Assembly: GCF_039614725.1 (NCBI RefSeq) | Contig: NZ_CP154859.1 | Location: forward strand, 62,001 to 126,000 | Direction of reading: 5' to 3' | Source of the DNA: Thauera sp. JM12B12 | GTDB lineage: Bacteria; Pseudomonadota; Gammaproteobacteria; Burkholderiales; Rhodocyclaceae | DNA length: 64,000 bases | Shown here: piece by piece, positions 1 to 64,000 of the stretch | Position numbering within the stretch: the first letter of the stretch is position 1 | Layout: every line of letters starts with the position of its first letter | Translations under genes and position numbers: made by a program | The notes under the pieces: generated by a model | Told to the model about the DNA's origin: nothing | What the model saw: only the letters and a program-made list of their open reading frames with translations | Database searches by the model: none

Positions 1-385
1 GGTATTCGATCTTGCCGCCGAAGATCGCCACCTGGTGCGGCCGCCAGCGGATCTGAGCGAGGAACTTGCGCACGTAGGGGTTGGTGTCGGCCTGGCGCTT
101 GTGCGGCTTGCGGCCGACCGCATTGACCGAGAAGAAGGCGTTCGGCCGCGCCTCGAGCGCGGCCTGGTGACGGTCGATGAAGGCCTTCACCGCCGGACAG
201 TGGTGCCCGTAGCGGATGCTCGCGCCGATGACGACGCGGTCGCAGGCGTCGAGCTGCGCGGCGGACACGGAGCCGACCTCGGCCAGCACCGCTGCATGCC
301 CCGCCGCGCGCACGATCCCGGCGATGCGTTCGCAGATCTCCAGCGTGTGGCCGTCGATGGTGGAGTAGAGGATCAACAGTCGCAT
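1..385 (-). CDS. hemG: Menaquinone-dependent protoporphyrinogen IX dehydrogenase HemG, partial
   Basis: A flavodoxin-fold enzyme that oxidises protoporphyrinogen IX to protoporphyrin IX in haem synthesis, passing electrons to the quinone pool at the inner membrane. The translated N-terminus begins MRLLILYSTIDGHT, a typical FMN phosphate-binding loop. It continues with IGASIRYGHH and the basic GRKPHKR segment, and both match E. coli HemG closely from memory. The ATG is at 385-383. The C-terminal third lies beyond the left edge, so only about 128 of roughly 175 residues are visible. It reads away from the small periplasmic protein gene upstream. The family assignment is firm; the C-terminal part cannot be checked. 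Confidence 0.88.
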   Translation of the reverse strand, partial: MRLLILYSTIDGHTLEICERIAGIVRAAGHAAVLAEVGSVSAAQLDACDRVVIGASIRYGHHCPAVKAFIDRHQAALEARPNAFFSVNAVGRKPHKRQADTNPYVRKFLAQIRWRPHQVAIFGGKIEY

Positions 386-453
386 GGGGTATCCCCGACG
401 ACGGCACTCGGGCGCCCTGGCCGTGCGGCCGCGTGCAGGGCGCGACGAGAGGC

Positions 454-834
454 TCAGTTGCCGGTGACGATTCCCTCGACCACCTTCTTGCCCTCCGAGT
501 ACAAGGCCACCTGGCCGTCCTCGAATTCCACGTCCATGCAGCCGGTGTTGCCCTTGAGCTTGCCGTCGAGCCATTCGCGGCAGTAGCGCGCCTGCTCATC
601 CACCCACCAACGCGCCTTGGCACCCGTGGTGTCGGTGAGCGTGCCGTCGGTGCCGAACTTGAGCGTGTAGGCAGATTCGGTGCGCAGATACACGCCGATG
701 AAGGTGGCACCGGTGAGCAGCTTCTCGACCTCGGCCTTGTCCTTCATGAAGTTCTGCGCCAGCGCACCCGTGGAGGCGGTGGCGAGCGCGGCGGCGGCGA
801 TCAGGCCGCGCATGCAAGAGTATCGCTTCAGCAT
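454..834 (-). CDS. Small secreted hypothetical protein
   Basis: A 126-residue protein of unknown function. A hydrophobic signal peptide ends in TGALAQ, so the mature part of about 100 residues should be periplasmic. The mature region has two cysteines (in RYCREW and NTGCMD) that could form a disulfide, and an alternating pattern suggestive of a small beta-rich fold. The start at 834 is preceded by AAGGAAG at good spacing. A second Met (MRGLIA) eight codons in would also give a sensible signal peptide. It lies 69 bases downstream of the SPFH gene on the same strand and may be co-transcribed. I do not recognise the family. Confidence 0.75.
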   Translation of the reverse strand: MLKRYSCMRGLIAAAALATASTGALAQNFMKDKAEVEKLLTGATFIGVYLRTESAYTLKFGTDGTLTDTTGAKARWWVDEQARYCREWLDGKLKGNTGCMDVEFEDGQVALYSEGKKVVEGIVTGN

Positions 835-903
835 CGTTTGTCTTCCTTTGTCTTTCGGGTACGGATCCGGGAAATCGGTCGGAAGCCCCTGGGTGGGGCG
901 GAT

Positions 904-1767
904 TCAGCCGCGCGCGCCGAGGCGGCCGACGAGGCCGCGCAGGGTGTCCTGCAGGTCGGCGGGCATCACCACGATCTTGGCGCTGCCGGATTCGCCGAGC
1001 TTCTCGAGCGCGCCGATGTACTTCTCGCCGAGCAGGTACATCATCGGCCCACCCTGGTCGCCGATGCTCGCCGATACGCGGCGGATGGATTCGGCCGAAG
1101 CCTCCGCCAGCATGACCTGGGCATTGGCGTCGCGCTTGGCGGACTCGAGCCGCGCCTCGGCCTCGAGGATCGCGGCCTGCTTGGCACCCTCGGCCTTGGT
1201 CACCGCGGCCTTGCGCTCGCGCTCGGCGGCGGCCTGCATCTCCATCGCGCGCTGCATGGATTCGGACGGCTTGATGTCCTGGATCTCGACCGACTTCACC
1301 GTCAGCCCCCAATCCACGGCTTCGTCGGCGATGCTCTCGCGCAGCCGCGCCTTGATCTTGTCGCGCGAGGACAGCGCCTCGTCGAGTTCCATCTCGCCGA
1401 CGATCGAGCGCAGCGTGGTCATGATCAGGTTGCGGATCGCCTCGGAGAAATCGGTCACGCCATACACCGCCTTGACCGGGTCGGTGACCTTCACGAAGGC
1501 GATCGCATTGGTGAGGATGACCGCGTTGTCGCGGGTGATGACCTCCTGCTCCTGCACGTCGAGGATGATGTCCTTGGTCACCAGCTTGTAGGCGACGCGG
1601 TCGAGGTAGGGGATGAGGATGTTGAGCCCCGGACGCAGCGTGGCGTGGTACTTGCCCAGGCGCTCGACCACCCATTCCTCGCCCTGCGCCACCAGACGCA
1701 CACCCTTGGCGATCGTGATCACCACGAACACCAGCACCGCGATCGCGATCGCGAGTCCTTCCGACAT
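904..1767 (-). CDS. SPFH/stomatin-like membrane protein (paraslipin, QmcA type)
   Basis: A 287-residue stomatin/prohibitin-family protein. It has an N-terminal transmembrane helix (about residues 3-22), then the SPFH domain beginning VRLVAQGEEWVVERLGKY, and an alanine/glutamate-rich coiled coil (about 170-240) that drives ring assembly in this family. Such proteins scaffold the inner membrane and often modulate FtsH-type proteolysis. The ATG at 1767 is chosen because AAGGA sits seven bases upstream. The in-frame ATG at 1773 would be too close to that site. The NfeD-like gene lies 29 bases upstream, which is the usual pairing for this family. The function is inferred from the family. Confidence 0.9.
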   Translation of the reverse strand: MSEGLAIAIAVLVFVVITIAKGVRLVAQGEEWVVERLGKYHATLRPGLNILIPYLDRVAYKLVTKDIILDVQEQEVITRDNAVILTNAIAFVKVTDPVKAVYGVTDFSEAIRNLIMTTLRSIVGEMELDEALSSRDKIKARLRESIADEAVDWGLTVKSVEIQDIKPSESMQRAMEMQAAAERERKAAVTKAEGAKQAAILEAEARLESAKRDANAQVMLAEASAESIRRVSASIGDQGGPMMYLLGEKYIGALEKLGESGSAKIVVMPADLQDTLRGLVGRLGARG

Positions 1768-1796
1768 GATCATTTCCTTGCCTTCGTTTCCTTCGC

Positions 1797-2252
1797 TCAG
1801 GCCTTCGTCACCTTGACGTAGCTGCCTTCCACGCTCAGCACCCTGACTCGCTCGCCTGCGGCAATCGCAGTCTCGGCCACGCACGCCCACTCCTCGGCCC
1901 CCAGCACCGGACGCTGGAAGCGCACCTTGCCACGCTCGAACGGGGCGACTGCGCTCACCAGCAGCCCGACCTCGCCGATCACCTCGCCGGCCGCGGTGCC
2001 GATCAGGGTCCTGAAGCGGGAGCGTCGCGCCACGCTGAACCACAGCACGGTCATCGCCATCGAGGCGATGATCCAGGCCGCGATCTGCTTCGACAGCACC
2101 AGATCCGGCACGGCGAACAGCACGAGGCCGGTGAGCATCGCGCCGAGCCCGAACCAGATGACGAAGAAGGACGGCAGGGCGAGCTCGAGCAGCACCAGCG
2201 CAAGGCCGGCGATCTCCCAATGCCACCATTCGAGGATCATCGCGTCGTTCAT
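1797..2252 (-). CDS. NfeD-like membrane protein (YbbJ type)
   Basis: A 151-residue NfeD-family partner of SPFH proteins. It has three to four hydrophobic segments in the first 75 residues (for example LALVLLELALPSFFVIWFGL), then a C-terminal OB-fold domain of about 60 residues. That domain contains the GxxGxV...R motif region (EVIGEVGLLVSAVAPFERGKVRF) typical of the family. It sits immediately upstream of the stomatin-like gene on the same strand, an arrangement conserved across bacteria. It is thought to anchor or regulate the SPFH assembly. Its promoter must lie in the AT-richer gap to the right. Confidence 0.88.
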   Translation of the reverse strand: MNDAMILEWWHWEIAGLALVLLELALPSFFVIWFGLGAMLTGLVLFAVPDLVLSKQIAAWIIASMAMTVLWFSVARRSRFRTLIGTAAGEVIGEVGLLVSAVAPFERGKVRFQRPVLGAEEWACVAETAIAAGERVRVLSVEGSYVKVTKA

Positions 2253-2684
2253 GGCCAGACTTTAGCGCAGCTCGACTGCAAGCGGGTTCGCAAGCATTGA
2301 TCGGATCCTGTGCGTTGTTTATCGGGCGGTGGGAAAGCTGTGACCGGAGGGGATGAGCGATTGTGGATAAGTTGGCAATACGGCCATGCGGCATTTTTCA
2401 TCCACAAACCGTACGTGTCCGACACGGCACTCGCGCACCGGGTTTTCATCGTTTCAAGTTGCTGATTTGTATGTTTTAAATTGACTTGTCCACCGAATTG
2501 CGCCGTACATGATCTTTATGATCTTTTAAATCTTTAAATTCTGTGTACACCAAGAAGCACCCACCGACTCGCCTCGAACGGCCACGCCATGCAGCACTTC
2601 TCCCGACCGCAATGAACGCGACCTGCGTCGCGCGGGGTCGTGCAGCCCGGCTGCCCGTACGAGACGTATCGGGCGCCGGGAGTC
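2253..2684. other. Intergenic region with origin-like DnaA boxes and AT-rich 9-mers
   Basis: 432 bases without a convincing gene, between the rdgC stop and the nfeD start. It holds an exact DnaA box (TTATCCACA on the minus strand, 2362-2370), a one-mismatch box TCATCCACA at 2398-2406, and a two-mismatch box TTGTCCACC at 2486-2494. Three phased AT-rich 9-mers follow at 2511-2537 (GATCTTTAT, GATCTTTTA, AATCTTTAA), resembling the DNA-unwinding 13-mers of oriC. The stretch 2455-2545 is far more AT-rich than its surroundings. It must also contain the nfeD promoter. Short reading frames here have no ribosome site or family resemblance. Confidence 0.55.
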
Positions 2685-3683
2685 TCAGAACGGCGGATCG
2701 TCCGCGGCAACCGGCTGCGCAACCGGCTTGTCGGCCTGCAGGCGCGGCAGTTCGGCAGTGACGCCGGCGGGGACGACCGCATCCGCGCTCAACTCGCCGC
2801 CGAGCGCCACCACCACCGCCGGCAGCAGGTGTGCGAGCTCGCCCGTCATCAGCGCGAATTCGGCATTGAACAGCGCCTCGGCGTCGTCCTTGTCGGCCTC
2901 GCCGACCTGGTCGCGCACGACGTCGAGGAAGTCGAGGCGCTTGATCTCGAGCTTCTCGGTGAGCACGAAGCTGATGCGGTCGTCGAAGGTCAGCGCCAGC
3001 CGGGTCGGCAACTTGCCGGCCTCCAGGTGGCCCTTGACGTCGTCACCCTCGAGCGGATGGCGCGCGTAGCGCACCGCAGCCTTGTCCTCGGCCACCGAGC
3101 GCAGCTCGCAGTCCTGGTCGATGGTGAAGCCGTCCGGGGCCTCGCCGCCAGCCAGCCAGTCGGCCATCGCCGACATCGGCGAGCGCTCGGTGCGCAGCAG
3201 GGTGAGCGGGAAGCTGTCGAGCGTGTGGCGCAGCTGCTCGAGCATGTCCTCGGCCTTGCTCTGGCTGGCGGCATCGACCACCAGCCAGCCATTGACCGGG
3301 TCGATCCAGGCGAACATGCGACGGCGGCGGGTGAAGGCGCGCGGCAGCAGCTCCTGCGTGACCTGCTCGCGCAGCTCCTTGAGCTGCTTGCGGCCGAGCT
3401 TGTAGCCCTGCTGCTCGGCCAGCTCCTCGGCGCGCTCGTCGGCTTCCTGCTTGACCACCGCGGAGGGCAGCAGACGATGCTCGAAGCCGAGGCAGACCAG
3501 CCACTGGCCGCCCACCGCATGCACCAGCACCTCGTTGCCGAGCGGCGACAGCCAGCCGCGGCTCTCCATGTCCTGGCTGCCACAGGGATGGAAGGGCTTC
3601 TTCGCGAGCTGTTCCTCGAGGCGCTCGGCACTCATGTCCCAGTTGGCGGGCAGGCGGTAGATCTGCAGATTCTTGAACCACAT
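2685..3683 (-). CDS. rdgC: Recombination-associated protein RdgC
   Basis: A 332-residue RdgC, a ring-shaped, sequence-nonspecific DNA-binding protein that limits RecA loading and is tied to replication-fork repair. The N-terminus MWFKNLQIYRL, the segment KPFHPCGSQDMESRGW, and the basic stretch around residues 105-120 are all characteristic. The start at 3683 fits the family N-terminus and has AAGGAAA upstream. A longer frame begins 32 codons earlier but runs into the flanking repeat element and is rejected. A repeat palindrome (3743-3809) lies just upstream. Nothing looks degenerate. Confidence 0.95.
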   Translation of the reverse strand: MWFKNLQIYRLPANWDMSAERLEEQLAKKPFHPCGSQDMESRGWLSPLGNEVLVHAVGGQWLVCLGFEHRLLPSAVVKQEADERAEELAEQQGYKLGRKQLKELREQVTQELLPRAFTRRRRMFAWIDPVNGWLVVDAASQSKAEDMLEQLRHTLDSFPLTLLRTERSPMSAMADWLAGGEAPDGFTIDQDCELRSVAEDKAAVRYARHPLEGDDVKGHLEAGKLPTRLALTFDDRISFVLTEKLEIKRLDFLDVVRDQVGEADKDDAEALFNAEFALMTGELAHLLPAVVVALGGELSADAVVPAGVTAELPRLQADKPVAQPVAADDPPF

Positions 3684-3742
3684 GTACGGGGGTTTCCTTG
3701 GGGTGTGATTGGAGATGAGCGTGTGCTCGGGACCGGAATCGT

Positions 3743-3809
3743 GAGGGCGGGCTTGCCCGCGAAGGCAGCGCTTCGGCAATTGCCGTTCGCGGGCGAGCCC
3801 GCTCCCGCC
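3743..3809. repeat. REP-type inverted repeat (diverged copy)
   Basis: An imperfect inverted repeat. The left arm at 3743-3763 contains GGGCTTGCCCGCGAA and the right arm at 3786-3809 contains TTCGCGGGCGAGCCCGCTCCC, with a loop of about 22 bases. It is the same family as the near-perfect copies at 20021-20088, 22861-22928 and 44125-44196. It lies between the SRPBCC gene stop and the rdgC start. Elements of this sequence are known as repetitive extragenic palindromes in pseudomonads and some betaproteobacteria. Confidence 0.85.
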
Positions 3810-3846
3810 GTTCAGGTTGACACGCGGTTTCGGGGCGCGAAGGGCC

Positions 3847-4314
3847 TTACTGCGCCAGCCCGCCGGATGCGGCGATCATGCGGATCACGCGCACGGTGTC
3901 GAGGTCGGACTGGTGGTACGCCGAGCGCACGAATTCGGCGTAGCGCGCATCCTCGCCCTGCTCCGGCAGCGAGGTGTGATAGGCGAAGCGCAGGAAGAGC
4001 GCGCCGGGCTCGGGCTCCTCGATCGTGATCGTCAGGCTGCCGCCAGCATGCTCCTCGTTGGCCTCGGATTCGAAGCGGATCCAGCGCAAGGTCTCGAAGC
4101 TCACCCGGTCGCGGATCACCGCATGGCCGAAGTGCAGGTCGCGGACCAGGCCGTCCGCGGTGCGTTCGACGATCCGGCAGGCCTCCAGGCCGGGGAGGAA
4201 GGCGCGCGCATCCTCGGCGCGGCAGAGCAGGCCGAACCACAGCTCTTCACGTGTGAGCGGGGTCAGCAGCGGGTTGGCGAGATCATTGACCTCGATCAGG
4301 TGTTCGAATTTCAA
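3847..4314 (-). CDS. SRPBCC-superfamily protein of the DUF1857 type
   Basis: A 155-residue protein with the size and beta-alpha-beta layout of the START/SRPBCC ligand-binding fold. It opens KFEHLIEVND and has a conserved-looking RDLHFG...VRDRVSFETLRWIRFE core that fits DUF1857/AtaL-like proteins. No biochemical role is established for the family. The start is a TTG at 4314, supported by AGGAGA seven bases upstream. No in-frame ATG occurs early enough. It is divergent from rsuA, with about 70 bases between them. The fold call is moderate; the exact family is from memory. Confidence 0.65.
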   Translation of the reverse strand: MKFEHLIEVNDLANPLLTPLTREELWFGLLCRAEDARAFLPGLEACRIVERTADGLVRDLHFGHAVIRDRVSFETLRWIRFESEANEEHAGGSLTITIEEPEPGALFLRFAYHTSLPEQGEDARYAEFVRSAYHQSDLDTVRVIRMIAASGGLAQ

Positions 4315-4383
4315 GGCTTTCTCCTGAACGGGCAGGGCGGCAGTTTACCCGCTCGCGATACCGGCCGGGATAACATGCGCCCC

Positions 4384-5121
4384 ATGCAACTCGAACGCCT
4401 CCTCCATGCCCAGGGCTTCGGCAGCCGCAAGGAATGCCGCGCCCTCATCCGTGCCGGTTACGTCAGCGTCGCCGGCGAGCCCTGTGACGACCCCAATGCG
4501 GATTTCGACCCCGGCAGCCGGGATGGTTCGCCCGGGCTCGCCTTCAGCGTCGCCGAGCAGGCCTGGCAGTTCCGTGCCCAGGCCTACGTCGTGCTGCACA
4601 AGCCTGCCGGCTACGAATGCTCGCAGAAGCCGACCTTCCATCCCTCGGTCTTCACCCTGCTCCCGCCTCAGCTGCTCGCGCGCGGGGTGCAGTGCGTCGG
4701 CCGGCTCGATCAGGACACCACCGGTCTGCTGCTGCTCTCCGATGACGGCCAGTTCATTCACCACTGGAGCTCGGGCAAGAAGCGCACGCCCAAGGTCTAC
4801 GAGGTCACGCTCAAGCACGCGGTGGAGCAGGACTTCGCCGACAGGCTGGTGGCCGGCGTCGAACTCCATGACGAGCCGGTGCCGATCGCTGCTGCGGCCT
4901 GCGTGCTCACGAGCCCGACCACGCTGCGACTGACGATCTGCGAAGGCAAGTACCACCAGGTGAAGCGCATGGTCGGCGCGGCCGGCAATCGCGTCGAGGC
5001 GTTGCACCGCAGTCGCGTCGGCGGGCTCGAGCTCCCGGCGGAGCTGTTGCCGGGACAATGGCGCTGGCTGGAGGCGGACGACCTTGCCCGCCTCGCCGAT
5101 TTCCCCCCGCCTGCTGCCTGA
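4384..5121 (+). CDS. rsuA: 16S rRNA pseudouridine synthase, RsuA type
   Basis: A 245-residue RsuA/RluB/E/F-family pseudouridine synthase. An N-terminal S4 RNA-binding domain (about residues 1-60) starts MQLERLLHAQGFGSRKECR. The catalytic motif GRLDQDTTGLLLL holds the active aspartate in the RLD triplet, and the motif KYHQVKRM is typical near the C-terminus. The length matches RsuA, which modifies U516 of 16S rRNA. RluE-like alternatives cannot be fully excluded. An ATG three codons earlier (4375) is possible, but the family N-terminus favours 4384. A strong hairpin follows the stop. Confidence 0.85.
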   Translation: MQLERLLHAQGFGSRKECRALIRAGYVSVAGEPCDDPNADFDPGSRDGSPGLAFSVAEQAWQFRAQAYVVLHKPAGYECSQKPTFHPSVFTLLPPQLLARGVQCVGRLDQDTTGLLLLSDDGQFIHHWSSGKKRTPKVYEVTLKHAVEQDFADRLVAGVELHDEPVPIAAAACVLTSPTTLRLTICEGKYHQVKRMVGAAGNRVEALHRSRVGGLELPAELLPGQWRWLEADDLARLADFPPPAA

Positions 5122-5128
5122 CGGTCGT

Positions 5129-5171
5129 ACCCGAGGGCTGACGCCACGAGCGTGGCGTTCCGCCCTCGGGT
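5129..5171. terminator. Bidirectional hairpin between rsuA and the outer-membrane gene
   Basis: A perfect 10-bp inverted repeat (ACCCGAGGGC / GCCCTCGGGT) encloses a second small hairpin (ACGCCACG / CGTGGCGT). It lies between the convergent ends of rsuA and the next gene. The T-run is weak (TTCTTC), so it is a probable rather than a certain intrinsic terminator. Confidence 0.6.
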
Positions 5172-5178
5172 TCTTCGC

Positions 5179-6135
5179 TCAGAAGCGCATCTCGAGGTTC
5201 GCGCCGAGTGCCCACGAGCGCTCGCGTTCGCGATCCTCGCGCTGCGGCCAGTAGTGACCAACGATGAATTCGCCGATCAGCCAGTCGCGATAGACCGGCT
5301 GGGTCCATTTCACGCGCACGCCGTACTCATCGACGCTCTCCTTCGCTCCGGTCTCGCCGGTGACGAGCATCTCTCCTGACAGCACCCGGTCGTCACCGAA
5401 GCGCTTGAACAGGCCCAGGCTGCTGCCCCAGGCGAAATCGTCGGTCTTCTCCGAAATCGTGGTCGCGTTCTGCCATTGCAAGGCCAGCGTGGGCGTGAAT
5501 GCGTGCGCATAGTCGAGCGCCGTGGTCGAGCCGAACTTGTCCTTGTTGTTCCAGAAAATGGTCTCGCGGAATTCGATGCGATCCTGCGCGTTGAGCTCCC
5601 ACTGCTTGCGATAGCGCGCCTGGGTGTAGAACTTGAGCCCGCCACGCACGCCGACGCGGAAGTCGAGGTTCTTGCGCAGGGCCACGCCCAATCCGGCGAA
5701 GCCGGTCTGATCCTCCCGCCGACGCTCCTCGAGCAGCAGCTGCTCGCGGGTGAAGGCTTCCGACTGGTCGGTCAGGAGCTCGCGCTCGTTCTGCCGGCCG
5801 ATGAAGAGATAAGCCCTGTCGCGCAGGTTGGGCAGATCGAAGCGCGCGCGAAAACGCACGTTGGTATCCCACCCCTCGTCCTGACGCCAGAGGTTGCGCA
5901 GGCCGAGCCGGCCGTGGGTCACGCGACCGCCGTCCTCGAAGGGGCGATCGCCGAACCAGTCATTCACCGTTTCCCCGAGCCACACCGAGAAGCCGCGCAC
6001 ATAGGTGCGGCTGGTATCGAGCATGCCGTCTTCCTGGGCCGCATCCGGACTCACCGTGCTGACGGTGGCTTGGGCCGCCAGCGCGCAGGGGGCGAGCAGG
6101 CTCAGGAGAAGGGGAAAGGTGTGTCGTCGTGCCAT
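5179..6135 (-). CDS. Predicted outer-membrane beta-barrel protein, unknown function
   Basis: A 318-residue protein with a signal peptide ending CALAAQA. Its repeating amphipathic strands are rich in aromatic and charged residues, and the last residue is Phe (NLEMRF), the usual signature for BamA-dependent outer-membrane insertion. The ATG at 6135 has AGGGAG seven bases upstream. The protein has about a dozen candidate strands, for example LGLRNLW, VRFRARFDL, GLKFYTQARYRKQWELN and FIVGHYWPQ. I do not recognise a named family. It may be a channel or a structural barrel. It stands alone, converging with rsuA. Confidence 0.75.
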   Translation of the reverse strand: MARRHTFPLLLSLLAPCALAAQATVSTVSPDAAQEDGMLDTSRTYVRGFSVWLGETVNDWFGDRPFEDGGRVTHGRLGLRNLWRQDEGWDTNVRFRARFDLPNLRDRAYLFIGRQNERELLTDQSEAFTREQLLLEERRREDQTGFAGLGVALRKNLDFRVGVRGGLKFYTQARYRKQWELNAQDRIEFRETIFWNNKDKFGSTTALDYAHAFTPTLALQWQNATTISEKTDDFAWGSSLGLFKRFGDDRVLSGEMLVTGETGAKESVDEYGVRVKWTQPVYRDWLIGEFIVGHYWPQREDRERERSWALGANLEMRF

Positions 6136-6505
6136 TGATGAACTCCCTGGTCGGCAGCGCGGAGGCCGGTGCCATGCCGTGACTGCGGCTCCGTTGGCCG
6201 CGGGTGATGCCGGCATATTGCCGCTGGCGGCAAGCCCGCGGCAAGCGAAACGGCGCGTATGCGCAGGGTGGAGCTTTGTTCTTCTGTTTTTCTATTGATT
6301 TAAAGGATAAAGAAGTAAACAGTGCCCCGGAATCTGTGGATAAGTCCCTTCCGCCCTTGGCAGGCAAGACATTCGCCTGCTGACAACCGCGTTGATAAGG
6401 GCAGGGAGCGGCTGTTCGTGCTTTGTTCATCGAATTTCGGCCTTGCCGATTCCGGGCCTTTGTCCACATGCTCTCCGCCTTCTCTACCCAGGATTGTTCA
6501 TCCCC
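6136..6505. other. Intergenic region with DnaA-box-like sites upstream of earP
   Basis: 370 bases between the divergent outer-membrane gene and earP. It has an AT-rich tract at about 6280-6320, an exact DnaA-box sequence TGTGGATAA at 6335-6343, and a one-mismatch box TTGTCCACA at 6460-6468. A further exact copy, TGTGGATAA at 6559-6567, falls just inside earP. Promoters for both flanking genes must lie here. No start codon in the region has both a ribosome site and a plausible product. Confidence 0.5.
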
Positions 6506-7693
6506 ATGCTTGCCTCAGGTCCCGCCAGCCGGCCGCGCTGGGAAATCTTCTGCCAGGTTGTGGATAATTTTGGGGATATCGGCGTCTGCTGGCGGCTGGC
6601 GCGGGATCTGGCACGTCGCGGCGCGAACGGGGTCAGGCTCTGGGTCGATGACTGGGCGGTGCTCGTCCGCATCTGTCCGCCGGCGGCGGACTGCGATCGC
6701 CAGGGCGCCGTGTGGGTCGAGGGTGTGGAGTTGCGCCGCTGGACGTCGGCGTTCGTGCCGCTGATTCCGGGCGAGATCGTGGTCGAGGCCTTTGCCTGCG
6801 AGCTGCCTGCGACCCAGCTCGAGGCCATGGCCGCGTTGCGGCCCACGCCGGCGTGGATCAACCTCGAGTACCTGTCGGCGGAAGACTGGGTGGCCGGTTG
6901 CCACGGACTGGCGTCGCCGCATCCGCGCCTGCCGTTGGTCAAGCACTTCTTCTTCCCGGGCTTCGACGTCACCACCGGCGGGCTGTTGCGCGAATCTGCG
7001 CTGCTCATGCGCCGCGATCGCTTCCTCGCCGATCCGCATGGTCGTGCGGCGTGGCTGGCCGAGCGTGACATTCCGGTCGTACCGGAGGTGCTGCGGGTGT
7101 CCTTGTTCGCCTATGCACAGCCGGCGCTGCGCGGCCTGCTCGAGGCCTGGCAGCGCATGTCGCGGCCGGTGGTGGCGCTCGTGCCGGAGTCACGGTTGGT
7201 GGGCGACTTGGCCGCGGCGCTCGGTGTCCCGGAGCTCGTGCCCGGCGCCCGCATCGACCGCGGCGCGCTCAGCGTGCGCGTGTTGCCGTTCACCGACCAG
7301 GATGGCTACGACGCCTTGCTGTGGGCCTGCGATCTCAACTTCGTGCGCGGCGAGGATTCCTTCGTGCGCGCGCAATGGGCGGCGCGCCCCTTCGTCTGGC
7401 AGATCTATCCTCAGGCCGACGCCGCCCACCACGACAAGCTCGAGGCCTTCCTCGCGCGCTACCTCGCCGGCTTGTCCACGGACGCCGCCGCGGCGCAGGC
7501 GCATTTCTGGCGCGCGTGGAACGGATGCGCGGCCGCTGACGCCACGCCGGCGCAGGCCTGGCCGGCGTTTGCCGACGCCCTTCCCGAGCTCGCCGCGCAT
7601 GCCCGCGCCTGGTGCGACGGGCAAGCCGCGCAGCCCGATCTGGCGAGCCGCTTGACAAAATTCTGTTCGCACTCTGCTGGCGGCCCGGGGTAG
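6506..7693 (+). CDS. earP: EF-P arginine rhamnosyltransferase EarP
   Basis: A 395-residue GT-B-fold glycosyltransferase that transfers rhamnose from dTDP-L-rhamnose to Arg32 of elongation factor P, needed for efficient translation of polyproline stretches. The N-terminal motif [20 protein letters not shown] carries the two conserved aspartates (D20 and D24 here). The C-terminal signature [12 protein letters not shown] binds the nucleotide sugar. The ATG at 6506 puts these motifs at the family's usual distance from the start. A longer frame begins at 6392 but lacks resemblance there. It lies 65 bases before efp, whose Arg32 is present, so target and modifier agree. Confidence 0.93.
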
Positions 7694-7758
7694 AATCGCG
7701 CGCTAATTTTTTCAAGGACATGCGGCCGCGCGCCGCGTCGATCAATTCAGGAAACAGC

Positions 7759-8316
7759 ATGAAAACCGCTCAGGAACTCCGCTCGGGCAACGTCATCATG
7801 GTCGGCAGCGACCCGCTGGTGGTGCAGAAGGCCGAATACAACAAGTCCGGCCGCAACGCCGCCGTGGTCAAGATGAAGTTCAAGAACCTGCTCACCGGCG
7901 CGCCGTCGGAGTCGGTTTACAAGGCCGACGACAAGTTCGAGGTCGTGGTCCTGGACCACAAGGAAGTCACCTACTCCTACTTCGCCGACCCGATGTACGT
8001 GTTCATGGACGCCGACTACGAGCAGTACGAGGTCGAGGCCGAGAACATGACCGACGCGCTCAAGTACCTCGAGGACGGCATGCAGTGCGAGGTGGTGTTC
8101 TACAACGGCAAGGCGATCTCGGTCGAACTGCCCAACAGCGTGGTGCGCGAGGTCGTCTACACCGAGCCCGCCGTCAAGGGCGACACCTCTGGCAAGGTCA
8201 TGAAGCCGGCCAAGATCAATACCGGCTTCGAGCTCCCGGTGCCGGCCTTCGTCGAGATCGGCGACAAGATCGAGATCGACACCCGCACCGACGAGTACAA
8301 GAACCGCGTCAAGTAA
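7759..8316 (+). CDS. efp: Translation elongation factor P (Arg32 type)
   Basis: A 185-residue EF-P with three beta-barrel domains that binds between the P and E sites of stalled ribosomes and promotes peptide-bond formation at proline runs. The loop residue to be modified is Arg32 (KSGRNAA), the target of EarP, not the lysine used by the EpmA/EpmB pathway. The start has AGGAAACAGC upstream. The full length matches the family, ending DEYKNRVK. The gene directly follows earP and is followed by a strong terminator. Confidence 0.97.
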
Positions 8317-8338
8317 GCGCGCGTCTCGCGTTCGACCG

Positions 8339-8364
8339 AAAGGGCCCGACCGGGCCCTTTTGCT
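8339..8364 (+). terminator. Rho-independent terminator after efp
   Basis: An inverted repeat AAAGGGCCCG / CGGGCCCTTT with a two-base loop, followed by a T-rich tail (TTTGCTTTT). It starts 23 bases after the efp stop codon, a classic intrinsic terminator. Confidence 0.85.
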
Positions 8365-8460
8365 TTTCCGGATGTTGCAGTGTGCAGTTTGCGGTTTTTC
8401 TTCGCCGCCGGATTGCGTACCCTGTCGATCAGCCCCCCATCCTGTCTGCTGCCGCCTTCG

Positions 8461-9051
8461 ATGCCGCTCGTGATGAACGCCCCCCGTGCCCTGCTCGCGC
8501 TCGCCAGCGCGTTCCTGCTTGGCGCCTGTGCGCCTGAACCTGCCTCCGAGAAGTCCGCGCCGGCGCCCCAAGCGGCCGGTGACGAGGCTGCGGAGGCCCG
8601 GCGCGAGGCGGCCGATGCCGCTCGCGAGGCCATGCAGAAGGCGGGCGAGGCTGCACGCAAGCTGGGGGAAGCCGGCAGCGCGGCGGTCGAGGCCGCCGTC
8701 CTCGGCGTCACCGAGAAGGCTGCAGAGCGTGTTGCCGCACGGCCGTCCGGCGAAGCCGCGGAGGCGGCGCCGGTCGAGGACCGCACGGCGGTGCCGACCG
8801 AGGATCGCGGCGGCGATGGCGAGCCGCAAGGCGTGCGCGACGCCAAGGAGGCCGCCGAGCAGGCCGCCCACCGCATCGCCGAAGCCACCCGTGATGCCGC
8901 GCAGCGCTTGCGCGAGGTCGGCAAGGAGGCGCTCGACAGCGTGCGCAGCCGGCCGGAGTCGGCCTCCCAGCCCCCCGCGCAGGATGCAGCGCCCATCGAG
9001 GACCGCGTGCCGGCGCCGGTCGAGGGCGGCGGTGAATCCGCCGGCAAGTGA
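8461..9051 (+). CDS. Alanine-rich predicted lipoprotein with coiled coil
   Basis: A 196-residue protein with a lipoprotein signal ending LLGAC, so Cys should be lipidated and the protein membrane-anchored. The mature part has two long Ala/Glu/Arg-rich amphipathic helices (AREAADAAREAMQKAGEAAR and KEAAEQAAHRIAEATRDAAQ). Each is followed by a short acidic segment with a repeated motif (APVEDRTAVPTEDR and APIEDRVPAPVE). The internal repetition suggests a duplicated helix-plus-linker unit. Starts at 8461 and 8473 are both possible; neither has a clear ribosome site. Function unknown. Confidence 0.65.
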   Translation: MPLVMNAPRALLALASAFLLGACAPEPASEKSAPAPQAAGDEAAEARREAADAAREAMQKAGEAARKLGEAGSAAVEAAVLGVTEKAAERVAARPSGEAAEAAPVEDRTAVPTEDRGGDGEPQGVRDAKEAAEQAAHRIAEATRDAAQRLREVGKEALDSVRSRPESASQPPAQDAAPIEDRVPAPVEGGGESAGK

Positions 9052-9255
9052 GCGCGGCCGTCGGCCAGATCGGTCACGATGCTGCGGGACGGATGGGCTG
9101 CCATCGCCCTGGTGGCCCGAACGGCTGACGTCGCCCACCGCGGATTGTTCGTTCTAGTTAAATAGCGAGCTCAGGAAAACGATCTTTATCGGTCGAGCGC
9201 AAACAGCGATCATCGGCGTCCGTTGTCCATCCCTGCCCTCCTGGATCGATCCGCC

Positions 9256-10494
9256 ATGCTCGCCCATCTCGAACGTCCGCGCGGCGCGGCCCCCGGGCTG
9301 CGCCGTGTCCGCGACGACTACGGCCTCACCTATTTCGCGAACGGCCTGATCGGCTTCATCTTCTCCGCCACCGGTCCGGTCGCGATCATCCTCTCGGTGG
9401 GGACGCGTGGCGGCCTGAGCGAGGCCGAGCTCGCGTCCTGGGTGTTCGGCGTGTTCTTCATCAACGGGCTGATCACGCTGGCGATGAGCTGGCGCTACCG
9501 GATGCCGCTCGGCTTCGCATGGACCATCCCCGGCACCGTGCTGGTCGGCCCTGCCCTGCAGCACCTGAGCTTTGCCGAGATCATCGGCGCGTTCTACGCC
9601 ACCAGCCTGCTGGTCGTGGTGCTCGGCGCCAGCGGCTGGGTGCGACGGGTGATGTCCGCGCTGCCGATGCCGATCGTGATGGGCATGGTGGCCGGGGTGT
9701 TCCTGCGCTTCGGGCTCGACATCGTGCGTGCGCTCGACAGCGACGCGGCGATCGCCGCACCGATGATCATCGCCTTCCTGTTGCTGTCGGCCAGTCCGGT
9801 GTGGGCGAGGCGCATGCCGCCGGTGATCGGCGCGCTGCTCGTCGGTGCCCTCGTGATCGCGCTTCTCGGCCGTATCGACGCCGGCGCGCTCGTCGGCTTC
9901 GCCTTCGCCCAGCCGCTGCTGCAGGCGCCGGTGTGGTCGGTCGCGGCGCTGGTCGAACTCGTCGTGCCGTTGGCGATCACCGTGCTGGTGGTGCAGAACG
10001 GCCAGGGTGTCGCGGTGCTCGACAACGCCAGACACGCGGCACCGGTGAATACGGTGGCCTTCGTGTCCGGCATCGGTGCCTTCTTCAGTGCGATGGTCGG
10101 CGCGGTGAGCTCCTGTCTGACCGGGCCGACCAACGCGCTGCTGACCTCGTCGGGAGAGCACGGTCGCCAATACACCGCAGCGCTCACCTTCGGCCTGTTC
10201 GGCGTGCTGTTCGGTCTGATGGCGCCTACCTTCACCGGGCTGATGCTGGCGGCGCCCAGGGAATACGTCATGGTGCTCGGCGGTCTGGCCATGCTGCGCG
10301 TGCTGCAGGGCGCCTTCGTGGCGTCCTTCGGCGGCGGCAGATTCACCCTCGGTGCGCTGGTCAGCCTGGTCGTCACCGTCGCCGACATCGGCCTGTTCAA
10401 CATCGGCGCCGCGTTCTGGGGCCTGGTCGCCGGTTTCGGGGTGTCGTGGCTGATGGAAAGACAGGACTTCACCGCCCTTGCAAACCGCGGCTGA
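9256..10494 (+). CDS. benE: Benzoate/H+ symporter, BenE family
   Basis: A 412-residue integral membrane transporter with about 12 hydrophobic segments. Family features include FAWTIPGTVLVGPALQHL near residues 85-105 and GAVSSCLTGPTNALLTSSG near 285. BenE proteins import benzoate with protons. Here no benzoate catabolic genes are adjacent, so the substrate is unconfirmed. The ATG at 9256 is chosen; a TTG 11 codons earlier (9223) is possible. No Shine-Dalgarno is evident at either. It converges with the biotin operon. Confidence 0.85.
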   Translation: MLAHLERPRGAAPGLRRVRDDYGLTYFANGLIGFIFSATGPVAIILSVGTRGGLSEAELASWVFGVFFINGLITLAMSWRYRMPLGFAWTIPGTVLVGPALQHLSFAEIIGAFYATSLLVVVLGASGWVRRVMSALPMPIVMGMVAGVFLRFGLDIVRALDSDAAIAAPMIIAFLLLSASPVWARRMPPVIGALLVGALVIALLGRIDAGALVGFAFAQPLLQAPVWSVAALVELVVPLAITVLVVQNGQGVAVLDNARHAAPVNTVAFVSGIGAFFSAMVGAVSSCLTGPTNALLTSSGEHGRQYTAALTFGLFGVLFGLMAPTFTGLMLAAPREYVMVLGGLAMLRVLQGAFVASFGGGRFTLGALVSLVVTVADIGLFNIGAAFWGLVAGFGVSWLMERQDFTALANRG

Positions 10495-10667
10495 GCGACG
10501 CGTTAAACAAGGTCGTCGGGCGGTCAAGGGTGCTGACGGTGATCAGCTCAATCGACATGTCAATTCACGGCAGGAAGTGACCCGCGCGGGCCGCTCAGGC
10601 GGCGTGTGCCTGCGCCGCGGCTGCCGTCAGCACGCGCAGCGCTGACAGGCCGCCCAGGGCGTCGTTT

Positions 10668-11687
10668 TCATGCCGTGTCCTGGCCCTCGATGCGCAGGTC
10701 GAGCCGCTCCAGCAGGCTGCGGTCGCGGCCGGTCTTGGGGTTGCTGGTGGTGAGCAGGTGGTCGCCGTAGAAGATCGAGTTGGCCCCGGCCATCAGGCAC
10801 AGCGCCTGCAGGGCCTCGTCCATCTGTTCGCGACCGGCCGACAGCCGCACGTAGCTGCGCGGCATGGTGATGCGCGCCACCGCGATGGTGCGCACGAACT
10901 CGAACGGGTCGATCGGATCGACGTCGGCCAGCGGCGTGCCCGGGATTGGCACGAGGTTGTTGATTGGCACCGACTCCGGCGGCGGCTCGAGGTTGGCGAG
11001 CTGGGCGATGAGGCCGGCGCGATGGGCGCGGCTCTCGCCCATGCCGACGATGCCGCCGCTGCATACGTTGATGCCGGCCGCGCGCACGTTGTCCAGGGTG
11101 TCGAGGCGGTCCTGATAGGTGCGGGTGCCGATGACCTTGCCGTAGTACTCGGGCGCGGTGTCGAGGTTGTGGTTGTAGTAGTCGAGGCCGGCGTCCTTCA
11201 GGGAACTGGCCTGGTCGGCGTCGAGCATGCCCAGGGTCATGCAGGTCTCGAGGCCGAGCGCCTTCACCTCGCGCACCATCGTCGTCACGCGTTCCATGTC
11301 GCGCGCCTTCGGCGAGCGCCAGGCCGCGCCCATGCAGAAGCGGCTGGCGCCCTGCGCCTTGGCGGCCCTGGCGGCCTCGATCACCTCATCGACCGGCATC
11401 AGCTTCTCGGCCTTCAGGCCGGTGTCGAAATGCGCCGACTGCGAGCAGTAGCCGCAGTCCTCGGCGCACCCGCCGGTCTTGATCGAGAGCAGGGTGGACA
11501 GCTGGATGGCGTTGGGGTCGAAGTGCTCGCGATGCACCTGGCGGGCCCGGAACACGAGCTCCATGAAGGGCAGCGCGAACAGGGCCTCGACGTCCTCGAC
11601 CCGCCACGCAGCGGGCTTGGCCGGGGTGGCGGACGGGTTGGCGGTGCGGCGCAGGGCTTCGGGCGACAGGGTGGCAAGCGTGGTCAT
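10668..11687 (-). CDS. bioB: Biotin synthase
   Basis: A 339-residue radical SAM enzyme that inserts sulfur into dethiobiotin, the last step of biotin synthesis. The [4Fe-4S] motif is CAEDCGYC (CX3CX2C), and the conserved [12 protein letters not shown] and [10 protein letters not shown] segments hold the remaining cluster and substrate residues. The start at 11687 has AGGAGA five to six bases upstream and overlaps the bioD stop by four bases (ATGA), implying translational coupling. It is the last gene of the bioAFHCDB operon. Confidence 0.98.
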
Positions 11688-12409
11688 GCGGTCTCCTTGA
11701 GGGCGGAACTGGAATCGAACAACACGTGCAGCGCCGGCACGTTGAGATAGGGGGCGATGGCCTCGGGCGTGGGTTGCGGCAGCCGTGGCACGAGGCCCAG
11801 GCAGGGTGCATTGCCCAGCCCGGCGGTGAGGGCATCGATCGTTGCGGAGGCCTGGAGCATCGCCGGGTCGACGGTGTTGGCGACCCAGCCGCACAGCCGC
11901 AGTCCGCGCGCACGCACGGCTTCGGCAGTGAGCAGCGCGTGATTGATCGCGCCCAGGCGCAGGCCGACGACCAGCAGCACCGGCAGGCCCAGGTCGCGCG
12001 CCAGGTCGGCACTGTCCCAGTCGCCGGCGGCGTCGAAAGGCACGCGGAAACCGCCCACGCCTTCGACCACCACCCGGTCGCAACGCGCCGCCGCCGCCTC
12101 GATGGTCGCCAGGATACGGCCGCGGTCGATGCCGCGGCCTTCCAGCGCCGCGGCGACGTGCGGTGCGCAGGCGGCCTCGAACTGGAACGGCGCGATCTCG
12201 TCGATGCCGAGTGGCACATTGCTCGCTGCGCGCAGTGCATGGACGTCCTCGTTGATGCGTTCGCCATCGATCACGCTCATGCCGGCAGCGACCGGCTTCA
12301 GCCCGGCGACGCGCAGTCCGGTCTTGCCCAGCAGGCTGACGATGGCGGCGGCGACGGTGGTCTTGCCAATCTCGGTGTCGGTGCCGGTGATGAAACAGCC
12401 ACGGACCAT
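11684..12409 (-). CDS. bioD: Dethiobiotin synthetase
   Basis: A 241-residue ATP-dependent carboxylase that closes the ureido ring of 7,8-diaminopelargonate to form dethiobiotin. The P-loop is [10 protein letters not shown] at residues 9-18, followed by GLKPVAAG with the substrate-binding lysine and [11 protein letters not shown]. Size and motifs are normal. It overlaps bioB by four bases and follows bioC after a 92-base gap, the only real gap in the operon. Confidence 0.96.
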
Positions 12410-12501
12410 TACGGCGTCTCCGGAAATTCTGTGAAAGCGTCAAAACCTGGGCGATGGCGCGGGGCTCGGCTCATGGTTGCTTCATCCATTATCGCGCGCC
12501 C

Positions 12502-13296
12502 TTACAGGCGCTTGTTCAGAACGGCGTACACCACCTGATAGGTGGCCGGCAAACCCTCGGTCGTGCGCAAGCCCTCGTATGCGGCAGCCAGGGCGCGGAT
12601 CCGCGCCGGGCCGGTGAGTCCGCCCGGACGACCGGGGTTGAGGTTGTGCGCACCGAGATCCTTGAGCGAACGGGTCAGCGCACGCAGGTCGGGAAAGTGC
12701 AGCGTCTGCGCCCGGCGTTCAAGCGTGCTCACGTCGAGCCCGCTTTCCGCGCACAAGGTCTCGTAGTCGCGGAATGCGCGGAAGCGGTTGACGTGGGTGA
12801 AGCCGTCCACCGCCCGCCAGCTGTCGTGCAGTTCGCCCAGGGTGCCCGCGCACAGGCTGCTGAAGGCCAGCACCCCGCCTGGCCGCAGCACCCGCTGTGC
12901 CTCGCCCAGCACGGCGGCGAAGTCGCCGCACCACTGCACGGCGAGGCTGGAATAGATCAGGTCAAGGCTGGCGTCGCGCAGCGGCAGGGCCTCGGCGTCG
13001 CCGACGATGAAATGGCGCGCACCGCCCCGCGGACGGGCATGGCGGAGCATGCCTTCGGCCAGATCCAGGGCCGCGCCCGCATCGGCGCCGAAGCGCTCCG
13101 CCAGTAGCCGGGTGAAGTGTCCGGTGCCACAGCCCAGATCGAGCCAGCGGGGGGCGGTCAGATGCGGAAGGCGCGCCAGCAGCTGTGCGCCAACCTGGCG
13201 CTGCAGCGAGGCGACCGCATCGTAGCTGCCCGCCGAGCGGGAGAAGGAGGCGGCCACCCGACGCTTTTCAGGTACGGCAGGCAGGTGCTCAGGCAT
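12502..13296 (-). CDS. bioC: Malonyl-ACP O-methyltransferase
   Basis: A 264-residue class I SAM-dependent methyltransferase. BioC methylates the free carboxyl of malonyl-ACP to start pimelate synthesis disguised as a fatty acid. Motif I is [10 protein letters not shown] and motif II is [13 protein letters not shown]; the N-terminal [19 protein letters not shown] is typical of BioC. The start overlaps the bioH end by eight bases. With BioH present next door, the BioC-BioH route to pimeloyl-ACP is complete. Confidence 0.95.
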
Positions 13297-14020
13297 CGCC
13301 GTCTCCGTCGATGAAGGCCAGGATCGCCGCCGCGAGCTCGCCGGGCTGTTCCAGCGGGAAGGCGTGGCCGACGTCCTCGATCAGCCCGATCCCGGTGTTC
13401 TGCCGAAGCGCCAGCAGGTCGCCCGCCACTTCGGCCGGCACCAGGGCGTCGGCGCCGGCAAACAGGTGCAACTGCGGACCGGCGAAGCCTTGCAGCGCGC
13501 GGCGCCCATCCAGACCACCGAGCACCTGCAGCCCGGCCAGCAGTATCCGTGGCGCGCCGTGTGGTGCCGCGGCCTGCAGTTGGCGCGCCAGGCCGCGGGC
13601 GTCCACGGAACCCTGCGCGCAGAGCAGGCAGAAGCGCTTGAGGGTGGCGGCGGGGTTGCTGCGGCAGCCCTCGACGAAGGCGTTGAAGCTCGCCTCGCCC
13701 ATCCCGTGCGGCCAGTCGGCGCTCGCCACGAAACGCGGGTTGCTGGCCAGGGTCAGCAGGCCGCGGCAGCGTTCGCCGCGCAGCGCCGCCAGTTCGCTGG
13801 CGAGCATGCCACCGAGCGACCAGCCGCCCAGCCAGGTCTGTGACGGAAGGCGCTCGTCCAGTTCCTGCAGCCAATCCCGCGCGTCGCCACTGGCCCGTTC
13901 GGGCAGGGGTGCGATATCCACCTGCAGCATGGGATCGCGCGCGCGCAGGGTTTCGGTCAGCGGCACCAGCGGCGCGTCGCCCAAGCCCCAGCCAGGCAGC
14001 AGGATGAGGCGCTTACGCAT
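13289..14020 (-). CDS. bioH: Pimeloyl-ACP methyl ester carboxylesterase
   Basis: A 243-residue alpha/beta hydrolase that removes the methyl group from pimeloyl-ACP methyl ester. The nucleophile elbow is GGWSLGGM; the acid is in FAGADALVP and the base in [11 protein letters not shown]. The N-terminal [10 protein letters not shown] forms the oxyanion region. The ATG at 14020 has GGGGGAAA upstream. It overlaps bioF by eight bases. Family and context agree fully. Confidence 0.95.
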
Positions 14021-15239
14021 GGTGGTTTCCCCCAGGCTGGCATGCGGCAAGAGCGTCGATCAGGCGTTCGACGTCGTCCAGCGTGTGCGCCGCGCTGAGC
14101 GTGATGCGCAGCCGTGCCGTATTGACTGGCACGGTGGGCGGGCGGATCGCAGGCACCCACAGGCCTGCCGCCTCGAGCGTTGCAGCCAGCGCCAGTGCGG
14201 CGGTGTTGTCGCCGACGATCAGCGGCTGGATGGGCGTGGCGGAAATGCCCAGTTGCCAGCCGCTGGCCGGATCGCGGGCGATCAACCCGGACAGGCGGTC
14301 GCGCAGCGCAGCGATCAGCGTGGCAAGCTGTCGCCGCCGTGCCGCGCCTTCCTCGCCCGTCATCAGCGCCAGGCTGGCACTCAGCGCATGCGCCAGCGCA
14401 GGCGGCATCGCGGTCGTGTAGATGTAGCTGCGCCCGCCCTGCACCAGGGCGTCGATCACCGCCGGATGGGCGGCGACGAAGGCTCCGGCCACGCCCGCAG
14501 CCTTGCCGAGCGTGCCCATGTAGATCAGGCGCTCGCTGCGCAGGTCGTAGTGCGCCAGCGTGCCCGCCCCGTGCGTGCCCAACACGCCGAAGCCGTGGGC
14601 GTCGTCGATGATCAGCCAGGCGTCGTGGCGTTCGGCCAGCGCAAGCAGGGCCGGCAGGTCGGCGAGATCGCCGTCCATGCTGAACACCGCGTCGGTGACG
14701 ATCAGGCGCAGCGGCTGGCTGCACTCGTTGAGCATGGCCTCGAGCAGGTCGAGGCGCCCATGCGGGTAGCGGCGCATGCGCCCGTCGGCGAGCAGACCGG
14801 CGTCGATCAGCGAGGCATGGTTGAGCTTGTCGGCGAAGATCGCGGCCTCCCCGCCGCCGAGCGTGGTGAGCAGGGCCAGGTTGGCCATGTAGCCGCTGCA
14901 GAACAGCAGCGCGTGTGCGTCGGGCACCCAGGGCGCCAGCAGGCTGGCGAGTTCGCCTTCGAGCACGGCATGGGCGCGGCTGTGGCCGCTCACCAGGTGC
15001 GAGGCGCCGCTGCCTGCGCCCCAGCGCCGCGCGCCCTCGGCCAGGGCGGCGACCACGGTGGGGTGGTTGGCCAGACCGAGGTAGTCGTTGCTGGCGAAGT
15101 TCAGCACGGCATGCGCGCTGCCTTCATCGCCTCCGATCAGCTGCCGCGGTCCGCAGGGCGTGTCCGCGACCCGACGTCGGCGTACGCGCGCCGACGCCTC
15201 GCGCTCAAGCCGTTGCCGGGTCAGGTGCTGCAGCAGCAT
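14013..15239 (-). CDS. bioF: 8-amino-7-oxononanoate synthase
   Basis: A 408-residue PLP enzyme of the alpha-oxoamine synthase family that condenses pimeloyl-ACP with L-alanine. It shows FASNDYLGL near the N-terminus, the cofactor aspartate in IIDDAHGFGVLG, and the PLP lysine in YMGTLGKAAG. The reading frame overlaps the 3' end of bioA by 35 bases, an unusually long overlap that suggests coupling. The length is typical, with an N-terminus slightly longer than E. coli BioF. Confidence 0.96.
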   Translation of the reverse strand: MLLQHLTRQRLEREASARVRRRRVADTPCGPRQLIGGDEGSAHAVLNFASNDYLGLANHPTVVAALAEGARRWGAGSGASHLVSGHSRAHAVLEGELASLLAPWVPDAHALLFCSGYMANLALLTTLGGGEAAIFADKLNHASLIDAGLLADGRMRRYPHGRLDLLEAMLNECSQPLRLIVTDAVFSMDGDLADLPALLALAERHDAWLIIDDAHGFGVLGTHGAGTLAHYDLRSERLIYMGTLGKAAGVAGAFVAAHPAVIDALVQGGRSYIYTTAMPPALAHALSASLALMTGEEGAARRRQLATLIAALRDRLSGLIARDPASGWQLGISATPIQPLIVGDNTAALALAATLEAAGLWVPAIRPPTVPVNTARLRITLSAAHTLDDVERLIDALAACQPGGNHHA

Positions 15240-16647
15240 CGGGGCTCCGTGGCGTGGTGGGGGTTTCCAGCACTGCGTCGAGGGTCGCCCTGAGCCGCTC
15301 GGCGAGCCAGTGCGCGAGTTCGTCGTCGACGACGTAGGGCGGCATCAGATAGACGCTGCGGCCGATCGGGCGGATCAGCAGCTCGTGGCGCCGGCCGGCG
15401 AGGTGGAAGCGCTCGGCGAAACGCTCGCCGGCGAAGGCCTCGCGCACGTCGATGGCCCAGATCATGCCGCGCTGGCGCAGGTGCTCGAGGCGAACGTCCT
15501 CTGCCAGCGGCGCGAGCGCGGTGCTCAGTGCGGCGGCGCGGACGCGGTTGCCGGCGAGCACGTCGTCCTGCTCGAAGCGGTCCAGCACCGCCAGCGCCGC
15601 GCGACAGGCGAGCGCGTTGCCGGTGTAGGAGTGCGAGTGGAGGAAGCCGCGCGCCACTTCGTCGTCGAGGAACACGCGGTAGATGGCGTCGCGGCTCAGT
15701 ACCAGCGACAGCGGCAGGTAACCGCCGCTGATGCCCTTCGACAGGCAGATGAAGTCCGGCCAGATCGGCGCCTCGCCGTTGGCCGCAGCCTGCTCGAAGG
15801 CGAAGAAGCTGCCGCTGCGACCGCAGCCGACGGCGATCTCGTCCGCGATCAGGTGTATCTCGTAAGTGTCGCACAGGGCGCGCAGGCCGCGCACGTAGGT
15901 GGCGTCGTGCATCGCCATGCCGGCCGCGCACTGCACCAGCGGCTCGACGATGAAGGCGGCGATGTGTTCGTGGCGGTCCTCGAACAGGCGGCGCACGTCC
16001 TCGAGCGCGCGCGCCGCGACCTCGGCCGCGGTCTCGCCGGCGCGTGCCTGGCGGGCATCGGGCGAGCGCACCCGGTGGGCGCGCATCAGCAGGGGATCGT
16101 AGGCGTCGCGGAAGACCGCGACATCGGTGACCGCGAGTGCGCCGAGCGTCTCGCCGTGGTAGCCGTGCTCGACGCAGACGAACTCGCGCTTTGCCGGGCG
16201 CCCCTGGTTGCGCCAGGCGTGGAAGCTCATCTTCAGCGCGATCTCGACCGCCGAGGCACCATCGCTGGCATAGAAGGCATGGCCCAGCACGCCGCCGGTC
16301 AGGGCGCTCAGGCGCTCGGCCAGCTCCACCGCGGGCGCATGCGTGCAGCCGGCGAGCATCACGTGCGGCAAGGTGTCGAGCTGCGCGCGCAGCGCCGCGT
16401 TGATGCCGGCATCGGCGTGGCCGAACAGGTTGACCCACCACGAGCTGTTGGCATCGAAGTAGCGCTGTCCGGCGGTGTCGTACAGCCACGGGCCCTGGCC
16501 GCGGGCGATGGGCAGGGGCGGCACGGCAGTCAGGCGCTGCATCTGGGTGCAGGGGTGCCAGACATGCGCGATGCTGCGCCGCTGCAGATCGCTCGGATCG
16601 TGCAGCGGGGCCTCCGTCGGGGGCGAGGCGACAGGATTCATCACCAT
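15205..16647 (-). CDS. bioA: Adenosylmethionine-8-amino-7-oxononanoate aminotransferase
   Basis: A 480-residue class III aminotransferase that makes 7,8-diaminopelargonate using SAM as amino donor. The motif HVWHPCTQM near the N-terminus and FDANSSWWVNLFGH are specific to BioA. The PLP aspartate lies in LIADEIAVGCGRSG and the lysine in CLSKGISGGYLP. It is the first gene of the biotin operon. ATGs at 16647 and 16641 are both possible with no clear Shine-Dalgarno. The presumed promoter is very close, so the leader is short. Confidence 0.97.
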   Translation of the reverse strand: MVMNPVASPPTEAPLHDPSDLQRRSIAHVWHPCTQMQRLTAVPPLPIARGQGPWLYDTAGQRYFDANSSWWVNLFGHADAGINAALRAQLDTLPHVMLAGCTHAPAVELAERLSALTGGVLGHAFYASDGASAVEIALKMSFHAWRNQGRPAKREFVCVEHGYHGETLGALAVTDVAVFRDAYDPLLMRAHRVRSPDARQARAGETAAEVAARALEDVRRLFEDRHEHIAAFIVEPLVQCAAGMAMHDATYVRGLRALCDTYEIHLIADEIAVGCGRSGSFFAFEQAAANGEAPIWPDFICLSKGISGGYLPLSLVLSRDAIYRVFLDDEVARGFLHSHSYTGNALACRAALAVLDRFEQDDVLAGNRVRAAALSTALAPLAEDVRLEHLRQRGMIWAIDVREAFAGERFAERFHLAGRRHELLIRPIGRSVYLMPPYVVDDELAHWLAERLRATLDAVLETPTTPRSPDAAAAPDPATA

Positions 16648-16766
16648 ATCATTCTGTATACATAATTATATAAATCGAAACTATTCTCTCATTTCCTCCA
16701 GCCGATGCAAAGCGGGCGGGAACCTTTCACCCCCGCTCTCCGGTCCGAGCCGCATCGCCGCCTAGA
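16648..16766. promoter_or_regulatory. bioA promoter: Divergent promoter region between bioA and uvrA
   Basis: An AT-rich island at about 16645-16700 within GC-rich DNA. On the minus strand it contains a consensus -10 TATAAT (16670-16665), about 18 bases before the first bioA ATG. No clear -35 or BirA operator half-site is visible, and a BioR-type site could not be identified with confidence. The rightward part must serve uvrA. Confidence 0.5.
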
Positions 16767-19700
16767 ATGTCGGCCTCACGCTTCCGCCCCGCCTCCATGT
16801 CCGCCTCCGAACCCCGCTACACCCCGGTCGACGCCCCCGCCTCGACCACAGACGCCATCCGCATCCGCGGTGCGCGCCAGAACAACCTGCGCAACCTCTC
16901 GCTTGACCTGCCGCTGAACCGCCTGACGGTGGTGACCGGCGTGTCCGGCTCGGGCAAGTCCTCGCTGGTGTTCGACACGCTGTATGCCGAGGGCCAGCGG
17001 CGTTACGTCGAGACCTTCTCGCCTTACGCGCGCCAGTTCCTCGACCGCATGGACAAGCCGCAGGTGGATCGGATCGAGGGCGTGCCGCCGGCGATCGCGA
17101 TCGACCAGACCAACCCGGTGCGCACCTCGCGCTCGACGGTGGGCACGATGACCGAGCTCGCCGACCACTTCAAGCTGCTGTACGCGCGCGCCGCGCACCT
17201 GCACTGCCGGCATTGCGGTGCGCCGGTGCGGCGCGATTCGGCGGTCAGCATCGCCGCCGACCTGCGCGCGCGCGCGGTGGCCGCGGGCGACCCGCGGCTG
17301 GTGGTGTGCTTTCCGGTGACGGTGCCGGCCAACTTCAGCGAGGCGGAGGTGACCGGCCTGCTCAATGCGCAGGGTTACACCCGCATCCAGGAACGCATCG
17401 CCGCGGGCGGCGCCGAGGGCAACGACGTGCTGCAGGTGGTGCAGGACCGCTTCCGCGCGTCGAACGCCGAGGACGCGCGCCTGGCCGAGGCGCTGGAGAC
17501 GGCGCTGGCGCGCGGCCATGGCCGGCTGTCGGTGTATGCGTCGGGCGAGGGCGTGAGGGCTCAGAAGACGCCGGGCGAGGCGGTGTGGCGCTATTCGTCC
17601 GGCCTGCATTGCGCGGACTGCGACATCCATTATTCCGAGGCGACACCCGGCCTGTTCTCGTTCAACTCGCCGATCGGCGCCTGCGAGACCTGCCGCGGCT
17701 TCGGGCGGGTGATCGGGGTCGATTTCGGCCTGGTCATCCCCGATGAGTCGAAGACGCTGGCCGAAGGCGCGGTGAAGCCCTGGCAGACCGAGAGCTATCG
17801 CGAGTGCCAGGAAGACCTGGCGAAGATGGCGAAGAAGTACGGCGTGGCGATGGACATCCCGGTGCGCGATCTGCCGCCGGAGCATCGCCACTGGCTGTTC
17901 GAGGGCGACCCGAAGTGGAAGAACTGGGACAGCTCCTGGCCGCGCTACTGGTACGGCGTGCGCCACTTCTTCGACTGGCTGGAGAGCAAGGCCTACAAGA
18001 TGCACATCCGCGTGCTGCTGTCGCGCTACCGCAGCTACACGGAGTGCCCGGCCTGCCACGGGGCGCGCTTGAAGCCCGACGCCCTGCTCTGGCGCCTGCC
18101 GCTGAGAACCGAAGCCGTTGAAACACCGGTGGACGGATCAATGGGGTCAGACCCCATTGATCCAGGTCCCGCGCCCGCAAGCACTGCCTCCATTGGGAAC
18201 CCGCATCCTGCGGAGCGAGGGTTGGCGATCCACGAGCTGATGGCCCTGCCGGTCGACCGCATCCGCGAGGCCATCGCCGCGCTCGCATTGCCCGGCGCGG
18301 CGGACGAGGCCACCGAGCTGGTGCTGGGCGAGATCCGCAGCCGGCTCACCTACCTCGCCGACGTCGGCCTCGGCTACCTGACGCTGGACCGCCAGTCGCG
18401 CACGCTGTCGGGCGGCGAGGTGCAGCGCATCAACCTGACCACCGCGCTCGGCACCTCGCTGGTGAACACGCTGTTCGTGCTCGACGAGCCTTCGATCGGC
18501 CTGCATCCGCGCGACATCGGCCGCATCCTCGGCGTGATGACGCGGCTGCGCGATGCCGGCAACACGCTGGTCGTGGTGGAGCACGACCCGCAGGTGATGG
18601 TCGCCGCCGACGAGCTGCTCGAGATCGGCCCCGGTCCGGGCGAGCGCGGCGGCAACATCGTCGCGCGCGGCACGCCGGGCGAGATCGCGGCGAATCCGGA
18701 TTCGGTGACCGGCCCCTGGCTGGCGGGGAAGAAGCGCATCGACGTCGATCGTCCGCCGCGGCCGGTGGATGACGCCACGCTGCGGCTGAAGCTGGTCGGC
18801 GCGCGTCAGCACAACCTGCGCGACCTCAGCGTCGGCTTTCCGCTGCAGCGCCTGACCTGTCTGACCGGCGTGTCCGGCTCGGGCAAATCGACGCTGATCC
18901 AGGATGTGCTGTACCCGGCGCTCGCCAAGCATTTCGGCGAAGCGACCGAATCGCCGGGCGTGTTCGATCGGCTGGAAAATGTGGATAACTTGCGCGGCGT
19001 GGTGATGGTTGACCAGTCACCGATCGGCAAGAGCTCGCGCTCCAACCCGGTGAGCTACGTCGGCGCCTGGGACCCGATCCGCAACCTGTTCGCCGCCCTG
19101 CCGGAGGCGAAGCAGCGCGGCTACACCCCCGGCACCTTCAGCTTCAACGCCGGCACCGGTCGCTGCCCGACCTGCACCGGCTCGGGTTTCGAGCACGTCG
19201 AGATGCAGTTCCTGTCCGACGTCTGGCTGCGCTGCCCCGACTGCGAAGGCAAGCGCTATCGCCCGGAAATCCTTGAACTTCAATGGGATGGACGTTCGGT
19301 GGCGGACGTGCTCGAGCTTACCGTGCATGAGGCGCTGGACGTCTTCCGCGAACATCCCAAGGTGCTCGCCGCGCTCGCGCCGCTCGCCGACGTCGGCCTC
19401 GACTACCTGCGCCTCGGCCAGCCGGTGCCGACGCTGTCGGGCGGCGAGGCGCAGCGCCTGAAGCTCGCCGGCCACCTCGCCGAGGCGGCGCAGAAGAAGC
19501 CTGTACGCAAAGCCAGTGCTGTGGATAAGTTTGGGAGCAAAGCTGGGGAGAAACCGGGTGGCCCTGGGGCTCGGGCTGGCAAGGGGGCTTCAGCTGGGGC
19601 CGCCCTCCAGGCCGAGCCGCCTGAGCCTGGCCTCCTCTTCCTCTTCGACGAACCCACCACCGGCCTGCACTTCGAGGACGTCGCCAAGCTGCTCGGCGCC

Positions 19701-22700
19701 TTCGACAAGCTGCTGCAGGCCGGGCATTCGCTGATCGTGATCGAGCACAACCTGGACGTGATCGCCGCGTCCGACTGGATCATCGACCTCGGCCCCGAGG
19801 GGGGTGACGGCGGCGGCGCGATCGTCGTCGAAGGTCCGCCGGAGGTGGTGCGCGCGCACGACGGTTCGCACACTGGCAGGGCGTTGCGCGATTACGCCGA
19901 GTCGCTCGCCCGCACCCGGGAAAGCGGCGAACGGGACACAGGGGCCAGCCCCCGATTTCCTTCAGGAGATGATCAGGGTCTGGCCTCTGTTTCCTCCGTG
20001 CAAGCTGGTGAGCTGACGCACCGTGGGAGCGGGCTTGCCCGCGAATCTGCAGCGCTCGGGGCGTTCGCGGGCAAGCCCGCTCCCACGGCGCTCGTTGCTG
20101 CCGAGCCGCGGGTGGAATACCGGGCGGTCGCTGCCCCGGCGATCGCTGGATCCGTCATCGAGATCCGCCATGCCCGCGAGCACAACCTGAAGAACGTCAG
20201 CCTGCAGATTCCGCGTGACCAATTCACCGTGATCACCGGCCTGTCCGGCTCGGGCAAATCCACGCTGGCCTTCGACATCGTCTTCGGCGAGGGCCAGCGC
20301 CGCTACCTGGAATCGCTCAACGCCTACGCCCGCCAGTTCGTGCAGCCGGCCAGCCGGCCCGACGTGGACGGCCTGTTCGGCATTCCGCCCACGGTGGCGA
20401 TCGAGCAGCGCACCAGCCGCGGCGGGCGCAAGAGCACGGTGGCGACGCTGACCGAGATCCACCCCTTCCTGCGCCTGATGTACGTGAAGCTGGGCACGCA
20501 GTTCTGCCCCGACTGCGACGTGCCCGTGACGCCGCAGAGCTTCGAAGCCATCGTCGCGCAGATCCAGCGCGAGCTGCGCGGCCAGTCCATCGAAGTCCTC
20601 GCGCCGCTGGTGATCAACCGCAAGGGTCTGTACACCGACCTCGCCAAGTGGGCACGCGCCAAGGGCCATGCGCAGCTGCGCGTCGATGGGGAATACCTGC
20701 CCACCCATAAATGGCCGCGCCTGGACCGCTACAAGGAGCACAACATCGAGCTGCCCACCGGCATGGTGATGGTGCAGCCCGAGCACGAGGCCACGCTGCG
20801 CGAATTCGTGCGCCAGGCGCTGGAGATCGGCAAGGGCGTGATCAAGGTGCTGCGGATTTCAATGGGGTCTGACCCCATTGAAATTACCATTGAAATTACC
20901 TTCTCCACGCTGCGCGCCTGCCCGAGCTGCGGCACCGGCTTCCCCGAGCCGGACCCGCGCTTGTTCTCGTACAACGCCAAGCACGGCTGGTGCCCCAAGT
21001 GCTACGGCACCGGCCTGAAGACCGCAGCGCGCATCGAGGACCCGGACGCGCTCGACCTCGGCGATGCGGAGGAGGTCATCGTCAGCGACGAGCCCTGCCC
21101 GGCCTGCGACGGTGCGCGCCTGAACCCGGTGGCGCGCGCGGTGCGCTTCCGCGAGCTCGGCCTGCACCAGCTCGCGGCGCAGCCGGTGGACAAGGCGGCG
21201 AGCTTCTTCGCCGATCTGGCGCTGAACGAGCGGGAAACCGACATCGCGCGCGATCTCGTCAGCGAGATCCGCGGGCGGCTCGCCTTCCTGCAGCACGTCG
21301 GTCTTGGCTACCTGGCGCTGGATCGCGCCGCGCCCACGCTGTCGGGCGGCGAGGCGCAGCGCATCCGGCTGGCGGCGCAGCTCGGCTCCAACCTGCGCGG
21401 CGTGTGCTACATCCTCGACGAGCCGACGATCGGCCTGCATCCGCGCGACAACCGCCTGCTGCTCGACACCCTGGAGGCGCTACGCGACCGCGGCAACACC
21501 TTGCTGGTGGTCGAGCACGACGAGGACACCATCCGCCGCGCCGACCACGTCATCGACCTCGGCCCCGGTGCCGGCGTGCGCGGCGGTCGGGTGGTGGCCG
21601 AAGGGCGCATCGACGACCTGCTCGCCGCGCCCGAATCCGCCACCGGCGCATGCTTCCGCCACCCGCTGCAGCACCCGCTGCGCCCGCGCCGCGCGGTCCC
21701 GGACGATCACGCGGCGATCCGCATCGAGGGCGCCAGCCTGCACAACCTGCGCGACGTCGACGTGCGCATCCCGCTCGCGCGCCTGACGGTGGTCACCGGC
21801 GTGTCCGGCTCGGGCAAGTCCAGCCTCGCGCGCGACGTGATCCACGCCAACCTGCGCGCGCGCCTCGGCGACCCCGAGGCCACCCGCGCCCGCCGCCGCG
21901 GCCAGGCGCAGCCGGAGGAAGTCGACCAGGCCCTGGTCGGCTGCAAGGGCCTCCACGGCTGGCAGCAGGTCGGCCGCGTGCTGGAAGTCGACCAGACCCC
22001 GATCGGCAAGACGCCGCGCTCCTGCCCGGCAACCTACGTCGGCTTCTGGGACGCGATCCGCAGGCTCTTCGCCGACACCTTCGACGCCCGCACCCGCGGC
22101 TGGAACGCCTCGCGCTTCTCCTTCAACACCGGCGCCGGTCGCTGCCCGGTGTGCGACGGCGCCGGCCAGACCACCGTCGAGATGAGCTTCCTGCCCGACG
22201 TGAAGACGCCCTGCGAGGCCTGCGGCGGCGCGCGCTTCAACCCCGAGACGCTGTCGGTGCGCTGGAAGGACAGGACGGTGGCCGAGGTGCTGGCGATGCC
22301 GGTGGACGAGGCGGTGGAGTTCTTCTCCGCGCATCCGGCGATCGCCCACCCGCTGCAGCTGCTGCAGGACGTCGGCCTCGGCTACCTGACCCTCGGCCAG
22401 CCCAGCCCGACGCTGTCGGGCGGCGAGGCGCAGCGCATCAAGCTCGTCACCGAGCTCGCCAAGGTGCGCCGCCGTCCGGGCGACGCGGAGGACACCGGCG
22501 GCGTGCCGCTGCCGGCCGACAAGCACAGCCTGTACGTGCTCGACGAGCCCACCGTCGGCCTGCACATGGCCGACGTCGACAAGCTGATCCACGTGCTGCA
22601 CCGCCTCACCGACGCCGGCCACACCGTGCTCGTGATCGAGCACGACCTCGACGTCATGGCCGAGGCCGACTGGCTGATCGACCTCGGCCCCGAGGGCGGC

Positions 22701-22814
22701 GACGGCGGCGGCAGCGTGGTGGCCGAAGGTCCACCGGAGGTGGCGATGGCGACGGCGGAATCGCACACCGGTCGCCATCTGCGCGAGTTCCTGGCACAGC
22801 GCAGGCGCGCATGA
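16767..22814 (+). CDS. uvrA: Double-length UvrA (two tandem UvrA units, four ABC ATPase cores)
   Basis: A 2015-residue excinuclease subunit, about twice the usual 940. Walker A motifs (GxSGSGKS) fall at residues 58, 701, 1158 and 1678. ABC signatures (LSGGExQR) fall at about 547, 890, 1525 and 1883, each followed by a LDEPxxGLH or FDEPTTGLHF Walker B. Zinc-finger cysteine pairs are present in both halves. UvrA recognises DNA lesions and loads UvrB. Unusually, the frame passes through palindromic elements at 18135-18163, 19933-19994, 20021-20088 and 20856-20884, and through a low-complexity linker at about residues 910-955. No stop or frameshift results. Starts at 16767 and 16797 are both plausible; neither has a clear ribosome site. 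Fused UvrA paralogues are known in some betaproteobacteria from memory. Whether the second half keeps damage recognition is open. Confidence 0.93.
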   Translation: MSASRFRPASMSASEPRYTPVDAPASTTDAIRIRGARQNNLRNLSLDLPLNRLTVVTGVSGSGKSSLVFDTLYAEGQRRYVETFSPYARQFLDRMDKPQVDRIEGVPPAIAIDQTNPVRTSRSTVGTMTELADHFKLLYARAAHLHCRHCGAPVRRDSAVSIAADLRARAVAAGDPRLVVCFPVTVPANFSEAEVTGLLNAQGYTRIQERIAAGGAEGNDVLQVVQDRFRASNAEDARLAEALETALARGHGRLSVYASGEGVRAQKTPGEAVWRYSSGLHCADCDIHYSEATPGLFSFNSPIGACETCRGFGRVIGVDFGLVIPDESKTLAEGAVKPWQTESYRECQEDLAKMAKKYGVAMDIPVRDLPPEHRHWLFEGDPKWKNWDSSWPRYWYGVRHFFDWLESKAYKMHIRVLLSRYRSYTECPACHGARLKPDALLWRLPLRTEAVETPVDGSMGSDPIDPGPAPASTASIGNPHPAERGLAIHELMALPVDRIREAIAALALPGAADEATELVLGEIRSRLTYLADVGLGYLTLDRQSRTLSGGEVQRINLTTALGTSLVNTLFVLDEPSIGLHPRDIGRILGVMTRLRDAGNTLVVVEHDPQVMVAADELLEIGPGPGERGGNIVARGTPGEIAANPDSVTGPWLAGKKRIDVDRPPRPVDDATLRLKLVGARQHNLRDLSVGFPLQRLTCLTGVSGSGKSTLIQDVLYPALAKHFGEATESPGVFDRLENVDNLRGVVMVDQSPIGKSSRSNPVSYVGAWDPIRNLFAALPEAKQRGYTPGTFSFNAGTGRCPTCTGSGFEHVEMQFLSDVWLRCPDCEGKRYRPEILELQWDGRSVADVLELTVHEALDVFREHPKVLAALAPLADVGLDYLRLGQPVPTLSGGEAQRLKLAGHLAEAAQKKPVRKASAVDKFGSKAGEKPGGPGARAGKGASAGAALQAEPPEPGLLFLFDEPTTGLHFEDVAKLLGAFDKLLQAGHSLIVIEHNLDVIAASDWIIDLGPEGGDGGGAIVVEGPPEVVRAHDGSHTGRALRDYAESLARTRESGERDTGASPRFPSGDDQGLASVSSVQAGELTHRGSGLARESAALGAFAGKPAPTALVAAEPRVEYRAVAAPAIAGSVIEIRHAREHNLKNVSLQIPRDQFTVITGLSGSGKSTLAFDIVFGEGQRRYLESLNAYARQFVQPASRPDVDGLFGIPPTVAIEQRTSRGGRKSTVATLTEIHPFLRLMYVKLGTQFCPDCDVPVTPQSFEAIVAQIQRELRGQSIEVLAPLVINRKGLYTDLAKWARAKGHAQLRVDGEYLPTHKWPRLDRYKEHNIELPTGMVMVQPEHEATLREFVRQALEIGKGVIKVLRISMGSDPIEITIEITFSTLRACPSCGTGFPEPDPRLFSYNAKHGWCPKCYGTGLKTAARIEDPDALDLGDAEEVIVSDEPCPACDGARLNPVARAVRFRELGLHQLAAQPVDKAASFFADLALNERETDIARDLVSEIRGRLAFLQHVGLGYLALDRAAPTLSGGEAQRIRLAAQLGSNLRGVCYILDEPTIGLHPRDNRLLLDTLEALRDRGNTLLVVEHDEDTIRRADHVIDLGPGAGVRGGRVVAEGRIDDLLAAPESATGACFRHPLQHPLRPRRAVPDDHAAIRIEGASLHNLRDVDVRIPLARLTVVTGVSGSGKSSLARDVIHANLRARLGDPEATRARRRGQAQPEEVDQALVGCKGLHGWQQVGRVLEVDQTPIGKTPRSCPATYVGFWDAIRRLFADTFDARTRGWNASRFSFNTGAGRCPVCDGAGQTTVEMSFLPDVKTPCEACGGARFNPETLSVRWKDRTVAEVLAMPVDEAVEFFSAHPAIAHPLQLLQDVGLGYLTLGQPSPTLSGGEAQRIKLVTELAKVRRRPGDAEDTGGVPLPADKHSLYVLDEPTVGLHMADVDKLIHVLHRLTDAGHTVLVIEHDLDVMAEADWLIDLGPEGGDGGGSVVAEGPPEVAMATAESHTGRHLREFLAQRRRA
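18135..18163. repeat. 29-bp perfect palindrome inside uvrA (copy 1)
   Basis: Two 14-base arms around a central A, with core TCAATGGGGTC / GACCCCATTGA. It is translated in frame as SMGSDPID, at about residues 458-465 of UvrA. The same core recurs at 20856-20884. The surrounding residues (proline/alanine-rich, to about residue 490) look like an insertion relative to the ordinary UvrA fold. Confidence 0.9.
19933..19994. repeat. Imperfect inverted repeat inside the uvrA inter-unit linker
   Basis: Arms of about 22 bases: one containing ACACAGGGGCCAGCCCC, the other containing GGTCTGGCCTCTGT. They have a few mismatches and a loop of about 17 bases. The element is translated as part of the linker joining the two UvrA units, immediately before the REP copy at 20021. 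Confidence 0.65.
20021..20088. repeat. REP inverted repeat inside the uvrA reading frame
   Basis: Perfect 25-base arms (20021-20045 and 20064-20088, with core GGGAGCGGGCTTGCCCGCGAA) and an 18-base loop. It is the same family as the intergenic copies at 3743, 22861 and 44125. Here it is read through in frame between the two UvrA units (about residues 1086-1108), where a flexible linker would tolerate it. Confidence 0.9.
20856..20900. repeat. 29-bp perfect palindrome plus 12-bp tandem duplication inside uvrA (copy 2)
   Basis: A palindrome at 20856-20884 with arms of 14 bases around a central T and the same core as copy 1 (TCAATGGGGTC / GACCCCATTGA). Translated in the same phase, it gives SMGSDPIE. 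Its right arm runs into a perfect tandem duplication of ATTGAAATTACC (20877-20888 and 20889-20900), encoding IEITIEIT. The insertion falls in the second UvrA unit. Confidence 0.9.
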
Positions 22815-22860
22815 TGCACTGCAGCGGAACCATGGCATGATGTCCCGGTCATGAATTTTT

Positions 22861-22928
22861 GTGGGAGCGGGCTTGCCCGCGAATGGCGGGTAATCAAGCG
22901 CCGCTTTCGCGGGCAAGCCCGCTCCCAC
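22861..22928. repeat. REP inverted repeat between uvrA and the cytochrome b561 gene
   Basis: Perfect 23-base arms at 22861-22883 and 22906-22928 around a 22-base loop; the core is GGGAGCGGGCTTGCCCGCGAA. It lies 46 bases after the uvrA stop and could act as a transcript-stabilising or terminating structure. Confidence 0.9.
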
Positions 22929-23000
22929 GGACAGTTGCGCCCACGGGTCGTTGCGGCGGCGGTCGTCCACCGAACCAACATGGATGAAGGGAAGAAAACA

Positions 23001-23687
23001 ATGAACACACGCAGGGTCCGGGTCTGGGATCTGCCCACCCGTCTGTTCCACTGGTTGCTCGCCGTGCTGGTCGTGGCCGCCTACATCACCGCCCAGATCG
23101 GCGGCAGCCTCATCGAATGGCATGGCCGGGTGGGCATCGCCATCACCGGCCTGCTCGCCTTCCGCCTGGTGTGGGGCGTGGTCGGCTCGACCTATGCCCG
23201 CTTCGCCGACTTCGTGCCCGGTCCTGCGCATCTGTGGGCGCACCTGCGCGGGCACTGGAGCGGCCTGGGCCACAATCCGCTCGGCGCGCTGTCGGTGCTC
23301 GCGCTACTGGGCGTGATGCTCTACCAGGCCGTGACCGGCCTGTTCTCCAACGACGAGATCGCGTTCTCCGGCCCGCTGCGCGCGCTGGTGAGCAGCGACA
23401 CCAGCGACTGGATGTCCGGCCTGCACCGGCAGAACTACTGGCCGATCATCGTGCTGGTGGGCCTGCACGTGTCGGCGGTACTGTTCTACGCGCTGGTGAA
23501 GAAGGACAACCTGGTGCGGCCGATGATCACCGGCATGAAGGAGGTCGACGAAGCCGACGCCCGACCCGCAGAGGGCGGCGGCGCGGCGGCCCTCGTGATC
23601 GCGCTGGTGATCACCGCGGCGGTGCTCTACTTCGTCACCGGCAGCTTCATCGAGCCTCCGCCCCCGCCTCCGCCCGCAGCCTGGTGA
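23001..23687 (+). CDS. Cytochrome b561 family protein
   Basis: A 228-residue di-haem b-type membrane cytochrome. It begins RVRVWDLPTRLFHWLLAVLV, the first haem-ligand helix of the Ni-Fe hydrogenase b-subunit/b561 family. Histidines in paired helices follow (IEWHGRVG; LHVSAVLFY), with four core transmembrane segments. An extra C-terminal helix (about 195-218) ends in a proline-rich tail. It should pass electrons between quinol and a soluble cytochrome. The ATG at 23001 has AAGGGAAG upstream. Next to it, converging, is cytochrome c', a likely electron partner. Confidence 0.88.
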   Translation: MNTRRVRVWDLPTRLFHWLLAVLVVAAYITAQIGGSLIEWHGRVGIAITGLLAFRLVWGVVGSTYARFADFVPGPAHLWAHLRGHWSGLGHNPLGALSVLALLGVMLYQAVTGLFSNDEIAFSGPLRALVSSDTSDWMSGLHRQNYWPIIVLVGLHVSAVLFYALVKKDNLVRPMITGMKEVDEADARPAEGGGAAALVIALVITAAVLYFVTGSFIEPPPPPPPAAW

Positions 23688-23705
23688 CGTGCCGGCGCCC
23701 GAAAA

Positions 23706-23740
23706 CGAAAAAGCCACCGCTGCATGCGGTGGCTTTTTCG
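23706..23740. terminator. Bidirectional terminator between cytochrome b561 and cytochrome c' genes
   Basis: Perfect 15-base inverted repeat (CGAAAAAGCCACCGC / GCGGTGGCTTTTTCG) with a 5-base loop. It carries A-runs on one side and T-runs on the other, so it can terminate transcription from both converging genes. Confidence 0.92.
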
Positions 23741-23778
23741 CATCTGCGTTCGCCAGCCTCGCGGCCGGCGCAGCCGCA

Positions 23779-24231
23779 TCACTCCATGCGGTACTTGTCG
23801 TGACAGGCCTTGCAGGTCGCGCCGGTGTCGCCGAACGCCTTCTGCACGGCGGCCTTGTCGCCGGTGGCAGCGACCTTGGCGAGGTTGGCGGCGGCGTTGT
23901 TGAAGTCGGTGGCGAGCTTGCCGACGTTCGGCATTTCCTGGAAGAACTCGGGCTTGACGCGGGTCTTGACGTCGCCGATGTCCTTCTCGGTGCCCGGGCC
24001 GTAGAGCGCGCCCATGCCCGAGCCGGCGATGCCGGCGATGGCGTTGGCGGCGGCCTGGACTTGCTGGGCATTGAACTCGCCCTCGAGGTTGGCCTTGATC
24101 TTGCCCATGTTCCAGCTCATGAAGCTGTAGCCGGCCTGGCGGAACTTGATCTGGTCCTCCGGCTTGACCTGGGCCGAGGCTGCCGTGGCGAGGGAAAGGG
24201 AGAGGATGCCGAGTGCGATCGCTTTTTTCAT
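23779..24231 (-). CDS. cycP: Cytochrome c'
   Basis: A 150-residue periplasmic four-helix-bundle cytochrome with a signal peptide ending AASAQ. A single haem site near the C-terminus, CKACH at 140-144, is the hallmark of class II cytochromes c. Cytochromes c' bind NO and CO and protect denitrifiers and photosynthetic bacteria from nitric oxide. The mature protein starts VKPEDQIKFRQAGYSFMSWNM, a typical first helix. It faces the b561 gene across a shared terminator and is divergent from the haem-motif chemoreceptor gene. Confidence 0.95.
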   Translation of the reverse strand: MKKAIALGILSLSLATAASAQVKPEDQIKFRQAGYSFMSWNMGKIKANLEGEFNAQQVQAAANAIAGIAGSGMGALYGPGTEKDIGDVKTRVKPEFFQEMPNVGKLATDFNNAAANLAKVAATGDKAAVQKAFGDTGATCKACHDKYRME

Positions 24232-24503
24232 CTGAGACCTCCTGAATCAGCAGTGGGGGGAAGGGACGAGCTTGCAGGGAACACCGCAGACCCTGCGCGG
24301 CTGCCTTGGTTCCCGTGGCGCCGCACGGATGTGCGTGCCTGCCCGGCGCAAGCTTAATTCAGATTCGGTCGATATGCCCTCGTCAGATCGCGTGCTGGCG
24401 GTGGCGATCTGCGCTCAAGCCGCGGCGTTTTTGGTCGTAAGCGAGACAGAGGGCGTGTGCGCCAGGGCGCCGCGGAACGCCGTTCAGAACTGCGAGAAGA
24501 CAA

Positions 24504-26126
24504 ATGATCCGATTTTCCGATACACCGATATGGCTGCGTCTGACCGGCGTGATCTGGCTGATGATGCTCATCGCCTTCGGCAGCATGATCGCCTGGGAAA
24601 CCCGGGTGAATCGCGACATGGCGATCGACCAGGCGAAGGACTTCGCGGGCACGGTCAATGAGATGACGATGGCTGGCCTCACCGGGATGATGATCACCGG
24701 CACGGTCGCCCAGCGCGATGTCTTCCTCGACCAGATCAAGGAGCTCACCGTCGTCCAGGACCTGAAGGTCATCCGCGGCGAGGCGGTCAGCAAGGTGTTC
24801 GGCGACGGCGGCGTGGCGACGGTGGGGGGCGATGCGGACGAGCATCTCGCCCTCGCCGAGGGCCGCAGCACGCTGCGTGTCGAGCACAGCGCCGAGCATG
24901 GCGAGCATCTGCGCGTGGTCATCCCCTCGCTCGCATCCAGCGACTGGCTCGGCAAGGACTGCATCGCCTGCCACCAGGTGCCGGCGGGAACACCGCTCGG
25001 CGCGGTGTCGATGCGCATCTCGCTCGACAAGGCGAACGCCGCGGTGCGCAGCTTCCGCAACGAGAGCATGGTGTTCGCCGCCCTGGTCTCGATTCCGCTG
25101 ATCGTCTTCATCTACCTTTTCATCAGCCGCTTCGTCACCCGCCCGCTTGCCCAGCTCAACGAGGGCATGGCGCAGATCGCGCAGGGCGGGGGCGACCTCA
25201 CCCGCCGCCTGCCGGTGCGGGGGGCCGACGAGATCGGACGCACGGCGGGCACCTTCAACGACATGATGGCGACGATCGGCGGCCTGGTGCGTCAGGTCGG
25301 CGACTCCGCCTCGGCCGTCACCGGCGCGGCCCACCGCGTCGTCGACAAGGCTGCCGCGGTGGCGGAGAGTTCGCACCGGCAGAACGACAGCTCGGTGAGC
25401 GCCGCCAATACGGTCGACGCGATGATGGACAACATCGCGGCGGTGGCCGGGCGCACCGAGGCCGTGCGCACGCGCTCGCACGACAGCCTGCAACGCTCGC
25501 AGGAAGGCCAGCGCAGCCTGGAGCGCCTGGTCGGCGAGGTCGGCGAGGCGGAGTCGGCGGTACGCCAGATGGCGGAGGCGGTCACCGCCTTTGTCGACTC
25601 CACGCAGGCGATCTCGCGCATGACCAGCGAGGTGCGCGAGATCGCCGAGCAGACCAACCTGCTCGCACTCAACGCCGCGATCGAGGCGGCTCGGGCGGGT
25701 GAGCAGGGCCGCGGCTTCGCGGTGGTGGCCGACGAGGTGCGCAAGCTGGCGGAGAAGTCGGCACGCTCGGCGGGCGAGATCGACGAGATCACCCGCGACG
25801 TCAGCCGCCGCTCGGGTTCGGTGCGGGGCGCCATCGACGACGGGCTCGGCCACCTCGAGTCGAGTCGCGAGATGGCGGCGGCGGTCATGCAGGTGCTGTC
25901 GCAGGCCAACGCGCTGGTGGTCGAGGTCGGCGAGGGCCTGGACCGGATCGCCGACGCGAGCCGCGAACAGCGCACGGCCAGCGAGTCGGTCACGCGCCGC
26001 ATCGGCGAGATCGCCGGCATGGCGCGCAGCAACAACGATGCCCTCGAGCACACGGTCAGCGCGGCGCGCGAGCTCGGCGAGCTGGCCTCGCGCCTGCAGG
26101 ATTCGGTGTCGCGCTTCCGCTGCTGA
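24504..26126 (+). CDS. Methyl-accepting chemotaxis protein with a c-type haem motif in the sensor domain
   Basis: A 540-residue chemoreceptor. TM1 is about residues 12-30, the periplasmic sensor about 31-190, TM2 about 192-212, HAMP about 213-265, then the cytoplasmic coiled coil. The signalling tip at about 379-400 includes [20 protein letters not shown]. The sensor contains CIACH at 153-157, a CxxCH haem c attachment site, after a region resembling the single-haem PAS-like sensors of some anaerobes. It would report redox state or a gas such as NO or O2 to CheA. It is divergent from cytochrome c'. The C-terminus is Cys, with no CheR/CheB pentapeptide. Haem attachment is predicted, not shown. 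Confidence 0.9.
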
Positions 26127-26172
26127 GCCGGGTCCGATGGGTGGCGGCGCGGGTCGGCGCCGCGCGCAACGA

Positions 26173-26205
26173 GAAGGGCGGCGCCCGACGAAGGCCCCGC
26201 CCTTC
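26173..26205. terminator. Probable hairpin between chemoreceptor and protease genes
   Basis: A 9-base inverted repeat GAAGGGCGG / CCGCCCTTC with a 15-base loop, between convergent genes. No clear T-run follows, so termination is only likely. Confidence 0.45.
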
Positions 26206-26228
26206 CTGCATTTCGCCGCCGGCGCTGC

Positions 26229-27701
26229 TTATTCGATGCGCACCGGAACGAAGATGCGCGCTTCGCCGCGCTGAATGAGGAGTGCGAAGCGCGGGCCGGC
26301 GCGCTCGAGCAGGGCGCGCAGTTCGGCGATGCTGGTCACCGGCTGGTTGTTGAACGCGAGGATCACGTCGCCGCGCTGCAGGCCGGCGCGCGCAGCCGCA
26401 CCGTCGGCGCCCTCGACCACGATGCCGCCGCGCAGATTGAGTTCGGCGGCTTCCTGTGCGGTCAGTGCGCGCGCGCTCAGGCCGAGCTTCTCGCCGATGC
26501 GCTCGACCTGGGTCGGCGCGGGCGGGCCGCCGGCGATCGTCTCGTTGCGCAATTCGTCGAGGGTGGCGGTGACGTCGCGGCTGCGGCCCTCGCGCCAGAC
26601 CTCGAGCTTCACGCGCGTGCCCGGGCGCTTCTCGCCGATCACGCGCGGCAGCTCGGCCGAGTCGTTGATGCGCCGGCCGTCGACGCTGAGCACGACGTCG
26701 CCCGCCTGCAGGCCGGCCTTGTCGGCCGCGCTGCCCGGCTCCACGCTCGCCACCAGCGCGCCACGCGCGTCCGGGAGGCCGAAGGACTGCGCGAGGTCCT
26801 TGTCGACGCCCTGGATGGCGATGCCCAGCCGGCCGCGCTGCACGCGGCCATGTTCGACGAGCTGGTCCTTGATGTTCATCGCGACGTCGATCGGGATCGC
26901 GAACGAGATCCCCATGAAGCCGCCCGAGCGCGAGTAGATCTGCGAGTTGATGCCGATGACCTCGCCGGCGAGGTTGAACAGCGGTCCGCCCGAGTTGCCC
27001 GGGTTGATCGCGACGTCGGTCTGGATGAAGGGCACGTAGGTCTCGTCCGGCAGGCGGCGCGCCTTGGCCGAGATGATGCCGGCGGTGACGGTGTTGTCGA
27101 AGCCGAAGGGCGAGCCCATCGCCACCACCCATTCGCCGACGCGGGCGCTGTCGGCATTGCCGATCTTCACCGCCGGCAGGCCCTTGGCGTCGAGCTTGAG
27201 CAGGGCGACGTCGGTGCGGCGATCGATGCCGACCACGGTGGCCTTGAATTCGCGCTTGTCGATCAGGGTGACGGTCACTTCGGACAAGCCCGCATCCCCG
27301 TCCTCGCCGGCCACGACGTGGGCATTGGTGAGCACGTAGCCGTCCGGGCTGACGATGAAGCCCGAGCCGATGCCCTGGCGCGCGCGCGGGCCCATGCCCG
27401 GCTGGCCGGGGAAGCCCGGCATCGGTACGCCGAAGCGGCGCAGGAAGTCGTAGAACGGATCGTTGGCGAAGGGGTTCTCGCCCGCCGTGCCCTGCGCGGC
27501 GCGCTGCACCACCCGGATGTTGACCACGGCCGGGCCGACCTGCTCGACGAGGTCGCCGAAGTCGGGCAGGCCGTAGCGGTTCGGTGACACCATGGAGGCG
27601 GCCGGCGCGGCCTGGGCATGTGCGGACGGGACGAGCGCCGTGCCGGGTAGCGCGGCGACGATGGAGAGGGCGAGCGTGGTCGCGAGTAGGTGCTTGCGCA
27701 T
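26229..27701 (-). CDS. degQ: Periplasmic serine endoprotease, Do/DegQ family
   Basis: A 490-residue HtrA protease/chaperone for misfolded envelope proteins. It has a signal peptide (residues 1-29, ending SAHAQ) and a trypsin-like domain with His128 (LTNAHVV), Asp164 (RRTDVALL) and Ser237 (GNSGGP). Two PDZ domains follow (about 290-380 and 400-488). A Q-linker with a proline/glycine-rich patch around 92-108 replaces the long LA loop, so DegQ or MucD is as likely as DegP. The start at 27701 gives a good signal peptide. It follows the TonB receptor on the same strand after 146 bases, with no obvious sigma-E promoter. Confidence 0.93.
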   Translation of the reverse strand: MRKHLLATTLALSIVAALPGTALVPSAHAQAAPAASMVSPNRYGLPDFGDLVEQVGPAVVNIRVVQRAAQGTAGENPFANDPFYDFLRRFGVPMPGFPGQPGMGPRARQGIGSGFIVSPDGYVLTNAHVVAGEDGDAGLSEVTVTLIDKREFKATVVGIDRRTDVALLKLDAKGLPAVKIGNADSARVGEWVVAMGSPFGFDNTVTAGIISAKARRLPDETYVPFIQTDVAINPGNSGGPLFNLAGEVIGINSQIYSRSGGFMGISFAIPIDVAMNIKDQLVEHGRVQRGRLGIAIQGVDKDLAQSFGLPDARGALVASVEPGSAADKAGLQAGDVVLSVDGRRINDSAELPRVIGEKRPGTRVKLEVWREGRSRDVTATLDELRNETIAGGPPAPTQVERIGEKLGLSARALTAQEAAELNLRGGIVVEGADGAAARAGLQRGDVILAFNNQPVTSIAELRALLERAGPRFALLIQRGEARIFVPVRIE

Positions 27702-27847
27702 GGTCGATTCCGTGGTTGGTTCAATGCCGACGACGGGCAGTGGACGCCGATTCGTTTCGTCTGTTCCCTTGTTCACAACTGTTTGCAAGTTTGGGGCGTG
27801 CCCGACGCTGATCAAGTGTCGGGCCGGCATCTCCGGCGCGCGCGGGC

Positions 27848-29953
27848 TCAGAACGGCAGGTCCACGGTCAGGAAGACCTGGCGCCCAGTCCTGTTGGGTG
27901 TGCGCCCGCGGTGCTGGGGCATGGCCTGCAATGGCTTGTGGGCGAGCTCCTGGTGGTCGCCGAGCAGGTTGATGGCGGTCAGGCGCATGTCGACCACCTG
28001 GCTGCCTGCGTGCAGGCGGCGGCCAAGGCTCCAGTCGAGGCTGGTGTAGGCGGGAACGGTGTGGCGCAGGCCCGGCACGTAGCCGGTGCCCGCCTCCAGC
28101 GGCCCCATTCGCAGCAGGCTCAGGGTCGACTGCCAGGCACCGATGTCCTGCAGCCAGGTCAGCGTGGCGGCGTGCGGCGCCACGCTGCGCCGCACTGCCG
28201 GCGCGTCTGCGCGGCGGTCGATGAGGGTGTGGCTGAACAGCAGCGTGGTCCCCGCGCGCGGCTCGAGGCTGAGCTGGTACTCGAGGCCGGTGAGGCGGAT
28301 CGTGCCGGGCATGTTTGCCCACTGCGTGGCGCCCATGACCTCATGGATCAGGTAGGGCCGCTCGCCCTCGAATGCCTGCAGCGTCGCGCTGCGCTCGAAG
28401 GGCGCGGTAAGTGCGATCGGGGTGCGCCGGATGTAGTCGCGGATACGCTCGTCGAACACGCGAACGTCGAGCAGGCCGCCCCAGGGCGTCGCGCCGAGGT
28501 AGCCGATCTCCCAGGCGTCGATCTGCTGCGGGCGGAGGCTCGCATTCGGGGTGTGGCGCTGATTGACCACGCCGAGGCCGTCGACCGACACGCGTACGTT
28601 GGCCCAGCGCTCGTAGAGGGTGGGCTGGCGCCAGGCGCGGGAATAGCCGATGCGCCAGGTCATGTCGTCGCGGGGCTGCCAGTTCAGGAAGACGCGCGGA
28701 GCGAAGCGCAGGCGGTCGTGCTCGAGGTGCTCGGCCATGGCACCGACGTTCCACAGCCAGCTGGGCGCGCTGCGCCACTCGGCGTTGCTGAACAGCCGCC
28801 ACTCATGTTGCGAGGGCCGGCGGCCGTCCTGGAACAGGAAGTCGGATTCGATACGGTCGTAGCGCCACTCGCTGCCCCACAGCACGCGCAGGCCTTCGGC
28901 CGCGGTGAAGCGGTGCTGGAGCGCGATGTTGTCGCGCAGGCTGCTGCGGTTGTTGTTCACGTCGCCGAACAGCCGTGGGCTGGCGAGCAGCCTGGCGCAC
29001 AAGGGGCCGATCCCGGGGGCGCCGGGGGAACAGTTCGCCTGCGAGTCTACCCGCCAGGCATCGGTGGTGTGCTCGCGGTTGCGGTACCAGGATAGCGACC
29101 ATTCTTCGTCCGCGGAGGGGACGTGGCGCCATGCGATGTGAACGCTGTGGTCGCGCTGCTCGAGATCGCGCTCGCCGCTGCCGTCGAAGAGGGTGTCCGG
29201 ATAGCCCTCGCCGAGCCGGCCCTCGGTGTAGCCGGCGGCGAATTCGATTGCATCGGTGGCGCCGAGATCGACGTCGCCGCGCAGGCCGACACGGCGCAGG
29301 TGCTGGTCGTCGCGCAGGCCTGGCCAGCCGTCATCGCGCTGCTCCTGTACGCTCAGGCGCAGGCCCAGCACGCCCGCATGGACGAGCGTGCGCGCCTCCA
29401 GGTCTGCAATTCCGGCGCTGCCGATCCGCGTCCGCAGCGAACTGCCGGTTTCCGCGGCGGTGTGGCGGGTGACGATGTTGACCACGCCGAGAAAGGCGTT
29501 CGAGCCGTAGCTTGCCGAGTTCGAACCGCGGACGATCTCGATGCGCTCGATGTCGGCGAGCGTCACCGGCAGCGCGCTCCAGTTGGCGCCGCCGGAGTAG
29601 TGCGGCGAATAGACCGAGCGTCCGTCCACCAGCACCTGCATCTGGTTGGGATAGTCGGCGCCGAGCCCGTGGTAGGTGACCCACTGCTGGTGGCCCCGCT
29701 CCTGCGCGACCTGCATGCCCGGCACCAGGCGGAACAGGCGGGCGAGGTGGCGATAGCCGCTTGCAGCGATAAGGTCGGCGTCGATCACCGTGACCGCGCC
29801 CGGCGTGTCCTGCAAGGGCTGCGGCAGTCGCGAGGCGCTGAGCACGACCGGCAGGGGCTGGAAGAAACGGTCTTCGGCCCGCAGCGGCAGCGCGAGGCAG
29901 AGCGCCATCAGGGCAATGAGCGGCGTGAGGCGTTGGCGTGCGGGGAGCGTCAT
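27848..29953 (-). CDS. TonB-dependent outer-membrane receptor
   Basis: A 701-residue receptor with a signal peptide ending LPLRAE. The plug domain begins PVVLSASRLPQPLQDTPGAVTVID and includes QVLVDGRSVYSP and IERIEIVRGSNSASYGSNAFLGVVN. A beta-barrel follows, ending in Phe (LTVDLPF). The plug resembles vitamin B12 and colicin-type receptors, but the substrate cannot be told from sequence, and no transport or siderophore genes are nearby. A TonB box is not clear. The chosen ATG lacks a Shine-Dalgarno. The gene is divergent from oxyR, with 144 bases between. Confidence 0.88.
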   Translation of the reverse strand: MTLPARQRLTPLIALMALCLALPLRAEDRFFQPLPVVLSASRLPQPLQDTPGAVTVIDADLIAASGYRHLARLFRLVPGMQVAQERGHQQWVTYHGLGADYPNQMQVLVDGRSVYSPHYSGGANWSALPVTLADIERIEIVRGSNSASYGSNAFLGVVNIVTRHTAAETGSSLRTRIGSAGIADLEARTLVHAGVLGLRLSVQEQRDDGWPGLRDDQHLRRVGLRGDVDLGATDAIEFAAGYTEGRLGEGYPDTLFDGSGERDLEQRDHSVHIAWRHVPSADEEWSLSWYRNREHTTDAWRVDSQANCSPGAPGIGPLCARLLASPRLFGDVNNNRSSLRDNIALQHRFTAAEGLRVLWGSEWRYDRIESDFLFQDGRRPSQHEWRLFSNAEWRSAPSWLWNVGAMAEHLEHDRLRFAPRVFLNWQPRDDMTWRIGYSRAWRQPTLYERWANVRVSVDGLGVVNQRHTPNASLRPQQIDAWEIGYLGATPWGGLLDVRVFDERIRDYIRRTPIALTAPFERSATLQAFEGERPYLIHEVMGATQWANMPGTIRLTGLEYQLSLEPRAGTTLLFSHTLIDRRADAPAVRRSVAPHAATLTWLQDIGAWQSTLSLLRMGPLEAGTGYVPGLRHTVPAYTSLDWSLGRRLHAGSQVVDMRLTAINLLGDHQELAHKPLQAMPQHRGRTPNRTGRQVFLTVDLPF

Positions 29954-30097
29954 CGATGCGAAGGAGGGGACCCGTGCGAGTGCCGAAGTATACCGACGCG
30001 CCGCCGGACCGGCGCTGAGCACCGGTCCGGCGTAAGAGGTAATATTCCAGCGTCGCTGCCCGGTTCGGGTGCCCGGAACGAGTTCTCCACTTTCGTC

Positions 30098-31024
30098 ATG
30101 ACACTTACCGACCTGCGCTATCTCGTCGCCCTCGCCCACGAGCGGCACTTCGGCCGCGCAGCCGAAAAATGCCACGTCTCCCAGCCCACGCTCTCGGTCG
30201 CGGTGAAGAAGGTCGAGGAGGAGCTCGGCATCCAGCTCTTCGAGCGCAGCGCCTCCGAGGTCAAGATCACCGAGACCGGACGACGCATCGTGGCCCAGGC
30301 CGAGAAGGTGCTGATGGAGGCTGGCCAGATCCAGGAAATCGCCGCCGCCGGCAAGGACCCGCTTGCCGGCCCGCTGCGCGTGGGCGTGATCTACACCATC
30401 GGGCCCTACCTGCTGCCGCGCCTCATCCCGCGCGTGCACCAGCTCGCGCCCAGGATGCCGTTGATCATCCAGGAGAACTTCACCGCCCGCCTGGCCGAGT
30501 CGCTCAAGCGTGGCGAGCTCGACGTCATCGTCATCAGCCTGCCCTTCGAGGAGGCTGGCGTCGTCGCCCAGCCGGTGTATGACGAGCCCTTCCGCGTGCT
30601 GCTGCCGGCCGATCACCCGTGGACGGCCGAGCAGGCGATCGCCGCCGAGCACCTCGCCGATGATCAGCTGCTCCTGCTGGGCGCCGGCAACTGCTTCCGC
30701 GAGCAGGTACTCGAGGTGTGCCCGAGCTGCCGCAACATCGGCGGGCTGCAACGCACGCTCGAGGGCAGCTCGCTCGAGACCATCCGTCACATGGTCGCCA
30801 CCGGGCTCGGCGTCACCGTGCTGCCGAGTTCGGCGGCCGACGAGCTGTCGAACCAGAATCAGCTCGTTGCGGTTCGCCCGTTCTCCGCGCCCGAACCCTC
30901 GCGCCGCGTGGCGCTCGCCTGGCGGGTCACCTATCCGCGCAGCGGGGCGATCGACGTGCTGCGGACGGCGATCCTCGACAGCGCCCTGCCCGGCGTGAGG
31001 CCGGTCGGACGCGGGCGTCCGTGA
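30098..31024 (+). CDS. oxyR: Hydrogen peroxide sensor and regulator OxyR
   Basis: A 308-residue LysR-type regulator. The N-terminal winged helix includes HFGRAAEKCHVSQPTLS. The redox pair sits exactly at Cys199 and Cys208 (GNCFREQVLEVC), as in E. coli OxyR, where disulfide formation switches on peroxide defence genes. Another Cys follows at 211. It directly precedes a dps-type gene, a standard OxyR target, across 123 bases, which supports local regulation. The start at 30098 matches the family N-terminus MTLTDLRYL. Confidence 0.96.
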   Translation: MTLTDLRYLVALAHERHFGRAAEKCHVSQPTLSVAVKKVEEELGIQLFERSASEVKITETGRRIVAQAEKVLMEAGQIQEIAAAGKDPLAGPLRVGVIYTIGPYLLPRLIPRVHQLAPRMPLIIQENFTARLAESLKRGELDVIVISLPFEEAGVVAQPVYDEPFRVLLPADHPWTAEQAIAAEHLADDQLLLLGAGNCFREQVLEVCPSCRNIGGLQRTLEGSSLETIRHMVATGLGVTVLPSSAADELSNQNQLVAVRPFSAPEPSRRVALAWRVTYPRSGAIDVLRTAILDSALPGVRPVGRGRP

Positions 31025-31147
31025 TAGCCCTGCCGGATCAAGGGAATTCCATCGATCAATTGGATCAATCGTCGAAATTTGTCTAGCATGTGACTGCAGC
31101 CGGCGTCGAAAGGCGCCCAACGAATTGCTTCCACAAGGAGAGTCGGC

Positions 31148-31618
31148 ATGGATATCGATATCGGCATCAACAAGAAGGATCGCGCGAAGATCGCGGAAGG
31201 CCTGTCCCGCCTGCTGGCCGACAGCTATACGCTGTACCTCACCACGCACAACTTCCACTGGAACGTCACCGGTCCGATGTTCAACACCCTGCACACGATG
31301 TTCGAGACCCAGTACAACGAACTCGCGCTGGCGGTGGATGAGATCGCGGAGCGTATCCGCGCGCTCGGCTTCCCGGCTCCGGGTACCTACAAGGAATTCC
31401 AGAAGCTCACCAGCATGAGCGAGCCGGAGGGCGTGCCGAACGCCCAGGAGATGATCCGCCTCCTGGTCCAGGGCCAGGAAGCGGTGGTCAAGACCGCGCG
31501 CAGCATCGCGCCGATCGCCGACAAGGCGAGCGACGAGCCTACGCTGGATCTGCTGACGCAGCGCATGCAGGTGCACGAGAAGACGGCCTGGATGCTGCGC
31601 AGCCTGCTCGAGGCCTGA
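31148..31618 (+). CDS. dps: Dps-family DNA-binding ferritin-like protein
   Basis: A 156-residue dodecameric mini-ferritin that oxidises iron with hydrogen peroxide and shields DNA. The intersubunit ferroxidase site is visible: [10 protein letters not shown] (His), then [15 protein letters not shown] with the E/D ligands, then [11 protein letters not shown]. The N-terminal tail has several lysines. The start at 31148 has AAGGAGA seven bases upstream. It is downstream of oxyR on the same strand with its own gap, which contains the likely promoter. A strong terminator follows. Confidence 0.94.
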
Positions 31619-31640
31619 GCGCGCGCCCTGGGGCGACCAA

Positions 31641-31671
31641 CGAGAAACGGACCTGCGGGTCCGTTTTTCGT
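31641..31671. terminator. Rho-independent terminator after dps
   Basis: An inverted repeat ACGAGAAACGGACC / GGTCCGTTTTTCGT with a 3-base loop and a T5 run, 23 bases after the dps stop and just before the convergent methyltransferase end. It can serve both strands. Confidence 0.88.
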
Positions 31672-31676
31672 TTGGG

Positions 31677-32414
31677 TCAGAGCTGGATCACCAGCGTCTG
31701 GTAGAGCCCGCCGAACGCGGTGCGCTTGGCGATCGCGCCGCGATCGAGCCCTGGCGGCAGGTAGTCGGCGATCTCGTGCCGCCACAGGTCGAGCGCGAAA
31801 GGCTCGAGCGTACGCAGGACCGCATGCATCGGCAGCCGCAGCGGGTGCCAGCGCCGCGGCCGGTGGTAGTCGACGATCACCACCTTGCCGCCCGGACGCG
31901 TGACGCGCAGGGCTTCGGCCAGTGTGGCCCGGCGCACCGCCTCGGGCTGCTCGTGAAGAAGGAAGAACAGCAGGCTCGCATCGACGCTCGCGGTGGGGAA
32001 GTCGAGCGCGCTCGAATCCTGGCGGTGCAGCCGCACGGGGGAGTTCGTGCCGAGCTTGCGGCGCAGGTTGGCGAGCTGGATCGGGGCGACGTCGACGACG
32101 TCGAGCCGGCCCTTGCCGTGGAGGCGGGCGGCGATGCGCTGGGTGAAGTCGCCATACACGCAGGCGATCTGCAGCACGTGCTGCTCGATGCGCTCGCCGA
32201 ACTCGTCGAGCGCCGCGTCGCGCAGGCGCCTGAAGTTGCCCCACAGGATGAGGTTCACCAGCCATTCGCGCTCGAACACGCGCACGGCCTTGGGATGCAG
32301 GTAGGCCCACCAGTAGATCTTCTGCAGATAGGCGGGAATGCCGGGTGCGGACAGCCCCGCCGGCGTGGCAGGGTCGCCGAAGGCGGGGGCGATGGCTTCG
32401 GAGCGGTCGTTCAT
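31677..32414 (-). CDS. rquA: Rhodoquinone biosynthesis protein RquA-like methyltransferase homologue
   Basis: A 245-residue protein of the RquA family, which converts ubiquinone to rhodoquinone, the low-potential quinone used for fumarate reduction. The diagnostic block at residues 28-65 includes AYLQKIYWWAYLHPKAVRVF and WLVNLILWGNFRRLR. The usual SAM motif DxGxGxG is replaced by VLQIACVYGDF (80-90), as expected for this divergent group. A downstream motif RVTRPGGKVVIVDYH is retained. It lies last in the multihaem cytochrome operon, 118 bases after the cytochrome b gene, consistent with anaerobic respiration. The family call is from memory of conserved segments. Confidence 0.78.
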   Translation of the reverse strand: MNDRSEAIAPAFGDPATPAGLSAPGIPAYLQKIYWWAYLHPKAVRVFEREWLVNLILWGNFRRLRDAALDEFGERIEQHVLQIACVYGDFTQRIAARLHGKGRLDVVDVAPIQLANLRRKLGTNSPVRLHRQDSSALDFPTASVDASLLFFLLHEQPEAVRRATLAEALRVTRPGGKVVIVDYHRPRRWHPLRLPMHAVLRTLEPFALDLWRHEIADYLPPGLDRGAIAKRTAFGGLYQTLVIQL

Positions 32415-32532
32415 CGGGGTCGGGGGTGTTGCGGCGGGCCCGGCCGGGCGCCCGCCGCGTTGTCGTTGTCGAGGGGTGTCGAATGAGGAAGGCGCGACCG
32501 CTGCCGGTCAAGCGACCGCGCCGGGCGGCGCC

Positions 32533-33138
32533 TCAGCGGGCGGGTTCGTCGTCGACCTCTTCCCAGCCGGTGATCATCGCCTTGAGGTGGGCGCCCACCG
32601 TGTGGCCGGTGGTGATCAGGTAGACGTGGGCGATCAGGAACAACAGCATCATGAAGGCGCCGGCGTTGTGCAGCAAGGCGATGGTGCCGAGGTCGGCGGC
32701 GAAGCCTGCGGCCACGAGCTCGTTGTAGAACAGGTAGGCCAGGCCCGAGAGCCAGATCAGCGGGTTGATCAGGACTTTCACCGCCAGGTAGGCCTGCGCC
32801 TGCATCGGGTTGTGCTTGCGCGCGCGGGTGACCTTGAAGGGATGCGGTTCGCCCTGGAAGATCCCCCACGCATAGTGACGGATCACCTTGTCGATGTTGC
32901 GGAAGGTCGGGACGTACTGGCGCCATTCACCGGTGGTGAAGTGCCAGAAGATCGCGAACACCCACAAGGTGATCAGTGCCCAGGCGGCGGTGGTGTGCAC
33001 CGTGTGGGCGCCTTCGAAACCGAGCAGGGTGTAGCTGCCGTGGATCTCGAAGCCGGTGATGAGCAGGCCGATGATCAGCAGCGCCTGCGCCCAGTGCCAG
33101 AAGCGCTCGAAGCGGGCAAAGATGTAGATGCGTGCCAT
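32533..33138 (-). CDS. Cytochrome b, quinol-oxidising membrane anchor
   Basis: A 201-residue membrane protein with four to five hydrophobic helices and haem-ligand histidines in RFWHWAQALL, GAHTVHTTAAW, FAIFWHFTTGEW and FLIAHVYLITTGHTVG. It fits the thiosulfate reductase/formate dehydrogenase gamma and Ni-Fe b-subunit superfamily. It would link the quinone pool to the octahaem cytochrome encoded 18 bases upstream. The C-terminus AMITGWEEVDDEP resembles the end of the b561 protein at 23.5 kb. No metal-binding oddity seen. Confidence 0.88.
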   Translation of the reverse strand: MARIYIFARFERFWHWAQALLIIGLLITGFEIHGSYTLLGFEGAHTVHTTAAWALITLWVFAIFWHFTTGEWRQYVPTFRNIDKVIRHYAWGIFQGEPHPFKVTRARKHNPMQAQAYLAVKVLINPLIWLSGLAYLFYNELVAAGFAADLGTIALLHNAGAFMMLLFLIAHVYLITTGHTVGAHLKAMITGWEEVDDEPAR

Positions 33139-33156
33139 GACGTTCTCCCCTTCGGT

Positions 33157-34779
33157 TCAGTGCTTGCGGCGCAGGATGCGGATCAGCCCGTGCACCAGCA
33201 CGCCGGCCAGCACCGCGGCGGCGGCCAGCCAGCCCAGGGTGTTCAGCCGCGGGTTGCGGTCGCGTCCGGGAATGTAGATGCCCTCGATGGCCTCGAGGCG
33301 CCCGCCGCGGGCATGGCATTCGTTGCAGCCCACTGCGTTCTCCTTGGGCGCCACCATGTGCGTGATCGGCCACGACATCTCGGTGTCGATGAAGTCGTAT
33401 CTGCCCGAGAACGGTGCGCCCGATGCCTCCATGCCGCTGGCGATCGCCTTCTCCCAGCCGAAGTTCTTCCAGTACGCGGTGTCGTCGTTGCCCGCGGTGT
33501 GCGGGGTGACCAGGGTCTGGTTCCCGGCGTCGTAGGGCTGGCGGCCGCGGAACACCTTCATCGGCCAGATCAGCGAGCGGCCGTCGTCGGCGCTGCCGCC
33601 CAGCGTGTTGATCCGGGTCACGCCCTGGCTCTTGTCCACCTTGTCGCCGAGCAGGGTGTAGGTGACGTCGCCGTTGAACCAGCGGTACTCGGGCACGACG
33701 TTCTCGCCGAGGACGAAGTCGCCCTTCTTCGAGTCGTAGATCACGTGGCCCTTGTCGTCCTTCACCACCATCGGCTTGCCGTTGGCATCCATCCGGCCGG
33801 CGGTCGACCAGTCCCAGCGCATCTTCGTCGCCACACCACCGCGCGCGATGGTGGGGATGTGGCAGGTCTGGCAGGCCACGACGTCGGTGTGATCGTTGAG
33901 CTTGGCGACGTGCTCGCCCTTCTTGTGCGGTGCCTGGCCGTGGCAGCTCTGGCACGTCGCCGGCGAGGACGTGTCGTCCTTGCCCGGGATGTGCGCGTCG
34001 CCGGTGTCCTTGGCGACCGGGTTGTAGCGGCTGCCCGGCACGTCGTGGCTGGACGTCTTGTGGCAGGTGGCGCAGGTGAAATCGAGCCCGGTGGCGTCCA
34101 TGTGGACATCGACCTCGCGATCCGGCGCGGCCAGCGACGAGTCCATGTCGCCATGCTTGACGCCGTCGCCGCCGCCGCCGAAGAAGTGGCAGGCGCCACA
34201 GGTGTCGCGGCTGCTCTTGCCGATGCTTTGGGCGATCCGCGTCAGGTCGGGCGCCTTGGCAATGCGGCCCGATCCGGGAGGATTCTCGATGTCCTTGTAG
34301 GTCGGGTGGCCGGCCAGGCCCGGCAGCTTGCGATAGCTGCCGGTGGTGTCGTGGCAGACCAGGCAGTCGACGTTCTCCTGCGCGCCGAAGTCGAAGTTGT
34401 TGTCCTTCCAGCCGTAGCCGACGTGGCAGCTGCTGCAGAAGGCGTAGTTCGACGGCACCGAGATGCAGAAGTTGTTGATGACGTTCTTCTTGCCCAGGCG
34501 CTGCTCGGTCGTGGGGTTGAGGAACTCCCAGGTCCAGTGCTTGGTGCGATGCACCTGGCTGGCCGCCTCCGTGTGGCAGGACAGACAGGCCCTGGTGACC
34601 TCGGGGCCGGAGGCGAAGCTCTGCTGGAGCGCCTTGAACTTGCTGTGGTCGGCGGTGCTCGCGCCCTTGGCGTGGGCCGCGGGCGTGCCGGGCAGCGGTG
34701 CCCCGACGCACAACAGTGCGAGCAGGGCGGCGAACATCGCGCGGCGCCCTGCGGGGGCGATAACTGGCATGCGATTCAT
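33157..34779 (-). CDS. Octahaem c-type cytochrome, tetrathionate reductase family
   Basis: A 540-residue periplasmic multihaem protein with a signal peptide (to about residue 37) and a C-terminal membrane helix (about 515-535). Exactly eight CxxCH motifs occur, starting at Cys65, 115, 139, 194, 236, 276, 303 and 485 (CLSCH, CSSCH, CLVCH, CGACH, CATCH, CQSCH, CQTCH, CNECH). The family includes Shewanella OTR, which reduces tetrathionate and also nitrite or hydroxylamine in vitro, so the physiological substrate is uncertain. The ATG at 34779 has GGGAG upstream. Neighbours (rhodanese, cytochromes b and c) suggest sulfur-compound respiration. Confidence 0.93.
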   Translation of the reverse strand: MNRMPVIAPAGRRAMFAALLALLCVGAPLPGTPAAHAKGASTADHSKFKALQQSFASGPEVTRACLSCHTEAASQVHRTKHWTWEFLNPTTEQRLGKKNVINNFCISVPSNYAFCSSCHVGYGWKDNNFDFGAQENVDCLVCHDTTGSYRKLPGLAGHPTYKDIENPPGSGRIAKAPDLTRIAQSIGKSSRDTCGACHFFGGGGDGVKHGDMDSSLAAPDREVDVHMDATGLDFTCATCHKTSSHDVPGSRYNPVAKDTGDAHIPGKDDTSSPATCQSCHGQAPHKKGEHVAKLNDHTDVVACQTCHIPTIARGGVATKMRWDWSTAGRMDANGKPMVVKDDKGHVIYDSKKGDFVLGENVVPEYRWFNGDVTYTLLGDKVDKSQGVTRINTLGGSADDGRSLIWPMKVFRGRQPYDAGNQTLVTPHTAGNDDTAYWKNFGWEKAIASGMEASGAPFSGRYDFIDTEMSWPITHMVAPKENAVGCNECHARGGRLEAIEGIYIPGRDRNPRLNTLGWLAAAAVLAGVLVHGLIRILRRKH

Positions 34780-34852
34780 GTCCTCGTTCTCCCGGTAAGT
34801 TCCGGTGGAGGCCCGTGCGACGGGATCGCGAGCGGGCCTTGGCCGGTTGCGC

Positions 34853-36001
34853 TCACTTCTCGGTGATGGTGTAGCTGCCGTCGGACTTCCACTTGATGTC
34901 GGCATTGACGAAGTAGGTCACGAGCGCCGGCTTGTAGAGCTTGGCCATGTCGTGGGCCTCGCCGCTGCGCCCGCCCGCGCCGCAGAAGAAGACGATCGGC
35001 TTGTCGATGGGCAGCGCGTCGATGCGGTCCTCGAGCTTGCTCACGGGCTCGTTGATTGCGCCAGGGAAGGAGCCTGTGGCGAATTCGTTCGGATCGCGCA
35101 CGTCGATCAGGTGCACGCTGCCGGGCGCTTCCTTGAGGATCGTCTCCAGCGAGGCTACGGCGATCGAGCCGCTTTCCTTGCCGGCCCCGATCGACGGCGC
35201 CGTCGGGGCCGCTGCGGCGTGCGCGCCCTCGCCCGCGCCATACAGGCGCACCCACTCGGGATAGCCTTCGGGCACGACCTTGACGTTGGTGTAGCCCAGC
35301 TTCACCGCGCGTGCGGCCGAATCCGAGCTCAGCTTGCAGCTGAGCCCCTCGCAATAGAAGTAGAGCGGGCTTGCCTTGTCGGCCGGCAGGCGGTCGACGA
35401 GCTTGTCGAACTGGCTGTCGGGCAGGCTGATCGCACCCGGGATGTGGCCCTTGTCGTACTTGCGCTCCTTCGGCCGCGAGTCGATCAGGGTCATCGGCGC
35501 GCCTTCGTCCATCAGCTTCTTCAGGTAGGGCACCGAGATCGCGCCGATGTGGCCACTGGCAAGCCAGTCGGGATAGCCGGCGGGGTAGACGCGGACCTGG
35601 GTGTAGCCGAGCTTCTCGGCCTTGAATGCGGACTTGTGGCTGAGCATGCACTCGACGCCGTCGCAGTAGAAGATCAACAGCGTGTTCTTGTCCTGCGGCA
35701 GCCTGTCGATGTGCTTGTCGAACTGGGTGTCCGGGATGTTGATCGCGGTGGGAATGTGGCCCGGGTCGTATTTGCGCGTGCTTGGACGCGCGTCGATGAT
35801 CAGCACGCCCTCGGGCTTGGGCAGCACCGCGTGCTGGGCGACGAAGGCCGCATCGACCAGGGTGTGGTACCAGTCGGCCCTGGCGACTTCGGCGGCGTTC
35901 TCGGTGGCCTTCTCGGCGGCCGCAGCATCCGTTGCGAGCGGCCCGGCCTGGATGAGCGCCAGCGCGGCCACGACGGCGCTGGCGAGTAGATGCTTCTTCA
36001 T
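34853..36001 (-). CDS. Periplasmic triple-rhodanese protein
   Basis: A 382-residue secreted protein with three rhodanese-like domains (about 45-150, 155-250 and 275-380) after a signal peptide. Candidate active cysteines lie in YCDGVECML, YCEGLSCKL and FCGAGGRSGEA; the third has the loop length of true sulfurtransferases. The first two have an extra cysteine five residues on. Domains one and two are similar to each other (KYDxGHIPxAIxxPDxQFDK in both), implying an internal duplication. It could carry sulfane sulfur to or from the octahaem cytochrome encoded 73 bases downstream. Confidence 0.88.
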   Translation of the reverse strand: MKKHLLASAVVAALALIQAGPLATDAAAAEKATENAAEVARADWYHTLVDAAFVAQHAVLPKPEGVLIIDARPSTRKYDPGHIPTAINIPDTQFDKHIDRLPQDKNTLLIFYCDGVECMLSHKSAFKAEKLGYTQVRVYPAGYPDWLASGHIGAISVPYLKKLMDEGAPMTLIDSRPKERKYDKGHIPGAISLPDSQFDKLVDRLPADKASPLYFYCEGLSCKLSSDSAARAVKLGYTNVKVVPEGYPEWVRLYGAGEGAHAAAAPTAPSIGAGKESGSIAVASLETILKEAPGSVHLIDVRDPNEFATGSFPGAINEPVSKLEDRIDALPIDKPIVFFCGAGGRSGEAHDMAKLYKPALVTYFVNADIKWKSDGSYTITEK

Positions 36002-36075
36002 GTGACTTGCCCCTTCTTGATCGTCTTCTTGTCATCTGCTGCGGCGGTGGCCGTCGGCTCCGCCGTTCGAATTCT

Positions 36076-36468
36076 TCAGCTGCAGCTCGCCGGCGCGTCG
36101 CCGTCCTTCGCGCCCTTGATCACGAAGGCCTTCACATCCTCGAGCAGCTCGGCGTCCGGCACGTCGGCGAACTTGTCCGCGGCCTTGTTCTGGGCGCGGA
36201 TGCTGGCGCGGTAGTCCTTGCCGACGTACTGGCTCAGCGTGTCCTTGCCCTGGGCATGCTTGTCCGCCTCGACGTAGGCCTTCCATTCGGCGATGGTCAT
36301 CGTGCTGGGGGCGATCGAGCCGCCCGTCTGCGCCGCATGGCAGGCGGTGCACACGCTGCGGTAGTAGATCCGGCCGCGTTTCCAGTCGGCGTCGTAGGCC
36401 TGGGCGAGGGCGGAGAACCCGAGCAGGCCGGCGGCCAGTGCAGCCAGGGTGAGTGTGTGTGCCTTCAT
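36076..36468 (-). CDS. Monohaem cytochrome c
   Basis: A 130-residue class I-type cytochrome with a signal peptide ending ALAQA and haem site CTACH in YYRSVCTACHAAQTGG. Likely distal methionine candidates lie around STMTIAEW. It is the first gene of the operon leading to the rhodanese, octahaem cytochrome, cytochrome b and RquA, and would shuttle electrons in the periplasm. An FNR-like site lies about 150 bases upstream. Confidence 0.88.
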   Translation of the reverse strand: MKAHTLTLAALAAGLLGFSALAQAYDADWKRGRIYYRSVCTACHAAQTGGSIAPSTMTIAEWKAYVEADKHAQGKDTLSQYVGKDYRASIRAQNKAADKFADVPDAELLEDVKAFVIKGAKDGDAPASCS

Positions 36469-36911
36469 GTCGATACCCCTCTTGCGATGAATCGGTCCAC
36501 TGCACTCGCAGGGATTCGGGGGCTCCGAACCGGTGCATTTCCACGTTTCGGTGTGTGCGAATATGCGAATACTTTGGAGACCATGCTAGCAGAGGGGTAT
36601 TGCTCGCGTGCCGGCGAAATCTGATGCAGATCAAAGGATCTGCAAACTTTTCGTCCGCCAGGACAGATCAATAAGAAGCTGCTATTCGAGGATCGAGACG
36701 GGCTATCGGCGAGCGTGCCTTGCGCCGCGAGCGGATTGGGCCTGAGGGGTCCAAGACCGGGCCCGGGGCAGTGTCGCTCGGGCGCGCAGGGCCGCGCTCA
36801 GCCGCGGGGGCGGCGCAGGCGTGGGGGCGGCGCAGGCGTGGGAAGGGCATGCGCGTGAGGGTGAGCGCCGTCGGGGGCGCAGCCGCGGTCATGCCCCCGT
36901 CGGCGGGGCGC
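36469..36911. other. Intergenic region: cytochrome operon promoter and short direct repeat
   Basis: 443 bases between topB and the cytochrome c gene, both leftward. The left half (36469-36670) is less GC-rich and holds the FNR-like site at 36621-36634. The right half contains a 17-base tandem repeat (36804-36820 and 36821-36837, GGGGGCGGCGCAGGC core) and a small GC-rich hairpin directly after the topB stop (GCCCCCG / CGGGGC at 36893-36909). I see no credible gene. Confidence 0.6.
36621..36634 (-). promoter_or_regulatory. FNR/Anr/Dnr-like binding site upstream of the cytochrome operon
   Basis: On the minus strand TTGATCTGCATCAG matches the FNR consensus TTGAT-N4-ATCAA at nine of ten positions. 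It is 153 bases before the cytochrome c start on the correct strand. A -10-like TAGCAT lies about 40 bases further downstream (36588-36583). The spacing to that hexamer is not a standard class II position, so the exact promoter is uncertain. Confidence 0.55.
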
Positions 36912-39479
36912 TCAGCCGGTCTTCTTGCGTGATGCGGTGCGTTTCTGCGCGGGGGCCTCGCCCTCCTGCGCGGCCGCGACTGCGGTCTTGGCACCCGCCT
37001 TCGGCGCCTTGGCCTCGAACTCGAAGCCGACCTTCCCGTCCTTGCCGCGCACCAGGAAGGCGGAAAACTTGCGCCGCGTGCGTGCCGACACGAAGCCCTT
37101 GAGCAAGTCGGTCTTGCCCTCGGTCAGCAGCTTGGCCATCTGCTCGCGCTCGATCGGCTGCTGCAGGATGACCTTGCCGGAGCGGAAATCGCAGCTCTTG
37201 CCCGGGCCGACGGACTTCTCGCACACATAGGCCATGCCGTGCTCGAACACGCGGCTGGCGCATTTGGGGCAGGCACCGATGCTCTCTTGCGCGGAGAAAT
37301 CCACCGCCTCGGCTTCCTCGCCTTCCTTGGGCTGGCCGAAGTCGAAAGTGGGCTGCTTGTCCTCGTTCAACACGATGTCGGCGTTGAACAGACGCCCCAT
37401 CTTGTTGCGGAAGCCGAGCAGCGGCCCGACCTTGCCCTCGCGCAGCAGGGTCTCGATCTCGTCGTACTCGAACTGGCGGCCGGCGACGATCTTCCAGGTG
37501 CTCCAGTCGCAGGCCTGGCAGGCGAACTTCTTGTAGTTCTCCTTCACCACGCCGCCGCACTTCGGGCACGGCGTCTGCAGGGTGACGAACTCGCCGGGCA
37601 CGGTGTCGGACTCGTAGCGCTTGGCGCGCTCGACGACCTCGCGCGTCATCTCGGCGATCTCGTTCATGAAGGCTTCGCGGCTGAGCTTGCCGTGCTCCAT
37701 CTGCGCGAGCTTGTATTCCCAGCCGCCGGTCAGTTCCGGCGAGGTCAGCGCGGTGACGCCCAGGCCCTTCAGCAGCGTGATCAGCGAGAAGGCCTTCGCG
37801 CTCGGGATCAGCTCGCGGCCCTCGCGGTGGATGTACTGCTCGCTGATCAGGCCTTCGATGATCTGCGCGCGTGTCGCCGGGGTGCCGAGGCCGCGCTCGG
37901 CCATCGCCGCGCGCAGCTCCTCGTCGTCGACCATCTTGCCGGCGCCTTCCATGGCGGAGAGCAGCGTGGCTTCGTTGAAGCGCGCCGGCGGCTTGGTCTG
38001 CAGCGCCTTCACCGCGATGTCCTCGGTGGACACCGTCTCGCCCTGCTTCACCGCCACCAGCTGCGGGCCGCCGCCTTCCTTGGCGTCCCCAGGCTTTCCA
38101 TCCTTCTCGTCGCTGGCCGCTTCCTTGCCGTACACCGCCAGCCAGCCCGGATTCACCAGCACCTTGCCCTCGGTCTTGAAGGCCTCGCCCTCGACGCGGG
38201 TGACGCGGGTGGTGATCTGGTACTCGGCCGCCGGGTAGAACACCGCCAGGAAGCGCTTGGTGACCAGGTCGTAGATCTTCCATTCGGCGTCCGACAGGCT
38301 CTTCGGCAGCGCCCCGGTGGGGATGATGGCGAAGTGGTCGGAGATCTTGGCGTTGTTGAAGATGCGCTTGTTGGGCTTCACCCAGCCCTGCTTGGCGATC
38401 TCGTTGGCGAAGGGTGCGTACTGGTCGGGCAGGGTGCGCATGACCTCGCTCACCGTGCCGAGGTAGTCCTCGGGCAGCGCGCGCGCGTCGGTACGCGGGT
38501 AGGTCAGCACCTTGTGCTTCTCGTAAAGCGCCTGCGCCAGCTGCAGGGTGACGCGGGCGGAGAAGCCGAAGCGGCCGTTGGCTTCGCGCTGCAGGCTGGT
38601 GAGGTCGAACAGCAGCGGCGACAGCTGGGTGGAGGGCTTGGCTTCCTCGCTGACGACGCCCGGCTTGCCCGCGCACTTGGCGCGGATGGCCTCGGCCTGG
38701 GCCTTGTCCCACAGGCGGAAGGCGGTGGCGTGCTCGTCGCCCTCGGGGCGCTTGAACTTCTCGTCGAACCAGCGCCCCGGGTACTCGCCGGCGGCGCAGC
38801 CGAAACGCGCCTCGAGCTCCCAGTAGTCGCGCGACTTGAACTTGCGGATCTTGTCCTCGCGCTCGACCACCATCGCCAGCGTCGGCGTCTGCACGCGGCC
38901 CACCGTGGTGAGGTGGAAGCCGCCGGTCTTGGAGTTGAACGCGGTCATCGCGCGCGTGCCGTTGATGCCGATCAGCCAGTCTGATTCGGCGCGGCAGATC
39001 GCCGCGTTGCGCAGGCCCTCGACCTCCTGCGCGGCGCGCAGGTGGGCGAAGCCGTCGCGGATCGCCTGCGCGGTCATCGACTGCAGCCACAGGCGCTGCA
39101 TCGGCTTCTTGCTGCCGGCGTGCTGGGCGATGAAGTTGAAGATCAGCTCGCCTTCGCGGCCCGCGTCACAGGCGTTGATGAGGCCGGTGACGTCCTTGCG
39201 CTTGATCAGCCGGGTGAGCAGCTTGAGCCGGTCCTCGGTCTTCTCGATCGGCCTGACCGCGAAGTGGGGCGGGATCACCGGCAGGTGGGCGAAGGTCCAT
39301 TTGCCGCGCTTGACCTCGAATTCCTCGGGCACGGCGAGCTCGAGAAGGTGGCCGACGGCCGACGACAGCACATAGTCGTCGGACTCGAAGTAGTCCTTCT
39401 CCTTGGTGAAGCCGCCCAGCGCACGGGCGATGTCCTGCGCGACGGAAGGCTTTTCCGCGATGATCAGTTGCTTGCTCAT
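36912..39479 (-). CDS. topB: DNA topoisomerase III
   Basis: An 855-residue type IA topoisomerase that decatenates single-stranded DNA. The Toprim domain begins KQLIIAEKPSVAQDIARALGGF, with the acidic DAGREGELIF. The catalytic tyrosine is in LTYPRTDARALP. The C-terminus has two zinc-ribbon-like segments (CPKCGG...CQACDW and CPKCAS) and a lysine/alanine-rich tail. The length exceeds E. coli TopB (about 650) because of these extensions, which are common in betaproteobacteria. The start at 39479 gives the family N-terminus; the frame extends further upstream without resemblance. It follows smg in the same direction. Confidence 0.95.
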   Translation of the reverse strand: MSKQLIIAEKPSVAQDIARALGGFTKEKDYFESDDYVLSSAVGHLLELAVPEEFEVKRGKWTFAHLPVIPPHFAVRPIEKTEDRLKLLTRLIKRKDVTGLINACDAGREGELIFNFIAQHAGSKKPMQRLWLQSMTAQAIRDGFAHLRAAQEVEGLRNAAICRAESDWLIGINGTRAMTAFNSKTGGFHLTTVGRVQTPTLAMVVEREDKIRKFKSRDYWELEARFGCAAGEYPGRWFDEKFKRPEGDEHATAFRLWDKAQAEAIRAKCAGKPGVVSEEAKPSTQLSPLLFDLTSLQREANGRFGFSARVTLQLAQALYEKHKVLTYPRTDARALPEDYLGTVSEVMRTLPDQYAPFANEIAKQGWVKPNKRIFNNAKISDHFAIIPTGALPKSLSDAEWKIYDLVTKRFLAVFYPAAEYQITTRVTRVEGEAFKTEGKVLVNPGWLAVYGKEAASDEKDGKPGDAKEGGGPQLVAVKQGETVSTEDIAVKALQTKPPARFNEATLLSAMEGAGKMVDDEELRAAMAERGLGTPATRAQIIEGLISEQYIHREGRELIPSAKAFSLITLLKGLGVTALTSPELTGGWEYKLAQMEHGKLSREAFMNEIAEMTREVVERAKRYESDTVPGEFVTLQTPCPKCGGVVKENYKKFACQACDWSTWKIVAGRQFEYDEIETLLREGKVGPLLGFRNKMGRLFNADIVLNEDKQPTFDFGQPKEGEEAEAVDFSAQESIGACPKCASRVFEHGMAYVCEKSVGPGKSCDFRSGKVILQQPIEREQMAKLLTEGKTDLLKGFVSARTRRKFSAFLVRGKDGKVGFEFEAKAPKAGAKTAVAAAQEGEAPAQKRTASRKKTG

Positions 39480-39584
39480 GCTCGGGCTGTAGACGGCATT
39501 CGCGCCGATGGCGGCGCGGGGGTTCGGAAGCGGCGGATGATACGGACGGCAGGCTTGCGCGTGCAAGACGGGCGGATTGACCGT

Positions 39585-40055
39585 TCAATGCACGATCGGT
39601 TCGTAGCCCCAGTCGTCCTCTTCGGTGAGGAGCTCGTCGACCATCAGCGTGTCGATCGGCTCCTCCTGCTGCCACAGCACCATCAGCACGATGACCTTGA
39701 GGCGGTTGAGCGTGATGCTGAAGTCGGTGAGTGCCATCGCGCGCTCGATGATCAGCTCGCGGTGCGCGGGGCTGAGCACCCCGGCGCTCTCGAGCAGGCT
39801 CAGGAAGCCGCGGCAGCGGGCGTCGAGCCGCGCGTGCTCGTCGTCGGCGTAGATGCGCACCGAGCCCGCGCTGGGCGCGATGCCCGGATGAATGTCGCGC
39901 GCCACCCGGCGCAGGCCCGAGAGCCACTCCAGCGCTTCGGAGATTTCCTCCTCCTCGAAGCCGGCGGCCGACAGCTTGCGGGTGAGCTGGTCGGGTTCCG
40001 GGCAGGCGTCGGCGTGGATGTAGCTTTCGAAGAGGTATACGAGGATGTCGAACAA
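39585..40055 (-). CDS. smg: Smg family protein (DUF494)
   Basis: A 156-residue protein with the Smg N-terminus MFDILVYLFESYIHADA and the C-terminal LKVIVLMVLWQQEEPIDTL. The family is conserved beside dprA in proteobacteria; its biochemical role is unknown. The position between dprA and topB matches that context. It is probably co-transcribed with dprA across a gap of about 150 bases. Confidence 0.92.
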   Translation of the reverse strand: MFDILVYLFESYIHADACPEPDQLTRKLSAAGFEEEEISEALEWLSGLRRVARDIHPGIAPSAGSVRIYADDEHARLDARCRGFLSLLESAGVLSPAHRELIIERAMALTDFSITLNRLKVIVLMVLWQQEEPIDTLMVDELLTEEDDWGYEPIVH

Positions 40056-40208
40056 AACGGCCTCTTGTCGATTCGGCGGGGGCAGGGGATCCGGGGGCGC
40101 CCGGTAGGCCCGCTTCGGCCGGCAACGGCGGCCTTCGCCCGGGGGCGTGAGCGCGGCGTCGCGGTCGTGTGTGCGTCTGTTGTATGCGGTGGCGGCGAAG
40201 GGGCCGAT

Positions 40209-41384
40209 TCAGGTGCGCTGGAAGCGTCCGCCCGGCATGCGCGCAAGGTGTCCGTCCAGCTCGAGTGGCAGCAGGATGGCGTAGAGGGCATCGACCGTCA
40301 AGCCGGAGCGGGCGGCGAGCGTGTCGATGTCCACCGGGTCGTGCCCGATCAGCGCGAGCACCTGCGCGGTCTCGTCATCGAGTGCCAGATGCGCCTGTGC
40401 AACCGACGCCGGGGGCGTGGCCACGGTTCGCGTCGTCCGTCGGCCCTGGGGTTTCGGTTGCGGGGTGGGCGCGGGCCAGCCGAGCCGGCCGCGCAGTTCC
40501 TCGATCACGTCCTCGGCGGTCTCGACCAGCTTGGCGCCCTCGCGGATCAGGCGGTGGCAGCCGCGCGCAAGGGGCGAATGGATCGAGCCTGGAATCGCGA
40601 ACACCTCGCGCCCGCTCTCGGTGGCGAGGCGGGCGGTGATCAGCGAGCCGCTGCCCAGCGCCGCCTCGACCACCAGCACGCCCTGGGCGAGTCCGGCGAT
40701 GATGCGGTTGCGGCGCGGAAAGTTGTGCTGCAGCGGCGGGGTGCCGAGCGGGAACTCGCTGACGATCGCGCCCGCGCTGGCGATGTCGCGGGCCAGGGCG
40801 GCGTTGCGCGCAGGGTAGATGCGGTCGATGCCGGTGCCGATCACCGCGACCGTACCGCCGGCCGCCGCGCCGCCGGCGAGCGCGCCGCGATGGGCTGCAG
40901 CATCGATGCCCAGCGCCAGCCCGCTGACGATGGTGAGACCGGCTTCGGCCAGGCTGCGCGCGAAGGCGGCGGCATTGACCTCGCCCTGGGCGGTCGCCGA
41001 GCGCGCGCCGACGAGCGCGATCGCCGGGCGCTGCAGCAGCGCTGGGTCGCCCTTCACGTAAAGCAGGATGGGTGGGTCGGCGATGTCGAGCAGGCTGCGC
41101 GGGTAGGCTTCGTCGGCGAGCGTCAGGATGTGGCTGCCCGGTTCGGCAGCCCAGGCCAGCGTGCGCGCGATGGCGTCGTCCTGCCGTGCCGACAGCACTG
41201 CATCGGCCAGTTCGCGGCCGACCACGCCGGCCAGCGCGCTGCGGCCGGCAGCGAAGACGTGGCGCGGCAGCCCGAAGGCGGCGAGCAGGCTGCGCTGGCG
41301 CTCGGCACCGAGGCCCGGGACCGCGCTCAGGCGCAGCCAGTCGGCGAGTTCGTCGGCGGCCGCGTTCGGGCTTGCGGTGGACAA
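40209..41384 (-). CDS. dprA: DNA-processing protein DprA
   Basis: A 391-residue protein that protects incoming single-stranded DNA and loads RecA during natural transformation. An N-terminal helix-hairpin-helix (SAVPGLGAERQRSLLAAFG) is followed by the Rossmann-like core: VGARSATAQGEV, SGLALGIDAAAHRGAL, FPRRNRIIAGLAQGVLVVEA and SGREVFAIPGSI. The C-terminal winged helix (about 325-390) is present. It is downstream of the LysM gene by 22 bases. Other competence genes are not in the window. Confidence 0.95.
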   Translation of the reverse strand: MSTASPNAAADELADWLRLSAVPGLGAERQRSLLAAFGLPRHVFAAGRSALAGVVGRELADAVLSARQDDAIARTLAWAAEPGSHILTLADEAYPRSLLDIADPPILLYVKGDPALLQRPAIALVGARSATAQGEVNAAAFARSLAEAGLTIVSGLALGIDAAAHRGALAGGAAAGGTVAVIGTGIDRIYPARNAALARDIASAGAIVSEFPLGTPPLQHNFPRRNRIIAGLAQGVLVVEAALGSGSLITARLATESGREVFAIPGSIHSPLARGCHRLIREGAKLVETAEDVIEELRGRLGWPAPTPQPKPQGRRTTRTVATPPASVAQAHLALDDETAQVLALIGHDPVDIDTLAARSGLTVDALYAILLPLELDGHLARMPGGRFQRT

Positions 41385-41406
41385 GAGGTGAGCCGGGCGG
41401 CGCCGA

Positions 41407-42444
41407 TCAGGGCTTGCGGACCGCGTCGGCGATCGTCACCGGACCGTCGGATTCCATCACCAGTGCGTACGAGACGCGCTCGAAGACGCGGAAGACGAAC
41501 ACGACGCCGTAGCGCTTTTCCGGCAACTGGTAGGTCTCCTTGCCGCCCTCGCCGCGGTACTCGGCGGTGCCGCGGTTGCGGAACAGCGACAGCACATGGC
41601 CGCGCTCCAGGCCATCGCGCTCGCCGACGCTGAGCGCCACCACGTGGAGGCGGCCGGTCTCGCTCACGCCACGATGGATGCTGATGACGCGGCCCTCGAC
41701 CGCCTGTTCGGGCGCATGGGGGGCATAGGAGAACACGCTCGGGCGCTCGCTCGGCATCATCAGGTCACCGACGCCGATTTCCTCCACCGCGGATACGATC
41801 TCCAGCGTGGTCGGTTCGCCGCGCTCGGTGACGCGGGCGGTGCCGAGATAGGCGGCTTCCCAGGCGATGGTCTCCCGCGTGACCGGATCCTCGAGCGGAC
41901 GCGCGGGGCGGTAGATGTGCCACACATCGGTGTCGGGATCGACGTTCTTGGCGAACACCGTGTCGCCCGAACCGGTCAGCACGCGGCTGGTCTCGGTGGC
42001 GATGATGGTGGCCGACCCGTCCAGCCGCGGCTGGTCGACCACCAGCGGGCGATTGAGGAAGGGTTCGATCACCTGCAAGGGGATGCTCGGCACGGCGCTC
42101 TCGAGCTGCTCGGTGTAGACCTTCGGCTGCAGCCGGTCCGACTGCGTGCCGCCGCCGACGCGGCGACCCACGGACAGCCACGGACCGCTGCGATCGAGCA
42201 GGATGACCTGGCCGGGATAGATGAGGTGCGGGTTGCGGATCTGGTCGCGGTTCAGTCGCCAGACTTCGGGCCAGCGCCAGGGTTCCTGCAGGAAGCGGCC
42301 GGAGATGTCCCACAGCGTGTCGCCGCGCACCACCGTGTAGCTGTCGGGCGCGTTGTCGGCGAGGCGCACGCCGGACTGGGCATGGGCGCTTGCGCCGAGC
42401 AGCGTGGCGAAGCCGACGAGCAGAGGGAATATAATTCGGATCAT
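41407..42444 (-). CDS. Secreted LysM-domain protein
   Basis: A 345-residue protein with a signal peptide ending SAHAQ. One LysM domain sits at about residues 34-85 (YTVVRGDTLWDISGRFLQEPWRWPEVW and IYPGQVILL), followed by a longer region of unknown fold with a glycine-poor beta pattern. LysM proteins bind peptidoglycan. The family is regularly encoded between dprA and def in betaproteobacteria. The start at 42444 has GGAAG upstream. It is divergent from def, with a shared intergenic promoter region of 193 bases. Confidence 0.88.
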   Translation of the reverse strand: MIRIIFPLLVGFATLLGASAHAQSGVRLADNAPDSYTVVRGDTLWDISGRFLQEPWRWPEVWRLNRDQIRNPHLIYPGQVILLDRSGPWLSVGRRVGGGTQSDRLQPKVYTEQLESAVPSIPLQVIEPFLNRPLVVDQPRLDGSATIIATETSRVLTGSGDTVFAKNVDPDTDVWHIYRPARPLEDPVTRETIAWEAAYLGTARVTERGEPTTLEIVSAVEEIGVGDLMMPSERPSVFSYAPHAPEQAVEGRVISIHRGVSETGRLHVVALSVGERDGLERGHVLSLFRNRGTAEYRGEGGKETYQLPEKRYGVVFVFRVFERVSYALVMESDGPVTIADAVRKP

Positions 42445-42637
42445 TGTTCGCTTCCGTTCGTGGCGGAACAGGCCGGGCCGGGCCCGGAACGCCGCATGCT
42501 GGTGGGGGTCGAAGCCGTCAACGACGAAAGTCGCGGACGCCTCCGCGACCTGCTCCGATATCCCGTCGTAATACATGCCGATGCATGTGAAACCGCTCGA
42601 AATTCTGCACTTAAAGGCTTAACGCAGCAAGGCATTC

Positions 42638-43141
42638 ATGGCTCTCCTACCCATTCTCCGCTACCCCGATCCCCGTCTTCACACGGTCGCCCGACCGGTC
42701 GCCGAGGTCAATGACGAAATCCGGCAGCTGGTGCAAGACATGGCCGAAACCATGTACGAAGCGCCCGGCATCGGGCTCGCCGCCACCCAGGTCAACGTTC
42801 ACCAGCGCGTGGTCGTGATCGACGTGAGCGAGGACAAATCCGGCCTAATGGCACTGATCAACCCCGAAATCATCGAGCGCGACGGTGAGCAGGTGTGCGA
42901 GGAGGGTTGTCTGTCCGTACCCGGAATCTACGAGAAGGTGACGCGTGCCGAGCGTGTGAAAGTTCGCGCCCTGAACGAAAAAGGCGAATCCCGCGAGTTC
43001 GAGGCCGATGGTCTGCTCGCCGTATGCGTCCAGCACGAGATCGATCACCTCGATGGAAAGGTCTTCGTGGAGTACCTGTCGCAGCTCAAGCTCGGTCGCA
43101 TCAAGGCCAAGCTGGCCAAGAAAGCGCGCATCACCGCGTGA
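42638..43141 (+). CDS. def: Peptide deformylase
   Basis: A 167-residue iron-dependent enzyme that removes the formyl group from nascent proteins. All three motifs are present: [18 protein letters not shown] and QHEIDHLDG, with metal ligands Cys and two His. It overlaps fmt by one base (TGATG), a conserved pair that adds and removes formyl groups. No SD is obvious, but the start fits the family. Confidence 0.98.
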
Positions 43142-44100
43142 TGGGTACCGCTCAGACCCCGGCCGCACTGCGCGTCGCCTTCGCCGGCACGCCCGAATTC
43201 GCCGCGCAGGCGCTGCAGGCCCTGCTCGACGCCGGCTACCCGGTGCCGCTGGTGCTTACCCAGCCCGACCGCCCCGCCGGGCGCGGCATGAAGCTCTCGC
43301 CGAGTCCGGTCAAGCAGCTTGCGCTTGCGCGCGGGCTCGAGGTCGACCAGCCCGAGAAGCTGCGCACCGAGGAGCAGCGTGCGCGCCTCGCCGCCTGCGC
43401 GCCCGACGTGCTGGTGGTGGCCGCCTACGGGCTCATCCTGCCGCCGGCCGTGCTCGCCCTGCCGCGCCTGGGCTGCATCAACATCCACGCCTCGCTGTTG
43501 CCGCGCTGGCGCGGCGCGGCGCCGATCCACCGCGCGATCGAGGCCGGCGACACCGAGACCGGCATCACCATCATGCAGATGGACGAAGGCCTGGACACCG
43601 GCGCGATGCTGCTTCGGCGGGCGCTCCCCATCCAGCCGACGGATAGCACCGCCAGCCTGCACGACCGCCTGGCGGTGCTCGGCGGCGAATGCATCGTCGA
43701 GGCGCTGGCCGCGCTTCAGCGTGGCGCGCTGGTCGCCGTCCCGCAACCTGAGGCGGGGGTGACCTACGCTGCGAAGATCGGCCGCGCCGAGGCCGCCATC
43801 GACTGGAGACGCCCGGCGCTGGAACTCGAGCGTGCGATGCGCGCCTTCGATCCCTTTCCCGGCGCCGCCGCCGTCCTGCGCGACACGGTGGTGAAATGCT
43901 GGTCGGGCAAGGTCGTGCCGGGCGTGGGCGAGCCCGGCACCGTGCTCGCGGTCGACGCCGAGGGCATCACGGTCGCCTGCGGCCGCGACGCACTGCGTTG
44001 CACGGTGTTACAGCGCCCCGGCAGCAAGCGCCTGCCTGCGGGGGAATTCGTGCGCGGATTCCCGGTCTCTGTCGGCGAACGCTTCGACATGCCGGGCTGA
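43141..44100 (+). CDS. fmt: Methionyl-tRNA formyltransferase
   Basis: A 319-residue enzyme that formylates initiator Met-tRNA using 10-formyl-THF. The catalytic region [21 protein letters not shown] and the SKLL-like loop [18 protein letters not shown] are intact, as is the C-terminal OB-fold domain. It begins within the def stop codon. A REP palindrome follows the gene. Confidence 0.98.
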
Positions 44101-44124
44101 CTCGGTCGGACGGTAGCAACCGTC

Positions 44125-44196
44125 CCGTGGGAGCGGGCTTGCCCGCGAAAGTCGCGGCCGGAAACGCCGGATTCGCGGGCAAGCCCGCTCCCACGG
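44125..44196. repeat. REP inverted repeat between fmt and htpX
   Basis: Perfect 25-base arms at 44125-44149 and 44172-44196, with core GGGAGCGGGCTTGCCCGCGAA and a 22-base loop. It matches the copies at 20021 and 22861 base for base in the arms that they share. Confidence 0.9.
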
Positions 44197-44219
44197 AGGC
44201 CGGTCCGGTGTGCGCAGCC

Positions 44220-44248
44220 CTTGTATTCGTCCCCGAGGGGCCCAAACT
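44220..44248 (+). promoter_or_regulatory. Possible heat-shock (sigma-32) promoter of htpX
   Basis: CTTGTA at 44220-44225 and CCCAAACT at 44241-44248, separated by 15 bases, resemble the sigma-32 elements CTTGAA and CCCCATNT. The gene downstream is a known heat-shock protease in other bacteria. The match is partial. Confidence 0.3.
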
Positions 44249-44285
44249 AAGCTCAAGAATCAATTTTTTCAGGAAGGATTCCGCA

Positions 44286-45125
44286 ATGTTCGGAAACTGG
44301 ATTAAGACCACCATCCTCATGGCCGGCATCGTCGCCCTGTTCGGCGCTATGGGCGCGGCCATCGGCGGCCAGCAGGGCATGCTGATCGCGCTCGTCGTCG
44401 GTGGCGCGATGAATTTCTGGGCCTACTGGTTCTCGGACAAGGCCGTGCTCAAGATGTACAAGGCGCGCGAGGTCGATGCCGCGTCCTCGCCCTACCTGTA
44501 CAACATGGTGCGCGAGCTCGCCCAGCGCGCCGAACTGCCGATGCCCAAGGTCTACATCATCGACGAGGCCCAGCCCAACGCCTTCGCCACCGGCCGCAAC
44601 CCGGAGAACGCCGCGGTCGCCGCCACCACCGGCATCATGCGCATGCTTTCCGAGCGCGAGCTGCGCGGCGTGATGGCGCACGAGCTGGCGCACGTGAAGA
44701 ACCGCGACATCCTGATCTCGACCATCTCGGCGACCATCGCCGGTGCGATCTCGATGCTGGCCAACTTCGGCATGTTCTTCGGCGGCCGTGACGGCGAGGA
44801 CCGCCCCAACCCGGTGGTATCGATCGCGATGATGATCCTCGCGCCGCTCGCCGGCATGGTCATCCAGATGGCGATCAGCCGCACCCGCGAGTTCGGCGCC
44901 GACCGCGGCGGCGCGGAGATCTCCGGCGACCCCGAGGCGCTCGCCGCCGCGCTCGCCAAGATCGACGCCTACGCCCGCGGCATCCCGATGCACACCGCCG
45001 AGCAGCATCCCGAGACCGCGCAGATGATGATCATGAACCCGCTCTCGGGCGGCGGCCTGCGCGGGCTGTTCTCCACCCACCCCTCCACGCAGGAGCGCAT
45101 CGCCCGCCTGCGCGCGATGCGCTGA
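44286..45125 (+). CDS. htpX: Membrane zinc metalloprotease HtpX
   Basis: A 279-residue inner-membrane M48 protease that degrades misfolded membrane proteins. Two N-terminal transmembrane helices (about 8-28 and 33-52) precede the zinc motif [10 protein letters not shown], with the third ligand in [12 protein letters not shown]. Two further hydrophobic segments lie between these motifs. The end matches the family: [14 protein letters not shown]. The ATG at 44286 has AAGGAT upstream. Confidence 0.97.
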
Positions 45126-45185
45126 CCGGGGGGCGCGGGTCGTCCGCCTGCCGCAGCGCCGCCCCGCGCCTGCCGCGAGTGCGCC

Positions 45186-46316
45186 TCAACGTGACTCGAG
45201 CGCGGTCCGCACGAGGGTGAGCAGTTCGCCGGGCGTGACCGCCTCGCCAACGGCGCCGGCCTGGAGCAGGGCCTCGCGCCGCCTGGAACGGAGCGCGGCA
45301 TCGAAGGCGCCGTGGTAGAACGCCACCGGCGGTCGTTGCGGGCGGGCGGCCAGCGCGTGCAGGAGCTTCAGCCCCGCGCTCGCCATGCCCTCGAGTGCTT
45401 CCGGACGGTCCCAGTCGGACAGGATCAGGTCGAAGCCTTCGGCGTCGGCATCGAGGCGGGCGAGCGCTTCTTCGGTGCTGCGCGCGGTGACGACCTCGAT
45501 CTGCAGCTTCGCCAGCGCGGCGATCTCGTGGCGGTTGCCCTCCGGCTTGTCGTCCACCCAGAGCACGCGCTTCTGCTCCGGCATCGCGATCAGCGCCTCG
45601 GCCATGCCCTCGGCGTCGGCGTTGTCCATCGCGCTCACGCCGCGCACGCGGGCCGCCACCGCGAGCTCATCGGCAAAGCCGCCGATCATGCGGCGCAGTA
45701 GCTTCTCCGCGCGCAGCTCCTGCGCGGCATCGGCGGCGCGGTCGCGCACGCCACCACGCCCGGGCCGTGCCCCGAGCGTGTCCTGCGGCGCCGGTGCGCG
45801 CGCGGACGCGGTTCCGAAGTCGCTCGAACGTGGCGCCGCCGGCACGGGCGGCGGGGCCTCTGCCCAACGCTGCTGGATGCCCTCGACGGTGCGCCGGATG
45901 CCCTTTGCGACGTCGGTCCACGCCTCGTCGCGGTTGGGCCAGGAGGTGACCGGGCGCAGGTCGGTGGGCAGGCCCTGCAGGTGGGCGAAGGGCGCATCCT
46001 CGATGTCCACCGCGCGCAGCAGGACAGGCACCACGCTGGCGTCGCCGCGCTCGGCACGGGACATCGCGGTGGCCAGCTCCTTGCCCCAGATGTAGTCGGA
46101 GTTGAGAAAATCCTTGCTCACCAGGAGCAGGATCAGGTCGGCGCCGGTGAGCTGGCTATCGATCGCCTGGTCCCACTGCTGGCCCGGAACGATGCCGCGG
46201 TCGTGCCAGGGACGGATCACGCCCTTGCGGCGCAGCAGCGCGAGGTGGCCGTCGAGTTCGTCGCGCAACGCTTCGTCCTCGTGTGCATAGCTGTAGAACA
46301 GATCCACCGGTTCCAT
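45186..46316 (-). CDS. TIR domain fused to a response-regulator receiver domain
   Basis: A 376-residue protein with an N-terminal TIR domain (about 3-145), beginning DLFYSYAHEDEALRDELDGHL and including ADLILLLVSKDFLNSDYIW. Glu80 in WGKEL aligns with the catalytic glutamate of TIR NADases. A proline/alanine-rich linker (about 153-195) and a helical segment lead to a CheY-like receiver (about 249-373) with the acidic pair Asp255-Asp256 and candidate phospho-acceptor Asp301 (LILSDWD). The usual beta-5 lysine is not evident, so phosphorylation is doubtful. No kinase or defence genes are adjacent. Function is unknown; roles in signalling or NAD-depleting defence are guesses. Confidence 0.85.
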   Translation of the reverse strand: MEPVDLFYSYAHEDEALRDELDGHLALLRRKGVIRPWHDRGIVPGQQWDQAIDSQLTGADLILLLVSKDFLNSDYIWGKELATAMSRAERGDASVVPVLLRAVDIEDAPFAHLQGLPTDLRPVTSWPNRDEAWTDVAKGIRRTVEGIQQRWAEAPPPVPAAPRSSDFGTASARAPAPQDTLGARPGRGGVRDRAADAAQELRAEKLLRRMIGGFADELAVAARVRGVSAMDNADAEGMAEALIAMPEQKRVLWVDDKPEGNRHEIAALAKLQIEVVTARSTEEALARLDADAEGFDLILSDWDRPEALEGMASAGLKLLHALAARPQRPPVAFYHGAFDAALRSRRREALLQAGAVGEAVTPGELLTLVRTALESR

Positions 46317-46463
46317 GTGAGGCCCCCTGGCATCGCCGCCTGATATTCAACATAGCTCAGGCGGCCTCTGCCGTCAGCGCCGCCTTCGTGTAGGCTAACG
46401 ACCGGACCAGCCGGCGCCGAAATCGTACAAGCCGGCACAATCTCACCAACAGGAGAAGACCCC

Positions 46464-46964
46464 ATGAGCAAAGTGACCCTCGGTGGCAACCCGATCGACG
46501 TGGCCGGCCGTTTCCCGCAGGCGGGCGATGCCGCCCCCGCGTTCAAGCTGACCGCAGCCGACCTCGCCGACGTCGGCCTCGACGCCTTCGCCGGCAAGCG
46601 CAAGGTGCTGAACATCGTGCCCAGCCTCGACACCCCGGTGTGCGCCACCTCGACCCGCAAGTTCAACACCGAGGCCGGCGGCCTGGCCGACACCGTGGTG
46701 CTGGTCGTGTCCGCCGACTTGCCCTTCGCCGCCAAGCGCTTCTGCGAGACCGAAGGCCTCAAGAACGTGCACACGCTGTCGACCTTCCGCAACCCGGGCT
46801 TCGCCCAGGACTACGGCGTGGCGATCACCTCCGGTCCGCTCGCCGGCATCACCGCGCGCGCCGTGGTGGTCATCGACGCCAACGACAAGGTCGTGCATTC
46901 GCAGCTGGTTCCGGAGATCAAGGAAGAGCCGGATTACGCAGCCGCGCTGGCCGCGCTGAAGTAA
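46464..46964 (+). CDS. tpx: Thiol peroxidase Tpx
   Basis: A 166-residue periplasmic/cytosolic atypical 2-Cys peroxiredoxin. The peroxidatic cysteine is Cys60 ([11 protein letters not shown]) and the resolving cysteine is Cys94 (KRFCETEG), at the exact Tpx positions. It reduces lipid hydroperoxides using thioredoxin. AGGAGAAG precedes the start by 6 bases. It stands alone between two leftward genes. Confidence 0.97.
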
Positions 46965-47031
46965 GCCGCGCACGGTCGCTGCAGCGGCCGGTGGCGGGTG
47001 GCGCAGGCCGTCCGCCACCGGCCGCATGCGT

Positions 47032-48729
47032 TCACCGCCCGCGGCGCGGGGCGTCCAGTCCGGTGGGGCGTTGTGGTGCTTCGGCGTCGGGGCTGTCCTC
47101 GAGCGGGAACAGGCCCAGGCCGGATTCGGCGAGCCGGACGGTGCTCGCGCCGCGGTCCTGCGGGATGCGCAGCGACTGTTCGCCCATGCTGACGACGCAG
47201 CCCTCGTAGAGGGCGGTCTCGGCATTGACGCGTGCCTGCTGGGTCAGCGTCAGGCGATAGCGCAGGTCCTCTTCCTCTTCGCGCAGGGCCTCGATCTCGG
47301 CCGACATGGTCGCGGCAGCCTCCTCGGCGCGCGCCACGATGTCGGGCGCGAACTTGCCCGGATTGCGATCGGCGACGGTGAGCAGCTTGCCGATTTCGAG
47401 CAGCTTGTTCTCGCGCATGTCACGCGCCTCGGCCTTCTCCTGGACCGCCAGCGCGAGCGCCGGATCGTTGCCGATCTCGAGCTCGGTGCGGATGCGGTTT
47501 GGCGCCCCGATCACGCGTGCGTGGATCGACAGGCAGGCGCGGGTGAGACCGCCGATGATGTGGCCGCGCCGGTAGTTGCCCACGCGGATGTGATTCTTCG
47601 CCTCGAGCTGGCACTGCATCGCGAGGTCGTCGATGAAGATCGAGTCGCCGGCGACGATGCGGGCCTGCTGGGCGTAGGTGGCGGCAAAGCTGCCCCCGCA
47701 ACGCAGGGCGTGGGCGCTGTAGTCCTTGCCGCCGCTCTTGCCACCGAGCCCGCCCATCACTCCGCCCTTCACGACGATGTTGCCGCCCGCCTCCAGCGTT
47801 GCCGGCTCGACCGTTCCGCCGACCTCGATGTCACCGGTGGCGCGGATGGTCATGCCGGCCTGGACGTCGTTGCGCACCCGCACGGTGCCGTCGAAGTTGA
47901 TGTTGCCGGTCGCCATGTTGACCGCATCCACGGTGTAGATCGGTTCCACCATGATGCCCCCGCGCACCCGCAGCGGTTGGCCGTCGGTGGCGGCGACGAG
48001 CAGGTCCGCATCGTCGGCCGCAGGCGCCACCCCCTTCAGGCCGGCGGCGAAGCGCACGTCGCGACCGGGGCGCGGCAGGATGATGCGGCCGAGCACGCCG
48101 AGGCCGTCGGTGCCGCGTGTCGGCGGATGGCGGCGCATCAGCGGATCGCCCGCGTGCACGATCTGGATCTCGCCGAGATCGCGGTAGTCGGTGCGACCGC
48201 AGGGCCGGATGCTCGGCACGCGCTCGCGCATCTCGGGCAGCAGATATTCCAGCCGGCCATCGTCGCCCGGCACCGGCTCGCGTCCGCGCGCGATCACGAG
48301 ATCGTCGGCCTTGCCGGCGGCGACGGCGCGACTGATCTCGTCCATCAGCACCCCTTCGACGATGCCCTTGGCCTGGACCTGGGCGAGCACCTCGGCCTGG
48401 GTCGCCGCGGTGCCACCCTTGGCCGGGACGAGCGTCAGGCGGGCGCTCAGGCCATCGAGCGCGATCATGATCTGCACGCTCGCATCGACGCAGTGGGCGA
48501 TCTCGATCGGCGCCACCGCCTCGCCTGCGTTGTAGCGCGCGATCAGCTGCTTGATCGGCTCGGGGCGGATCTGCAGTTCGTCGTAGCCCGCGGCGGCAAG
48601 GCGCTTGCGCAGCCACAGCGCGTCGATGCGCGGAAAGCGCGGGTCGGGCGCCAGGCTCACGCTCAGCGTCCGGTTCGACTCGTCGAAGAGCAGCCTCAGG
48701 TCCGGGCCGTTCGGGAGTTCGTCTTCCAT
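47032..48729 (-). CDS. FapA/DUF342 family protein
   Basis: A 565-residue protein with the DUF342 polymer-forming beta-helix in the centre (about 180-380; repeated short hydrophobic strands such as TGNINFDGTVRVRNDV and GDIEVGGTV). A coiled coil follows (about 420-500, rich in E, R and L). Its N-terminal domain (about 10-170) is the FapA N-terminal region. In Vibrio FapA modulates the glucose PTS and flagellar assembly; here no flagellar or PTS gene is adjacent, so the role is open. Confidence 0.85.
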   Translation of the reverse strand: MEDELPNGPDLRLLFDESNRTLSVSLAPDPRFPRIDALWLRKRLAAAGYDELQIRPEPIKQLIARYNAGEAVAPIEIAHCVDASVQIMIALDGLSARLTLVPAKGGTAATQAEVLAQVQAKGIVEGVLMDEISRAVAAGKADDLVIARGREPVPGDDGRLEYLLPEMRERVPSIRPCGRTDYRDLGEIQIVHAGDPLMRRHPPTRGTDGLGVLGRIILPRPGRDVRFAAGLKGVAPAADDADLLVAATDGQPLRVRGGIMVEPIYTVDAVNMATGNINFDGTVRVRNDVQAGMTIRATGDIEVGGTVEPATLEAGGNIVVKGGVMGGLGGKSGGKDYSAHALRCGGSFAATYAQQARIVAGDSIFIDDLAMQCQLEAKNHIRVGNYRRGHIIGGLTRACLSIHARVIGAPNRIRTELEIGNDPALALAVQEKAEARDMRENKLLEIGKLLTVADRNPGKFAPDIVARAEEAAATMSAEIEALREEEEDLRYRLTLTQQARVNAETALYEGCVVSMGEQSLRIPQDRGASTVRLAESGLGLFPLEDSPDAEAPQRPTGLDAPRRGR

Positions 48730-48810
48730 GGTCTCATTGCGCCGGCATATTCAGAAGGTGGGCCAGGCTGCATGCTATCCCCGTATCGCCTGCGGTGCGC
48801 GTGTGGAACA

Positions 48811-50742
48811 TCACGACGCGATGTTTTTGTGGGCGAGGGCCCGTGCAATGAACTGTCGCGGCACGCGCGGGCGCGGCACGCGCTCGGCGAACCAGCTGCG
48901 CACGTCGGTATCCAGCCCGATGCCATGCATATAGTTGTATAGCGCCTTGTTGAGCGCCTTGCCCAGGCTGTCGTGGTCGACGCCGGTGGGGTCGATGAAG
49001 CCGACGTCGTTCTTGGCGAAGGTGACCTTGGGCAGGGGCACCAGCTCGACGCCGTATTCCTGCGGATTCATGCCCACCGGCGAATGCACGGTGCACGCGA
49101 AGCGGTGGAAGAAGCCCGACTGGATGCAGCCGGCCTCGAAGAGCTGGCGCACGTACTCGAGCGCATCCACGGTGTCATGCACCGTCTGGGTCGGAAAGCC
49201 GTACATCAGGTAGGCGTGGACGAGCACGCCGGCTTCGGTGAAGGCGTGGGTGACGCGCGCCACCTGCTCCACCGACACGCCCTTCTTCATCAGCTTCAGC
49301 AGGCGGTCGGAGGCCACCTCCAGCCCGCCCGACACCGCGATGCAGCCGCTGTCGGCGAGCAGCTGGCACAGCTCGGGGGTGAAGGACTTCTCGAAGCGGA
49401 TGTTGCCCCACCACGAGATCGCCACCCCGCGCCGCAGCAACTCCTCGGCGAGCGCGCGCAGCGCCTTGGGCGGCGCGGCCTCGTCGACGAAGTGAAAGCC
49501 CGTCTGGCCGGTCTCGGCGATGATGGCCTCGATGCGGTCGACCAGCAGCGCGGCCGGGGCGCCGTCGTAGCGGCCGATGTAGTCGAGGCTGACGTCGCAG
49601 AAGCTGCACTTCTTCCAGTAGCAGCCGTGGGCCACGGTGAGCTTGTTCCAGCGCCCGTCCGACCACAGCCGGTGCATCGGGTTGAGCATGTCGAGCACCG
49701 ACAGGTAGCCGTCGAGCGGCAGGCCGTCCCAGGTGGGGGTGCCGACCTCGGAGAAGGGCACGTCGGGCTCGACGAGATTGATGTAGCGGACCTGGCCGGT
49801 CTCGGCATCGCGCGCGAAGCTGCGCACCAGGCGCGACTTGCCGCGCCGGCCCTGCAGGTGCTCGAGCAGCGCCAGCAGCGGGCGCTCGCCGTCGTCGAGC
49901 GTCACATAATCGAAGTAATCGAACACCCGCGGTTCGGCGAGCTCGCGCAGCTCGGTATTGACGAAGCCGCCGCCGAGCACGGTGACGATCTCCGGGTGCG
50001 CGGCCTTGATCGCCTGCGCGATGCGGAAGGCGCCGTACACCGAACCGGGGAAGGGCGTGGACACCAGCACCACCCGCGGGGCGTGGCGGTCAATCGCCTC
50101 CAGGGTGAGCGCGCGCAGGGTGGCATCGACCAGCGTCGGCGGTGCGGCGAGCGCGGCGGCGAGCGGCTCGAAGCTCGGCTGGCTCATCGCCAGCGACTCG
50201 GCGTAACGCACGAACTCGAAGCGCGCATCGACCGCGTCGCGCAGGATGTCGGCGAGCTCGTTGAGGTAGAGCGTGGCGAGGTGGCGTGCGCGGTCGGCCA
50301 GGCCCAACGCCCCGAAGGCCCAGGCGAGCGGGTCGCCGCCCTCGGGGTCGTCGGGGTCGATGTAGGCGTCCAGCGTGTCGAAGCGCGGGCCCTCGGGCAG
50401 GAAGGTCCGGCTGGCGATGCGGTGGGCGATGGTCGGGTCGCGGCCCTGCAGGAAGGCAATGGCGGGGCCCACGGTGCAGCGGTAGCGCGCGAAGTGCTCG
50501 ATGAAGCCCTGCACCAGCGGCGTGCGCTGCTTCCTAGGCAGGGCCTCGGCGCGCGCGCGGATGTCGTCCAGGCCGGCGGGCGAGAGCAGGCGCAGCACCA
50601 GCTTGAGCGCGAGGTCGTCCTGCACCGCGTCGATGCCGCGCGAGCGCAGGAAGCCGGTGAGATAGGCCGTGGACGGGTAGGGGGTGTTGAGCTGCGTCAT
50701 CGGCGGAATGACCGACAGGACGCGCGGCGAGGTGTCTGCCAT
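48811..50742 (-). CDS. Radical SAM protein with N-terminal B12-binding-like domain
   Basis: A 643-residue protein. The N-terminal half (about 1-300) includes a cobalamin-binding-like Rossmann domain (RVVLVSTPFPGSVYGAFRIA; TVLGGGFVNTEL) without the DxHxxG histidine motif. The radical SAM core begins TVAHGCYWKKCSFCDVS, with cysteines at 374, 379 and 382, spaced CX4CX2C rather than the usual CX3CX2C. The family acts on many substrates (methyl transfer, ring changes) and none can be assigned here. The gene is isolated between fapA-like and ansA. Confidence 0.85.
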   Translation of the reverse strand: MADTSPRVLSVIPPMTQLNTPYPSTAYLTGFLRSRGIDAVQDDLALKLVLRLLSPAGLDDIRARAEALPRKQRTPLVQGFIEHFARYRCTVGPAIAFLQGRDPTIAHRIASRTFLPEGPRFDTLDAYIDPDDPEGGDPLAWAFGALGLADRARHLATLYLNELADILRDAVDARFEFVRYAESLAMSQPSFEPLAAALAAPPTLVDATLRALTLEAIDRHAPRVVLVSTPFPGSVYGAFRIAQAIKAAHPEIVTVLGGGFVNTELRELAEPRVFDYFDYVTLDDGERPLLALLEHLQGRRGKSRLVRSFARDAETGQVRYINLVEPDVPFSEVGTPTWDGLPLDGYLSVLDMLNPMHRLWSDGRWNKLTVAHGCYWKKCSFCDVSLDYIGRYDGAPAALLVDRIEAIIAETGQTGFHFVDEAAPPKALRALAEELLRRGVAISWWGNIRFEKSFTPELCQLLADSGCIAVSGGLEVASDRLLKLMKKGVSVEQVARVTHAFTEAGVLVHAYLMYGFPTQTVHDTVDALEYVRQLFEAGCIQSGFFHRFACTVHSPVGMNPQEYGVELVPLPKVTFAKNDVGFIDPTGVDHDSLGKALNKALYNYMHGIGLDTDVRSWFAERVPRPRVPRQFIARALAHKNIAS

Positions 50743-50916
50743 GAGGAGGGGCGGCCCAAGCTGGGCCGCGCCGACTCGCGGGCAGGAGGCGGACGCGGTG
50801 CCAGGAGGACCGTGAATCGTGCACGGAGGCTGGGACGCCCATTCTACGTGAGGGCACGCGCCTGCGCGCCGGCTCGCCAGCCCGCCGTTTCGGCCCCCGC
50901 CGTGCGTGGCCGCCGT

Positions 50917-51917
50917 TCAGGACATCTCGCCGCACAGCGCGGTGGCGAAGAGGGTGCGCACCCGTGCCGGGTCGGCGTGGGTTGCGAGCAGCACGTGCAG
51001 CTTGGCGAAGGCCGACTCCAGCGTCATGTCCGCGGCAGGCACGACGCCGATCCGCGCGAGTGCGGCGCCGGTCGCATAGGCGCCCTGCACCACCGGCCCG
51101 TGTGCGCACTGGGTCCGGTTCACCACCACCACCCCGCGCGCCACGGCGCGCGCCAGTGCGTCGATCAGGCCCGGCTCGGCGTCGGGCAGGTTGCCCGCAC
51201 CGTAGCTGCACAGCACCAGGCCGCGCAGTGCGGGATCGTCCGTGAGCGCGTCCACCTGGCGCGCGGAGAGGCCCGGATGCACCGTCAGCACCGCCACCGC
51301 GCGCGGATCGAACACGGGGCGCGCGAAGTCGCGCGCGCCCGCCGGCAGCAGCTGCCCCGCATCGATCCCGATTTCTATACCCACCTCGGCCAGCGCGGGC
51401 GCGTTAGGTGAGCTGAAGGCGTCGAAGGCTGTGCTGCTGGACTTGGTGCTGCGGTTGCCGCGCAGCAGCCTGCGGCCGAAGAAGAGTCCGATCTCGCCGC
51501 ATTCCAGGCGTGCGGCCAGTACCAGCGCCGCCTGCAGGTTGGCGAGCGCGTCGCTGCGCGGCTCGACGAGCGGGACCTGCGCGCCGGTGAGGATTACCGG
51601 GCGGTCGGCGCCGCGCAGCATGAAGGACAGCGCCGACGCCGTCCACGCCATGGTGTCGGTGCCGTGCAGCACGACGAAGCCGCGGTAGTCGTCCCAGCGC
51701 GCGACCAGCTCGGCGGCGATCGTCGTCCACTGCGCCGGCTGCAGGTTCGCGCTGTCGATCGGCTGCGGCAGCTCGACGAGGTCGAAGGCCGGCAGCCCGG
51801 ACACGCCCGCCAGCTGGCGTCGCAGCACGGCGCCGAAGCCCGGCATCGGACGGTAGCCGTCCGGGCTGCGCGCCATGCCGATGGTGCCGCCGGTGTGCAG
51901 CACCAGGACGCGCCCGC

Positions 51918-51921
<4 letters not shown>
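50917..51921 (-). CDS. ansA: L-asparaginase, type I
   Basis: A 334-residue asparaginase that hydrolyses asparagine to aspartate and ammonia. First catalytic threonine in VLHTGGTIGMARSPDG; the second site VLHGTDTMAWTASALSFML has the T-D pair; the lysine is supplied by NRSTKSSSTAFDAF or its neighbourhood. No signal peptide, so cytoplasmic type I. The start overlaps the aspA stop by four bases (ATGA), so aspartate produced here is next to its own deaminase. Confidence 0.94.
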
Positions 51922-53321
<1,400 letters not shown>

Positions 53322-53386
53322 GTCGAGGTATTCCTGTGACGGGGGCTGGCGCGCGCTGCGCCAGCCGGTCCGGGTTGGTCGGGCGC

Positions 53387-54845
<1,459 letters not shown>

Positions 54846-54853
<8 letters not shown>

Positions 54854-54953
54854 GGCGGCGCCCTCCTTGGCGGAGGCGGCGGTCGCCGGTCGTGGCTGCG
54901 GAGGGCCGCAGGTTTGCGGCCGGGGCCGCGAGGTGACTCGGGTGGACAGTCAT
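54846..54953 (-). CDS. Leader ORF of 35 codons overlapping the agcS start
   Basis: A small ORF with a very good ribosome site (AAGGAG, 7 bases before the ATG at 54953). It encodes 35 residues (MTVHPSHLAAPAANLRPSAA then an Arg/Gly-rich end). Its stop at 54846-54848 lies just inside agcS, so the two overlap by eight bases and translation could be coupled. The agcS SD lies within the small ORF. The peptide has no recognisable family. It is either a regulatory leader peptide or a translated upstream ORF controlling agcS. Confidence 0.6.
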
Positions 54954-55056
54954 GAAATGTCTCCTTGCTGCGCGGCGCGTGGCCGCTGTTGTCGTTTTCC
55001 CCCGCACGGGCGGCAGGGGTGGAGGCATTTCAGCAAGCCGCGGCGTGCGGGGGAAT
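54954..55056 (-). promoter_or_regulatory. Structured agcS 5' leader with anti-Shine-Dalgarno complementarity
   Basis: A perfect 12-bp stem (arms 54997-55008 and 55044-55055) holds a 35-base loop. Loop bases 55021-55037 are complementary to the leader-ORF ribosome site in two alternative registers: GAAAUGCCUCC with GGAGACAUUUC (54964-54954, 10 of 11 pairs) and CUUGCUG with CAGCAAG (54970-54964). The two cannot form at once in one helix, so a switch is possible. No glycine riboswitch signature is seen. The remaining DNA to 55194 holds the divergent regulator's promoter. Confidence 0.5.
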
Positions 55057-55194
55057 TTGGCGTTCTGGCTCCGAGCGTTGCCGAGTGACGCTGGAACTGC
55101 GCCATACTGCGACAGATGCACTGTGTGCTGCTGGTGTGTGCCGCGATCGCGCCGCGCCGGTGAGCAACCCAGTCCCCCGTCCGAGGAGCCCGCC

Positions 55195-56007
55195 ATGCAC
55201 GAGGATTTCGCCCGCAACCTGCGCCTGCTGTGCAGCTACTACCGCTCGGTGGCCGAGGTCTGTCGTAGGCTCGAGATCAACCGGCCGCAGTTCAACCGCT
55301 ACCTGAGCGGCCGTTACCGGCCGTCGGCGCACACGCTGCGCCGCTTCTGCGCTTTCTTCGGCGTGGAGGAGCACGAGATCCTGATGCCGAGCGCGCAGTT
55401 CGAACGCCTGGTGCAGGTACGCCCGCGGGCGGCCGCACCCGCGGCAGGCGAAGCGCCGGAGGCGGCCCACCTCGCGCATCTGAAGGACATCGGTAGCGAC
55501 GGGCTGGACAAGTACCTCGGCTACTACTTCGAGACCTACCTGTCGATGGCCTGCCCGGGTCAGCTGCTGCGCACCCTGGTGTGCCTGGAAAAGCGCGATG
55601 GCCGGGTGTACTACCAGCGCACCGAGCGCCTGATCGAGCATCCGCGCGAGAAGGCCTACCACGGCATCTACCGCGGCCTGGCGCATTTCCTGACCGACCG
55701 CATCTTCCTCACCGACTACGAGACGCTGACCGGCCTCGAGATGACGCAGACCATTCTCTTCCCCTCGTTCAAGAATCGTGTCACCCGGCTCACCGGCCTC
55801 AAGCTCGGTGTGTCGGGCAGTGGCGAACGCATGCCGTGCTGCGCACGGGTCGTGTACGAATACCTCGGCCAAACGATCGACGTCCGTCGCGCGCTGCGCC
55901 TGTGCGGCCTGTACGCGCTGGACGATGAGCGCGTCGACGAGGCGACACGGCGGGCGGTGAACAACGACATCGCGCCCGGCGAGTGGCATTTCCGCGCGCG
56001 TTACTGA
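55195..56007 (+). CDS. XRE-family transcriptional regulator with large C-terminal domain
   Basis: A 270-residue protein. An N-terminal helix-turn-helix (about 5-62) includes FARNLRLLCSYYRSVAEVCR and RPQFNRYLSGRYRPSAHTLRRF. A long C-terminal domain of about 170 residues has no known fold to me; it has several aromatic residues (YLGYYFETYLSM) and two adjacent cysteines (MPCCARVVYEY). The start at 55195 has GAGGAG upstream. It is divergent from agcS and is the natural candidate for its regulator. Confidence 0.85.
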   Translation: MHEDFARNLRLLCSYYRSVAEVCRRLEINRPQFNRYLSGRYRPSAHTLRRFCAFFGVEEHEILMPSAQFERLVQVRPRAAAPAAGEAPEAAHLAHLKDIGSDGLDKYLGYYFETYLSMACPGQLLRTLVCLEKRDGRVYYQRTERLIEHPREKAYHGIYRGLAHFLTDRIFLTDYETLTGLEMTQTILFPSFKNRVTRLTGLKLGVSGSGERMPCCARVVYEYLGQTIDVRRALRLCGLYALDDERVDEATRRAVNNDIAPGEWHFRARY

Positions 56008-56034
56008 GCGCGTCGGCGGGCGCGCGTCGCGCTG

Positions 56035-57534
56035 CTACTGGAACGCCACCTCGGCGAAGCTGCGCAGCTTGCGGCTGTGCAGGCGGTCGACGCCCTGTGC
56101 GCGCAGGCGCTCGAGGGCGCGGATGCCGATCCGCAGGTGCTGGTCGACGCGCTCGCGGTAGAACTTGTCGGCCATGCCGGGCAGCTTGATCTCGCCGTGC
56201 AGCGGCTTGTCGCTGACGCATAGCAGCGTGCCGTAGGGCACGCGGAAGCGGAAGCCGTTGGCGGCGATGGTGGCGGATTCCATGTCCAGCGCCACCGCGC
56301 GGCTCTGGCTGAAGCGGCGCTCCGGGCTGGTCGACATGCCGTGCGAGGGCAGCAGCTCCCAGTTGCGGTTGTCGGTGCTGGCGACGGTGCCGGTGCGCAT
56401 CAGGCGCTTGAGCTCGTAGCCCGACAGCTGCGTGACCTCGGCCACCGCGGCCTCGAGCGCCACCTGCACCTCGGCCAGCGGCGGGATCGGCACCCAGGGC
56501 GGCAGTTCCTCGTCGAGCACGTGGTCCTCGCGCACGTAGCCGTGGGCAAGCACGTAGTCGCCCAGGTGCTGGCTGTTGCGCAGGCCGGCGCAGTGGCCGA
56601 GCATGATCCAGGCGTGCGGGCGCAGCACCGCGATGTGGTCGGTGATGGTCTTGGCGTTGGCCGGGCCGACGCCGATATTGACCATCGTGATTCCGGCGCG
56701 GTCGCCGCGCACTAGGTGGTAGGCCGGCATCTGCGGCAGGCGCGGCGGCGGCATGCCCTCGGCGTCCTCGGCCTGTGGCGGCAGATCGGCACGGCGGGTG
56801 ATGACATTGCCGGGCTCGACGAAGGCCTCGTAGCCGTGGCCGGCGCCGGTGTCGGCCATCAGCTCGTGGCCGAGGCGGATGAACTCGTCGATGTAGAACT
56901 GGTAGTTGGTGAACAACACGAAGTTCTGGAAGTGCGCCGGCCGCGTGCCGGTGTAGTGGCGCAGCCGGTGCAGCGAGTAATCCACCCGTGGCGCGGTGAA
57001 CAGGGCCAGCGGATGCGGCTCACCGGGGCCGGGTTCGAAGGTGCCGTTGGCGATGCCGTCGTCCATGGCGCCGAGGTCGGGCAGGTCGAAGTGGTCGCGC
57101 AGCAGGCGGCGGCGCTCGGGGCCGAGCTGGCCTTCCAGATAGTCCTGCTCGGGGAGGGCGAAATGCACCGGGATCGGCTGCGTGCTGCTGCCCACCTGCA
57201 GCGCCACACCGTGGTTCTCCACCAGCAGACGGAATTGTTCCAGGTAGTAGTCGGCGAACAGCTCCGGCCGGGTCAGCGTGGTCTCGAACACCCCGGGGCC
57301 GGCGACGAAGCCATAGGACAACCGCGAGTCCGCGCGCGCCACGGTGTCGGTGCGCACGCGCAGCAGCGGGTAGCAGGCGCGCACGTGGCGGCCGATGTCG
57401 GCGCCGTCGACGTAGTGCTGCAGGCCGCGGCGCAGATGGTCGACCGCGAGCGCGTAGATCTCGTGCACCCGGGCCAGCGCCGCCGCCGGCTCGGCGAAGT
57501 CCTCGACTTCGAAGTGGGGGGCGTGGCCGTTCAT
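56035..57534 (-). CDS. amn: AMP nucleosidase
   Basis: A 499-residue enzyme hydrolysing AMP to adenine and ribose 5-phosphate. The N-terminal Amn-type domain (about 10-180) and the C-terminal phosphorylase-like domain (about 270-470), with IGVGPANAKTITDHIAVLRPHAWIM and ALDMESATIAANGF, are typical. It belongs to purine salvage and AMP homeostasis. It follows the enoyl-CoA hydratase after 14 bases in one operon. Confidence 0.94.
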   Translation of the reverse strand: MNGHAPHFEVEDFAEPAAALARVHEIYALAVDHLRRGLQHYVDGADIGRHVRACYPLLRVRTDTVARADSRLSYGFVAGPGVFETTLTRPELFADYYLEQFRLLVENHGVALQVGSSTQPIPVHFALPEQDYLEGQLGPERRRLLRDHFDLPDLGAMDDGIANGTFEPGPGEPHPLALFTAPRVDYSLHRLRHYTGTRPAHFQNFVLFTNYQFYIDEFIRLGHELMADTGAGHGYEAFVEPGNVITRRADLPPQAEDAEGMPPPRLPQMPAYHLVRGDRAGITMVNIGVGPANAKTITDHIAVLRPHAWIMLGHCAGLRNSQHLGDYVLAHGYVREDHVLDEELPPWVPIPPLAEVQVALEAAVAEVTQLSGYELKRLMRTGTVASTDNRNWELLPSHGMSTSPERRFSQSRAVALDMESATIAANGFRFRVPYGTLLCVSDKPLHGEIKLPGMADKFYRERVDQHLRIGIRALERLRAQGVDRLHSRKLRSFAEVAFQ

Positions 57535-57548
57535 GGGGTGTCCGGGGT

Positions 57549-58340
57549 TCAGGAGCGCGCGAGCATGCGGTTCACCGCCTCGAGGTGCTCGGGCTCGTTG
57601 TGGCACATGCCCTGGAAGGCGGCGCACAGGTCGAGGAAGTCCTTGAGCTCCATGCGCTGCGCCATCTTCATCAGGCGCTTGGTCAGGCGCAGCGCCTTCG
57701 GCGGCTGGGCGGCGAAGCGCGCGGCCAGCGCGTGCGCGCGCGCCAGCAGCTGCTCGGGCTCGACCACCTCGAGCGCGATGCCGAGCGTCCTCGCCTCCTC
57801 GGCGCCGACGATGCGCCCGGACAGCGTGAGCTCGAAGGCCTGCTGATAGCCGATCAGGCGCTGCATGAACCAGGCGCCGCCGTCGCCCGGGATGATGCCC
57901 AGATTCAGGAAGGTCTCGCCGAACTTGGCCTTCGTCGACGCGATGCGGATGTCGGCCATGTTGGCCAGATCGAAGCCGGCGCCGATCGCCGGGCCGTTGA
58001 CCGCGGCGATGATCGGCACCTCCACCGCCTGCAGCGCCAGCGGGATGCGCTGGATGCCGCGGCGGTAGCGGGTGGCGACCTCGGCCACGTCGCCGGCGAA
58101 GTCGCCGCCGCGCGCTGCCATGTCCTTGACGTTGCCACCGGCGGAGAAGGCCGACCCCTCGCCGGTGATGACGAGGACCGAGACCTCGTCGCAGGCGTTG
58201 ACCCATTCGGCCACATTGACGATGTCGTCGATCAGCGCGGTGCCGGTGAGCGCGTTGCGCACGTCGTCGCGCGCCAGGGTGAGGGTGGCAACGCGGTCTT
58301 CGAGTTGCAGGCGGGCGTCGTGGACGGTGGGCAGGGTCAT
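57549..58340 (-). CDS. Enoyl-CoA hydratase/isomerase family protein
   Basis: A 263-residue crotonase-fold protein. The oxyanion hole and CoA site are seen in SAFSAGGNVKDM and AAVNGPAIGAGFDLA. Glu at the first catalytic position lies in KFGETFLNLGIIPGDGG; the second is Asp or Gly (GIIPGDGGAW). Specific substrate unknown. It is between the LEA-like lipoprotein and amn, with small gaps, so a three-gene operon is likely. Confidence 0.88.
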   Translation of the reverse strand: MTLPTVHDARLQLEDRVATLTLARDDVRNALTGTALIDDIVNVAEWVNACDEVSVLVITGEGSAFSAGGNVKDMAARGGDFAGDVAEVATRYRRGIQRIPLALQAVEVPIIAAVNGPAIGAGFDLANMADIRIASTKAKFGETFLNLGIIPGDGGAWFMQRLIGYQQAFELTLSGRIVGAEEARTLGIALEVVEPEQLLARAHALAARFAAQPPKALRLTKRLMKMAQRMELKDFLDLCAAFQGMCHNEPEHLEAVNRMLARS

Positions 58341-58376
58341 CGTACGGTCTCCTTGATCGTGCGCTGTCGCGTACGT

Positions 58377-58895
58377 TCAGCGCGGGGTCTTGAGCGGTTC
58401 GGGCAGTTTCAGGGTACCCGAATCGGAGAAGCGCATGCCACCGAGCAGGCCGCCGGCGAGCCGCCCGCGCAGCGCGTAGGGCACCTCGGCCTTGCTGCCG
58501 TCCACGCCCTCGATCACGCCCAGCGCCTGGCGCACCACCGCGATCGCCGACACCGACACCGGGATCTCGATCAGCGTCTCGCCGAAGCGCGGCACGCTGC
58601 CCGTGCGGTCGCTGACGCCGCTGGCGAAGGGGCGGCCGTTGAGGTCGAGATCGAGCGCGAGGCCGTCGAAGTCGATCGCGGTCTCGTTGGGGTTCTGCAC
58701 CCGCAGCTTGACCTTGAAGCGCATCTCCATGCCCTCGCCCGGGAGGGGCTCGAGGCCGACCACGTTGATGCGCACCGGCTCGCGCTGCACCAGGCTGGCG
58801 CAGCCGGCGAGGAGCAGGCTGGCGAGGAAGGCGGCCAGGAGCAGCGCGAGGCTGCGAGCATCGTGGAAACGCGGCAAGCGGACGAGATCGTGCAT
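58377..58895 (-). CDS. LEA type 2 family lipoprotein
   Basis: A 172-residue protein with a lipoprotein signal ending LLLAGC, then a single domain of about 140 residues of the WHy/LEA-2 type (VRINVVGLEPLPGEGMEMRF and KLRVQNPNETAIDFDGLALD). Such domains protect proteins during desiccation or freezing in other organisms. The ATG at 58895 was chosen as it gives a proper lipobox distance. It heads the operon with the hydratase and amn. Confidence 0.82.
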   Translation of the reverse strand: MHDLVRLPRFHDARSLALLLAAFLASLLLAGCASLVQREPVRINVVGLEPLPGEGMEMRFKVKLRVQNPNETAIDFDGLALDLDLNGRPFASGVSDRTGSVPRFGETLIEIPVSVSAIAVVRQALGVIEGVDGSKAEVPYALRGRLAGGLLGGMRFSDSGTLKLPEPLKTPR

Positions 58896-59144
58896 GGGCC
58901 TGGGCTCCGAAAAGGGGGCAGGCGCCGAGGGCGCCCCTTGCGGCATTCTAGCTGCCGCGAGGGCGTGCAGCGCCCAAGCGCGTGCGTCCACTGTCCTGCG
59001 CTGCCCGGGCTGCCCGTTCCGGGTTTATTGCGGGCGAGCGTGGCTTTTGCACGCGCCCGCCCGCGGCTATCCGACTAGCATCCGCGTCGACGCTCGCGAT
59101 CGCATGTGCCGTCCACGCGAGGCGTCCTTGCCAGAGCCGAGGAT

Positions 59145-61700
59145 ATGCGCCTGACCGAACAGACTTCGCCGAGCTCGTCGCCGGCGCCCGCGGGAGGAAC
59201 CGCGGGCGCCCACGATGCCCACGCACGGCTGTTCGCCGAGCGCCACCGCAACGAGGCCGCGCTGCGTGACAGCGAGGCCCGCTTCCGGCAGCTGTTCGAG
59301 AAGATCCCGAACATCTCGGTGCAGGGTTACGACGCGCAGCGACGGGTGATCTTCTGGAACCAGGCGAGCACCGAGCTCTATGGCTACACCGCCGAGGAGG
59401 TGCTCGGACGCCTGCTCGACGAGGTGCTGATTCCGCCCGAGCTGGGCATCGACGTCGAGGCGCTGCATCGCGACTGGATCGAGCACGGGATCGAGATTCC
59501 CCCGGGCGAGATCCTGCTCTGCCACAAGGACGGCCGCCGCATCCCGGTGTTCTCCAGCCACGTCATGCAGCGCAACGCCGACGGCCAGGCGGAGATGTAC
59601 TGCGTCGACATCGACCTCAGCGCACACAAGCGTGCGCAGGCGGGCCTGAAGCTGGCGCAGACCGTGTTCTCCCACGCGCGCGAGGGCATCCTCGTGTCCG
59701 ACGCCGAGGGCACCATCGTCGAGGTGAATGGCGCCCTGTGCGCGCTCAGCGGGTATGCGCGCGAGGACCTGCTCGGCCGTCCGGTTGCCATCCTGCGCTC
59801 GGGCCGCCACGGCGCCGAGTTCTATGCCGAGATGCAGGACAGCCTGCACACGCGCGGCCACTGGAGCGGCGAGGTGTGGAATCGCCGTCCCGACGGCGAG
59901 CACTACCCGGTGCTGCTCACGATCAGCGTGGTGCGCGACGATGCGGGCATGCCGGCGCAGTACGTCGCGCTCTATGCCGACATCGCGGCCCAGAAGGCCC
60001 ACGAGGCCGAGCTCGAATTCCTCGCCAGCCATGACGCGCTCACCGGACTGCCCAACCGCGCGCTGCTCGGTGACCGTCTCGAGCAGGCGCTGGCGCAGGC
60101 GCGCCGGCGCGACGAGCGGGTGGCGGTGGCCTATCTCGACCTCGACGGCTTCAAGCAGGTCAATGACCGGCATGGCCACGAGCTCGGCGACCGCCTGCTG
60201 CAGCACCTCGCCGGCTGCATGCGCGCCTCCCTGCGCGAAGGCGACACCATCGCCCGTCTCGGCGGCGACGAGTTCGCCGCCGTGCTGGTGGACCTGGGCG
60301 AGCACAGCGCCTTCGTGCCCTTCGTCAATCGCCTGCTCGAGGTCATCTCGTGCCCGGTGAGCATCGACGGTATCCCCCTGGAGGTTTCGGCCAGCATCGG
60401 GGTGAGCATCTTCCCGCAGCCCGACGAGGTCGATGCCGACCAGCTCCTGCGCCAGGCCGACCTCGCCATGTACCAGGCCAAGCTGGCAGGCAAGAACCGC
60501 TTCAGCATCTTCGATACCGAACTCGATCGCAGCGTGCGCGGTCATCACGAGACGCTGGCGCGCGTGCGCCAGGCCATCGGGCGCGACGAGTTCGTGCTCT
60601 TCTACCAGCCCAAGGTGAACATGCGCAGCGGCGAGGTGATCGGCTTCGAGGCGCTGATCCGCTGGCAGCATCCGGAGCGCGGCCTGTTGCCGCCGGGCGC
60701 CTTCCTGCCCGACGTCGAGCAGAGCCCGCTGGTGGTGGAGCTCGGCGAATGGGTCATCGCCACCGCCCTCGCCCAGCATGAACGCTGGTGCGCACAGGGG
60801 CTGGACCTGCCCATCAGCGTCAACATTTCCGCCGATCACCTGCAGCGCCAGGACTTCGTCGAGCGCCTCGAGGTCCTGCTCGACCGTCACCCTGGCCTCG
60901 GTCCGGGGCGGCTCGAGCTCGAGGTGCTCGAAACGAGCGCGCTCGGCAACCTGGAGCACGTCGCCGCGGTGATCCGTGGCTGCCGGCGCCTCGGCGTACG
61001 CTTCGCGCTCGACGACTTCGGTACCGGCTACGCCTCGCTCGCTTACCTCAAGCACCTGCCCGCGAACGTGCTGAAGATCGACCAGACCTTCGTGCGCGAC
61101 ATGCTCGAGGATCCCGACGACCTCGCCATCCTCGAGGGCGTGATCGGGCTGGCCAAGGCCTTCCGCCGCGAGGTGGTGGCAGAGGGCGTGGAGACGCTGG
61201 TGCATGGTCTCCGCCTGCTCCAGCTCGGTTGCGAGACTGCGCAGGGCTACGGGATCGCGCGCCCGATGCCGGCCGGGGCAGTGCCCGACTGGGTGCGCGC
61301 CTGGCGCCCCGACCCGAGCTGGTCCGAGGCCTGCGAGCTGGACCGCAGCGGCGCGCTGCTGCTCTATGCGATGGCCGAGGTGTCGCTATGGTGCAAGGCG
61401 GTGCGCGCCTTCATCGCGGGCGAGGTGTCCGATCTGCCGGATGTCGACTTCGAGCACAGCGCGCTCGGGCGCTGGCTGGAGCAGACGCCGGAGGCAGAGC
61501 CGCTGCGCGTCGAGGTCGGGCGTGCGTGTACCCTGTTTGCCGCCTGCAGTCAGGTGCCGGTGTTGGACGCCGACGGGCGCCGCGCGCTTGCCGAGCGCGT
61601 CGATGGCTGCTGCGAGAGCCTGCGCGCAACGCTCGAGTCAGCGCTGTCCGCGCTCACCGCGCCCCGGTCTGAGGGCGGAGGGCAGCGGCCGCGTGGCTGA
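59145..61700 (+). CDS. PAS-PAS-GGDEF-EAL cyclic-di-GMP signalling protein
   Basis: An 851-residue protein. Two PAS domains (about 40-160 and 165-290) precede an intact GGDEF at 373-377 with the I-site RxxD five residues before it (REGDTIARLGGDEF), then an EAL domain with FEALIRWQHP (EAL at 502-504) and DDFGTGYASLAYLKHL. Both activities are possible. The C-terminal 120 residues after the EAL form a helical domain (HSALGRWLEQ; CTLFAACS), reminiscent of CZB zinc sensors but lacking a clear HxxxC set. The start at 59145 has GAGG upstream; a GTG 13 codons earlier is less likely. Confidence 0.93.
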   Translation: MRLTEQTSPSSSPAPAGGTAGAHDAHARLFAERHRNEAALRDSEARFRQLFEKIPNISVQGYDAQRRVIFWNQASTELYGYTAEEVLGRLLDEVLIPPELGIDVEALHRDWIEHGIEIPPGEILLCHKDGRRIPVFSSHVMQRNADGQAEMYCVDIDLSAHKRAQAGLKLAQTVFSHAREGILVSDAEGTIVEVNGALCALSGYAREDLLGRPVAILRSGRHGAEFYAEMQDSLHTRGHWSGEVWNRRPDGEHYPVLLTISVVRDDAGMPAQYVALYADIAAQKAHEAELEFLASHDALTGLPNRALLGDRLEQALAQARRRDERVAVAYLDLDGFKQVNDRHGHELGDRLLQHLAGCMRASLREGDTIARLGGDEFAAVLVDLGEHSAFVPFVNRLLEVISCPVSIDGIPLEVSASIGVSIFPQPDEVDADQLLRQADLAMYQAKLAGKNRFSIFDTELDRSVRGHHETLARVRQAIGRDEFVLFYQPKVNMRSGEVIGFEALIRWQHPERGLLPPGAFLPDVEQSPLVVELGEWVIATALAQHERWCAQGLDLPISVNISADHLQRQDFVERLEVLLDRHPGLGPGRLELEVLETSALGNLEHVAAVIRGCRRLGVRFALDDFGTGYASLAYLKHLPANVLKIDQTFVRDMLEDPDDLAILEGVIGLAKAFRREVVAEGVETLVHGLRLLQLGCETAQGYGIARPMPAGAVPDWVRAWRPDPSWSEACELDRSGALLLYAMAEVSLWCKAVRAFIAGEVSDLPDVDFEHSALGRWLEQTPEAEPLRVEVGRACTLFAACSQVPVLDADGRRALAERVDGCCESLRATLESALSALTAPRSEGGGQRPRG

Positions 61701-61759
61701 CGGACGGTCGGCGACCTGCCGTCTCCGGCGCGTCGTCCGCGCTCGGCGGGCGCACGGCC

Positions 61760-62362
61760 TCAGAAGCCCGAGCCCGGCTGGCGCAGGAATTCGGCTTCCC
61801 CGGCGCGCGCCTCGCGGCCGAGTGCGGCGTTGCGGTGCGGGAAACGGCCAAAGCGCTCGATGATCTCCAGGTGGCGGCGGGCGTAGTCGAGGTAGCCGGT
61901 GAAGGCGGGCCGCAGCGTCGGTGACACGCTCGCGGCGAGGACATCGAACAGGCGCACCGCCTCGCGCTGGTCGGCGAGATCCTCCGAGTGCTCCAGCGGC
62001 AGGTAGAGGAACACGCGCTCGATCGGACGCAGGCCGCCATCCACGCCCAGGCGCAGCGCCTCCTTCGCCCAGCGCAGGGCGAGCACGTCGAAGGCGAAGG
62101 CGGCCGCCTGGCCGCGCCAGATGTTGCGCGGGAACTGGTCGGTCAGCAGGATCAGCGCCAGCCGTCCGCGCGCGGCACCCAGCCAGCCGTCGAGCTCGCC
62201 TGCCGCAGCCCGCCCGACCAGAGGCGCGAAGCGTTCGCGCATCGCGGCATCGACCGCGGCGCGTTTCTTCCACCACAGGGCGGACTGGCGGTCGATGATG
62301 GCGCCATCGTCCTCGTCGGCGGGACCGAACCAGAAGGCGTGAATCGTGTCGGGCGTCTCCAT
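61760..62362 (-). CDS. DUF924 family protein
   Basis: A 200-residue all-helical protein of the DUF924 family, recognised by HAFWFGP near the N-terminus, LILLTDQFPRNIWRG in the middle and FLYLPLEHSEDL. The family has a tetratricopeptide-like fold and no known activity. It is convergent with the GGDEF-EAL gene and divergent from the ABC exporter. Confidence 0.88.
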   Translation of the reverse strand: METPDTIHAFWFGPADEDDGAIIDRQSALWWKKRAAVDAAMRERFAPLVGRAAAGELDGWLGAARGRLALILLTDQFPRNIWRGQAAAFAFDVLALRWAKEALRLGVDGGLRPIERVFLYLPLEHSEDLADQREAVRLFDVLAASVSPTLRPAFTGYLDYARRHLEIIERFGRFPHRNAALGREARAGEAEFLRQPGSGF

Positions 62363-62446
62363 GCTGGGCTCCGTGCCGGATGGTGTGGGCTAAGCATAGC
62401 CCAGCGCGCGCCCCCGTCCGGGCGGGGATGGGGCAATAATCCTGCC

Positions 62447-64000
62447 ATGTCCCGCGACACCGCCTCCTCGCCCGCGCCGCTGTCGACCCTGCGTGGCCTG
62501 CTGCCTTTCCTGCGTCCGTACCGCGCGCGGGTGGCCCTCGCCTTCGTGCTGCTGTGCCTGGGCTCGGCGGCGATCCTGGTGGTGCCGCTGGCCTTTCGCG
62601 ACCTGATCGATGCGGGTTTCGGCGGCGCACCTGCAGGGGCGGACGGTGGAGGTCTGTTCGGCGCGCAGGGGCTGGACGGACGCTTCGTGGCGCTGTTCGG
62701 TCTCGCCGTGTTCTGGGCGGCGGCGGTTGCGGCGCGCTACTACACCGTGTCGTGGATCGGCGAGCGCGTGACCGCCGACCTGCGCAGCGCGGTGTATGCG
62801 CGCGTGCTGCGTCAGTCGCCGCAGTTCTTCGAGACCCTGCAGACGGGCGAGGTGCTGTCACGGCTCACCGGCGACACCACGCTCGTGCAGACCGTGGTGG
62901 GCAGCTCGATCTCGATGGGCCTGCGCAGCCTGTTCCAGTTCGCCGGCGGCATGGCGATGCTGGCGGTGACCAGCGCGCAGCTGTTCGGCCTCATCTTCGG
63001 GCTGATGGCGCTGCTTGCGCTGCCGATCACCTTAATCGGCCGGCGCGTGCGCAGCCTCTCGCGCGAGGCGCAGGATCGCATCGCCGACGCCTCGGCGCTC
63101 GCCGGCGAGATCCTCAACGCCATGCCCACGGTGCAGGCATTCGGGCAGGAGGGCAACGAGGCGGCGCGCTTCGCTGCGCGTGCCGAGACCGGCTTCGCCA
63201 CCGCGGTGCGGCGCACCCGGGTGCGTGCGCTGCTCACCGCGCTGATCATCGCCGCGGTGATGGGCACGATCATCTTCGTGCTGTGGATCGGCGCGCGCCA
63301 GGTGCAGGCGGGCGCCCTGTCGGTGGGCGAGCTCGGCGCCTTCGTGATCTACGCCGCGCTGGTGGCGGGCGGTGCCGGCACGCTGGCCGAGGTTTGGGGC
63401 GACGTGATGCGCGCGAGCGGGGCCACCGGGCGCCTGCTCGAGCTGCTGCATGCCGAGCCGGCGATCCGGGATGCTGCGCCGGCCGCACCGGTCGCCGCTG
63501 CCGGCGCAGCGGCCATCGAACTCGAAGGCGTCGTGTTCTGCTACCCCGCGCGCCCCGCCGTGCGCGCGCTCGACGACGTCTCGCTGCGCATCGCCCCGGG
63601 GGAGAAGGTGGCGCTGGTGGGGCCTTCCGGTGCCGGCAAGACCACGCTGTACCAGCTCCTGCTGCGCTACTACGAGGCGGACGCGGGCAGCATCCTCATC
63701 GCCGGCCGCGACATCCGCGCGCTGCCGCTGCGGGCGCTGCGCGCCGGGATCGCGATCGTGCCGCAAGATCCGGTGATCTTCTCCGCCAGTGCGCTCGACA
63801 ACATCCGCTACGGCCGGCCCGACGCCAGCGACGCGGACGTGATCGCCGCCGCCCGCGCCGCGGCTGCCGACGAGTTCGTCGCCCGCCTGCCCGAGGGCTA
63901 CGCGACCTTTCTCGGCGAGCGCGGCACCCGGCTCTCGGGCGGCCAGCGCCAGCGCATCGCGATCGCGCGCGCGATCCTCAAGGGCGCGCCGATCCTGCTG
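62447..64000 (+). CDS. ABC exporter, MsbA/lipid A type permease-ATPase, partial at right edge
   Basis: 518 visible codons of a half-transporter with six transmembrane helices (about residues 25-300) fused to a nucleotide-binding domain. Walker A GPSGAGKTT, Q-loop PQDPVIF and signature LSGGQRQR are intact, and the frame is open at the right edge. The Walker B aspartate and His loop lie outside. It resembles lipid or multidrug exporters in this class. The ATG at 62447 gives a short cytoplasmic N-terminus. No genes for the substrate are adjacent. Confidence 0.88.
   Translation, partial: MSRDTASSPAPLSTLRGLLPFLRPYRARVALAFVLLCLGSAAILVVPLAFRDLIDAGFGGAPAGADGGGLFGAQGLDGRFVALFGLAVFWAAAVAARYYTVSWIGERVTADLRSAVYARVLRQSPQFFETLQTGEVLSRLTGDTTLVQTVVGSSISMGLRSLFQFAGGMAMLAVTSAQLFGLIFGLMALLALPITLIGRRVRSLSREAQDRIADASALAGEILNAMPTVQAFGQEGNEAARFAARAETGFATAVRRTRVRALLTALIIAAVMGTIIFVLWIGARQVQAGALSVGELGAFVIYAALVAGGAGTLAEVWGDVMRASGATGRLLELLHAEPAIRDAAPAAPVAAAGAAAIELEGVVFCYPARPAVRALDDVSLRIAPGEKVALVGPSGAGKTTLYQLLLRYYEADAGSILIAGRDIRALPLRALRAGIAIVPQDPVIFSASALDNIRYGRPDASDADVIAAARAAAADEFVARLPEGYATFLGERGTRLSGGQRQRIAIARAILKGAPILL

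Follow-up and report, generated by a model that had tools for sequence, protein, structure and literature searches.

A short open reading frame of unconserved peptide sequence overlaps agcS behind a promoter-like element in Thauera sp. JM12B12 and its relatives

The window analyzed here is a stretch of 64,000 nucleotides from Thauera sp. JM12B12 (contig NZ_CP154859.1, positions 62,001 to 126,000), and all coordinates count from its first letter. Its minus strand carries agcS, aspA, and ansA one after another, and a gene for an XRE/Cro-type helix-turn-helix regulator is read divergently from them (Table 1). The regulator had no NCBIfam match. It adjoins agcS in 18 loci of the clade and is 78 to 92% identical in the 17 loci other than that of the window. 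Downstream of ansA, on the minus strand at 48811-50742, lies a gene for a 643-residue radical-SAM-like protein that matched 18 NCBIfam models, none of them above the model's own cut-off. A second AgcS paralogue, 44% identical, is found at G000:C1:701080-702540 with one in-frame TGA within the match.

Table 1. Positions of genes and of predicted or proposed features at the agcS locus (window coordinates)
Feature	Position	Strand	Basis
ansA, type I asparaginase-like	50917..51900	-	PF00710/PF17763; TIGR00519 254 bits, below its cut-off of 260.5
aspA, aspartate ammonia-lyase family	51918..53321	-	NF008909 above cut-off; TIGR00839 (equivalog) 653 bits, below its cut-off of 681
agcS, sodium:alanine symporter family	53387..54853	-	PF01235 1.7e-149; TIGR00835 above cut-off
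Small ORF, 35 codons, TGA stop 8 nt inside agcS	54846..54953	-	Orthologue comparison; agcS codon-2 constraint
agcS Shine-Dalgarno GGAGG, within small ORF	54862..54866	-	Sequence
Small-ORF Shine-Dalgarno GGAGAC	54959..54964	-	18/18, 4-6 nt 5' of ATG
UTR hairpin GCGGC-CACGC-GCCGC	54972..54986	-	GCGGC/GCCGC in 15/18 UTRs
C/A-rich 5' UTR stretch AACGACAACA	54987..54996	-	Conserved in alignment A2
12-bp stem and loop proposed by the first-pass annotation	54997..55055	-	Not conserved; 5' arm probably untranscribed
Predicted transcription start, 7 nt past -10	55020	-	Inferred from -10 position
Extended -10-like TGCTGAAAT (TGnTnnAAT), inside the proposed loop	55027..55035	-	18/18 with CAAAT
CAAATT; its TT would begin a weak -35-like hexamer	55054..55059	-	CAAAT invariant in A1 (17 leaders)
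Direct repeat CGCAGT-ATGG-CGCAGT, 10-bp spacing, operator-like, putative	55096..55111	-	Repeat survey
Divergent XRE/Cro-type HTH regulator gene, 270 aa	55195..56007	+	Pfam HTH_31 6e-10

For comparison we used 18 distinct agcS loci with the divergent regulator, from six genera. Sixteen were drawn from an AgcS family search, in which 19 of 395 family genomes matched at E 1e-150. The other two, G005 and G023, were added via a DNA search with the leader itself and were thus selected by leader similarity. The misses of the AgcS search were G061, with a regulator 52% identical and no overlapping small ORF, and G228/G469, with AgcS at 54 to 55% and no regulator match. One further locus, S1 (L017), duplicates G501 and was left out. 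The extraction pattern missed the leader of G479, so that alignment A1 comprises the 17 others. Within the genus the DNA search matched the leader in just 4 of 29 genomes, so that the agcS locus is patchy there. A protein search matched the divergent regulator in 11 of 199 family genomes, and the scan of genome contigs used the best 80 of 590 matches. At the level of the order, 22 of 250 genomes matched AgcS at E 1e-100, with identities of 41 to 48%, the exceptions being the gene of the window itself and a single match at 55%. Outside the clade we compared 24 loci with a divergent regulator, the agcS start being uncertain in three of them (L037, L078, and L079).

The first-pass annotation, which read the window alone, had claimed a 35-codon ORF (54953-54846) that is led by the Shine-Dalgarno (SD) sequence AAGGAG, spans the agcS SD, ends 8 nt inside agcS, and could control agcS by coupling. 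The ORF is present in the window as described, with the SD AAGGAGAC, and the comparison speaks for its proposed relation to agcS. A GGAGAC-led ORF whose stop lies 8 nt inside agcS occurs in all 18 orthologous loci across the six genera, and the 8-nt overlap reads ATGCTTGA or ATGCTTAA in every one. The length of the ORF varies from 22 to 35 codons. From its ATG to the agcS ATG we counted seven different distances (61, 67, 70, 79, 82, 97, and 100 nt), all of which are 1 modulo 3 (n = 18). The distance from the -10-like element to the small-ORF ATG falls into classes 0, 1, and 2 in 5, 6, and 7 of the 18 leaders, respectively. Seven lengths imply at least six changes, and the chance of frame constancy alone is about 3^-6 by arithmetic made without a parsimony run.

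The stop codon of the small ORF is formed by codon 2 of agcS, CTT, together with the next GA or AA. All 18 loci carry CTT at this codon; among the other leucine codons of these genes CTT accounts for 20 of 1030, and codon 2 is the sole all-CTT column among 36 all-leucine columns. This pattern argues for constraint on a synonymous site of agcS; against it, CTT also stands at codon 2 in 9 of 61 loci outside the clade.

The peptide itself behaves differently. Over 15 pairs among six close relatives, its frame holds 28 synonymous and 150 non-synonymous differences. Because the other two frames give 41/121 and 20/150 in the same comparison, the small ORF's own frame is not special in its substitution pattern, and the peptide, as far as these alignments go, is not conserved. 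This bears on the idea that the small ORF encodes a leader peptide that controls agcS by sensing an amino acid, through ribosome stalling or attenuation. Its place before an amino-acid transporter operon and the conserved SD and frame would suit such a peptide; the free amino acid sequence does not, nor does the overlap with agcS, which leaves no room for a terminator between the two. A search for terminator-like sites on the minus strand of 54700-55300 found none, and no control codons were seen in the small-ORF peptides by eye. We regard a sensing leader peptide as very unlikely.

It could also be argued that the ORF stands open by chance, with no role at the level of translation. G+C-rich DNA keeps frames open, longer open frames run to the small ORF's stop in several clade species, and in 6 of the 24 outside-clade loci an open frame without an SD overlaps agcS. 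Chance alone, however, sits badly with a frame kept over seven lengths, with CTT in 18/18 loci, and with an SD and ATG in 18/18, and we hold this explanation to be highly improbable. Judged by its evolution, the small ORF is real: the frame, SD, overlap, and stop are constrained, and the peptide is not. The sequence holds an SD of the ORF's own, an overlapping stop at an enriched spacing, and a constrained frame, which are the marks by which coupling would be recognized.

Outside the clade, none of the 24 loci with a divergent regulator has an SD-led ORF overlapping agcS. G061 also lacks one, and there GGAGAC-GTC-ATG stands directly before agcS. In L022 and L065, too, a C/A-rich stretch and an SD stand directly before agcS; the C/A-rich stretches ahead of the agcS SD in these two loci and in G061 resemble the one at the head of the clade's leaders. 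The clade thus seems to have inserted a short ORF between an older ribosome-binding site and agcS.

Upstream of the small ORF, the first-pass annotation had proposed an RNA switch. A perfect 12-bp stem (55055-55044 with 55008-54997) was to expose a loop with two mutually exclusive registers of pairing to the SD of the small ORF, and a signal was to choose between them. The inverted repeat is indeed perfect, and the stem is beyond chance within the window's single sequence: none of 200 dinucleotide shuffles produced a Watson-Crick helix of 12 bp across the -10-like element. Folding of the 215-nt leader gives a z score of -2.9. Among the 18 loci, however, this helix is unique to the window's species. 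Around the -10-like element the longest helix reaches 12 bp there, 6 bp in G004, 5 bp in G005, G023, and G608, and 3 to 4 bp in the remaining 13. The close relatives G005 and G004 each break 4 of the 12 stem pairs, and in A1 two slid registers of the stem pair better than the proposed one. When covariation was checked over 17 of the 18 leaders, 49.6% of the aligned cells were paired, against 53.4% in shuffles, and 496 of 500 shuffles did at least as well. We therefore rejected the stem as a conserved RNA, given a helix private to one species and pairing no better than shuffled.

The two loop-SD pairings fared similarly. CTTGCTG at 55037-55031 does pair 7/7 with CAGCAAG at 54970-54964, but the pairing is complete in only 2 of 17 aligned leaders. 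That of GAAATGCCTCC (55031-55021) with GGAGACATTTC (54964-54954) reaches 10/11 in the window and between 0 and 9 of 11 in the other 16. Neither is kept where the SD region changes, and with the registers not kept in the aligned leaders we rejected the loop-SD pairing. At gathering score, Rfam, whose described families include the glycine riboswitch, had no match anywhere in the 64 kb; within 54830-55200 the single match was at chance level (E 5.1). Elsewhere in the genome the loop motif had 17 matches within two mismatches, one of them exact, against 9 for the reversed pattern. What remains in favor of a switch is the improbable stem and the two pairings of this one sequence. Against it stand the private helix, the lost pairings, the Rfam result, and a fit of the loop bases to a promoter -10 region in 18/18 loci, and we consider a switch extremely unlikely.

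TGn ahead of a -10 hexamer is known as the extended -10 motif. Every clade region has CAAAT followed by TGnTnnAAT, the gap being 19 nt (20 in G223), and CAAAT itself lies 47 nt after the TATGGC of the direct repeat in 18/18. The CAAAT and TGnTnnAAT pair arose in none of 3600 mononucleotide shuffles and is present in 6 of the 24 outside-clade loci (Marinobacterium, Halomonas, and Salinicola, with gaps of 18 to 19 nt); it is absent from G061. The -10-like hexamer has no A at position 2 in any of the 18, and a strict sigma-70 consensus scan of 54700-55300 returned no promoters. The conserved "loop" looks like a DNA element resembling a promoter -10 region. Because this element places the predicted start near 55020, the 5' arm of the stem, and with it the loop, probably lies upstream of the mRNA, so that the 5' arm would not be transcribed at all. 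Two other readings of these bases were dropped. One was a sigma-54 promoter made of CTTGC(T) and an upstream GG, which by eye is not kept across the leaders; the other, likewise examined by eye, took the -10-like element as a -35 with a further -10 downstream.

Farther upstream, a direct repeat of at least 6 nt at 10-bp spacing occurs in 17 of the 18 clade regions and in 7 of the 24 regions compared from outside the clade. The 19-nt stretch around the window's repeat is the single occurrence in the genome within three mismatches. Between the XRE regulator and agcS in L022, L027, L029, L030, L047, L048, and L050 there are also direct repeats spaced by 10 bp, which differ from one another. The operator code may drift along with the regulator.

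Within the predicted 5' UTR, the hairpin before the small-ORF SD takes other predicted forms in the 3 of 18 UTRs that lack GCGGC/GCCGC. Its aligned cells are 92.5% paired and 32 of 500 shuffles were as high, so that covariation in the hairpin appears weak. The predicted UTRs fold with z scores from +0.2 to -2.0 against shuffles, which is not clearly better. In predicted folds the accessibility of the agcS SD is at most 0.30 in 16 of 18 leaders. Selected masking of this SD is nevertheless unsupported, with a mean rank of 0.54 against 60 shuffles per leader (n = 18). In 13 of 18 leaders the SD of the small ORF has the higher accessibility of the two, which is weak evidence.

A model of the UTR scored well in the window's own genome only at the agcS leader, with six other places at E 0.7 to 4.7, and we dropped the hairpin as a dispersed regulatory element. 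Across the 395 family genomes the model matched 16 of the leaders it was trained on (those of G005 and G023 are not among the matches listed) and G146. Three further weak places (E 0.002 to 0.007) are immediately followed by ORFs of 163, 85, and 266 codons. The 85-codon ORF, in L200 (G149), comes right after a UTR-like hairpin and GGAGAC. Because covariation is weak and the three model matches precede other ORFs, the hairpin may be no more than one component of a strong initiation region. On the plus strand, antisense to the leader, the same bases form a terminator-like hairpin with a T-rich tail (54972-54989), which could stop antisense transcription toward the regulator gene.

A different role for the hairpin would be as the target of an RNA-binding protein or small RNA that controls agcS by way of the small ORF. 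The recurrence of GCGGC/GCCGC, the other helices in the three remaining UTRs, and GCGAC/GTCGC in G146 would fit such a target, as would an architecture like that of iraD as set out in the parts of PMC5574718 considered here. The weak covariation and the three matches before other ORFs, which suggest a generic strong initiation region, speak against it. CsrA was set aside as the controlling factor: PF02599 had no match in the genome (0/1), and the same search found it in 3 of 14 control genomes, including that of E. coli. Overall, we think a trans-acting factor at this hairpin unlikely.

One relative carries the leader beside another gene. In G146 (L105) the regulator is 83% identical, and there is no agcS within the adjoining 1.5 kb; this genome is not among the AgcS matches. 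Its leader retains ATATGGCGCAG, CAAAT, the -10-like TGCTGGAAT, and GGAGAC, and the arms of its hairpin are altered as given above. The small ORF here starts with GTG and has 35 codons, and its stop overlaps the aspA start as ATGA; in the other clade loci aspA comes next after agcS. The UTR model, trained on the 18 leaders and not on G146, recovered this leader at E 3.2e-5. In most other genomes aspA begins ATGAA or ATGAC, so that an open frame would meet a stop there about one time in three by chance. As a natural swap, the apparent coupling to aspA is suggestive, being a single event in a draft genome.

This arrangement invites a broader reading, in which promoter, UTR, SD, and small ORF would form a portable module, its initiation region, hairpin included, being the actual site of regulation and bound by a trans-acting factor, and its ORF docking anew onto whichever gene comes first (agcS with ATGCTTGA, aspA with ATGA). 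If that were true, one translational signal would govern the whole amino-acid operon. We give this reading little credence.

Taken together, we think it likely that agcS is controlled in two layers instead of by an RNA switch, one being promoter and operator DNA and the other the delivery of ribosomes by translational coupling. In such a scheme, the extended -10-like promoter, with its start near 55020, would drive agcS-aspA-ansA, and the divergent XRE-type regulator would most likely bind the 10-bp direct-repeat operator upstream. The mRNA would begin with the C/A-rich UTR, the small hairpin, and the strong SD GGAGAC, which would recruit ribosomes to an ORF of 22 to 35 codons encoding an arbitrary peptide. 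These ribosomes would pass through the poorly accessible agcS SD and stop in the overlap ATGCTTGA, where the terminating ribosome would re-initiate on agcS or a fresh one would load. We infer that the small ORF is translated and that agcS depends on it, and likewise the transcription start and the role of the regulator. Against coupling, it can be said that an overlap of -8 is not the most efficient spacing and that masking of the agcS SD is not above that of shuffles.

The closest single case is iraD of E. coli. According to the parts of PMC5574718 considered here, a 27-codon ORF27 with its own SD has a stop that overlaps the iraD start, and translation of the two is coupled; CsrA acts at ORF27, and the iraD SD is sequestered by structure. 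The agcS leader shares with this system the SD-led upstream ORF and the stop overlapping the next start. It differs, on the same portions of that report, in the absence of a CsrA match, in SD masking that is not above shuffles, in the gene concerned, in the 8-nt overlap, and in being known from sequence.

A more general frame is given by PMC12548453. In the portions of it drawn on here, NTGNNTGA (-8) and NTGA (-4) are among the enriched overlaps of neighboring ORFs, the best spacings for coupling are -4 to +3 nt, with efficiency declining as the overlap grows, and short upstream ORFs are proposed whose sole role is to deliver ribosomes to the next gene. The agcS and aspA leaders have the same -8 NTGNNTGA and -4 NTGA overlaps as these; unlike what those portions describe, the constraint here can be traced over 18 clade loci and one relative beside another gene. 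A published 5' leader of a gene from the same transporter family is, by the parts of its description considered, alike in position, and the window has no Rfam match at gathering score. Among the open-licence papers listed, titles and opening lines of abstracts contain no description of this agcS leader.

The coupled small ORF is, on this evidence from sequence evolution, a further case of an already known type of coupling. What it would add is an upstream ORF neutral in its own sequence yet maintained across six genera through its SD, frame, and stop, which marks a synonymous site of the next gene. This suggests a comparative test for such ORFs, namely a rare stop-making codon 2 combined with a frame kept across length changes. 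It also indicates that promoter elements can mimic an RNA switch when a single genome is read alone.
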